NCBI GenBank assembly: GCA_003553525.1
Contig: PWEO01000146.1
Location: 1-35,944 of the forward strand
Source: Clostridiaceae bacterium
GTDB lineage: Bacteria > Bacillota > Clostridia > Peptostreptococcales > T1SED10-28
Reading direction: 5' to 3'
DNA length: 35,944 bases
Positions 1 to 35,944 of this stretch are shown here, one piece after another. The position numbers and the translations under genes are program-made. Position 1 is the first letter of the stretch; each line of letters starts with the position of its first letter. The notes below the pieces were generated by a model. The model saw only the letters and a program-made list of their open reading frames with translations. It made no database searches and was not told where the DNA came from.

Positions 1-329
1 GGAGCATAGGGGTCCAGAGCCAATACGGTTTTCTCCTTACGAACTATTTTATAATGGTAATAATAGCTTTCCAAACTTTCGAGATCCGTATTTTCTTCGG
101 ATAAGGTAATATGCCAAGAGCCTTTTTCACCTTTCTCCATCAAAAGATCCTCCCGAATAACTTTGTAGGGGTCTTCTTTATCATATAAAACCACATAAAC
201 CTCTTGGGCACTGGGGGACCAAAGAGAAAGGGCGGCACTTCCGTCGCTATGCAGTCTTGGGCCTAGGGGGCCCTTGTAGTTAGGGCGACCGGAGCCATTT
301 GTGTATACTTCCTTGGTCAAAAAATCCAT
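1..329 (-). CDS. CBM48 / pullulanase-type glycoside hydrolase, N-terminal fragment
   Basis: The gene runs off the left edge of the window, so only about the first 109 residues are visible. It starts at ATG (complement of 327-329) with an AAGGAGG ribosome binding site just upstream. The translation begins MDFLTKEVYTNGSGRPNYKG and then has a beta-rich segment with LWSPSAQEVYVVLYD, a YYYHYKI strand and the LDPYAP signature. This is the usual layout of the N-terminal CBM48/E-set domain of type I pullulanases and related GH13 debranching enzymes, where DPYA precedes the catalytic barrel. The protein would cleave alpha-1,6 branches of glycogen or starch-like glucans. No signal peptide is visible, which suggests an intracellular enzyme. 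It is divergent from pstS. The catalytic domain lies outside the window, so another GH13 member is possible. Confidence 0.6.
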   Translation of the reverse strand, partial: MDFLTKEVYTNGSGRPNYKGPLGPRLHSDGSAALSLWSPSAQEVYVVLYDKEDPYKVIREDLLMEKGEKGSWHITLSEENTDLESLESYYYHYKIVRKEKTVLALDPYA

Positions 330-375
330 TGTTTTCCTCCTTAAGTATAGAACGCTTCAAGCTTTATGCTATTTT

Positions 376-404
376 ATCATACTTTTCAGTTTTTGAAAAA
401 GCAA
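376..404 (-). promoter_or_regulatory. Possible sigma-A promoter for the glycoside hydrolase gene
   Basis: Read on the minus strand, TTGCTT (404-399) is followed after 17 bp by TATGAT (381-376). This lies about 45 bp upstream of the start codon. The -35 match is weak. The spacer holds a small dyad, TTTTCA-N5-TGAAAA. Confidence 0.35.
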
Positions 405-409
405 AACAC

Positions 410-453
410 TTTACACATTCTTAACACTCCATTAACACTTCCTTAACCATGGC
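410..453 (+). promoter_or_regulatory. Pho box: four 11-bp-spaced TTAACA-type repeats upstream of pstS
   Basis: Hexamers TTTACA (410), TTAACA (421), TTAACA (432) and TTAACC (443) start exactly 11 bp apart. This is the arrangement known for PhoP-phosphate binding in Bacillus Pho-regulon promoters, where TT(A/C/T)A(C/T)A direct repeats with 5-bp gaps bind PhoP dimers. A -10-like TATACT lies at 469-474, which places the box block at roughly -30 to -70. No good -35 is present, as expected of an activator-dependent promoter. The likely activator is the PhoP encoded at 5333. Confidence 0.85.
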
Positions 454-468
454 TCTTTCTAAAAAAAC

Positions 469-474
469 TATACT
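469..474 (+). promoter_or_regulatory. -10 element of the pst operon promoter
   Basis: TATACT sits 15 bp after the last Pho-box hexamer and about 58 bp upstream of the pstS start, with no matching -35. This is the usual geometry of PhoP-activated promoters. Confidence 0.5.
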
Positions 475-531
475 AAGCTTGTAGCTAAGAAAAACATTAA
501 AAGCAAGATAAAATCAAAGGAGGAATTTACA

Positions 532-1464
532 GTGAAGAAAGCAATTCTCGTATTTGCATTAATTTTAGTAGGATCTTTAGTATTATTCGGTTGTGGAGAT
601 GATAACGGAGATACAGCGGATAATGGCACGAACAACGAAGAAAGTGGTACTAATGAAGAAAGTGGAAATGGTGAAGAAAGTAGTGATATTGATTTTTCTA
701 AAATGATTGAAGCAAGAGGTTCCGATACCATGGTAAACCTTGGGCAACGATGGGCAGAGGAATTTATGGATGAATACTCGGAAGCCAGCATGTCTGTAAC
801 CGGTGGCGGATCGGGGACCGGAATTGCCGCAATGATTAACGGAACCATTGACATTGCCTTATCCTCAAGAGCCATTCGAGAAGAGGAAATTGATCAGGCT
901 GCCGAGAATGACGTGGAAGTTGTAGAACACATTACAGGCAGAGACGGAATTGCCATTGCGGTACATCCTAGTAACCCGGTAAAGGAATTAACTATGGGGG
1001 ATATCAAAGCGATCTTCACAGGAGAAAAAACCAACTGGAGTGATTTTGGAGGAAACGATGCTGAAATCACATTATATTCCAGGGAGTCCAACTCCGGAAC
1101 CTATGTATTTTTTAGAGAATTTGTTCTGGAAGATGAAGATTATGCATCCTTTGCAAACTTGATGCCTTCTACCCAAGCCATTGTTGAAGGGGTTATTCAA
1201 GACGAAAATGGAATCGGCTATATCGGACTTGCCTATCTTGATGACGATGGAATTCAAGGGGTATCCGTAGCCGTGGAAGAAGGAGCCGAAGCATTCTTTC
1301 CTGATATGGAAAATATCGTTGCAGGAGATTATCCGGTAGCTAGACCCCTGTTCTTATACACCGATGGTGAACCGCAAGGTGTAGTGGAGTTATTCATGGA
1401 TTTCGTAATGGGTACGCAGGGACAACAAATTGTAGAAGATATCGGATTTGTACCGGTACAATAA
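532..1464 (+). CDS. pstS: PstS, phosphate ABC transporter substrate-binding lipoprotein
   Basis: This is the extracellular phosphate-binding protein that feeds the PstCAB importer. The 310-residue product starts at GTG 532 behind an AAAGGAGG site. It has a lipoprotein signal peptide with lipobox LFGC (acylated Cys21), then a low-complexity Asn/Asp/Glu/Gly/Ser-rich linker to about residue 50. The periplasmic-binding-protein type II fold follows. The phosphate-site motifs RGSDTM and GGGSGTGIAAMINGTIDIAL are present, as is a second-domain SRESNSGTY motif. It is the first gene of the pst operon, directly downstream of the Pho box. A strong hairpin follows the stop codon and may let this gene be expressed above the membrane subunits. 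The acidic linker resembles those of other lipoproteins in the window. Confidence 0.96.
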   Translation: MKKAILVFALILVGSLVLFGCGDDNGDTADNGTNNEESGTNEESGNGEESSDIDFSKMIEARGSDTMVNLGQRWAEEFMDEYSEASMSVTGGGSGTGIAAMINGTIDIALSSRAIREEEIDQAAENDVEVVEHITGRDGIAIAVHPSNPVKELTMGDIKAIFTGEKTNWSDFGGNDAEITLYSRESNSGTYVFFREFVLEDEDYASFANLMPSTQAIVEGVIQDENGIGYIGLAYLDDDGIQGVSVAVEEGAEAFFPDMENIVAGDYPVARPLFLYTDGEPQGVVELFMDFVMGTQGQQIVEDIGFVPVQ

Positions 1465-1511
1465 CCCGGTGATCCGGAACTTGCAGTAAGGACTAAAAAG
1501 TTTATGATAAA

Positions 1512-1561
1512 CCCTCTGCCAAATGCCTTGAAGAAAAGAAGTAAAGGTTTATGGCAGAGGG
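1512..1561 (+). other. Intercistronic hairpin between pstS and pstC
   Basis: Bases 1512-1521 pair perfectly with 1552-1561 (10 bp, CCCTCTGCCA with TGGCAGAGGG). A further interrupted stem (1523-1529 with 1544-1550) closes a loop of about 14 nt. No T-run follows, so it is not a canonical terminator. Such structures after binding-protein genes commonly protect upstream mRNA or reduce read-through. Confidence 0.7.
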
Positions 1562-1644
1562 AATATAAATTTATGCGATGGGGATCGTAGATATAGATTG
1601 GAAAAATTTATTAGTAGAAATACTTGAATGCGAGGTGTTACCCA

Positions 1645-2628
1645 GTGAAAGGAATATTATTGAGCATCCTGACCATTGTTAAGCCCCGGGGAGAATCTGT
1701 GAGCCCTCGGAAAAAACTGGAAAATAGCTCCTGGAATTTAACCAAGAGTTATAAAAACCGAATTAGAGAGTTTTTAATTGAAAAAATCATTTTTATTCTA
1801 GGCATCACCGCATTATTAATTATGGGGTTGATTTTTGTATTTCTGATCCAAACGGGAATTCGTCTCTTTGAGGATGTAAGCCTGGGGCAATTTCTCTTTG
1901 GCAGAGAGTGGTATCCTAATGCCACCAATGCAAGGTTTGGGATCCTTCCCATGATCGTTGGATCCATTATGGTAACCATGGGAGCAATCTTAATCTCCGT
2001 CCCCATAGGAATTGGCAGTGCCATTTTCATTGCGGAAGTGGCACCGCCAAAAACCAAGACGGTTTTTAAGCTTACTATAGAATTTTTGTCTGCAATTCCT
2101 TCGGTGGTATTGGGGTTTTTAGGGATTGTAGTACTATCGAACTGGGTTCGAATCAGCTTTAATTTATCTTCAGGATTTACGGTGCTTACGGGATCCATTG
2201 TTATTGCATTGATGGCCCTACCGACGATTATCAGTGTGGCCGACGATGCAATTAGAGCCTTGCCCGGTGAGTACCGGGAAGCCTCTTACGCTCTCGGAGC
2301 CTCCAAATGGGAGACCATAAAAAATGTACTCCTTCCCGCAGCTTCCTCCGGCATTATCGCCGGGGTTATGCTTGGTGTAGGAAGAGCCATCGGGGAGACC
2401 ATGGCGGTAATGATGGTTATGGGAAATGCGGTGCAAATCCCCTCCACTTATCTAGAGTCCGGGAGAACCTTAACCGCCACCATTGCCGCAGAAATGGGAG
2501 ATACCGTAAGAAACGGTACCCATTATAATGCACTCTTTGCCATCGGCGTGGTACTGCTGATTATGACCAGCGTGATCAATACCATCTCAGAGTGGGTTCT
2601 TCATCGAGCACAAAGGGAGGGAAAATAA
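1645..2628 (+). CDS. pstC: PstC, phosphate ABC transporter permease
   Basis: This is one of the two membrane subunits of the Pst phosphate importer. It has about six hydrophobic segments, a binding-protein-dependent transport signature near the middle ([18 protein letters not shown], the EAA loop that contacts PstB) and the PstC-typical RAIGETMAVMMVMGN segment. The frame is open from a TTG at 1624. I place the start at GTG 1645 because GAGGTG (1632-1637) lies 7 bp before it. GTG 1699 behind GGGGAG is a serious alternative that would give a product of about 309 residues, close to family length. The stop codon abuts the pstA ATG, so the two subunits are translationally coupled. Confidence 0.94.
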   Translation: MKGILLSILTIVKPRGESVSPRKKLENSSWNLTKSYKNRIREFLIEKIIFILGITALLIMGLIFVFLIQTGIRLFEDVSLGQFLFGREWYPNATNARFGILPMIVGSIMVTMGAILISVPIGIGSAIFIAEVAPPKTKTVFKLTIEFLSAIPSVVLGFLGIVVLSNWVRISFNLSSGFTVLTGSIVIALMALPTIISVADDAIRALPGEYREASYALGASKWETIKNVLLPAASSGIIAGVMLGVGRAIGETMAVMMVMGNAVQIPSTYLESGRTLTATIAAEMGDTVRNGTHYNALFAIGVVLLIMTSVINTISEWVLHRAQREGK

Positions 2629-3522
2629 ATGGTAAATACAGTGAATGAAAAAAATATGGAAATGAAACGTGACCGACAAAAAAAGATCCGAGAAAAGTTG
2701 ATGTTTGGGCTTTTCACCCTGTGTATGTTGGCTGTTGTAATTCCCACCTTATTAATCATCGGATTTATTGTTGTAAAAGGGATTGGTACCGTGAACTGGA
2801 GCTTTTTAACGGAAATGCCTCGAATGGGTATGAAAGAAGGGGGGATTTTCCCGGCCATCGTGGGAACTTTATACCTGGTCTTAGGAACAATCATCTTCTC
2901 CTTGCCTCTTGGCGTAGGGGCAGCGATTTATCTTACGGAATATGCAAAGCAGGGGAGACTGACAAGACTTATTCGAATCGCTGTGTTAAATCTTGCGGGA
3001 GTACCCTCCGTGGTTTATGGCCTCTTCGGTCTTGGGCTCTTTGTTTTTTTCATGGGTTTCGGTTCTTCTATTTTGGCAGGTTCCTTAACATTAGCTTGTT
3101 TAATCCTGCCGATTATTATTACCACCTCGGAAGAGGCCATTAAAAGTGTACCGGACAGTTACCGGGAAGCGTCCTTAGCCCTGGGGGCTTCCAAATGGGA
3201 AACCATAGCCCGAGTGGTGCTGCCTCTAGCGATCCCGGGTATTATGACGGGAGGGATACTGGGAATAGGAAGAGCTGCCGGTGAAACCGCACCGATTCTC
3301 CTTACCGTAGCCGCCTTTTTCATACCCAGGCTACCCGGATCGGTATTTGATCAGGTAATGGCCCTTCCTTACCATCTTTACATTGTATCTACCCAAGTTC
3401 CGGGAATGCCGGAATCGATTAAATACGGAACCGCCCTAGTGCTACTTGGTGTGGTGGGAGTGTTCTTTGCCTTTGCTACAATTATACGATTGAAATTTAA
3501 ACAAATGAGTCATTTGGATTAG
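2629..3522 (+). CDS. pstA: PstA, phosphate ABC transporter permease
   Basis: This is the second membrane subunit of the Pst importer, 297 residues. A basic cytoplasmic N-terminus is followed by about six membrane helices. The EAA loop reads [18 protein letters not shown], closely parallel to that of PstC, followed by [20 protein letters not shown], typical of PstA. The ATG directly follows the pstC stop codon with no gap, and the site GGGAGGG lies inside the end of pstC, so translational coupling is likely. pstB follows after 20 bp. Confidence 0.95.
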
Positions 3523-3542
3523 ACTATAAAGGAGGAGTTAGC

Positions 3543-4316
3543 ATGTCGGTTGTTCAAAATATGGAAGCCATTATCGAAGTTAAAAATTTAGACTTATATT
3601 ATGGGGATTTTCAAGCCCTGAAAAAAATTGATACCAGCATTGAAAAAAATAAAGTCAGCGCTTTAATCGGACCCTCCGGTTGTGGGAAATCCACTTTTCT
3701 TCGGACGCTAAATCGAATGAATGATTTGATTAGCGGTGTAACCACCAAGGGTGAGGTGACCTTTGAGGGTAGAGAAATATATGATCAGGACCTGGATGTG
3801 GTGGCCCTTCGGCGTAAGATCGGGATGGTATTTCAAAAACCCAACCCCTTTCCGAAGTCCATTTATGAAAATGTGGCCTACGGTCCTCGAAGAAGCGGTG
3901 TGAAAAACAAGAAAGACCTGGATCAAATCGTAGAGGAAAGCTTAAAAGAAGCGGCTCTTTGGGAAGAAGTGAAGGACCGACTGAATAAATCCGCCCTTGG
4001 ACTGTCCGGGGGACAGCAACAGCGGCTTTGCATAGCCCGAGCTCTTGCCATGAAACCCCAAGTCCTTTTAATGGACGAGCCGACTTCGGCCCTGGATCCT
4101 ATTGCCACCAATCGAATTGAAGACTTGATTACCCAGTTAAAAGAGCACTATACCATTGTTATTGTAACCCACTCCATGCATCAAGCGGCTAGGATTTCAG
4201 ATAAAACAGCCTTCTTCTTAATGGGAGAACTGATCGAACAGGGAGATACGGATAAGATCTTCACGACTCCAAGGGATCAGCGAACGGAAGATTATGTAAC
4301 GGGACGATTCGGTTAG
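3543..4316 (+). CDS. pstB: PstB, phosphate ABC transporter ATPase
   Basis: This is the ATP-hydrolysing subunit that powers phosphate import through PstCA. The 257-residue product has a Walker A motif GPSGCGKST (residues 43-51), the Q-loop [16 protein letters not shown] that is diagnostic of PstB, the ABC signature LSGGQQQR, Walker [13 protein letters not shown] and the switch histidine in [13 protein letters not shown]. The length is standard for the family. It starts at ATG 3543 behind AAAGGAGGAG, 20 bp after pstA. A short GU-rich hairpin (about 4321-4342) lies between it and phoU without a proper T-run. Confidence 0.97.
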
Positions 4317-4439
4317 AAAAGAGGGGTTGTTTTCAACTCTTTATATGCAAAAACGCATGAAAAATCGTGAAATAGTTTGTGCGACATTGAGGAAATAGGG
4401 TATAAGAACTTAATAAATTTCATAAACGAGGTGGATAAT

Positions 4440-5090
4440 TTGAGAAGTCAATTTCAAGAAGAATTAAAAGTATTGAAAATTAAGCTATTAAAAATGGGCT
4501 CCATGGTACAAAACATTATTGAAGTATCGGTACAAGCTCTTGCAAAGCAGGATTTGGATCGAGCGAAGTCCGTATTTGAACTGGATGATGATATCGATGC
4601 CCTGGAGCTGGAAATAGAACATCAATGCATGAATTTAATTGCCCTACAACAACCGATTGCCCGAGACCTTCGAACCATAGGCACCATATTAAAAATCATT
4701 ACGGATCTTGAACGGATGGGAGACCATGCAGTAAATATTGCAAAGGTTACGCTGGAAATCGGAGAGGATAAACTGATTAAACCCTTGATTGATATCCCTA
4801 ACATGGCCAGGCTGACGGAGGCTATGGTAAATAAATCCCTGGATGCTTTTATGCACGAAGACATTGACTTGGCCAAAGAGCTGGATGTGGATGATGATCA
4901 GGTGGATGATCTTTATGAAGCTATTTATTTAGAGTTGATCGAAATGATGCTGGAGAATCCGGAAATTATAAAGCAAGCGACTCAACTGTTATTTATCGGA
5001 AGATATTTAGAGCGTACTGCGGATCATGCTACGAATATCGGAGAGCGGATCATTTATATGGTTACGGGAGAACGGATGAAAATTAATTAA
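4440..5090 (+). CDS. phoU: PhoU, phosphate signalling/transport accessory protein
   Basis: PhoU links the Pst transporter to the PhoR kinase and represses Pho signalling when phosphate is ample. The product has two repeated three-helix PhoU domains, each with the metal-site motif: DLERMGDHAVNIAK in the first half and YLERTADHATNIGE in the second. I chose TTG 4440 (MRSQFQEELKVLK) because GAGGTGG lies just before it and the N-terminus then matches PhoU proteins, giving 216 residues. A start further upstream at 4377 would add 21 residues with no good ribosome binding site. It is the last gene of the pst cluster before the gap leading to phoP. Confidence 0.93.
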   Translation: MRSQFQEELKVLKIKLLKMGSMVQNIIEVSVQALAKQDLDRAKSVFELDDDIDALELEIEHQCMNLIALQQPIARDLRTIGTILKIITDLERMGDHAVNIAKVTLEIGEDKLIKPLIDIPNMARLTEAMVNKSLDAFMHEDIDLAKELDVDDDQVDDLYEAIYLELIEMMLENPEIIKQATQLLFIGRYLERTADHATNIGERIIYMVTGERMKIN

Positions 5091-5207
5091 TTACGAGTAG
5101 TATGATTAATTGAGCAATAGGAATAAATATCAGGAATAAGATGTTGCCCAAGGCAAGGGATTAATAAAGAGAAGAAAATGCCGAGGACAAGGGATTGGAA
5201 GAAATGC

Positions 5208-5213
5208 TATAAT
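5208..5213 (+). promoter_or_regulatory. Possible -10 of a phoPR promoter
   Basis: A perfect TATAAT lies 119 bp upstream of phoP, but no convincing -35 is found 17 bp before it. If it is used, transcripts would cross the 15-nt repeats and the hairpin before phoP. Confidence 0.3.
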
Positions 5214-5259
5214 AAATACACAAAGAACAAATACACTATAAGCAAATATACTATAAACG
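5214..5259 (+). repeat. AT-rich tandem repeat, 15-nt period, in the phoP leader
   Basis: Three imperfect units begin AAATACAC (5214), AAATACAC (5229) and AAATATAC (5244), spaced 15 nt apart. Units 2 and 3 both continue CTATAA. The function is unknown. The period matches that of a second repeat at 9144. Confidence 0.55.
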
Positions 5260-5291
5260 AATAAAGAAGTAATAGCATCCATAAGAAGCTG

Positions 5292-5320
5292 GGCAAAAGC
5301 CTGGCTTTTTTTACAAAGGA
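5292..5320 (+). terminator. Terminator-like hairpin between phoU and phoP
   Basis: AAGCTGGGC pairs with GCCTGGCTT (two GU pairs) around an AAAA loop, and a T-run follows at once. The phoP ribosome binding site AAAGGAGG starts a few bases later. It could end pst transcripts or act as an attenuator for phoPR read-through. Confidence 0.6.
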
Positions 5321-5332
5321 GGAAGACCCCCT

Positions 5333-6028
5333 ATGGCAAAGAAAATTCTGATTGTCGACGATGAAATTCATATATTAGAGTTGATTCAATTTAACTTAGA
5401 AAAAGAGTATCAGGTGAGTACCGCAGGAAGCGGAGAAGAGGCTTTGGAGATTCTTGGTAAAGAAACCATGGATCTGATGATTCTGGATTTGATGCTGCCG
5501 GGAATTGACGGGATTCAGGTATGCAATAAGGTCAGAAATCAAGAGGGGTTGATGCAGCTTCCCATTATTATGCTGACAGCCAAGGGGGAGGACGCCGACC
5601 GAATACTGGGCCTTGAGGTAGGAGCCGACGACTATTTACCCAAGCCCTTTAATGTCCGGGAGCTTCAAGCAAGGATTAAGGCAGTGCTTCGAAGAAGCAA
5701 TTACCATCAAGAGGAGGTTAAAAATCAATATCAGTTTAGGAATTTAACCCTTGATATTGAGAGTCGGGAGGTTCGGAAAAATGGGGAAGTACTTCCCCTT
5801 ACCGCCAAGGAATTCGACTTGTTAAAACTATTAATGGAGCACCATGGGAAAGTATTATCCCGAAATTTTTTACTGGATAAAATCTGGGGATATGAATATT
5901 TTGGAGAGAGTCGCACCGTGGATGTCCACATTCGCCATCTTCGTATGAAAATCGGAGACACTGAAGAAAATCCTTATATTTTAACGAAAAGGGGAATCGG
6001 TTATAAAATGCCCCGGGAAGAAGGGTAA
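5333..6028 (+). CDS. phoP: PhoP-type response regulator (OmpR family)
   Basis: This is the DNA-binding half of the phosphate two-component system and the likely ligand of the Pho box at 410-453. The 231-residue product has a receiver domain (residues 1-120) with acidic pocket DDE at 9-11, phospho-acceptor Asp52 in LILDLMLPG and the conserved Lys in YLPKPF. An OmpR/PhoB winged-helix domain follows, with LTAKEFDLLKLL and the recognition region RTVDVHIRHLRMKIG. The ATG follows AAAGGAGGAAG. It sits 5 bp upstream of the kinase gene. The pst neighbourhood supports PhoP/PhoB rather than another OmpR-family regulator. Confidence 0.92.
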   Translation: MAKKILIVDDEIHILELIQFNLEKEYQVSTAGSGEEALEILGKETMDLMILDLMLPGIDGIQVCNKVRNQEGLMQLPIIMLTAKGEDADRILGLEVGADDYLPKPFNVRELQARIKAVLRRSNYHQEEVKNQYQFRNLTLDIESREVRKNGEVLPLTAKEFDLLKLLMEHHGKVLSRNFLLDKIWGYEYFGESRTVDVHIRHLRMKIGDTEENPYILTKRGIGYKMPREEG

Positions 6029-6033
6029 AAAGA

Positions 6034-7803
6034 ATGAAAAAAAAGCTGGTCTTACTGCTACTACTAGTCTTATTAACCGGAACTCTCCTTGCCGGTCTTT
6101 TACCCATGAGCTTTATTCGAAGCCGATACATCGAAGAAGTGGAAAATCGTCTGCTGGATAATGCAAAGCTTGTAGAGGGTTTTCTATTAGAGGATTTTTT
6201 AGAGGAGGAGGACCTTCAACGGAGAGTTTTGTCTATCGGAGAGGTTTTGGATGCAAGAATAACCATTGTGGATGAAGAGGGTCGGGTATTGGCGGATACG
6301 GCCATGAGGGACGGCGGTTTTGAAAATCATTTAAATCGGGAAGAGATACAAGACTCCCTGCAGGGAGAAATCGGTCGTTCCGTACGGGTTAGTGAATCTG
6401 TAAATGAGGAAATGCTTTATGTGGCAATTCCCCGCTACTTAGATGACGGTAGTATTCAAGTGGTTCGATTATCCGTATCCCTTTGGGAAATACAAGGAAT
6501 TAATCGCCAAATGTTGATTTATGTACTCATATCCATTGCTGCGGGTATCATACTGGCTTCGATTTTAGGGTATCGATTTATCAATAAATTTCTGGAGCCG
6601 ATCAAAAATTTGACCAATACTTCCCAGGAAATTGCCAAGGGAAACCTGGATAAACCCCTGATTGTAACCAGCAATGATGAGCTGGGAGAATTATCGGAGA
6701 CCTTTAATAATATGAGGATTCAACTGAAGCATTCCTTTGAGGAACTGGAAGATCAAAATATTAAGCTTCAGGCACTTCTTACCAGTATTACCAATCCCAT
6801 TATTGCGGTGAATCCCAAAAAAGAAATCATACTGTTTAACCCTGCTGCGGAAATTCTATTTGAGACCAAGGGAGAAGCCGTATATGGAAAACATATTTTA
6901 GAAGTGGTCAGAGACCATACCCTGGAGGAACGGGTGGAGCAGATTTTTGATCAGAATCGAGATAGCCAAATGGAATGGGAGTTGAAGTATCCCGGTAAAA
7001 AACACTTAAAGGTAAATACCAGCCTTATTCGGGTTCCCAAGGATCCCAACCGTAATCTGGGGATCGTAGCCTCCATCGAAGATTTAACGGAGATGAAAAA
7101 GCTGGAAACCATGCGTTCGGATTTTGTGGCGAATGTTTCCCATGAACTGAAAACCCCCTTAACTTCTATAAAAGGTTTTGTGGAAACCTTAAAAAGCGGA
7201 AGAGTGGAGGAGGAAGAGCAACGTCAGCGATTTTTAGACATTATTGAAATTGAAGCGGAAAGACTGACCCGGTTGATCAACGATATCCTCACCTTGTCGG
7301 AAATTGAAAACCATAGAATATCCTACGAAAAAGAACTGATTGATGTAAAGGTTGCTATTAAAAATTCTTTGGACGTAATACAGCCTATTGGGGAGGAGAA
7401 AAACATTCGGTTTTTGGTGGAGGTTGAAGAAGGACTGCCAAAAATAAAAGGCAATATTGATTGGTTTAAGCAAATGCTGATAAATCTTTTGGATAATGGG
7501 GTGAAATACACTCCGAGTTCCGGCGAAATTCAAATTAAAGCCTATGGGAAAAAGGGAAGAGTTTATCTAAGCATCAAGGATAACGGGATGGGTATTCCCA
7601 GGGAGGACTTAGAGCGAATTTTTGAGCGGTTCTACCGGGTAGACAAGGGACGATCCCGTAAGGTGGGTGGTACAGGATTGGGTCTTGCCATAGTAAAACA
7701 TGTAGTTAAGTCATTAAACGGTTATATAGCGGTGAAGAGTAAAGAAGGAGAGGGAACGGAATTTATTGTGAACTTTCCCGGAGAAAAAGATCAGAAAAAG
7801 TAA
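6034..7803 (+). CDS. phoR: PhoR-type sensor histidine kinase
   Basis: This is a membrane sensor kinase that would phosphorylate the adjacent PhoP under phosphate limitation. The 589-residue product has a first membrane helix near residues 5-25 and an extracytoplasmic domain of about 135 residues. A second helix lies near 160-182, followed by a HAMP domain, a PAS domain around 245-340, a HisKA domain with phospho-acceptor His370 in FVANVSHELKTPLTSIKG, and a HATPase domain with LLDNGVKYT, IKDNGMGIP and GGTGLGLAIVK. The domain order is that of the PhoR/WalK group. The pst-phoU-phoP context supports PhoR. A good terminator follows the stop codon. Confidence 0.92.
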   Translation: MKKKLVLLLLLVLLTGTLLAGLLPMSFIRSRYIEEVENRLLDNAKLVEGFLLEDFLEEEDLQRRVLSIGEVLDARITIVDEEGRVLADTAMRDGGFENHLNREEIQDSLQGEIGRSVRVSESVNEEMLYVAIPRYLDDGSIQVVRLSVSLWEIQGINRQMLIYVLISIAAGIILASILGYRFINKFLEPIKNLTNTSQEIAKGNLDKPLIVTSNDELGELSETFNNMRIQLKHSFEELEDQNIKLQALLTSITNPIIAVNPKKEIILFNPAAEILFETKGEAVYGKHILEVVRDHTLEERVEQIFDQNRDSQMEWELKYPGKKHLKVNTSLIRVPKDPNRNLGIVASIEDLTEMKKLETMRSDFVANVSHELKTPLTSIKGFVETLKSGRVEEEEQRQRFLDIIEIEAERLTRLINDILTLSEIENHRISYEKELIDVKVAIKNSLDVIQPIGEEKNIRFLVEVEEGLPKIKGNIDWFKQMLINLLDNGVKYTPSSGEIQIKAYGKKGRVYLSIKDNGMGIPREDLERIFERFYRVDKGRSRKVGGTGLGLAIVKHVVKSLNGYIAVKSKEGEGTEFIVNFPGEKDQKK

Positions 7804-7830
7804 AAAAATATGAGAATAAATCACGAACTA

Positions 7831-7860
7831 AAGCCTCTCGGTCCTTCGGGAGGTTTTTTT
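7831..7860 (+). terminator. Rho-independent terminator after phoR
   Basis: AAGCCTCTCG pairs with CGGGAGGTTT (two GU pairs) around a GTCCTT loop, running into a seven-T tract. It lies 28 bp after the phoR stop codon. Confidence 0.85.
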
Positions 7861-7991
7861 ATTTCTTTAGACCTAAAATATATAATATGCATCAGTAAGT
7901 ATTATTTTGGTGAACCGTTTGAAAAATAAGCTATACAAAAAAAACTTTATAAACACAAAAAAACTATTTGGAACTTTCTGAAAAATAATCG

Positions 7992-8020
7992 TTGACACTG
8001 AGAATTAAATGTAATAATAT
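7992..8020 (+). promoter_or_regulatory. Sigma-A promoter for the panB-family operon
   Basis: A perfect TTGACA (7992-7997), a 17-bp spacer and TATAAT-like TAATAT (8015-8020). The predicted start near 8027 gives a leader of about 240 nt before the first gene. Confidence 0.75.
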
Positions 8021-8026
8021 TTTAAT

Positions 8027-8041
8027 TAGAACAGCGTTCTA
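8027..8041 (+). promoter_or_regulatory. Palindromic operator at the transcription start of the panB-family operon
   Basis: TAGAAC-AGC-GTTCTA is a perfect 6+3+6 inverted repeat 6 bp after the -10 element, an ideal place for a repressor. A degenerate copy with the same GTTCTA right half lies at 8149-8163. The IclR-family protein coded at 11636 is the natural candidate ligand, since IclR regulators bind short palindromes, but this is inference. Confidence 0.55.
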
Positions 8042-8264
8042 TAAAATGAAACAATCTTTAAAAACTGGTAACAGCAAATGTTAAACACTTACATAGGGGT
8101 GATAAAAAATATAACTGAATAAGAAAAGCTAAAGAAAACCCTTGCTGACAGACAACCGTTCTAAACAAGTAAAATCTCATTTGTAGGCAGAAGTAAGATC
8201 ACATAAAGGGTTAAGTTTTATGAGGAAAAGCTCTAAGAAAAGAATGAAAAGGAGGAGATTGTAA
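8042..8264 (+). other. Long AT-rich untranslated leader before the panB-family gene
   Basis: This stretch holds no credible ORF. It contains the second half-operator at 8149-8163 and a distant inverted repeat AACCCTT (8137-8143) / AAGGGTT (8206-8212) that could fold. I do not recognise a known riboswitch. The bases between the phoR terminator and the promoter (7861-7991) hold nothing I can identify. Confidence 0.4.
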
Positions 8265-9113
8265 ATGGCAAAGAAGAAAAGCATACTGGATCTCATGAAG
8301 ATGAAAAAGGCAGGTGAGAAGGTTGCCTGGATCACAGCCTACGATTATCCCACCGCAATGTTTGCGGAACAAGCGGGGATGGACATGCTCTTAGTAGGGG
8401 ATTCCTTGGGAATGGTAACTTTAGGATATAGCGGTACCATACCCGTAACCATGGAAGATTGTATTTCTCACTGTCAAGCCGTTCGAAGAGGGGCGCCGAA
8501 AACCTGGATTATCGGAGATATGCCCTTTGGTTCCTACCAGGTTTCCGATGAAGACGCAGTGAAAAACGCGGTACGATTTCTAAAAGAAGCAGACACCGAC
8601 TGTATCAAACTGGAAGGCGGGGTTCGGGTACAAAGCCGAATTCGAGCTATTACCGATGCAGGAATCGCGGTAATCGGGCATATTGGACTGACCCCTCAAA
8701 GCTCGGGACAACTGGGTGGTTTTAAGGCCCAGGGAAGAACCGTTGAGAATGCCCGGGGGGTAATTGAAGACGCCTTAGCGGTACAGGAAGCAGGAGCCTT
8801 TGCGCTGCTGGTGGAAGCGGTACCCCCGGAAGTAACTGCATTTATCACGGAAAAACTGGACATTCCTGTATATTCCATCGGAGCTGGGGATTGTGACGGA
8901 CAATTATTAATCAGCAGCGACATGGTTGGCAAGTTCCAGGCCTTTACGCCGAAGTTTGTCAAGAAATATGCAAATGTGGCGGAAATTGAGACCAATGCTT
9001 ATAAAGAATATATCAAAGACGTAAAAGAAGGAGTTTTCCCTTCCGATGATTATGTGTATCACATCACAGACCCGGCGGAAGATTTCAAAAAATTATTTAA
9101 CGAGTTCAAGTAA
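8265..9113 (+). CDS. panB: PanB-family ketopantoate hydroxymethyltransferase paralog
   Basis: The family transfers a hydroxymethyl group from methylene-tetrahydrofolate to 2-oxoisovalerate, reversibly, in a phosphoenolpyruvate-mutase-like TIM barrel. All expected active-site residues are visible: metal ligands Asp46 (VGDSLGM), Asp85 (IGDMPFG) and Glu117 (KLEGG), catalytic Glu184 (LLVEAVP), and the family motif HIGLTPQS. The length of 282 residues is normal. The ATG follows a strong AGGAGG. It is not accompanied by panC or panD, but by a dehydrogenase, hydrolases and a transporter. I therefore suspect a catabolic paralog acting on another 2-oxo acid rather than vitamin synthesis. Ordinary pantothenate synthesis cannot be excluded from sequence. 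Confidence 0.85.
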   Translation: MAKKKSILDLMKMKKAGEKVAWITAYDYPTAMFAEQAGMDMLLVGDSLGMVTLGYSGTIPVTMEDCISHCQAVRRGAPKTWIIGDMPFGSYQVSDEDAVKNAVRFLKEADTDCIKLEGGVRVQSRIRAITDAGIAVIGHIGLTPQSSGQLGGFKAQGRTVENARGVIEDALAVQEAGAFALLVEAVPPEVTAFITEKLDIPVYSIGAGDCDGQLLISSDMVGKFQAFTPKFVKKYANVAEIETNAYKEYIKDVKEGVFPSDDYVYHITDPAEDFKKLFNEFK

Positions 9114-9143
9114 GATTTTTAGGCCCTAAGAGGAGAAATAAAT

Positions 9144-9218
9144 AAGAAGATAAATAACAAGAAGATAAATAACAAGAAGATAAATAACAAGAAAATAAAT
9201 AACAAGAAGACAAATATA
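9144..9218 (+). repeat. 15-nt tandem repeat, about five units, before the TIM-barrel-like gene
   Basis: The unit AAGAAGATAAATAAC starts at 9144, 9159 and 9174 without change, at 9189 with one substitution, and again at 9204 as a diverged partial unit. It lies in the short gap between two genes of one operon, ending just before the AGGAGG of the next gene. It is purine-rich and unlikely to fold. Confidence 0.9.
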
Positions 9219-9243
9219 AACCAAATTAGAGGAGGAAATTATT

Positions 9244-10182
9244 ATGTCGATGAAAGAAATTGAAAAGCACATTAAAGAAAATCTGGGTTTTCCCTTAGAC
9301 GATCTTCATGATCTTCCATCATCAAAGGTTACCTTTGACGGTGGCGCTCATTACCGGATGGAAGTACCGGGTATTGAAAATGTATCGAACTTTGAAACCT
9401 TGGTGAAGGAATCGGAAAAACAAAAAATTAAGATTCACCGGGTAATCGGGACCGTTGGGGGATCCGCCTTACTGGATAAAGAAGAATTAAAGTACTATGC
9501 ACAAATCGGTCACGATGCAAAAATGGAGACCCTGGTAAATCCAATGCCTACCCGTGCCTGGGATACGGGGAAACAGTACGGGACCCCGGAAGGTTATGTT
9601 TCCGGTATGAGAGTACGGGGACAACACAATTTGTATCTATGGTTACGGGAAGTAAACCGGTGTATCGAAGCCGGGATTAGAGGATTCTTAATTCCTGATG
9701 AAGGATTATTGTACTTAGCCAACAAGCTTCGGGCCGACGGCCTGATTCCTGCAGACGTAAAGTTTAAAGTTTCGGTATTTGCAGGACATGGAAATGCGGT
9801 AGGGGCCAAAATGTTGGAAGAAATGGGAGCCGACAGTTTTAACCCCTTAGCGGATCTTTCCCTGGGTATGTTTGCAGCAATTCGACAGGTAACCAATATT
9901 CCCCTGGATGTATATATGAGTATTGTTGACTCTATGGGTGGTAATCAACGGCACGTTGAATCCGAAGAAATCGCTCGAATCTGCGCTCCCGTATATTTTA
10001 AGTTTGAACCGGGTAAAAACGAGTGTGACCTTTACAACTCCTGGCATGATGATGCCACTTTAAACCATCTGGTAAAGGTAAAAGTGCGTATGGCAAAAGT
10101 TTCTAAAGAATGGTGCGACGACGGCGAAACCAAATTGATATTTAACGACCACACCGATGATTTAGCCATTCCAAGACCTTAA
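9244..10182 (+). CDS. TIM-barrel-like protein of unknown function (weakly U32-like)
   Basis: I do not recognise a named family with confidence. The 312-residue product is soluble, with no signal peptide or membrane segment. Alternating beta/alpha units are suggested by segments such as GFLIPDEGLLYLANKL, FKVSVFAGHGNAVGAKMLEE and GADSFNPLADLSLGMFAAIR. The last resembles the GAD...DLS...I pattern of the peptidase U32 / aldolase-like barrels. Possible functional residues include His in AGHGNA, the FKFEPGKNE acidic/lysine cluster and a C-terminal FNDHTDDLAIPRP tail. The ATG lies 3 bp after GGAGGAAATT. Its position between a PanB paralog and an amino acid dehydrogenase suggests an enzyme of the same pathway. 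No reaction can be assigned. Confidence 0.7.
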   Translation: MSMKEIEKHIKENLGFPLDDLHDLPSSKVTFDGGAHYRMEVPGIENVSNFETLVKESEKQKIKIHRVIGTVGGSALLDKEELKYYAQIGHDAKMETLVNPMPTRAWDTGKQYGTPEGYVSGMRVRGQHNLYLWLREVNRCIEAGIRGFLIPDEGLLYLANKLRADGLIPADVKFKVSVFAGHGNAVGAKMLEEMGADSFNPLADLSLGMFAAIRQVTNIPLDVYMSIVDSMGGNQRHVESEEIARICAPVYFKFEPGKNECDLYNSWHDDATLNHLVKVKVRMAKVSKEWCDDGETKLIFNDHTDDLAIPRP

Positions 10183-10219
10183 CATTATCGTAGCCTAAAA
10201 ATCTTTTATCCTATGAAGA

Positions 10220-10255
10220 CTTTCACACCGCCGTTTGTTTAGGCGGTGTGGAAAG
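10220..10255 (+). other. Strong hairpin in the leader of the dehydrogenase gene
   Basis: CTTTCACACCGCC (10220-10232) pairs with GGCGGTGTGGAAAG (10242-10255) with one bulged G, around a nine-base loop. Only CTCTTT follows, so it is a poor terminator. It may be a processing or attenuation point within the operon. Confidence 0.65.
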
Positions 10256-10286
10256 CTCTTTAAAATCTAAGAATTGGAGTGATCCT

Positions 10287-11522
10287 ATGAGTAATAATCC
10301 TTTTGAAACGGCCCTGACCACGCTACAGGAAGCCAGCAAGATGGCAAATATCGAGCCGAACGTTGTAAAGTATTTAAGTAAGCCTAAAAGAATTTTTCAA
10401 TTTACCATTCCGATGAAAATGGACAATGGAGATTATGAAATATTTGATGCTTTCCGTGTGCATTACAATGATGCCAGAGGACAAGTAAAAAACGGAACAC
10501 GGTTTGTACCGGATTTAGATCTGGATACAGTAAAAGCCTTAGGATTCTGGATGACGATCAAGCATGCGGTTGCAGGGATTCCCGCCGGTGGTGGAAAAGG
10601 TGGCGTACGAGTGGACGCCTCGAAGCTTTCCGAAGGAGAACTGGAAAGACTGTCCCGTGCCTTTATTCGAAAACTTCCCGTTAAAGGGGCCTGGGTGGAT
10701 ATCCCCGGAGCGGATATTGGGACCAGCGCAAAAACCATGGCCTGGATGCTTGATGAATATGAAGAAATCAACGGATTCCATAGTCCTGCAGCGATTAATG
10801 ATAAGCCTGCAGAGACCAGCGGAACCTTAGGAAGCATGGAAGCTACCGGTACGGGTGCATTCTTTGTAACCATGGAAGCCATCCGGGATCGCAAAATACC
10901 CGACGGCGCAACCGTAGCGCTGCAAGGATTTGGTAATGTAGGCCGGATTGCAGCCAGACTGCTTCACAAAGAAGGTTATAAAATCGTCGGCGTCGCTGAT
11001 ATTTCCGGCGGAGTGTACGACTCTAACGGTTTAGATGTAAATCAGCTTGAAGCCTATGTAGACGAGCACCGGGGTGTAGGCGGATTTCCCGGAGAACGGA
11101 GCATCGATAAGGATGAAGTGTTGGAACTCGACGTAGATATTTTAATGCCTTCCGCGGTACAAAGTGTAATCCATGAAGGGAATGCGAAAAAAATAAAAGC
11201 GAAAATGATCGTGGAGTGCGCCAATGGCCCGGTTACTCCCGATGCAGAAAAAGTACTGGAAGAGCAAAATATTCATATCGTACCGGATGTACTGGCGAAC
11301 TGCGGTAGTGCTATTGTATGTTCCTTTGAAAGAACCCAGGGACTCACCGATGATTATTGGGATTTGGATAGAATTAATTCGAAGCTGAAGGATCAAATTA
11401 CCAAAGCCTATCGGGAAACCATGGAGACCTCCGAGGGAAAAAATACATCAATGAGAAACGCTGCATGGATCAATGCATTGCAAAAACTGCAAAAATCCAT
11501 GAAGGCTCGCGGCTGGGTATAA
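10287..11522 (+). CDS. Divergent Glu/Leu/Phe/Val-type amino acid dehydrogenase
   Basis: The family performs NAD(P)-dependent oxidative deamination of amino acids to 2-oxo acids. The product is 411 residues from ATG 10287, behind TTGGAGTG; an upstream GTG in frame overlaps the hairpin and is unlikely. The N-terminal dimerisation domain holds catalytic Lys104 in AGGGKGG and Asp143 in IPGADIGT. The Rossmann domain has GFGNVG and ends with PSAVQ, ECANGP and PDVLANCGSAIVCSFE. Some usual glutamate dehydrogenase motifs are altered: KGGIR is KNGTR, and the GGSxGRxxATG loop reads TSGTLGSMEATG. These changes suggest a substrate other than glutamate. It sits third in the PanB-paralog operon. Confidence 0.85.
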   Translation: MSNNPFETALTTLQEASKMANIEPNVVKYLSKPKRIFQFTIPMKMDNGDYEIFDAFRVHYNDARGQVKNGTRFVPDLDLDTVKALGFWMTIKHAVAGIPAGGGKGGVRVDASKLSEGELERLSRAFIRKLPVKGAWVDIPGADIGTSAKTMAWMLDEYEEINGFHSPAAINDKPAETSGTLGSMEATGTGAFFVTMEAIRDRKIPDGATVALQGFGNVGRIAARLLHKEGYKIVGVADISGGVYDSNGLDVNQLEAYVDEHRGVGGFPGERSIDKDEVLELDVDILMPSAVQSVIHEGNAKKIKAKMIVECANGPVTPDAEKVLEEQNIHIVPDVLANCGSAIVCSFERTQGLTDDYWDLDRINSKLKDQITKAYRETMETSEGKNTSMRNAAWINALQKLQKSMKARGWV

Positions 11523-11526
11523 ATTC

Positions 11527-11557
11527 AAAAAGGTTTTCTGAATAAGAGAACCTTTTT
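11527..11557. terminator. Terminator after the dehydrogenase gene
   Basis: AAAAAGGTT-T-TCT pairs with AGA-G-AACCTTTTT around a five-base loop. The A- and T-tracts make it potentially active in both directions. It separates the three upstream genes from the iclR-type gene. Confidence 0.8.
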
Positions 11558-11575
11558 CCAACCCCATTTCTTTGG

Positions 11576-11597
11576 TATAATAAGACATAAACTATGT
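11576..11597 (+). promoter_or_regulatory. Extended -10 promoter and palindrome before the IclR-type gene
   Basis: TGGTATAAT forms an extended -10 (TATAAT at 11576-11581). Four bases later ACATA-AAC-TATGT (11585-11597) is a perfect 5+3+5 palindrome covering the probable start site. It would suit autoregulation. The sequence differs from the TAGAAC palindrome upstream. Confidence 0.5.
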
Positions 11598-11635
11598 TTA
11601 AATAGGTTGTGGAAAGAAAAGGAAGGGTGAAGGAA

Positions 11636-12454
11636 ATGGAACAGAAAACGCAGCATGCACCAAGATATCCGGTACAAACCATCGATAAGGCCTTAGAAGT
11701 GATAGAAATTCTCTCGGAGGATGGTTTTCAGGAAGGCTTGGGAGTCAGCGAGCTCAGCACAAAATTGAACATTGGGAAAAGCACCGTGCATCGTATTGTG
11801 GATACACTTACCGCAAGGAACTATATAGAGCAGTGCCAGGATACCAAGAAATACCGTCTGGGGTGGAGACTTTTTGAAATTGGTAATGTGATACCCCAAC
11901 AACGGAATTTATATAATTTTGATATCTCTATTCTTCAGGACCTATGCAATAGATACCAGGAAACTGTCAATCTGGGGGTTCGGGTGGATGACAGCGTAGT
12001 AACCATTTCAAAGGTCACGGCCAAGTCATCTCTTGTTGCCAACATGCAAATTGGAGCAAGAGAGTCCCTGCATGGAACCGCCATGGGAAAAGCCCTTATT
12101 TCGGAAATGACGAAAGAAGAGGTTGTAAAAATCTTTGGAGATCGAAAACTGGAAGCCTATACCACCGCTACCATTACCGATATTGACGAGTTAATGGAAG
12201 AACTTCGAAGGATTAGAAAGCAGGGATTCAGTGTGGATGATGAAGAGTTTTCCGCAGGACTGACCTGTATAGCCATGCCCGTAAGGGATTTTAACAACGA
12301 GATTGTGGCCGCCATCAGTGTCAGCGGCGCCAGTATTCGCCAAACCTATAGTAAAATTGAAGATATCAAAAGCGGTCTTAAGGAAGCAACGGACAAACTT
12401 TCCTATTTCCTCGGATGGCAGGGTGAAGTGAAGGAACTGGCCGAAGGTAAATAG
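11636..12454 (+). CDS. IclR-family transcriptional regulator
   Basis: IclR regulators pair an N-terminal winged helix-turn-helix with a C-terminal ligand-binding domain and usually control local catabolic genes. Here residues from about 10 to 75 form the HTH (TIDKALEVIEILSE, LGVSELSTKLNIGKSTVHRIVDTLTARNYIEQ). The rest matches the effector domain, with GARESLHGTAMGKALISEM and SAGLTCIAMPV. The ATG at 11636 follows GGAAGGGTGAAGG and gives 272 residues; an in-frame GTG at 11609 has no good site. It lies within the cluster it probably controls, upstream of the amidohydrolase and TRAP genes. The ligand is unknown. Confidence 0.9.
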   Translation: MEQKTQHAPRYPVQTIDKALEVIEILSEDGFQEGLGVSELSTKLNIGKSTVHRIVDTLTARNYIEQCQDTKKYRLGWRLFEIGNVIPQQRNLYNFDISILQDLCNRYQETVNLGVRVDDSVVTISKVTAKSSLVANMQIGARESLHGTAMGKALISEMTKEEVVKIFGDRKLEAYTTATITDIDELMEELRRIRKQGFSVDDEEFSAGLTCIAMPVRDFNNEIVAAISVSGASIRQTYSKIEDIKSGLKEATDKLSYFLGWQGEVKELAEGK

Positions 12455-12483
12455 TACCGGAACTAAAGGAGGTGGTCAGCCGA

Positions 12484-13665
12484 ATGGATTGGATTAAAAA
12501 ACAGACCAAAGGATTACACCGGGAACTGATCGAAATGCGAAGGGACTTCCATGAACACCCGGAACTGGGTTTTGAAGAGCACCGAAGCGGAGAGATCATT
12601 GAAAAATATCTTCAAAGCTTAGGTTTAACCACGAAGCGGATTGCAAAAACCGGGGTGGTGGCCATGATTGAAGGGGATCCCAAGGGTCCTGTGATCATGC
12701 TTCGGGCCGATATGGATGCACTGCCGGTACAGGAAGAAAATCATGTGGAATATGCATCCAAAAATCCCGGAATTATGCATGCTTGTGGGCATGATGCGCA
12801 CATGACCATGCTGCTGGGGGCGGCAAAAATACTCACCCAGATTAAAGAACCCTTGAAAGGAAGTATTAAGCTGGTTTTTCAACCGGATGAGGAAAATGCC
12901 GGTGCCTTGCCCATGATCAAGGAGGGGGTGTTGAATAATCCCAAGGTGGACAGCGCTTTAGGCATCCATATTTGGACACCCTTACCATCGGGTACCATAG
13001 GGGTCTCTCCGGGAGGCGTAATGTCCGGCCTTGATATTTTTCAGATGAGAATAAAAGGCTACGGAGGACATTCCGGGTATCCGGAAACTGCCATAGATCC
13101 AATAATTGCAGCGTCGGATATAGTGGTAAGCGCCCAGCGGATTCAAACTCGGGAAATCAGCAGTATGAACCCCATGACCCTGGTCTTTGGAAAAATCAAT
13201 GGAGGCACCAAGGCGAACATCATCCCTGATGAAGTAACTTTAGAAGGCTCTATTCGAACTCTTTATAATGATACGGAGGATCCGCCGATCAAAAGGCTGA
13301 AACTTCTAGCGGAAAATGTAGCGAGGGTTCACCACTGTGAATGTGAAATAAACTGGGTTCGTGAAAACATCCCTTTAATCAATGACGATAAGTTGGTAAG
13401 CGAAATTCTTCCTGTGGCAAAGGAAGTACTGGAAGATGGGAGTAAAGTAATTCCCTACCGGACCATGGCCAGTGAAGATTTTTCAGAGTTTACCTCAAGA
13501 ATTCCCGGAGTGTTTTTATTTCTCGGGACAGGAAATCAAGCAAAGGAAACCCCCTTTCCACATCATAATCCCCGGTTTAATGTCGATGAAGATGTATTGC
13601 CTCAAGGGGTGGAGCTTTATGTAAAAGGCGCCCTTAAGTTTCTAGAGCGTGATATCAGGACCTAA
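12484..13665 (+). CDS. M20-family amidohydrolase (N-acyl amino acid deacylase type)
   Basis: These dizinc enzymes remove acyl groups from N-acyl amino acids or related amides in the cytoplasm. The 393-residue product has the metal-site signatures RADMDALPV (around 74-82) and HACGHDAH (99-106, with Cys101 and His103). It also has the FQPDEE glutamate pair, the GIHIW histidine region, a lid/dimerisation domain with GYGGHSG, and a C-terminal HHNPRF. The ATG at 12484 is preceded by AAAGGAGGTGG; the GTG at 12472 is part of that site. The gene begins 29 bp after the IclR stop codon and is followed by the TRAP genes. In this context it may deacylate the imported compound or the product of the M24 hydrolase. 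Confidence 0.88.
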   Translation: MDWIKKQTKGLHRELIEMRRDFHEHPELGFEEHRSGEIIEKYLQSLGLTTKRIAKTGVVAMIEGDPKGPVIMLRADMDALPVQEENHVEYASKNPGIMHACGHDAHMTMLLGAAKILTQIKEPLKGSIKLVFQPDEENAGALPMIKEGVLNNPKVDSALGIHIWTPLPSGTIGVSPGGVMSGLDIFQMRIKGYGGHSGYPETAIDPIIAASDIVVSAQRIQTREISSMNPMTLVFGKINGGTKANIIPDEVTLEGSIRTLYNDTEDPPIKRLKLLAENVARVHHCECEINWVRENIPLINDDKLVSEILPVAKEVLEDGSKVIPYRTMASEDFSEFTSRIPGVFLFLGTGNQAKETPFPHHNPRFNVDEDVLPQGVELYVKGALKFLERDIRT

Positions 13666-13792
13666 TGAAATTTGTAGCCGTGGATTAGTTCTACCATAAA
13701 TTAACAGAAGATTTAGAAAAGACTGTCAAAGGCAGCGAGGGTGCAGGCAAAAGAAGTCAGTAGGCAACCCCAAATTCAAAGGAGGAAATGGT

Positions 13793-14953
13793 ATGAAGAA
13801 AAGTAACAGGAATGTGAAATTGCTGGTACTAATGTTAAGTATGTTGTTGATTGGAATGCTGGTTTTTGTCGGGTGTGGTAACGGAGAGGAAGAACCTGTT
13901 GTGGAAGCGGAGCCTGAAAACGGTGAGGATAACGGAGATGAAAATGGAGAAACCGAAGCCAGCCTAGGGGATTTATTGCCGGCTCCCATTGAAGCGAGAT
14001 TCGCTTCTGAAGAAATTGAAGGAGACTTTATGACGGTATGGGGAGAACATTACGCCGATCATATGAGAGAAGTAACCGATGGAAAATATGATGTAGACGT
14101 ATATCCTTATGGAACCTTGGGAGATACCCGGGATATTAATGAGCTCGCACAGCTGGGTGTTGTGGAATATGTATTCAGCGATTTCGCCTGGATCAGCTCT
14201 TTTGTTCCGGAAGCACAGGTGTTAGCCCTTCATTATCTATGGCCTCCGGATCACATGCCGGAAACCTTAGACTGGGTAGTACGAAACGGAGACTTTATGG
14301 ACGTATTGGAAGAAGCTTTCAGACGAAACGGATTAGTACCTCTTAGTGTACTTTATGAAGGATGGCAAACCATAAGTTCCAACAGACCCATTGAAAGCGT
14401 AGACGACATGGATGGGTTCAAAGTTCGAGTTATGGGTTCTGCCTTACTGGTCGAAGACTATAGAGCCTACGGAGCGGCACCAACACCGATGGCTTACGGC
14501 GAAATTTACGGAGCCCTTCAAACAAACTTAATTGATGGCCAGGTAAACCCGATCTTTGCTATTCGAAGTATGAATTTTTACGAAGTACAGGATTATTTAA
14601 CCGATATATTTGCCGAACCTTTTACAGGGATTCCAACGGTAAACATGCAGTTCTTTGATGCCTTACCGGAGGAAATTCAGCAGGAAATGAGAAATTTCTG
14701 GATCGACTCGATTCTTCCATCCGCAGAGTGGATTGATGCCCGTCATGAAGAGGATCTTGAGGCCATGCTGGATGAAAGACCGGAACTTGTTTATCATGAA
14801 ATTACCGGTGACGAACTGGAAGAGTTTAAAGAGCTGGCAATGCCGGTATATGATGAATTCTTAGAAATCGGCGGACCTCAAGCAGAAGAAATATTGGAAA
14901 CCCTGCTAAATGATATTGAAAATGCCAAAGAAGCCTTAGGAATTCAAGATTAA
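13793..14953 (+). CDS. TRAP transporter substrate-binding lipoprotein (DctP type)
   Basis: This is the extracellular solute receptor of a tripartite ATP-independent periplasmic transporter. The 386-residue product has a lipoprotein signal with lipobox VFVGC (Cys28). A Glu/Asn/Gly/Asp-rich linker follows to about residue 60, then a DctP domain. Arg212 in FKVRVMGS is the position that usually binds the ligand carboxylate, and GEIYGALQTNLIDGQVNP is the typical following helix. It starts at ATG 13793 after AAAGGAGG. A strong hairpin separates it from the membrane subunits. Ligand identity cannot be read from sequence; a carboxylate or zwitterion is likely. Confidence 0.92.
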   Translation: MKKSNRNVKLLVLMLSMLLIGMLVFVGCGNGEEEPVVEAEPENGEDNGDENGETEASLGDLLPAPIEARFASEEIEGDFMTVWGEHYADHMREVTDGKYDVDVYPYGTLGDTRDINELAQLGVVEYVFSDFAWISSFVPEAQVLALHYLWPPDHMPETLDWVVRNGDFMDVLEEAFRRNGLVPLSVLYEGWQTISSNRPIESVDDMDGFKVRVMGSALLVEDYRAYGAAPTPMAYGEIYGALQTNLIDGQVNPIFAIRSMNFYEVQDYLTDIFAEPFTGIPTVNMQFFDALPEEIQQEMRNFWIDSILPSAEWIDARHEEDLEAMLDERPELVYHEITGDELEEFKELAMPVYDEFLEIGGPQAEEILETLLNDIENAKEALGIQD

Positions 14954-15020
14954 GACTTGAAAAACAGATTATTATAAGGTTCCTAAAGAAACGAATAATT
15001 GCAAAACTATGGGAAGAATT

Positions 15021-15049
15021 TCTCGGCGACTCTCATTGAGTCGCCGAGA
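15021..15049 (+). other. Perfect 12-bp hairpin between TRAP dctP and dctQ genes
   Basis: TCTCGGCGACTC (15021-15032) pairs without mismatch with GAGTCGCCGAGA (15038-15049) around TCATT. No T-run follows, and the ribosome binding site of the next gene begins within 10 bases. It probably sets expression of the binding protein above that of the membrane subunits. Confidence 0.8.
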
Positions 15050-15069
15050 TCATAGAAAGGAGCGTTGAT

Positions 15070-15729
15070 ATGGAAACGAATAAAAAGAGGGGCATCTCCT
15101 TTCTTTTTCATAAACTGGGGCAAGGGGTGGAGCTCTTTGAATCTGTAATTCTTTCAATTTCTGTGCTTGCAATGGCCAGTCTTGTAATTGCCAACGTGTT
15201 TGCTCGAACCTTCTTCTCCAGTATTCATTTTGTGGAGGAATTGACGGAACTGTTCACAATTCTTATTACTTTTACCGGGGTGAGCTACGCCGTCCGAAAG
15301 GCAAGACATATTCGAATGGGCGCGTTTTTTGATGCAGCCCCCTTTAAAATTCAAAAGATTATGATTTTTGTTATCTGTGTAATCAGCGGTGTCGTGATGT
15401 TTTTAATGGCTACCTATGCTTATGGTTACATGAGCCAAGCGCGAATGACCGGTCAGGTGACACCATCCCTTCGACTGCCCTATTGGATCTTTCTCATCAT
15501 TGTTCCCATCGGGTTCTTTTCCGCCGGGATTCAGTATATCCGAACCATTGTAAAAAATATTTCGGAGCGGGAAGTATGGTTATCCCCTGAACAGCAGGGC
15601 GACTATGAATTAGAAGAATTGCAGCAAATGGCCGACGAGTATGGGGAAGTTGCGGAAGAATTATCCGATGAACTTCAAGAACAAAAAAAGACAGAGAAGG
15701 ATGTATCCGATGAAAATAAGAAACCATAA
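15070..15729 (+). CDS. TRAP transporter small permease (DctQ type)
   Basis: This is the four-helix small membrane subunit of a TRAP transporter, 219 residues. Hydrophobic segments fall near residues 20-45, 50-75, 95-120 and 135-160. The pattern SLVIANVFARTFF...FVEELTELFTILITFTGVSYAVRKARHIRM is typical of DctQ. Beyond the last helix there is an unusual hydrophilic, strongly acidic C-terminal tail of about 50 residues, probably cytoplasmic. The ATG follows AAAGGAG. It is 15 bp upstream of the large permease gene. Confidence 0.9.
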   Translation: METNKKRGISFLFHKLGQGVELFESVILSISVLAMASLVIANVFARTFFSSIHFVEELTELFTILITFTGVSYAVRKARHIRMGAFFDAAPFKIQKIMIFVICVISGVVMFLMATYAYGYMSQARMTGQVTPSLRLPYWIFLIIVPIGFFSAGIQYIRTIVKNISEREVWLSPEQQGDYELEELQQMADEYGEVAEELSDELQEQKKTEKDVSDENKKP

Positions 15730-15744
15730 AAGAGAGGTGGTCAT

Positions 15745-17025
15745 ATGCTCTTACTAGTTGGTACGATGATATTTAAATTACTGTTTGGATTTCCTTTCAT
15801 GGTGGTACTGTTGGGATCACTGATTATATATGTAACTTTTCAAATGCCCGGATTTGATTTTAGCAATGTAATAATACAACAGGTTGTAACGGGAATTATT
15901 CCACCCTCCTTAGTGGCGGTGCCCATGTTTATTTTGGCAGCGAATATTATTACTTCGGGCCAGGCGGCGAAAAGACTGATTCGTATGGTTAAGGCCTTTT
16001 TAGGGCATATTCCCGGAGGATTGGCGATTACCACTAATGCAGCCTGTACACTGTTTGGAGCCGTATCCGGATCCACCCAGGCAACGGTAGCGGCAATTGG
16101 AGGAACCATGCGTCCCATGCTTTTAGAGGCGGGGTATTCCAGCCCCTTTAGCTTAGCACTCATTATTAACTCCAGTGATATTGCCTTTTTAATTCCCCCC
16201 AGTATTGGGTTTATTGTTTACGGCGTTGTTACGGGAACCTCCGTCGGGAAGTTGTTTTTAGCGGGAGTAGGTCCCGGGCTGTTAATATTTTTACTGTTTT
16301 CCATTTATTCTTATATCTACGCAAAGAAAAATAAGATTGCAGGAACGGAAAAAGCCGATTGGAAAGAAAGAAAAGAAGCGGTTCGTGGCGGAATTCTCGT
16401 AATGGGATTTCCGGTTATTATCATTGGTGGTATCTACGGCGGATTATTCAGTCCAACAGAAGCGGCAGCAATGTCTGTAGCCTATGCTTTAATATTGGAA
16501 GGCTTCATTTTTAGAACCTTAAAGGTAAAGTCGATGATTGATCATTTTCTGCAAACCGGAGTTGTCACCGGAGTAGTATTTATTCTGGTTGGTGCCGGGA
16601 ATGCATTTTCCTGGTTGCTAAGTTTCTTAAGAATCCCGCAAACTTACTTACCGCCTCTCTTTGGAGAGGATCCTTCAAGGCTCTACGTAATATTTATCGT
16701 AGTAGTGGCATACTTCATCGCCTGTATGTTTGTGGATCCGATTGTTGCAATATATGTACTGAGTCCAATATTTGCACCCTATGTACTGCAAACCGGAGTA
16801 GATCCGATATTACTCGGAGTCCTCGTAGTACTGCAGGCAGCCATCGGTTCAGCAACACCGCCCTTCGGCTGTGATATATTTACAGCTCAGCTGATTTTTA
16901 GGCGACCTTACTTTGAAATCATAAGAGGTACTCCGCCCTTTATCTTTATTCTGCTGTTAGTAACGGTACTGTTGGTTATTTTCCCGCAAATCGCTTTATT
17001 CTTACCGAATGCAGCGATGATTTAA
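15745..17025 (+). CDS. TRAP transporter large permease (DctM type)
   Basis: This is the sodium- or proton-coupled transport channel of the TRAP system, 426 residues with about eleven to twelve hydrophobic segments. Family motifs include the LFGAVSGSTQATVAAIGGTMRPM region, the helix-break IPPSIGFIVYGVVTG, FSPTEAAAMSVAYALI and GSATPPFGCDIF. The ATG at 15745 follows GAGGTGG. The next gene starts 15 bp after its stop codon, so the racemase-family enzyme is likely co-transcribed. Confidence 0.94.
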   Translation: MLLLVGTMIFKLLFGFPFMVVLLGSLIIYVTFQMPGFDFSNVIIQQVVTGIIPPSLVAVPMFILAANIITSGQAAKRLIRMVKAFLGHIPGGLAITTNAACTLFGAVSGSTQATVAAIGGTMRPMLLEAGYSSPFSLALIINSSDIAFLIPPSIGFIVYGVVTGTSVGKLFLAGVGPGLLIFLLFSIYSYIYAKKNKIAGTEKADWKERKEAVRGGILVMGFPVIIIGGIYGGLFSPTEAAAMSVAYALILEGFIFRTLKVKSMIDHFLQTGVVTGVVFILVGAGNAFSWLLSFLRIPQTYLPPLFGEDPSRLYVIFIVVVAYFIACMFVDPIVAIYVLSPIFAPYVLQTGVDPILLGVLVVLQAAIGSATPPFGCDIFTAQLIFRRPYFEIIRGTPPFIFILLLVTVLLVIFPQIALFLPNAAMI

Positions 17026-17040
17026 GATAGGGGTGAGGAA

Positions 17041-17772
17041 TTGATATATATAAGGAAACCGGGACAGGTAAGTTATGGAGAATCCATCGGCATTATACTG
17101 ATTGACAGTGAGGCGCCTTACATCCCCGGAGATGTGGCGAATGCAACGACTTATGATTTTCCTGTTCGCTTTCAACGGGTCCCCGGGCTTACGGTAGATA
17201 GAATTATGAACCATGATATTTCTCTTTTGGATGCAGTCAGGAATGCAGCAGAAATATTAAAATCCGAGGGCGTACGGGCCATCACCAGCGACTGCGGGTT
17301 TATGGCTTTATATCAACAGGAGCTGGTGGAAACACTGGATGTACCGGTTTTTCTTTCGAGCCTGTTACAAATTCCCTTTATGAAAAACCTGATTCCGAAG
17401 GACGCAAAAATCGGGGTAATTACCGCAAACAAAAATTCTTTAACGAAAGAGATCCTGTCCCTGTGCGAAGGAGACATTCCTGGACGTATTGTTATTGAAG
17501 GACTGGAAAAAGCACCTTGCTTTTCTTCGGCATTCTTGAAGGAAGAGGGGACTCTGAATACGGTGCAAGTGGAAAAAGAAGTGGTGCAAGCCGCGAAAAA
17601 ATTACAGAACGATTATCCCAATATGAAATCTATTCTATTGGAATGCAGCGTGTTACCCCCTTATGCTTCAGCGGTACAAAAGGCTACCGGTCTACCGGTG
17701 TTTGACTTTGTTACGATGATTCGGTACATGCATTCTGTTGTGGTTAGAGGTCAAAAAAATGGCTTTATGTAA
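17041..17772 (+). CDS. Asp/Glu racemase-superfamily protein
   Basis: The superfamily comprises cofactor-independent racemases, isomerases and decarboxylases that use two Cys as acid and base. The 243-residue product keeps both, Cys85 in TSDCGFM and Cys202 in LLECSVLPPYA, so a two-base reaction is plausible. The N-terminal YIPGDVANATTYDFPVRF segment resembles the subgroup seen beside transporters and peptidases rather than glutamate racemase MurI. The start is TTG 17041 behind GGTGAGG, 15 bp after the TRAP permease, indicating one operon. Possible roles are racemisation of an amino acid or hydantoin-like intermediate. It does not clearly match the ectoine-cluster EutA protein. Confidence 0.8.
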   Translation: MIYIRKPGQVSYGESIGIILIDSEAPYIPGDVANATTYDFPVRFQRVPGLTVDRIMNHDISLLDAVRNAAEILKSEGVRAITSDCGFMALYQQELVETLDVPVFLSSLLQIPFMKNLIPKDAKIGVITANKNSLTKEILSLCEGDIPGRIVIEGLEKAPCFSSAFLKEEGTLNTVQVEKEVVQAAKKLQNDYPNMKSILLECSVLPPYASAVQKATGLPVFDFVTMIRYMHSVVVRGQKNGFM

Positions 17773-17881
17773 AGAGTAAGAGTGCCGGAGAGGGAAAATT
17801 TTAGAACTGTCGAAGATTGGCCTCCGTGGAAAATAAAAGATACACGGTAATAGGAAAGAATAAAAGGAGGGAGAAGGGACT

Positions 17882-19057
17882 ATGCATGTATTTAGTAAAG
17901 AAGAGTATCAGGCAAGGATTGAGAAAACCAAAGAGAAAATGAAGGATTGGAATATTGAGCTTTTATTAATATCCCAACCGGCAAATATGAATTATCTTAC
18001 GGGATATGACGGCTGGAGTTTTTATGTGCATCAATGCCTGCTGGTATCCCTGGAAAAGGAAGAACCCGTATGGATCGGCCGGGGCATGGATGCCAACGGG
18101 GCCCGGATCACCAGTATGCTGTCCGAAGAAAATATTTACCAGTATGCCGATGATTACGTACAGTCCTTGGTAAAACACCCAATGCACTTTGTTGCGGATA
18201 TTATAAAAAAACATGGTTGGGATAAAAAAGTGATCGGTGTGGAAATGGATCAATTTTATTTTACCCATCGGGCCTATGTGGAGTTGGATAAAAGTCTGCC
18301 CAATGCAAAATTTGCCGATGCCAACACCTTGGTAAACTGGGTTCGAGTGGTGAAATCTGAAAAAGAAATCGAGTTCATGCAAATTGCCGGAACCATTGCC
18401 TCGAAGGTTATGAAAACCGCACAAAATACCATTGCTCCCGGCGTTCGGGAATGTGATGTAGCCGCAGAAGTTGCAAAAGCCCAGTACAGCGGAACACCGG
18501 AACATAGCGGAGACTATCCGGCCATCGTCCCCTTAATGATGGCGGGGGAAGCTACGAAAACCCCCCACTTAACCTGGAGTGAGAAAAAGTATAATAATGA
18601 TGAAGCGGTACTGTTGGAACTTTGCGGGGTGTACAAACACTATCACGTACCAATAGCAAGGACCCTTTATTTGGGAAATCAGCCACCGAAATTAATGGTG
18701 GATACAGGAAAAACCGTTCTGGAAGGACTTAACGCCGCCTTAGATATGATCAAACCCGGAGTGCTGATAGAGGACATTGAAGCCACCTGGAGAAAAACCA
18801 TAGCCAAAACCGGTTTGGTCAAGGAATCAAGGATTGGCTACTCCATTGGAGTCAACTACCCGCCGGACTGGGGAGAGCAGACAATTAGCGTTAGACCGGG
18901 GGATAAGACCGTAGTGCAAAAGAATATGACCCTGCACTTGATTCCCGGAATCTGGTTGGATGATGTGGGCTTTGAAGTGGATGCTTCCTTTTACGTTACC
19001 GATAAGGGTATCAAGCATTTTTTTGATGATTCTTTAGAAATCCTGGTAAAAAAATAA
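17882..19057 (+). CDS. M24-family hydrolase resembling ectoine hydrolase (EutD/DoeA)
   Basis: The fold is that of creatinase and Xaa-Pro peptidases: an N-terminal domain (1-155) and a pita-bread C-terminal domain. Several segments match what I recall of ectoine hydrolases: MNYLTGYDGWSFYV, IGRGMDANGARIT, YVQSLVKHPM, DYPAIVPLMMAG, TPHLTW and NYPPDWGEQTISVRPGD. At the position of the two Asp metal ligands it has Glu246 (LLELCG) and Pro257 (YHVPIART), so it should not bind the usual dimetal centre, in line with metal-independent ring opening. The ATG follows AAAAGGAGGGAG. Ectoine hydrolysis would give an N-acetyl-diaminobutyrate that the M20 enzyme might deacetylate. Other amidine or amide substrates remain possible. 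Confidence 0.8.
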   Translation: MHVFSKEEYQARIEKTKEKMKDWNIELLLISQPANMNYLTGYDGWSFYVHQCLLVSLEKEEPVWIGRGMDANGARITSMLSEENIYQYADDYVQSLVKHPMHFVADIIKKHGWDKKVIGVEMDQFYFTHRAYVELDKSLPNAKFADANTLVNWVRVVKSEKEIEFMQIAGTIASKVMKTAQNTIAPGVRECDVAAEVAKAQYSGTPEHSGDYPAIVPLMMAGEATKTPHLTWSEKKYNNDEAVLLELCGVYKHYHVPIARTLYLGNQPPKLMVDTGKTVLEGLNAALDMIKPGVLIEDIEATWRKTIAKTGLVKESRIGYSIGVNYPPDWGEQTISVRPGDKTVVQKNMTLHLIPGIWLDDVGFEVDASFYVTDKGIKHFFDDSLEILVKK

Positions 19058-19092
19058 ATAAAATATTGTTTTAGCGAGTAAAGAAACCGTTA

Positions 19093-19153
19093 AACAATAA
19101 GAAAGCAGAAAAAAACCGCATTAACAACGGTTTTTTTCTGCTTTCTTATTGTT
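19093..19153. terminator. Bidirectional terminator with a perfect 26-bp stem
   Basis: Bases 19093-19118 are exactly complementary to 19128-19153 around a nine-base loop. The stem contains an A7 tract on the left and a T7 tract on the right next to a CCG/CGG core, so the inner ten pairs form a normal terminator in both directions. It lies between the M24 gene and the convergent SurA-like gene. Confidence 0.92.
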
Positions 19154-19202
19154 CAATAAACTTGAAAGAACTCATGAACCGGTCATGAAATTTGCTTGCA
19201 TT

Positions 19203-19967
19203 TTAGTATAGTCGTTGGATTTCACTGTCATCCATTAATGCAGATACGTAGGATTGTTGTTCTTCCTGAGCTTTTTGTTGCTGCAGCTGCATGATGATCT
19301 GTTCTTCGATTTCTTCCAGGGGAGGAACATCTTCTCCCTGTTGTTCCATGGTCATTTCATATTGGGCATAAAATTCCTCGATTTCTTCTTCCGATACTTC
19401 AATGCCGTCAAAGTTTAGCTCGGCTTCAAATAGTTGGGAAATTAACAGTTCTTCATAAACTAATTGCTCTAAATCTTCTTCCGTTAAATTATCGGCTTCC
19501 AGGGCTTCTTGAAAACCTTCTTCACCACCGAATTGTTGGACCAGCATGCCGATGTTTTCATCTATTTCCTCATCGCTGACTTCCATACCTTTGTTTTTCG
19601 CCTCTTGGGTAAGCACCCGTTGTCCAATTAGATTTTCGATAGTTTGGTGCTGCAGTTCCGGAATAAGCATGGCATTTTCATCAGCATCCAGGTCAATACC
19701 ATATTGTTGGGAAACCATTTGCTTCGTTCGCTCAAACTGGGCATCAAATTCACCGCGGGTAATTTCTTCGCCGTTGATGATCAACAGGGTGTCATCCGCA
19801 TCGAAATCTTCTATATCCAGAGCTTCCGGTCCTTCAAATTCGCCTTGTTCCAGTTCTTCAGATCCATTTTCTTCTGTAGTTTCATCTTCGCCGTTACTAC
19901 CACAGGCGGCGAGGATAAATATACTCAAGAATACGATTCCTATAAGCAACATTTTCTTTTTTGTCAA
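19203..19967 (-). CDS. SurA-like lipoprotein lacking a PPIase domain (paralog 1)
   Basis: This is a predicted extracytoplasmic chaperone-like lipoprotein of 254 residues. The signal peptide ends in lipobox ILAAC, followed by a Glu/Asp-rich linker. A SurA N-terminal-type helical domain follows (LIINGEEITRGEFDAQFERTK... LIGQRVLTQEAKNKGMEVSDEEID). The parvulin isomerase domain that would follow in PrsA/SurA is missing; the chain passes straight to an acidic helical end. The start is TTG 19967, 7 bp after AGGAGG; the next ATG is too distant from the site. It has its own TTGACA promoter and terminators on both sides. Its neighbour at 20184 is a paralog. Clients are unknown. Confidence 0.85.
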   Translation of the reverse strand: MTKKKMLLIGIVFLSIFILAACGSNGEDETTEENGSEELEQGEFEGPEALDIEDFDADDTLLIINGEEITRGEFDAQFERTKQMVSQQYGIDLDADENAMLIPELQHQTIENLIGQRVLTQEAKNKGMEVSDEEIDENIGMLVQQFGGEEGFQEALEADNLTEEDLEQLVYEELLISQLFEAELNFDGIEVSEEEIEEFYAQYEMTMEQQGEDVPPLEEIEEQIIMQLQQQKAQEEQQSYVSALMDDSEIQRLY

Positions 19968-20021
19968 AATAAAACCTCCTAAATTTTATCATTAAACGTT
20001 ATTTCAGACACTTATAGTCTA

Positions 20022-20044
20022 GTACAGAATGTTACAAATGTCAA
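20022..20044 (-). promoter_or_regulatory. Promoter of SurA-like paralog 1
   Basis: On the minus strand, TTGACA (20044-20039), a 17-bp spacer and a TAGACT -10 (ending near 20016), about 50 bp before the TTG start. The layout matches the promoter of paralog 2. Confidence 0.55.
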
Positions 20045-20107
20045 TTCACCTAAGATGCTGGCCTAGAACGGATATGGGGTAATGACTGGAAAATGAAGAG
20101 GTGAATT
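20043..20107. repeat. 9-bp inverted repeat between the SurA-like genes
   Basis: AATTCACCT (20043-20051) and AGGTGAATT (20099-20107) are exact complements 47 bp apart, in a gap with no gene. The left arm touches the -35 of paralog 1. No function is evident. Confidence 0.35.
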
Positions 20108-20133
20108 AAAATTTGGGAAAATCAGTGCAAACT

Positions 20134-20180
20134 AAAATGCCTCTGAAAAGACAAGTTGCGAGTCTTTTCAGAGGCATTTT
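20134..20180 (-). terminator. Terminator after SurA-like paralog 2
   Basis: Bases 20134-20152 pair perfectly with 20162-20180 (19 bp) around a nine-base loop. Read on the minus strand it follows the stop codon at 20184 and ends in TTTT. A T-rich end on the plus side could allow activity in the other direction too. Confidence 0.85.
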
Positions 20181-20183
20181 TAC

Positions 20184-20924
20184 TTAATTGAAAAAATATT
20201 CGATGTCACTATTGTCGATTAAGTTTTCGATGTAGTTCTGTTGCTTTTCGTGGCGCATTCGTTGAAGAAGGGATTGGATAAGATCTTCCTCTACTTCTTC
20301 AAAAGGCTCAGGTTCTCGTCCCATATCTTCACGCTGTTTTACGAAACGATCATACAGTGCCGTTAGATCTTCTTCTTCATAGGTAATTTCATCTAACTTC
20401 AACTCTTTATCATAAAGCTTGGAGATTAAGGAATCCTCTTCAATAAGAATTTCCAAATCTTCCTGGGTAAGCTCCCGGTCTTCCAAAAAGGTTTCGAAAG
20501 CCGATTGGCCGCCCTGTTGCTGAATGATTCCTTGAATCTGTTGATCTACAAAAGAAGAAGAAACGGAAAGATTAAGCTCTTTAGAACGCTGTACCAGGGC
20601 CCGCTGTTCAACCAGATCATTCATAGCGCGAATCTGTAATTCACTGGCGATATCTCCATGTTGCGGATCATCAAGATCCAGTCCATGCTCGGCCTCGTAT
20701 CGATTTTTCAGTTGAAGAATGTACGTATCATAATGTCCTTGGGTTATTTCGTCTCCATTAACCGTAACCAGCACGGCTTCCTCATCGTAATCCAAATCAT
20801 GAGGGTCGGTTTGTTCCTCAAGAGGATTTTCATTGCTTCCCGTATCACCATTTTCATCACAGGCGGCAAAAACAAACAAAGACATCAATAATATAGGTAA
20901 AAGCCATAAAATCTTTCTTTTCAA
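20184..20924 (-). CDS. SurA-like lipoprotein lacking a PPIase domain (paralog 2)
   Basis: This is a 246-residue relative of the gene at 19203, with the same architecture. It has a signal peptide ending in lipobox VFAAC, an acidic linker, and a SurA-N-like helical domain (VTVNGDEITQGHYDTYILQLKNRY... LVEQRALVQRSKELNLSVSSSFVD). An acidic C-terminal helical region ends in NYIENLIDNSDIEYFF, parallel to SYVSALMDDSEIQRLY in paralog 1. No parvulin domain is present. The start is TTG 20924 after AGGAGG, again like paralog 1. It lies downstream of iorB but has its own promoter. Tandem duplication is likely, though the sequences have diverged. Confidence 0.83.
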   Translation of the reverse strand: MKRKILWLLPILLMSLFVFAACDENGDTGSNENPLEEQTDPHDLDYDEEAVLVTVNGDEITQGHYDTYILQLKNRYEAEHGLDLDDPQHGDIASELQIRAMNDLVEQRALVQRSKELNLSVSSSFVDQQIQGIIQQQGGQSAFETFLEDRELTQEDLEILIEEDSLISKLYDKELKLDEITYEEEDLTALYDRFVKQREDMGREPEPFEEVEEDLIQSLLQRMRHEKQQNYIENLIDNSDIEYFFN

Positions 20925-20955
20925 AATAAAACAACCTCCTAAGATATATTATTTT

Positions 20956-20984
20956 ACAGTGTAATAGAAAATTTCTGAAATGTC
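20956..20984 (-). promoter_or_regulatory. Promoter of SurA-like paralog 2
   Basis: On the minus strand, TTGACA (about 20984-20979), TTTCAG... as a 17-bp spacer and TACACT as -10. It shares GATTGACATTT-like and TAGGAGGTT leader elements with paralog 1. Confidence 0.55.
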
Positions 20985-21035
20985 AATCATAGGAGGTTGG
21001 CTTATGAAGTTTAGAATCCCGGATAGTTCAGGTAT

Positions 21036-21620
21036 TTAGGATTTATCTTTAAAGCTCTCGTAACCGTAATCAAAGGCTTTCATATTCACATCGATGGCTT
21101 TTTCCGGGACATTCTCCCGAAGGGTTTCTTTCCAAATTTCCGTGGAAATTGGCAAGAACTGTGCCATTACTCCGAGTAAAACCGTATTTGCGGCTTTACG
21201 GTTTCCAAGTTTTTTTGCGTCGGCACTGAAATCGGACAGATAATGATCATAGCGCTCATAGAATTTTGCAATTTCTTCGCTGGGGTAATCCTGTTTTTCC
21301 AATAAGCTTTGGGTTGGATAAATTTCTTTGGTATTGGCAATTATCTTGGAGTTTTCATTTAACAGGTGTTCCCACCGTTGGGCCTCTAAGGGCTCTAATC
21401 CTAAGATGATGTCGGCTTTCCCCACGGGAATATTGGGGGAGTGAACTTTTTCCCCTATGCGCACGGAGCCCCAAACCATTCCGCCCCGCTGAGCAAGACC
21501 GATAACATCGTTGCTTTTCACATCATAGCCGGCTTTCAGTGCAGCTTTACAGATCACATCGGTGGTCAGTACCAGTCCTTGACCGCCGACTCCGCCTAAC
21601 ATTATATTAATCGTTTCCAT
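21036..21620 (-). CDS. iorB: IorB, indolepyruvate:ferredoxin oxidoreductase beta subunit
   Basis: This is the small subunit of the enzyme that oxidatively decarboxylates aryl pyruvates (from Trp, Phe, Tyr) and reduces ferredoxin. The 194-residue product belongs to the pyruvate ferredoxin oxidoreductase gamma-type domain, with the opening motif LGGVGGQGLVLTTDVI. The segment GLAQRGGMVWGSVRIG is also typical. The start is ATG 21620 behind AAAGGAGG; the frame is open to 21644, but that region lies upstream of the site. It follows iorA by 39 bp. In anaerobes this reaction serves amino acid fermentation and can run with acyl-CoA formation. Confidence 0.93.
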   Translation of the reverse strand: METINIMLGGVGGQGLVLTTDVICKAALKAGYDVKSNDVIGLAQRGGMVWGSVRIGEKVHSPNIPVGKADIILGLEPLEAQRWEHLLNENSKIIANTKEIYPTQSLLEKQDYPSEEIAKFYERYDHYLSDFSADAKKLGNRKAANTVLLGVMAQFLPISTEIWKETLRENVPEKAIDVNMKAFDYGYESFKDKS

Positions 21621-21659
21621 AGTTATCCTCCTTTGAATTTGCACTAATGGTTATATCGC

Positions 21660-23531
21660 CTATTCCTTGTCATCGTTATTCAGGTTCATCTTTTGGTATT
21701 CCTGTCGTTTATACTTGGCACTGCCTTTTTTGCTGTGGTCCGGATGTTGTCCCTTAGGCTGAATGGCATCCACCGGGCAAACCTGAGCGCAAACACTGCA
21801 ACCGGCACACATATCCGGATCGATGGAAGACTTCAGTTTGTCGATATTATGATATTTTTTCATCCGGATTGGCGGACAGTTGGTTTTTATACAATTACGA
21901 CAGCCAATACATACATTCGGGTTCACATAGAAGGTGTTTTCCTGAATTTTAAATTTCAAGGCACAGGGACGCTTTGCGATTACAAAGGATATTCCCGGTT
22001 TATTGGTTTCTTCCGTTAAGACTTTTTTCGTGGCCTCATAATCAAACTGATCCACTTCCTGAACGTTTTCATGACCCATAGCCTGAATAATGGTTTTAAT
22101 ATCCACTTTCATATCATCGGCGGAGGTGTAGTTCCCCGAAGCGGCAGTTGCCTGTCCGCCGGTCATGGCAGTGGTACGGTTGTCTAAGATAATAAAGGTC
22201 ATATTATCGTTTTCATTTCGTTGGTGAAGGAGATTTACAAAGCCCGGAAGACCTGAATGGAACATGGTACCGTCTCCAATTACAGAAACCAGAGGTTCGG
22301 ATTTCCCAACCAAAGCATTGGCCTTGGTCATCCCTTTGGTAATCCCTACGGTAGCTCCCATACTGATGATGGAGTCCGAGGCTTGGAAGGGCTCAAACAT
22401 AGCCATGGAGTAACAGCCGATATCTCCGATAACTCGCTTGCGAATTTTTTTAAGGATATCAAAAATCGGTCGGTGGGGACATCCGGCACAGAATAAGGGA
22501 GTTCTTTTTACTGATTCCACCGGTTCGGCATCTGTGGTATTACGATCCGTGATGACGCCCGCTTTTTTCAGCCCTCTTTCAATATCTTCCGTATGCAGTT
22601 CCCCGGTAAAGGAAAAATACTTCTTCCCTTCACATTCAATACCCATCATTTTAATTTCGGTTTCGATCATCGGCATTAATTCTTCAATGACAATGATTCG
22701 TTGATATTTTTCCGATAACTCCTGAAGCTTCTTTGGAGAGATGGGATAGATCATCCCCAGTTTATAAATACTGACATCGAGTTCCAACTCTTTTAGATTA
22801 TGATAAACCAGGGCGGAAGTAACCACTAATGTGTCGGCTCCCTCCCGTTCCTCTAGTGTATTTAACTCACTGTCATAAGCAAATTCTTTAAGCTTATCAA
22901 TCCGATCTTTCATCGAATGCTGGAGAGGGTTAGTATGAGGAGGGATCATACAGTATCGTTGTACGTCTTTTTCAAATACTCTCGGCTCTACTTCTTTTCG
23001 TTCTCCCAGCACCACCGGGGTTCGGCTGTGACATACCCGGGAAGTGATGTTTACCATCATGGGCAAATGATACTTTTCGCTGATATCAAAGGCGGCTTTG
23101 GTGTAATCGATAGCATCCTGGGAATCCCCCGGAGCCAAAATACCCATATTGGCAAATTTCCCGAAAATCCGGTTGTCCTGTTCATTTTGAGAGCTGGCCA
23201 TTCCCGGATCATCCCCTGAAAGGAGAACGAATCCGCCGTTGGTTTTGGTTTGGGTAAAGGTCATTAAGGGATCGGCAGCAATATTCACCCCCACATGCTT
23301 CATGGAAGCCATGGAGCGTACTCCTGCAAAAGATCCACCGATAGCCACTTCGAGAGCTACTTTTTCGCTGGTGGAAAACTCGGAGTAAACTTCCTCGTAC
23401 TCCTTAATGCTATCTAAAATTTCTACCGTGGGGGATCCCGGGTAGCTGGCGGCTAAAAGTCCTCCGGCTTCATAAAATCCTCGAGCAATCCCCTGATTCC
23501 CTGTTAATACCATCTTTTCCTGGTTACTCAT
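21660..23531 (-). CDS. iorA: IorA, indolepyruvate:ferredoxin oxidoreductase alpha subunit
   Basis: This is the large catalytic subunit, 623 residues. An N-terminal pyrimidine-binding domain (LTGNQGIARGFYEAGGLLAASYPGSPTVEI) is followed by a central domain with the IOR-typical PLFCAGCPHRPIF. The thiamine diphosphate site is GDGTMFHSGLPGFVN with ILDNRTTAMTGGQ. The C-terminus carries two ferredoxin-like 4Fe-4S motifs, CIGCRNCIKTNCP and CAGCSVCAQVCP. The ATG follows AAGGAGTGTG. It forms a two-gene operon with iorB. Length and domain order are standard for the family. Confidence 0.95.
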   Translation of the reverse strand: MSNQEKMVLTGNQGIARGFYEAGGLLAASYPGSPTVEILDSIKEYEEVYSEFSTSEKVALEVAIGGSFAGVRSMASMKHVGVNIAADPLMTFTQTKTNGGFVLLSGDDPGMASSQNEQDNRIFGKFANMGILAPGDSQDAIDYTKAAFDISEKYHLPMMVNITSRVCHSRTPVVLGERKEVEPRVFEKDVQRYCMIPPHTNPLQHSMKDRIDKLKEFAYDSELNTLEEREGADTLVVTSALVYHNLKELELDVSIYKLGMIYPISPKKLQELSEKYQRIIVIEELMPMIETEIKMMGIECEGKKYFSFTGELHTEDIERGLKKAGVITDRNTTDAEPVESVKRTPLFCAGCPHRPIFDILKKIRKRVIGDIGCYSMAMFEPFQASDSIISMGATVGITKGMTKANALVGKSEPLVSVIGDGTMFHSGLPGFVNLLHQRNENDNMTFIILDNRTTAMTGGQATAASGNYTSADDMKVDIKTIIQAMGHENVQEVDQFDYEATKKVLTEETNKPGISFVIAKRPCALKFKIQENTFYVNPNVCIGCRNCIKTNCPPIRMKKYHNIDKLKSSIDPDMCAGCSVCAQVCPVDAIQPKGQHPDHSKKGSAKYKRQEYQKMNLNNDDKE

Positions 23532-23788
23532 TCTTTCACACTCCTTCTTTAATTTTAATCCTTACTATGACATCGCATCATTCATTTAATACCCAAAGTG
23601 TAAGCATCTAACAAATAAATTTTCTGGGAAGGAGGGGGATCGGGTAGAAAAAATAGAAAACGGGTATAAATATAAATAGATGGAATGGCTGCATTAGCGG
23701 TTACAGCGCAATTTTAGAAAAAGCACAACAGCAACAGAAAGGTTAATGGAATAGAAGACTTCAGGGAAAACAACGAAGGAGTGGGAAT

Positions 23789-24955
23789 ATGAAAAAGTTA
23801 GCATTATCAGGGTTGATCATTTTTCTTATTGTTGCTTTGATTTTGGTAGGTTGCGGCAGATACAACGGGGATGATAACGGAGAAGCCACTCTCCCCAATG
23901 GTGAAGAGGGAGAAAACGGTGATGAAGGTGATGATGAAGATGAGAACAATGAAAACACAGGAGAAAATGATGAAGAAGCCTTAAGCAGTTATGATTTCTA
24001 TCCGTTTTTAGAGAATGTACGACTTCAGTATGATGGAGAAGGCGGTGAATTTGTGGCGGAGAGAATACATTTTGATTATGTTTATGATAATCGGGCACAA
24101 ATCCGACGGGAAACGGCAGGGACCACTGTGCTGGAAGTTATTCATTATGATGCTGGAAAGGTGTATTCGGTTCTTCGGGAAGCAGAAGCCTATCAAAGAG
24201 AGAGTTTTTATAATCTAGACTTAATGGATGTGGAGGATGCGGAGGTTCTCATTATGGACCCGATTGCAATCGGAACCCAGTGGGAGGTTCGGGAAGGTGT
24301 CCTTAGAGAGATCACAAATGTGGGGATGGTAATGGAAACTCCTGCGGGAGAATTTGAAGTGATTGAAGTAACCACCTATGAAGAAGACAGCACCTTTACC
24401 GTTTACTATGGAAAAGACTACGGGAAAGTGAAAACCCTGTTTGAAGCCGACGAAACGGAAATTTATGCAGAGTTGGTGGAAATTGATAAGGATTACCAGG
24501 TAGTGGAAGAGGTAAGGTTTTTCTATCCGGATTTTAATGAAGACCGCTTAGTATACTTTGAAGAAGCGATCCCCTTTGACACCAATGTGGAGGTGGAAGA
24601 CATTTTTGAAGAGTATTTCCGTCGTTCCCCAAGGGAAGATTCCGATGAGTATGTGCCCTTAATGAGCGGAAATACAAGTATCAACTTTATTCGTCTAAAT
24701 CGAGAGGATTTTGCAGGTCATATAGATTTCTCTGCGGAATTTGTAACGGAAATGAATGCCGGGACGACTCTTGAAAATATGATTTTATCCAGTGTGGTAA
24801 GAACCATGGGAGATTACTTTATGGTCGAGGAAGTGAAACTCACCATTGAGGGAGAACCTTACGAATCGGGACATTTTGAATTTCAGGAAGGAAACTACTT
24901 GGAAAACCGCCCGGGAGACGATGAACAGGAAATTGAGAAGGTTTGGCTGGAATAA
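23789..24955 (+). CDS. GerMN-domain lipoprotein
   Basis: This is a predicted membrane-anchored extracytoplasmic protein of 388 residues. The signal peptide ends in lipobox ILVGC, followed by a strongly acidic Asn/Asp/Glu/Gly linker to about residue 65. An all-beta middle region begins FYPFLENVRLQYDGEG. The C-terminal part has the GerMN pattern: VRFFYPDFNEDRLVYFEEAIPF, then HIDFSAEFVTEMNAG, LSSVVRTMGDYFMVEEVKLTIEGEPYES. GerMN domains occur in spore-germination and envelope proteins of Firmicutes. The ATG follows AAGGAG. It stands alone, with a terminator after it and iorA divergent to it, so the partner is unclear. Confidence 0.75.
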   Translation: MKKLALSGLIIFLIVALILVGCGRYNGDDNGEATLPNGEEGENGDEGDDEDENNENTGENDEEALSSYDFYPFLENVRLQYDGEGGEFVAERIHFDYVYDNRAQIRRETAGTTVLEVIHYDAGKVYSVLREAEAYQRESFYNLDLMDVEDAEVLIMDPIAIGTQWEVREGVLREITNVGMVMETPAGEFEVIEVTTYEEDSTFTVYYGKDYGKVKTLFEADETEIYAELVEIDKDYQVVEEVRFFYPDFNEDRLVYFEEAIPFDTNVEVEDIFEEYFRRSPREDSDEYVPLMSGNTSINFIRLNREDFAGHIDFSAEFVTEMNAGTTLENMILSSVVRTMGDYFMVEEVKLTIEGEPYESGHFEFQEGNYLENRPGDDEQEIEKVWLE

Positions 24956-24996
24956 GGATTATCAAGAGAGCGCCGAAGAAATAACAGGTAAGTGAT

Positions 24997-25027
24997 AAAC
25001 CCCGGAAGTAAGGTTCTCCGGGGTTTT
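24997..25027 (+). terminator. Terminator after the GerMN lipoprotein gene
   Basis: AAACCCCGGA pairs with TCCGGGGTTT around a ten-base loop and runs into TTTT, about 40 bp after the stop codon. Confidence 0.85.
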
Positions 25028-25104
25028 ATATTGGAAAATATAATTCACTGGAATCCCGAGGCACTGATGGAACAGGTTTCGGTTTTAAATAAATTGAAAA
25101 GTTA

Positions 25105-25159
25105 TTGACAGCAAAGAAAAATCGTTTTATGATACTGGTGTACTATTAAAATAGTGCAC
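25105..25159 (+). promoter_or_regulatory. Promoter and palindromic operator of the ytrA-type operon
   Basis: TTGACA (25105-25110), a 17-bp spacer and TATGAT (25128-25133) form a strong sigma-A promoter. At 25138-25159, GTGTACTATT-AA-AATAGTGCAC is a near-perfect palindrome (one mismatch in ten pairs) over the start site. It is the expected position for autorepression by the GntR protein coded just downstream. Confidence 0.8.
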
Positions 25160-25181
25160 TAATCCTCGCGGAGGTGAAACC

Positions 25182-25571
25182 ATGGAATTTGATCACTCTA
25201 GACCGATTTATGAACAAATCGTTGAGGAGTTTAAGAAAAAATTGATTCGAAAAGATTTAGAGCCGGGAGGGAAAATTCCTTCCCAAAGAGAGTTGGCCCA
25301 AGAAATAAAAGTAAACCCCAATACGGTTCAGCGGGCCTATCGAGAAATGGAAAATGAAGGCATGACCCAAACCCTTCGGGGGAAAGGTACTTTTATTATT
25401 GAAGACGGTAGTATGATCCGTTGTTTCAAAAAAGAAATGGCTGAAAAAGCGTTAAGTGGTTTTCTTCAAGAAATTGAAGCTCTGGGCTATGACAAAGAAG
25501 AAATCCCGTCCTTGATCCAAGCGTACATCCGGGCGCAAGAGAACAGGGAGGAGGACAGGGGGACGGAGTAA
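25182..25571 (+). CDS. GntR-family regulator, YtrA subfamily
   Basis: This is a short repressor of 129 residues that typically controls an adjacent ABC transporter. The N-terminal winged helix has YEQIVEEFKKKLIRKDLEPGGKIPSQRELAQEIKVNPNTVQRAYREMENEGMTQTLRGKGTFI. Only about 50 helical residues follow, as in the YtrA subgroup, too short for a metabolite-binding domain. The ATG follows CGGAGGTG. The last residues and the stop codon (ENREEDRGTE) are encoded by a dispersed DNA repeat (25547-25583), so the natural C-terminus may have been changed. A palindromic operator lies upstream. Confidence 0.9.
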   Translation: MEFDHSRPIYEQIVEEFKKKLIRKDLEPGGKIPSQRELAQEIKVNPNTVQRAYREMENEGMTQTLRGKGTFIIEDGSMIRCFKKEMAEKALSGFLQEIEALGYDKEEIPSLIQAYIRAQENREEDRGTE

Positions 25572-25583
25572 TTGTCCTCTTGG
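25547..25583 (+). repeat. Dispersed GGGACGGAGTAATTGTCC-type repeat, copy 1
   Basis: The sequence contains GAGGACA (25551-25557) and TGTCCTC (25573-25579) as exact inverted arms flanking GGGACGGAGTAAT. The same core occurs inverted at 31272-31323. This copy overlaps the 3' end of the GntR gene. It resembles small hairpin repeats of the REP type. Confidence 0.75.
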
Positions 25584-25698
25584 TAAAAAGACATGTTATC
25601 ACCGGTCATCTTGAAATAGATGAAAACCGCCGAAATCTTGGAAACAATCGCTTTACGATGCGGATAAAACAAATTGAAGAATGAAGGGAGCGTTTTAT

Positions 25699-26403
25699 AT
25701 GATTCAGTTTAAAAATGTAACGAAAAAATACGGAAAAACCCGGGCCCTGGATGATATCACCGTGGATATCGGAAAAGGAAAAATCACAGGACTTCTAGGA
25801 CCCAACGGCTCGGGAAAGACCACAATGATTAAATTAGTTGCAAATTTGAATAAGCCAAGCTCCGGGGAAGTTTTAATTGACCGGGGGCCGATTTCCCAAG
25901 AGGTGAAAAAACGCATTGCCTATTTGCCGGAAATCGATCATTTCTATTCTTGGATGAAAATAAAAGATGCGAAAAACTTTGTCAAAACCTTTTATGAGGA
26001 TTGGGATGACAATATGTACGAGGAACTGTTGGGATTTTTGGAATTGGATGAGAATATGGCCATTAAAAAGATTTCCAAAGGACAACGGGCAAAATCCAAA
26101 CTTCTGCTGGCTTTTTCAAGAAAAGCGGATATTATTCTGCTGGATGAACCCTTATCGGGGATTGATATCTTTACCCGGGAAAAAATCATTGAGACCATGA
26201 TCAAGGATTACCGGAAGGGGCAGCAGTCCATCGTGATCACTACCCATGAAATCAAAGAAATTGAACACGTTATCGATGATGCAGTCTTTTTGAAGCAGGG
26301 AAAAATCGTATTGCAGGGACAAGTGGAAAGGCTTCGGGAAGAAAAAAACCTCTCCCTTGTGGATCTGATGAAGGAGGTATACGGTAATGGAAAAGAGCTT
26401 TAG
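25699..26403 (+). CDS. ABC transporter ATPase (YtrB-like)
   Basis: This is the ATP-hydrolysing subunit of an export-type ABC system, 234 residues from ATG 25699 with AGGGAG upstream. Walker A is GPNGSGKTT, the signature is the variant ISKGQRAKSKLL, Walker B is IILLDEPLSGID and the switch His is in TTHEIKEIEHVID. The KGQ signature and short C-terminus are typical of ABC-2-type exporters regulated by YtrA-like proteins. It overlaps the permease gene by 17 bp. In related systems the cargo may be a cell-wall-active compound; nothing in the sequence shows it here. Confidence 0.9.
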   Translation: MIQFKNVTKKYGKTRALDDITVDIGKGKITGLLGPNGSGKTTMIKLVANLNKPSSGEVLIDRGPISQEVKKRIAYLPEIDHFYSWMKIKDAKNFVKTFYEDWDDNMYEELLGFLELDENMAIKKISKGQRAKSKLLLAFSRKADIILLDEPLSGIDIFTREKIIETMIKDYRKGQQSIVITTHEIKEIEHVIDDAVFLKQGKIVLQGQVERLREEKNLSLVDLMKEVYGNGKEL

Positions 26404-27208
26404 CAGGAAATTATGGGTGATGTATAAAAAAGACGTGATGAACTTAAAGACGGAAAGCATATTTATGCTGGCTTTCGTACTGGGAATCAATGCTTTTGTT
26501 TATTATCAAGTGATGACTTCCGAGAGCACCTTTGGAGCCGGGGGATATGGGATTCTCAGTTCCATGGTGGTATTCGGCGCCTTATTTTTGGTATTTATCC
26601 GATCCTTCAGCCTGGTATCTTCAGAGTGGAAAGACAACACCCTTCATATGATTATGCCCTTGCCTATCGGAGGAAATACCATTTTTTTCTCTAAACTCTT
26701 AGCCATATTGACACAAACCTTTATTGTGGGAGGCATCAGTTTCGGCCTTACCTTAGGGGCCGTTTATATGATCTTGGAGTTGGAGGATATTCAACAAATA
26801 TTTAATTTTCTGGCCATGGACAGCGGAAGTGTCCTATCTTCGAATTTAATGGAAATTGTCAAAATGGCGGGTTACGGTTTTGTCAGTTTTGCAAGCTTAA
26901 TTATCATTGTGTTTTTCAGTTCCGTGGTTGGAAGAATGTTTACGAAACTGTCGGGTCTTATCACGTTCGTGGTATTTATTTTAAGCAATGTACTACTGAG
27001 TCAAATAACAAGACTGATCGATGGGGCGGTGAACTTTGATCAAGGCTCCCGGGTAATGTTTTTAGGAGAACCCGGAGGTGGCATGTCAGGGAGTATGGCT
27101 TTTATGAGTACACCGGAGCTTCTTTTCGGCATTGTTTTTACCGTGTTGACATCCCTTATGTTCTTTTTTACAACCACCTACCTATATGAAAAAAAGGTGG
27201 AACTATAG
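26387..27208 (+). CDS. ABC-2-type transporter permease
   Basis: This is the membrane partner of the preceding ATPase. The 273-residue product has about six hydrophobic segments (near 25-43, 55-75, 98-125, 155-182, 190-210 and 245-265), and the segment SSEWKDNTLHMIMPLPIGGNTIFFSKLLA resembles ABC-2 permeases. The ATG at 26387 follows AAGGAGG, which lies within the ATPase gene. The stop codon falls in a 22-nt imperfect tandem repeat. Confidence 0.85.
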   Translation: MEKSFSRKLWVMYKKDVMNLKTESIFMLAFVLGINAFVYYQVMTSESTFGAGGYGILSSMVVFGALFLVFIRSFSLVSSEWKDNTLHMIMPLPIGGNTIFFSKLLAILTQTFIVGGISFGLTLGAVYMILELEDIQQIFNFLAMDSGSVLSSNLMEIVKMAGYGFVSFASLIIIVFFSSVVGRMFTKLSGLITFVVFILSNVLLSQITRLIDGAVNFDQGSRVMFLGEPGGGMSGSMAFMSTPELLFGIVFTVLTSLMFFFTTTYLYEKKVEL

Positions 27209-27237
27209 GAGAATTAAGGTGAAACTATAGAGGAATC
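27194..27237 (+). repeat. 22-nt imperfect tandem duplication across the permease stop codon
   Basis: Units 27194-27215 and 27216-27237 both begin AAGGTG and share AACTATAG; 18 of 22 positions agree. The first copy encodes the last codons and the stop codon, and the second follows directly in non-coding DNA. Confidence 0.6.
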
Positions 27238-27642
27238 GAGAAAACAAGTTATTGGAAAAAGCAAAAGCGATCAAAGAGTACAAAAGATAATTATGAATGC
27301 ACCTAGGATAACCGCAAGGATATGGGCTCTTTAGAGTGAGAAAGAAAAGCCCGAGGGCTCGAAGTTTTGCGATTTTTTTTGTTAGTTCATTCATAGAACT
27401 CCCGTGACATAAAATCCTTTAAATCCTTGAGAAAATCGTCGAAGATGATGATATAATATTCCAATAGTCGGGTATCATTAGTTGATAAAGCAACTTATTA
27501 AAAAGGCATTGTGTAATGAGTTTAAAATATAAAGTGATGTATATTGATGTCTGGGATATGAAAAGAAATGCAAAGGCATATTCAATAATTAGTATAAACT
27601 TATCATATGCATCGGAAGAAAGACTTCGAGGAGGAACAGACT
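27209..27642. other. Intergenic region between the ABC permease and inositol-phosphatase-type gene
   Basis: I see no gene here. A weak terminator-like element, AGCCCGAGGGCT followed by a TCG/CGA mini-stem and eight Ts, lies at about 27337-27378. A TATAAT at 27452-27457 with TTGAGA at 27427-27432 (19-bp spacing) is a possible promoter for the next gene, leaving a leader of about 180 nt. A GAGGAGG site precedes the ATG at 27643. Confidence 0.4.
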
Positions 27643-28461
27643 ATGGAAAATATTGATAAAATGCTGAGATATGTAGTGGATATTACCCGAAAAGCCGGGG
27701 AACCTCTTAAAATAGCTGTGGAAGAAAACTTGAGCTTTGAACGGAAAAATGAAAACATTTCAGATATTGTTACGGAACATGACCAGAGAACGGAAAGATT
27801 CATCATTGAAGAAATTCAAAGGCGCTATCCGGATCATGGATTCATTGCCGAGGAAGGCGATCCCAATGAGCAGGGTTTTGAAAAATACACCTGGGTGATT
27901 GACCCCATTGACGGGACCACAAACTTTGTTAACCTGGGAAAGGATTTTGCTATTTCCATAGCTTTGTATGTGGATAAAGAAGCCTATGCAGGCATTGTAT
28001 ACGACGTGATGAACGATGAAATGATGGTAGGGTTAAAAAATCAGGGGGTATGGATTAATGACATGCCCTACAGACGAAAAAAAATATGTGAAGAGCTAAG
28101 TAACTCTATTATGGAAATCAGTTTTATGGCGGAAAAAGGTTTCCGGGAAGACCATGGTGTGGAAGTAAAACCGTTGGGGTTTTCCCTGAGAGGTCACAGG
28201 AACTATGGCGTGGCAGCCCTGACTATTGCAAAGCTTGCTAAAGGGGAATTGGAAGGCTATGTTTCCGGACGTTTATTTTTATGGGATTATGCCGCTGCAG
28301 GAGTGATTTTAAGAGAATTGGGGGGGGATTTTTTGGCATATCCTGAAGAAGAACATCCGAAAGGCTATGAAATCGAAGCTCCCTACGAGGCCATTAGTTA
28401 TATAGGTGCTGTAAGTGGGAGGATGTTAAAGAAAATAATGAAAAAACTTCATGAGAAGTAG
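27643..28461 (+). CDS. Inositol monophosphatase-family protein
   Basis: This is a magnesium-dependent phosphatase of the SuhB/IMPase superfamily, 272 residues. Metal-site motifs are Glu70 in IAEEG, Asp87 and Asp90 in WVIDPIDGTTNFV, and the C-terminal WDYAAAGVILRELGG. The ATG at 27643 follows GAGGAGG; an in-frame ATG at 27607 has no ribosome binding site. Substrates in the family include myo-inositol-1-phosphate, fructose-1,6-bisphosphate and PAP, and I cannot tell which applies. It precedes thrC by 60 bp with its own leader. Confidence 0.9.
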   Translation: MENIDKMLRYVVDITRKAGEPLKIAVEENLSFERKNENISDIVTEHDQRTERFIIEEIQRRYPDHGFIAEEGDPNEQGFEKYTWVIDPIDGTTNFVNLGKDFAISIALYVDKEAYAGIVYDVMNDEMMVGLKNQGVWINDMPYRRKKICEELSNSIMEISFMAEKGFREDHGVEVKPLGFSLRGHRNYGVAALTIAKLAKGELEGYVSGRLFLWDYAAAGVILRELGGDFLAYPEEEHPKGYEIEAPYEAISYIGAVSGRMLKKIMKKLHEK

Positions 28462-28521
28462 CAATATTTCCAATTGCCACACAATTAAAGAAGAAATATA
28501 ATCGGAAAGGAGCAGATTAAA

Positions 28522-29568
28522 ATGTATCTGGGACTGCTGGATCAATATAAAAATGATTTACCGTTGACGGATAACACACCGAACTTATCTTTACAGGAAG
28601 GGAATACACCGTTAATCTATGCCAAGGAAGTCTCCAAGCGAGTAGGGGCCAAGGTTTACTTGAAATATGAAGGGATGAATCCCACGGGATCTTTTAAGGA
28701 CCGGGGCATGGTCATGGCGGTAGCTAAGGCAATGGAAGAGGGGGCGAAGGCGATTATTTGCGCCTCCACAGGAAACACATCCGCTTCCGCTGCGGCCTAC
28801 GCAGCAAGAAGCGGACTAAAATGCATTGTACTGATTCCCGAAGGGAAAATAGCCCAAGGAAAACTGGCACAGGCCTATATGTATGGGGCAAGGGTTATCA
28901 GTATTGAAGGAAACTTTGATAAAGCCTTGGAAATTGTCAAAAGCATTTCGGAGAAACACCCGATTACTTTGGTAAACAGTATCAATCCTTACAGAATAGA
29001 AGGACAGAAAACCGCGGCCTTTGAGGTGTGTGAGCAACTGGGAAAAGCACCTGATTATTTAGCGATTCCCGTGGGGAATGCAGGGAATATTACCGCTTAT
29101 TGGAAGGGCTTTAACGAATACTACCGGCAAGGCCGGGTAGATAAAAAACCAAAGATGCTGGGTTTTCAAGCAGAAGGGGCCAGTCCTATGGTACAGGATA
29201 AAATTGTCGAGTACCCTGAGACCATTGCAACGGCCATACGGATCGGAAATCCCGCCAGTTGGGAGAAGGCGAAAGAAGCCCTGAAGGAATCCCAAGGCAT
29301 GATTGACTGTGTAACCGATGAAGAGATCACCGAGGCCTATCATCTCTTGGCAAAGTATGAAGGGGTCTTTGTGGAACCGGCATCCGCTGCTTCCGTGGCA
29401 GGACTGCTAAAAAATCATAAAAAACTTGGTCTAAGGGAAGAAGATACCATCGTATGCGTGAATACGGGGAATGGCTTAAAAGATACGGACTACGCGATTT
29501 CTACGATAAAGGAAAAGCCGGAAGTACTAGCGGCAACGGAAGAAGAGATTCTAAAACGAATTTTATAA
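28522..29568 (+). CDS. thrC: Threonine synthase
   Basis: This PLP enzyme converts O-phosphohomoserine to threonine. The 348-residue product carries the PLP lysine Lys59 in [11 protein letters not shown] and opens with [13 protein letters not shown]. It also has [16 protein letters not shown], the phosphate-binding [11 protein letters not shown] and a C-terminal [13 protein letters not shown] and [11 protein letters not shown]. Size and motifs fit the short, bacterial (Bacillus-type) threonine synthases. The ATG follows GGAAAGGAG. thrB lies two genes downstream, separated by an acetyltransferase gene. Confidence 0.94.
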
Positions 29569-29689
29569 AACACCTCTCGGAGATCAGATGTTGAGAAGCA
29601 AAGGTAGGGTGGTTTTATTTGAAGCAATAGTATAAATAAGTAATGAGAAATGGACAGTTGGTAGTGAGATATGAACAGGAGGCGTGAAA

Positions 29690-30274
29690 ATGGATGGAGA
29701 GAAATATTTCGAGGAGTTTCCCGTATTGGAGACAAAGAGACTGATTCTACGACCGGTCAACACCAATGACGGAAAAGATCTGTTAAAGTACTATTCTGAT
29801 GACGAGGTAACCCAGTATATGAATATCAACAGCATTGAAAAAGAAGAGCAGGCCAAGGTATTCATAGATGATTTTCTGGAAAGATATGAAAAAAAAGAGA
29901 TGATACCCTGGGCCATTACTTTTAAAGGAGAGGAACGGCTTATCGGAACCTGCTCATTATCGGACTTTTCCATGGGTACTATAGCAACCCTGGGATACGA
30001 TTTATCAAGAAAACATTGGAATGTAGGGATTATGACAGAAAGTCTAAAAGCGGTAATTGCCTTCGGATTTTATCAACTGGGCCTTCATCGTATTCAATCC
30101 TTTATTCATCCGGAGAATATTGCCTCCATTGAGCTCTTGGAAAAATTGGATTTTAAGAACGAAGGTTATCTAAGGCAGTATCAGTATCACTACGATGAAA
30201 AAGATTTTAGAAACGTATTTATTTTTTCCTTGCTAAAAAAAGATTTTGAATGCGAATCAATTTGCCCGGCATAA
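29690..30274 (+). CDS. GNAT acetyltransferase, RimJ/RimL type
   Basis: This is an acetyl-CoA-dependent N-acetyltransferase, 194 residues. The opening LETKRLILRPVNTNDGKDLLKYY and the later LGYDLSRKHWNVGIMTESLKAVIAFGFYQLGLHRIQSFIHPENIASIELLEKLDFKNEG are the RimJ/RimL (Acetyltransf_3) pattern, including the CoA-binding region. I chose ATG 29690, 6 bp after AGGAGG, over the GTG that directly abuts the site. It sits between thrC and thrB, 13 bp before the latter. The substrate is unknown; ribosomal proteins, amino acids or antibiotics are possible in this family. Confidence 0.9.
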   Translation: MDGEKYFEEFPVLETKRLILRPVNTNDGKDLLKYYSDDEVTQYMNINSIEKEEQAKVFIDDFLERYEKKEMIPWAITFKGEERLIGTCSLSDFSMGTIATLGYDLSRKHWNVGIMTESLKAVIAFGFYQLGLHRIQSFIHPENIASIELLEKLDFKNEGYLRQYQYHYDEKDFRNVFIFSLLKKDFECESICPA

Positions 30275-30287
30275 AGGAGTGAAGTTT

Positions 30288-31271
30288 ATGGTTATTGTCA
30301 AGATTCCTGCTACTACAGCCAACCTGGGTCCCGGTTTTGATTGTTTAGGGTTGGCACTGAATTTATACAACTATGTATCTATTGAAAAGAGTAATGTTTT
30401 TAAGGTCGTTATTATGGGTGAGGGGAAAGAGGATATTTCCCCGGAAAAGAGTAATATAGTCTATCAATGCATTCAAGCGGTTGTAGAAAAGGCTTTCGGA
30501 AAAAAAGGTTTTCGAGAAAGAAATGAAAAAGAAAATGATTCATTTAAGAAAGAAGATTTTGAAAACCTTCAAATCACCTTAACCAATAACATACCGCCGG
30601 CAAGGGGCCTTGGAAGTTCCTCTTCGGCGTTGGTCGGGGGTGCTCTCGGGGCCAATTACTTACTGGGCAGTCCTCTTTCCAATCGAGAACTTATAAGAAT
30701 TATGACGAAGATTGAAGGGCATTCCGACAATATTCTTCCTGCATTTTTTGGAGGACTGCTGGTCAGTACCCAACTGGATGACGGAGAAATTCTTTGGAGC
30801 AAAACAAAAGTGAATCCTCAGTGGCGCTGCGTTGTGGTGATCCCGGATTTTCAGTTAACCACTGAAAAATCAAGGTCCGTACTGCCTGAAAATGTTCCCT
30901 TTTCCGACGCTGCCTTTAACCTTGGAAGGATAAGCCTGGTTATGGAAGGGTTTTTAAAGGAGGATATTAGTCTGCTGGGCAAGGTTATGGATGACCGCAT
31001 CCATGAGCCCTATCGGAGGGATTTGGTACCGGGGCTGAAGGACATTCTTGAGACCCTTCGAAGAGAGCGTTATCCGGCAGCCCTAAGCGGGGCAGGGCCT
31101 ACGGTTATGGCCATTGTTGAAAGTGAAGAAGAGGGAGAGGGTCTGGGAAAAAGGATTCAAGAGATGTTTTTACAACATAAAGTTACTTCATCGGTTAAAG
31201 TGCTCTCGCCGAATAACAGCGGGGCAGAGGTGCTGTCCTCTACTGCTATTGAGCCCTTAATTAAAAACTAG
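30288..31271 (+). CDS. thrB: Homoserine kinase
   Basis: This GHMP-family kinase phosphorylates homoserine for threonine synthase. The 327-residue product starts at ATG 30288 after AAAGGAG. It has the N-terminal IPATTANLGPGFDCLGLAL, the ATP loop PARGLGSSSSALVGG, GHSDNILPAFFGG and the C-terminal ALSGAGPTVMAIV. A charged insertion of about 20 residues (GFRERNEKENDSFKKEDFEN) precedes the strand leading to the ATP loop. A dispersed repeat begins 1 bp after the stop codon, and no ordinary terminator is seen. Confidence 0.94.
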   Translation: MVIVKIPATTANLGPGFDCLGLALNLYNYVSIEKSNVFKVVIMGEGKEDISPEKSNIVYQCIQAVVEKAFGKKGFRERNEKENDSFKKEDFENLQITLTNNIPPARGLGSSSSALVGGALGANYLLGSPLSNRELIRIMTKIEGHSDNILPAFFGGLLVSTQLDDGEILWSKTKVNPQWRCVVVIPDFQLTTEKSRSVLPENVPFSDAAFNLGRISLVMEGFLKEDISLLGKVMDDRIHEPYRRDLVPGLKDILETLRRERYPAALSGAGPTVMAIVESEEEGEGLGKRIQEMFLQHKVTSSVKVLSPNNSGAEVLSSTAIEPLIKN

Positions 31272-31323
31272 AGGGGACAATTACTCCGTCCCGCTGTCCT
31301 CTCCGTCCCGCTGTCCTCCTCTG
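31272..31323 (-). repeat. Dispersed GGGACGGAGTAATTGTCC-type repeat, copy 2
   Basis: On the minus strand the 17-nt unit GAGGACAGCGGGACGGA appears twice in tandem, followed by GTAATTGTCCCCTC. The GGGACGGAGTAATTGTCC core is identical to copy 1 at 25547, in opposite orientation. This copy sits directly after the thrB stop codon and just before the promoter of the peptidase gene. Confidence 0.8.
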
Positions 31324-31350
31324 GATAAGATGATGAAAGAATGGTATAAT
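31322..31350 (+). promoter_or_regulatory. Extended -10 promoter for the M16C peptidase gene
   Basis: TGGTATAAT gives an extended -10 (TATAAT at 31345-31350), with a weak TGGATA -35 17 bp upstream. It lies about 60 bp before the start codon. Confidence 0.6.
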
Positions 31351-31411
31351 AAAGACAGAAAATCAATGAGCAGCAACAAAGAAAGATCAAATGAAGGGAG
31401 CGGATGAAAGA

Positions 31412-34339
31412 ATGAGTTTAGAAGAAGGTCAGATACTTCATGGATTTGAATTGCAAGAAAAAGGAACCGTAGAGGAGATCAACTCTGACGGTTATTTATT
31501 TGTGCACAAACAAAGTGGAGCCAAACTCTATTATTTAGCCAACGACGACGATAACAAGGTGTTTTCCATAAGTTTTCGAACGCCGCCTACAGACAGCACG
31601 GGACTGCCTCATATTCTAGAGCACGCTGTACTGTGCGGATCAAGAAAATTCAAAGCAAAGGATCCTTTTATCGAGCTCGCCAAGGGTTCGTTAAACACAT
31701 TTTTAAATGCCATGACCTTTTCCGACAAAACCATGTACCCAATTGCCAGCCAAAATCCGCAGGATTTTAAGAATTTGATGGATGTATATTTGGATGCGGT
31801 ATTTTATCCGAACATCTATCAGGATCGGGATATCCTTCGTCAGGAAGGGTGGTATCATGAGCTGGAGGATCCGGCGGATGATATTAAATACAACGGCGTA
31901 GTATATAATGAAATGAAAGGGGCTTTCTCTTCCCCGGATCAGATTTTATTTCGTAAAATTCAGGAACATTTATTTCCCGACAATATTTACGGTAACGAAT
32001 CGGGAGGAGACCCCGATGTAATACCGGAACTTACCTATGAGGATTTCCTGGGTTTCCATCGTAAGTTTTACCATCCATCCAACGCCTATATTTATATTTA
32101 TGGAAACGGCAATCTGGAGGAACATTTAAGGTTCATCAATGAAGAATATTTAAAGGATTTTAAGGCTAAGGAGATCGACTCCTCCATACCGGTGCATCCT
32201 CCCTTTGAGAAACCCCATCGGGCCGTAGAAAAGTATCCCATTTCCGATGAGGAAAGCGAAAAAAACAAAACCTACTTAAGTCTTAATTATGCCGTAGGAG
32301 ATTCAAGGGATCCGGAGTTTTACCTGGCCTTTGATATCCTAAATCATATTTTGCTGGAATCCCCGGCGGCTCCGCTGAAAAAAGCGTTGCTGGATGCGGA
32401 GATTGGAGAAGACGTCTTAAGTTCCTATGATGACAGTTTGCTGCAACATAATTTTTCCATCATTGTAAAGGGCGCAAACCCCGAGGATGAAGAGAAGTTT
32501 TTGGAAGTGATCTATAATACACTGGATAAAATTGTATCAGAAGGTATCGATAAAAAGCTGATCGAAGGAGCTATAAATGCCGGAGAGTTTGAACTGCGGG
32601 AAGCCGACTATGGAAGGTACCCGAAAGGGCTGATCTATGGGATCAAAACCATGGACACCTGGCTCTATGACGCCCATCCCTCGGTCCATCTTCAATATGA
32701 AGAGGTGTTTAAGAAAATAAGACAGGCCTTAACTTCCGATTATTTTGAAAAAATGATCGAAAAGTATTTGCTAAATAACAATCATCAGGCGATTCTTACC
32801 CTCGTGCCCGAAAAAGGCATGATTAAAGAGCGGGATGCAGAGATTGAAAAAGAGCTTCAAAAGTATAAAGAGAAGCTGTCAAAAGAGGAACTGGACCGTT
32901 TGGTGAAACAGACGAAAACCCTAAAGAAAAAGCAAGGGACCCCGGACTCGAAGGAGGACTTGAAAACCATTCCGCAGTTATCCCGAGAGGATATCCGCAA
33001 GCGGACGGAAAAGTTGCCTCAGGAAATCCGAAAGAATCTGGGAATGAAGGTGCTTTATTCCGATCATTATACGAATAAAATACTGTACACCGATATCGCC
33101 TTTGATATCCGGGTAGTACCCCAAGAACTCATTCCCTATGCTTCCCTTCTTGGAAAGTTTCTTGGGAGGGTGGCCACAAAGAATTACAGTTACGAAGATT
33201 TATCCAACGAAATGGAAATCTACACCGGAGGAATCGGATTTAGAATCGAGAACTTTGTCGACCTGAAAAAGCAGGGGAAATATTACCCTAAAATGATAGT
33301 ACAAGGCTCTGCCCTTCGGGATAAGAGTAAACGGCTCTTCGAGCTTATGGGAGAGATTATCGAAAACACCAAGTTCGAAAATAAAAAACGAATTCGAGAA
33401 ATCATCAAAGAGATGAAATCCCGACTGGAAATGGCCATTCAATCGGAAGGACACATGGTTGCCGTAAGACATTTAGGCTCCCACTATTCCGAGGCGGAAA
33501 TGTTTATGGAGCAGTGCTCAGGAATTACTTTTTATAAGTTTATTGCGGACCTGGATAAGCATTTTGAAGAGAAATTTGAAGAGCTGCAACAAAATCTTGA
33601 AAAAGTACGGGAACTGATCTTCAATAAACAAAACGGGGTATTTGTGGTAACGGGAGATTCCGAAGATTACAAGGCATATGAAGAAAATTCCAAGGTCCTG
33701 GATGTTCATTTAAAGGACCGGGAGCCGAGGCTTGAGGACTATCACTTTGAGTTGAAGCGCCATAATGTGGGGATTGCCAACTCTTCGAAAGTGCAGTATG
33801 TGGCAAAGGGCTTTAATTTTAAGGACTTAGGCTACGAGTATACGGGACATTTACAGGTGTTAAAAACCATCATCAGCCTAAACTATCTGTGGAATAAAAT
33901 CCGAATTGAAGGTGGGGCCTATGGGGCTATGACCAACTTCAGCCGAAACGGGAACATGTTTTTCACCTCCTACCGGGACCCTCATTTGAATAAAACCATT
34001 GATACTTATAATAAAGCCGAAGACTATGTTCGAAACTTTGATGCCGATGAACGGGAGATGACCAAATATATTCTCGGAACCATCAGCAAGGTCGACGCTC
34101 CGATGACTCCCTCTGCGAAGGGCGAAAAGGCGGCAACCTATCACTTTTGCAATATTACCCATGAGGATTTGGAAAAGGAACGGGATGAAATTGTGAGCAC
34201 CACCGTTAAAGACATCAAAGCCCAAGGGGATCTGCTTCGGGATGTGATGGCGGCGAATTATCTGTGTGTTGTAGGAAATGAGCATAAATTAAAGGACAAC
34301 AAGCATTTATTCAGCGAAATTGACGATATTTTTAAGTAA
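31412..34339 (+). CDS. M16C-family metallopeptidase (presequence protease/insulinase type)
   Basis: This is a large zinc peptidase that degrades short unstructured peptides inside a closed chamber. The inverted zinc motif HILEH lies at residues 67-71, in a stretch NDDDNKVFSISFRTPP...STGLPHILEHAVLCGSRKF that is characteristic of the PreP/M16C group. The distal Glu is in the GVVYNEMKGAFSSPD segment. The 975-residue length fits four domains in one chain, joined by a charged hinge helix near residues 470-540. ATG 31412 has AAGGGAG upstream; ATG 31391 lies before that site. No signal peptide is present, so it is cytoplasmic. It appears to be a single-gene unit. Confidence 0.92.
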   Translation: MSLEEGQILHGFELQEKGTVEEINSDGYLFVHKQSGAKLYYLANDDDNKVFSISFRTPPTDSTGLPHILEHAVLCGSRKFKAKDPFIELAKGSLNTFLNAMTFSDKTMYPIASQNPQDFKNLMDVYLDAVFYPNIYQDRDILRQEGWYHELEDPADDIKYNGVVYNEMKGAFSSPDQILFRKIQEHLFPDNIYGNESGGDPDVIPELTYEDFLGFHRKFYHPSNAYIYIYGNGNLEEHLRFINEEYLKDFKAKEIDSSIPVHPPFEKPHRAVEKYPISDEESEKNKTYLSLNYAVGDSRDPEFYLAFDILNHILLESPAAPLKKALLDAEIGEDVLSSYDDSLLQHNFSIIVKGANPEDEEKFLEVIYNTLDKIVSEGIDKKLIEGAINAGEFELREADYGRYPKGLIYGIKTMDTWLYDAHPSVHLQYEEVFKKIRQALTSDYFEKMIEKYLLNNNHQAILTLVPEKGMIKERDAEIEKELQKYKEKLSKEELDRLVKQTKTLKKKQGTPDSKEDLKTIPQLSREDIRKRTEKLPQEIRKNLGMKVLYSDHYTNKILYTDIAFDIRVVPQELIPYASLLGKFLGRVATKNYSYEDLSNEMEIYTGGIGFRIENFVDLKKQGKYYPKMIVQGSALRDKSKRLFELMGEIIENTKFENKKRIREIIKEMKSRLEMAIQSEGHMVAVRHLGSHYSEAEMFMEQCSGITFYKFIADLDKHFEEKFEELQQNLEKVRELIFNKQNGVFVVTGDSEDYKAYEENSKVLDVHLKDREPRLEDYHFELKRHNVGIANSSKVQYVAKGFNFKDLGYEYTGHLQVLKTIISLNYLWNKIRIEGGAYGAMTNFSRNGNMFFTSYRDPHLNKTIDTYNKAEDYVRNFDADEREMTKYILGTISKVDAPMTPSAKGEKAATYHFCNITHEDLEKERDEIVSTTVKDIKAQGDLLRDVMAANYLCVVGNEHKLKDNKHLFSEIDDIFK

Positions 34340-34520
34340 ATGACCTCTGAAGGATATACTAAAAGATCAAGCAGATGAACTTAGAGCATTGAAGTATAAT
34401 TGCATCAACAAATTGATCAAGTGTTACCGCTAAAGGGATCGAAGATAAAGCAAGGTAAAATTATATGTAAACATGTCCTGAAAACAATAAACGACAGGAT
34501 ACAGGAAAGTAGGAATATTT

Positions 34521-35672
34521 GTGGAAAATATACAATTAATCGCGACCGCAGCCTTTGGCCTGGAAGCTGTTGTAGCAAGAGAAGTAAAGGCCCTGGGCTA
34601 TGAAAACGTTATCGTGGAAAACGGAAGAGTGATATTTGAAGCGGATCCTTTAGGGATAGTACGGGCAAATTTATGGCTTCGAAGTGCGGATCGGGTGCTG
34701 CTCAAAATTGGATCCTTTAAAGCCACCACCTTTGACGAATTATTTGAAAAAACCAAGGCCCTGAATTGGAGTCAGTGGATCCCTGAGGACGGAGAATTTC
34801 CCGTAAACGGAAAGTCGATCAACTCCAAGCTTTTTAGTGTGCCCGACTGCCAGGCGATTGTGAAAAAAGCCGTGGTGGAAAGCATGAAAAAAGACTATAA
34901 GGTCAGTTGGTTTGATGAAAATCGGGGAATGTATAAAATTGAGGTGGCCCTGTTAAAAGATGAGGCTACCTTAACGATTGATACCAGCGGTCCTGGACTT
35001 CATAAGCGGGGTTACCGAAGCCTTACCAGTCAGGCCCCGATTAAGGAGACCTTGGCGGCGGCAATTATCCAGTTAAGCTTTTGGGATTATGACCGGGCCT
35101 TAATTGATCCCATGTGCGGTTCCGGAACGATTCTTATTGAAGCGGGACTGATCGGAAAAAACATTGCCCCTGGAATTTACCGAAACTTCGCTGCAGAGGA
35201 ATGGACCACCCTTAAAAAAGCCCTCTGGAATGAAGGACGCATGGAAGCCCACGATTTGGAGAAAAAACACCGAAAGCTTCGGATCCAGGGCTCTGATGTG
35301 GACGAAGAAGCCTTAAGTTTGGCAAGATATCATATTAGCGAAGCCTTTTTAGATGAAGATATTCATGTGCAAAAAAGAGATGTAGGCCAGATCAGCTCCC
35401 GATTTGAATACGGCTGCATTATCACCAACCCTCCCTATGGAGAGCGCCTGTCCGACAAAGATGAAGTGGAAAGACTCTATAGAAAAATGGGAAGAACATT
35501 TGAGGACTTTTCCTCCTGGTCAAAATACATTATTACCTCGAAGGAAGACTTCGAAAAGCATTATGGGAAAAGAGCGGACAAAAAGCGAAAGCTTTATAAC
35601 GGTCGAATCAAAACCGATCTTTACCAGTATTTCGGACCGAGGCCTCCCAGAAGGGATAATCGGGAGGAATAA
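34521..35672 (+). CDS. THUMP-domain class I SAM-dependent RNA methyltransferase (RlmL/YpsC family)
   Basis: This is a predicted rRNA guanine-N2 methyltransferase of 383 residues. The N-terminal ferredoxin-like/THUMP region begins with ATAAFGLEAVVAREVKALGYENV and is followed by the linker GLHKRGYRSLTSQAPIKETLAAAI. The Rossmann methyltransferase domain has SAM loop DPMCGSGTILIEA, acidic GSDVDEEA and catalytic TNPPYGERL. This corresponds to YpsC of Bacillus or the N-terminal half of E. coli RlmL. It starts at GTG 34521 after AGGAAAGTAGG. The 181-bp gap before it holds only a TATAAT (34395-34400) without a good -35. Confidence 0.9.
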   Translation: MENIQLIATAAFGLEAVVAREVKALGYENVIVENGRVIFEADPLGIVRANLWLRSADRVLLKIGSFKATTFDELFEKTKALNWSQWIPEDGEFPVNGKSINSKLFSVPDCQAIVKKAVVESMKKDYKVSWFDENRGMYKIEVALLKDEATLTIDTSGPGLHKRGYRSLTSQAPIKETLAAAIIQLSFWDYDRALIDPMCGSGTILIEAGLIGKNIAPGIYRNFAAEEWTTLKKALWNEGRMEAHDLEKKHRKLRIQGSDVDEEALSLARYHISEAFLDEDIHVQKRDVGQISSRFEYGCIITNPPYGERLSDKDEVERLYRKMGRTFEDFSSWSKYIITSKEDFEKHYGKRADKKRKLYNGRIKTDLYQYFGPRPPRRDNREE

Positions 35673-35714
35673 AGCAGAAAAGAGTAGAAATACAGCAGTA
35701 AAATAGGAGAAGAC

Positions 35715-35743
35715 GGATCAGCTCAAAGGGCTGATCCCTTTTA
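35715..35743 (+). terminator. Terminator after the RNA methyltransferase gene
   Basis: GGATCAGC pairs with GCTGATCC around TCAAAGG, followed by CTTTTAATAATTTTT. Confidence 0.8.
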
Positions 35744-35761
35744 ATAATTTTTATTAATTCT

Positions 35762-35812
35762 TAATACCATGTCTTATTTCCCATGGTAATAAGATTACTC
35801 TATGGGTATAAT
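35762..35812 (+). promoter_or_regulatory. Dyad and -10 element before the last gene
   Basis: TACCATG (about 35765) and CATGGTA (about 35782) form an inverted repeat that extends partly with flanking A/T bases. A TATAAT lies at 35807-35812. The dyad overlaps the expected -35 area and may be an operator. Confidence 0.4.
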
Positions 35813-35873
35813 ATACTCTATAGGGAAAGCTTAGGGATACTACTTGTCGAATATGTATGTTAGGAGAAAAACT

Positions 35874-35944
35874 ATGAACTCAGCTAATTTAGATATACAT
35901 TCCATCAATAAAATCATCAAGAAAACCACCAGTGAAATGGGCAA
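35874..35944 (+). CDS. Start of an unidentified gene, possibly DegS-like sensor kinase
   Basis: Only 23 codons are in the window. The ATG at 35874 follows TTAGGAG, and the peptide begins MNSANLDIHSINKIIKKT. The pattern of an acidic, helical N-terminus with a KIIKKT-type helix resembles clostridial DegS kinases, but this is too short to decide. The strong site and upstream TATAAT support a real gene. Confidence 0.45.
   Translation, partial: MNSANLDIHSINKIIKKTTSEMG

Follow-up and report, generated by a model that had tools for sequence, protein, structure and literature searches.

Ectoine is a major osmoprotectant in saline habitats, where it also serves as a nutrient, and its characterised degradation ends at aspartate, in respiring bacteria. 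The genes for this degradation, doeABCD or eutABCDE, and those of the transporters TeaABC and UehABC are the closest described counterparts of the operon analyzed here. Putative ectoine clusters were proposed in 2026 for Gram-positive bacteria including Clostridia (PMC13188858). These too are eutD-centred clusters in Bacillota, but the accessible text of that paper describes them as eutBCD-atf, abgB-thrA-adh and PucR, and a search of this text returned no mention of PanB, glutamate dehydrogenase or the protein discussed below; genes without known function, drawn in gray in its figures, could include the module described here (PMC13188858). A full-text literature search for anaerobic fermentation of ectoine returned no paper. 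Ectoine clusters in Clostridia are not new; the enzyme family of the protein termed P0001, its link with ectoine and the interchangeable end modules described below appear to be.

The window, i.e., the whole stretch of DNA analyzed, comprises 35,944 nucleotides of a Clostridiaceae bacterium (assembly GCA_003553525.1, contig PWEO01000146.1) and holds the operon listed in Table 1. Like the doe/eut systems, the operon has a DoeA-like M24 enzyme, a candidate M20 deacetylase, an ectoine-type TRAP transporter and a racemase-like protein, and loci related to it also carry EutB and RidA. It differs from them in that DoeC and DoeD are absent among its genes, a module of PanB paralog, P0001 and ELFV dehydrogenase standing in their stead; in addition, its regulator is of the IclR type rather than EnuR and its M24 enzyme scores below the curated EutD cutoff. 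A search of the genome for diaminobutyrate transaminase (TIGR00709) gave nothing above cutoff.

Table 1. Operon genes and associated signals, in window coordinates.
Feature	Position	Strand	Basis
Possible operon promoter, TTGACA-17-TAATAT	7992..8020	+	Consensus match alone; count of such matches not above shuffles
PanB paralog (ketopantoate hydroxymethyltransferase family)	8265..9113	+	TIGR00222, 308 bits (cutoff 207.6)
P0001, 312-aa TIM-barrel protein, remotely U32-like	9244..10182	+	Intact ORF, AlphaFold2 model, invariant columns
ELFV amino-acid dehydrogenase, altered glutamate pocket	10287..11522	+	PF00208/PF02812
IclR-type regulator	11609..12454	+	Closest curated model BhcR, below cutoff
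M20 amidohydrolase, candidate N-acetyl-diaminobutyrate deacetylase (DoeB2/EutE role)	12472..13665	+	TIGR01891 above cutoff
TRAP solute-binding protein (DctP), ectoine-type	13793..14953	+	PDB relatives 3gyy/2vpn, 3fxb
TRAP small permease subunit (DctQ)	15070-15729	+	Position and synteny
TRAP large permease subunit (DctM)	15745-17025	+	TIGR00786
Asp/Glu-racemase-like protein (PRK07475 subfamily), candidate EutA counterpart	17041..17772	+	NF005679, 280 bits (cutoff 231)
M24 enzyme, DoeA/EutD-like ectoine hydrolase	17882..19057	+	PDB 6twk (DoeA), E 6e-110, 371 bits
20-bp stem hairpin after M24 gene, probable terminator	19100..19146	not assigned

Ectoine as the most likely substrate

What is the substrate of such an operon? 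Among solved structures the M24 enzyme is closest to DoeA, the next-best solved family scoring 87 bits, i.e., more than 280 bits lower, and it retains the long DoeA motifs. Its best curated model is EutD, by 264 bits; the score of 475 bits lies below the cutoff of 613, which was reached in none of 398 Bacillota genomes. The best solved relatives of DctP include 3gyy/2vpn and 3fxb (E 1.9e-50 to 4.5e-49), which we take to be TeaA and UehA, respectively, both ectoine-binding. The M20 amidohydrolase gives 291 bits against the DoeB2 model (cutoff 550). A related locus, L009, encodes EutB (416.9 bits, one curated cutoff being 413) and a RidA protein beside M24, M20 and TRAP genes, and EutB and RidA homologs accompany the P0001 cassette in four further loci (L060, L063, L064 and L067). 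Since the DoeA-like M24 enzyme, the TeaA/UehA-like DctP, the DoeB2 score of the M20 enzyme and the EutB/RidA loci agree, ectoine is the most likely substrate of the operon, together with hydroxyectoine in some relatives.

Neither the M24 nor the M20 enzyme reaches its curated cutoff (DoeA/EutD and DoeB2, respectively), so that the substrate could also be a different N-acyl compound or a cyclic amidine, and one PanB-P0001 pair does accompany a penicillin amidase. An operon dedicated to such a compound (a different N-acyl diamino acid, a cyclic amidine or a pantothenate-like amide), its likeness to DoeA and TeaA being at family level only, is nevertheless unlikely given the lead of the M24 enzyme over every solved non-DoeA M24 enzyme, its long DoeA motifs, the ectoine binders as closest transporter structures and EutB at L009. 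Several P0001 carriers, moreover, are presumably alkaliphiles or soda-lake genomes, judged from their record names.

The gene order PanB-P0001-ELFV dehydrogenase-IclR-M20-TRAP (DctP, Q, M)-racemase-like-M24 is kept across genera, being common to Tindallia, Anoxynatronum, Gudongella, Soehngenia and further Clostridia; the Alkaliphilus cassette has the same order except that IclR and M20 are swapped. Downstream of the operon, on the minus strand (window 21036-23531), lies a pair whose sequences resemble IorA/IorB, the subunits of indolepyruvate:ferredoxin oxidoreductase, and which is compatible with 2-oxo acid fermentation.

The PanB paralog and the dehydrogenase

The operon PanB keeps the catalytic residues of ketopantoate hydroxymethyltransferase and passes the cutoffs of both TIGR00222 and PRK00311. 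It differs from the biosynthetic enzyme in belonging, with the other operon PanBs, to a clade (support 0.93) that excludes the best-scoring PanBs from genomes with PanC, in a Gly-to-Asp replacement fixed at position 110 (107 in E. coli), just ahead of the catalytic Lys, and in being the only PanB of a genome, 99.35% complete, that has no PanC. Because PanC is absent, pantothenate biosynthesis was rejected as its role here. PanC was likewise not found in 10 of the 19 genomes with both P0001 and PanB, three of the 10 being incomplete, and the nine PanC-containing genomes with P0001 have at least one additional PanB copy each. Three to six PanB matches per genome occur in G139, G106, G175 and G101, the last of these with no detectable PanC, pointing to an apparent expansion of PanB into catabolic functions within Bacillota.

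The GPxKGG and VSYFEW motifs of glutamate dehydrogenase contact the glutamate side chain. In the operon dehydrogenase and its orthologs these have become G-x-x-[KR]-[ND]-G and VCxFER, and the second glutamate dehydrogenase of the genome (at C57) keeps both canonical forms. With the pocket changed and a canonical enzyme present elsewhere, an ordinary glutamate dehydrogenase was rejected as its identity, and both it and the operon PanB are specialised paralogs. The ORF finder placed the start of the dehydrogenase at a GTG (10248); the ATG at 10287 is likelier and gives 411 residues, as in relatives.

P0001, a conserved gene of no described family

The P0001 frame runs for 312 codons from an ATG to a TAA at exactly 9244-10182 (+), is preceded by a strong Shine-Dalgarno sequence (AGAGGAGGAAATTATT-ATG) and faces an opposite strand with stops throughout. 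It is unbroken in every relative of 65-98% identity and is thus a functional gene rather than a chance ORF. Identity is 78–98% in the closest relatives and 29–67% in more distant ones. Intact copies were found in 16 loci of named genomes and in 10 of 60 related genomes, and a clear family member is present in 32 genomes of an even sample of 398 Bacillota (two weak matches left out). Profile searches of Pfam and NCBIfam with P0001 returned no match at E<=1, and PDB sequence searches gave noise only, whether with P0001 alone (E>1) or with a 16-sequence profile. The initial annotation had described an intact frame with a good ribosome binding site, placed between two recognisable enzymes and lacking a clear family, and each of these points is borne out, the neighbors being the PanB homolog and the ELFV dehydrogenase; the searches brought up no characterised family of unrelated role with a high score. 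P0001 is a genuine, conserved gene belonging to no described family.

The gap between the PanB gene and P0001 is occupied by a 15-bp tandem repeat (AAGAAGATAAATAAC, 5.9 copies, 90% match; window 9128-9216), which was not seen in the corresponding gaps, of 20-69 nt, in nine relatives (L001-L006, L008, L010 and L011). Between P0001 and the dehydrogenase gene lies a strong hairpin, CACACCGCC...GGCGGTGTG (window 10217-10259), possibly a processing or stability element. A similar stem is formed by differing sequences in L001, L002, L005 and L006, and the hairpin is absent from L003, L004, L008, L010 and L011.

Association with eutD and exchange of modules

In a sample of 397 Bacillota genomes, from which the genome studied here was excluded, eutD-like genes are found in 8 of the 12 with the strict P0001 group (at least 350 bits) vs. 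9 of the other 385 (Fisher p 8e-10, from a test that treats genomes as independent, so that relatedness inflates the association somewhat). The divergent P0001 subfamily described below shows no association with eutD in the same sample (p 0.57).

Most eutD neighborhoods without P0001 carry the M24, M20 and TRAP genes at 41–84% identity, with another module replacing PanB and P0001. The most telling of these alternatives combines a dehydrogenase with a 2-oxoacid:ferredoxin oxidoreductase: at L191 the same altered dehydrogenase (74–75% identity) is found with an oxidoreductase of the VorB type, and L192 has the same arrangement judged by gene sizes. Because of this pairing, the dehydrogenase would be expected to make a 2-oxo acid, converting 2,4-diaminobutyrate (DABA) to 4-amino-2-oxobutanoate. 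Other modules contain a methionine-gamma-lyase-like enzyme (L188, L195 and L196) or an SHMT-like enzyme with AFOR (L187, L189 and L198), and the eutD loci L193, L194 and L197 are short or have no clear module. These arrangements suggest that the modules of L187-L192, L195, L196 and L198 are each a separate, undescribed anaerobic route for ectoine or hydroxyectoine, and each end module would fit a different breakdown of DABA or 3-hydroxy-DABA. The PanB–P0001–dehydrogenase set is probably one such interchangeable module, serving DABA as the amino acid derived from ectoine. The replacement of all three genes in other ectoine clusters lends support to the earlier suggestion that P0001 belongs to the operon's distinguishing step; what that reading missed is that the operon most likely serves ectoine.

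At L181 (G175:C1:2465661-2466461) the eutD-like match is short, with an internal TAA, and may be a decaying copy; PanB, P0001 and the dehydrogenase are intact there.

A possible route from ectoine to pyruvate

How might these proteins work together? We infer the substrates, the order of the steps and the reaction of P0001 as follows. Ectoine would be imported by the TRAP transporter and its ring opened by the DoeA-like M24 enzyme to N-acetyl-2,4-diaminobutyrate, from which the M20 enzyme would release acetate and L-2,4-diaminobutyrate. The altered ELFV dehydrogenase would deaminate this DABA to 4-amino-2-oxobutanoate, and P0001 would act on the product, most likely converting it to 4-hydroxy-2-oxobutanoate by loss of the 4-amino group. 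From this compound the PanB paralog, working in reverse of the textbook direction, would then transfer C4 to tetrahydrofolate (THF) and leave pyruvate. The net yield from ectoine would be acetate, two ammonia, NADH, pyruvate and methylene-THF. Neither DoeD nor DoeC, the aminotransferase and the semialdehyde dehydrogenase on which the aerobic route depends, would be needed. Engineered strains have employed PanB variants to pass C4 of 4-hydroxy-2-oxobutanoate to THF. A full-text literature search found no paper on ketopantoate hydroxymethyltransferase with 4-hydroxy-2-oxobutanoate, nor on 4-amino-2-oxobutanoate.

That P0001 serves the DABA branch we consider likely. That it is a catalytic TIM-barrel enzyme of an anaerobic ectoine-degradation operon, acting in the route just outlined, seems to us evenly balanced between right and wrong. 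The specific reaction, removal of the 4-amino group from 4-amino-2-oxobutanoate, is a tentative assignment, held at less than even odds and made because this role would make P0001 necessary by supplying a hydroxy compound that PanB can cleave; PanB could also act directly on the 4-amino compound, which would leave P0001 another step.

Fold, conserved residues and remote relatives

P0001 had been described as TIM-barrel-like, and AlphaFold2 run on a 45-sequence alignment now predicts a TIM barrel with confidence (pLDDT 91.7, pTM 0.90), replacing a first model from 16 sequences (pLDDT 79). The alignment contains 24 invariant columns, with R38, E40, E95, R139, D152, K175, S177, N200, D204, R214, D222, R236 and K253 among the invariant residues, and more than 20 polar positions vary little or not at all, even at 29-30% identity. 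Conserved charged residues are placed around the barrel mouth (R38, E40, E95, D152/E153, K175, N200, D204, D222 and K253), and, judged by their position relative to the predicted strands, several invariant residues fall at or just past strand ends, the usual place of a TIM-barrel active site. The initial annotation had proposed a search for conserved His, Asp or Glu at this mouth: charged residues are indeed conserved there, but no His is invariant in the 45 sequences. The sole poorly modelled part is 101–120; the near-invariant residues D107, R123 and R125 lie within it or just after, which suggests that this segment and the residues following it form a lid.

The invariant residues bear on whether P0001 might lack catalytic activity and serve the PanB paralog as a partner or stabilising subunit. 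The two genes lie side by side and are conserved together, and a TIM barrel is predicted or known for either product, but near-invariant polar residues in such numbers, at such low identity, are typical of an active site and many P0001 relatives have no PanB nearby, so that this explanation is very improbable.

Profile comparison supports a remote relation to the U32 family (PF01136; UbiU/UbiV, RlhA, YegQ), and with it that part of the weak U32/aldolase-like resemblance noted earlier. In hhalign, P0001 gave 95.4% (E 1.9e-8) against a broad U32 set from related genomes and 93.6% and 12.0% against two U32 subsets, vs. 3.8% for PanB and less than 1% for unrelated non-barrel proteins as controls. 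The match covers the C-terminal two thirds of the barrel, and the U32 protein Mk0906 (5d88) aligns with the model at Z 13.9 (rmsd 3.2, 190 residues). Unlike U32 proteins, P0001 lies below Pfam detection (no match to PF01136 at E<=1, gathering cutoff not reached) and stands in a catabolic operon; the divergent family member L077 scores 21.7 bits against PF01136 (cutoff 22.4, E 1.4e-4). A four-Cys motif for a [4Fe-4S] cluster is present in 8 of 10 U32 families (PMC6747719). In the 45 P0001 sequences this motif is absent, Cys occurring at any one column in at most 23 of them, and P0001 was rejected as a genuine U32 hydroxylase for lack of the Fe-S cysteines.

The fold also bears on the main rival to deamination, in which P0001 would be a C-C lyase (aldolase) that splits the 2-oxo acid into pyruvate and a one-carbon imine or formaldehyde, PanB or free THF merely capturing the one-carbon unit. 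Foldseek ranks class II aldolases, PrpB-type lyases and PanB highest, with the whole barrel aligned to the aldolases and lyases, and P0001 or its relatives adjoin 2-oxo-acid-forming dehydrogenases in several contexts (ELFV, Ldh_2, GlcD-like FAD oxidase and 2-hydroxyacid dehydrogenase). The match is generic, however. Identity to the aldolases and lyases is ~10-15% and TM 0.4-0.5, and the class II aldolase 1gvf (Z 13.8, rmsd 3.8, 207 residues) is tied with unrelated barrels, CutC, U32, GH84, Rubisco and aldolases all reaching Z 13-15; the fold was therefore not used for assigning a reaction. With no invariant His, the metal ligands of class II fructose-bisphosphate aldolase are not conserved in the 45 P0001 sequences, and PanB, its own catalytic residues kept, could itself carry out the cleavage. 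A direct lyase role appears unlikely, and removal of the 4-amino group is retained as the preferred, if tentative, reaction.

P0001 relatives in other settings

PanB-P0001 pairs also occur without ectoine genes, beside a penicillin amidase, a GlcD-like FAD oxidase, or IlvD and an HMGL/DmpG-type aldolase. A divergent subfamily of 29-35% identity (L077, L078, L083, L084, L088 and L089) lies beside a two-subunit fumarase and malic enzyme, most of these loci also having an Ldh_2-type dehydrogenase closest to L-sulfolactate dehydrogenase, and is set apart from the ectoine group by fixed substitutions such as H65N, W106Y and Y224H. Since P0001 relatives adjoin PanB without ectoine genes or, in loci lacking PanB, other enzymes of 2-oxo and 2-hydroxy acids, the family overall probably acts on 2-oxo acids and not on the DABA product alone. 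A deaminase specific for the DABA product cannot describe the whole family, as relatives exist outside the ectoine context, with or without PanB.

The same distribution bears on whether P0001 acts upstream, for example as an isomerase, epimerase or second amidase on an ectoine or hydroxyectoine intermediate, and is only co-transcribed with PanB. Many TIM barrels of its size are epimerases, and D-tagatose/psicose 3-epimerases are among its fold matches. P0001 travels with PanB down to ~40% identity, however, even in clusters without ectoine genes (L058, L070 and L073), and is missing where an ectoine cluster has a different downstream module, which makes an upstream role distinctly unlikely.

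Implications for anaerobic ectoine use

The P0001 family occurs in ~8% of sampled Bacillota genomes, and the reading given here offers it a concrete, testable function. The full proposition is that P0001 founds an undescribed family which, together with a DABA dehydrogenase and a backward-running PanB, makes up a new anaerobic ectoine fermentation that releases a one-carbon unit, and that the interchangeable end modules number four or more; we find it plausible, though we stop a little short of favoring it. With this operon salt-lake anaerobes probably ferment ectoine, and the module appears to replace the textbook final steps. If so, anaerobic Bacillota would recycle ectoine by several unrelated end modules, one of them built from a pantothenate enzyme in reverse and a nameless enzyme family, and this module would be a natural counterpart to the engineered one-carbon pathways based on 4-hydroxy-2-oxobutanoate.
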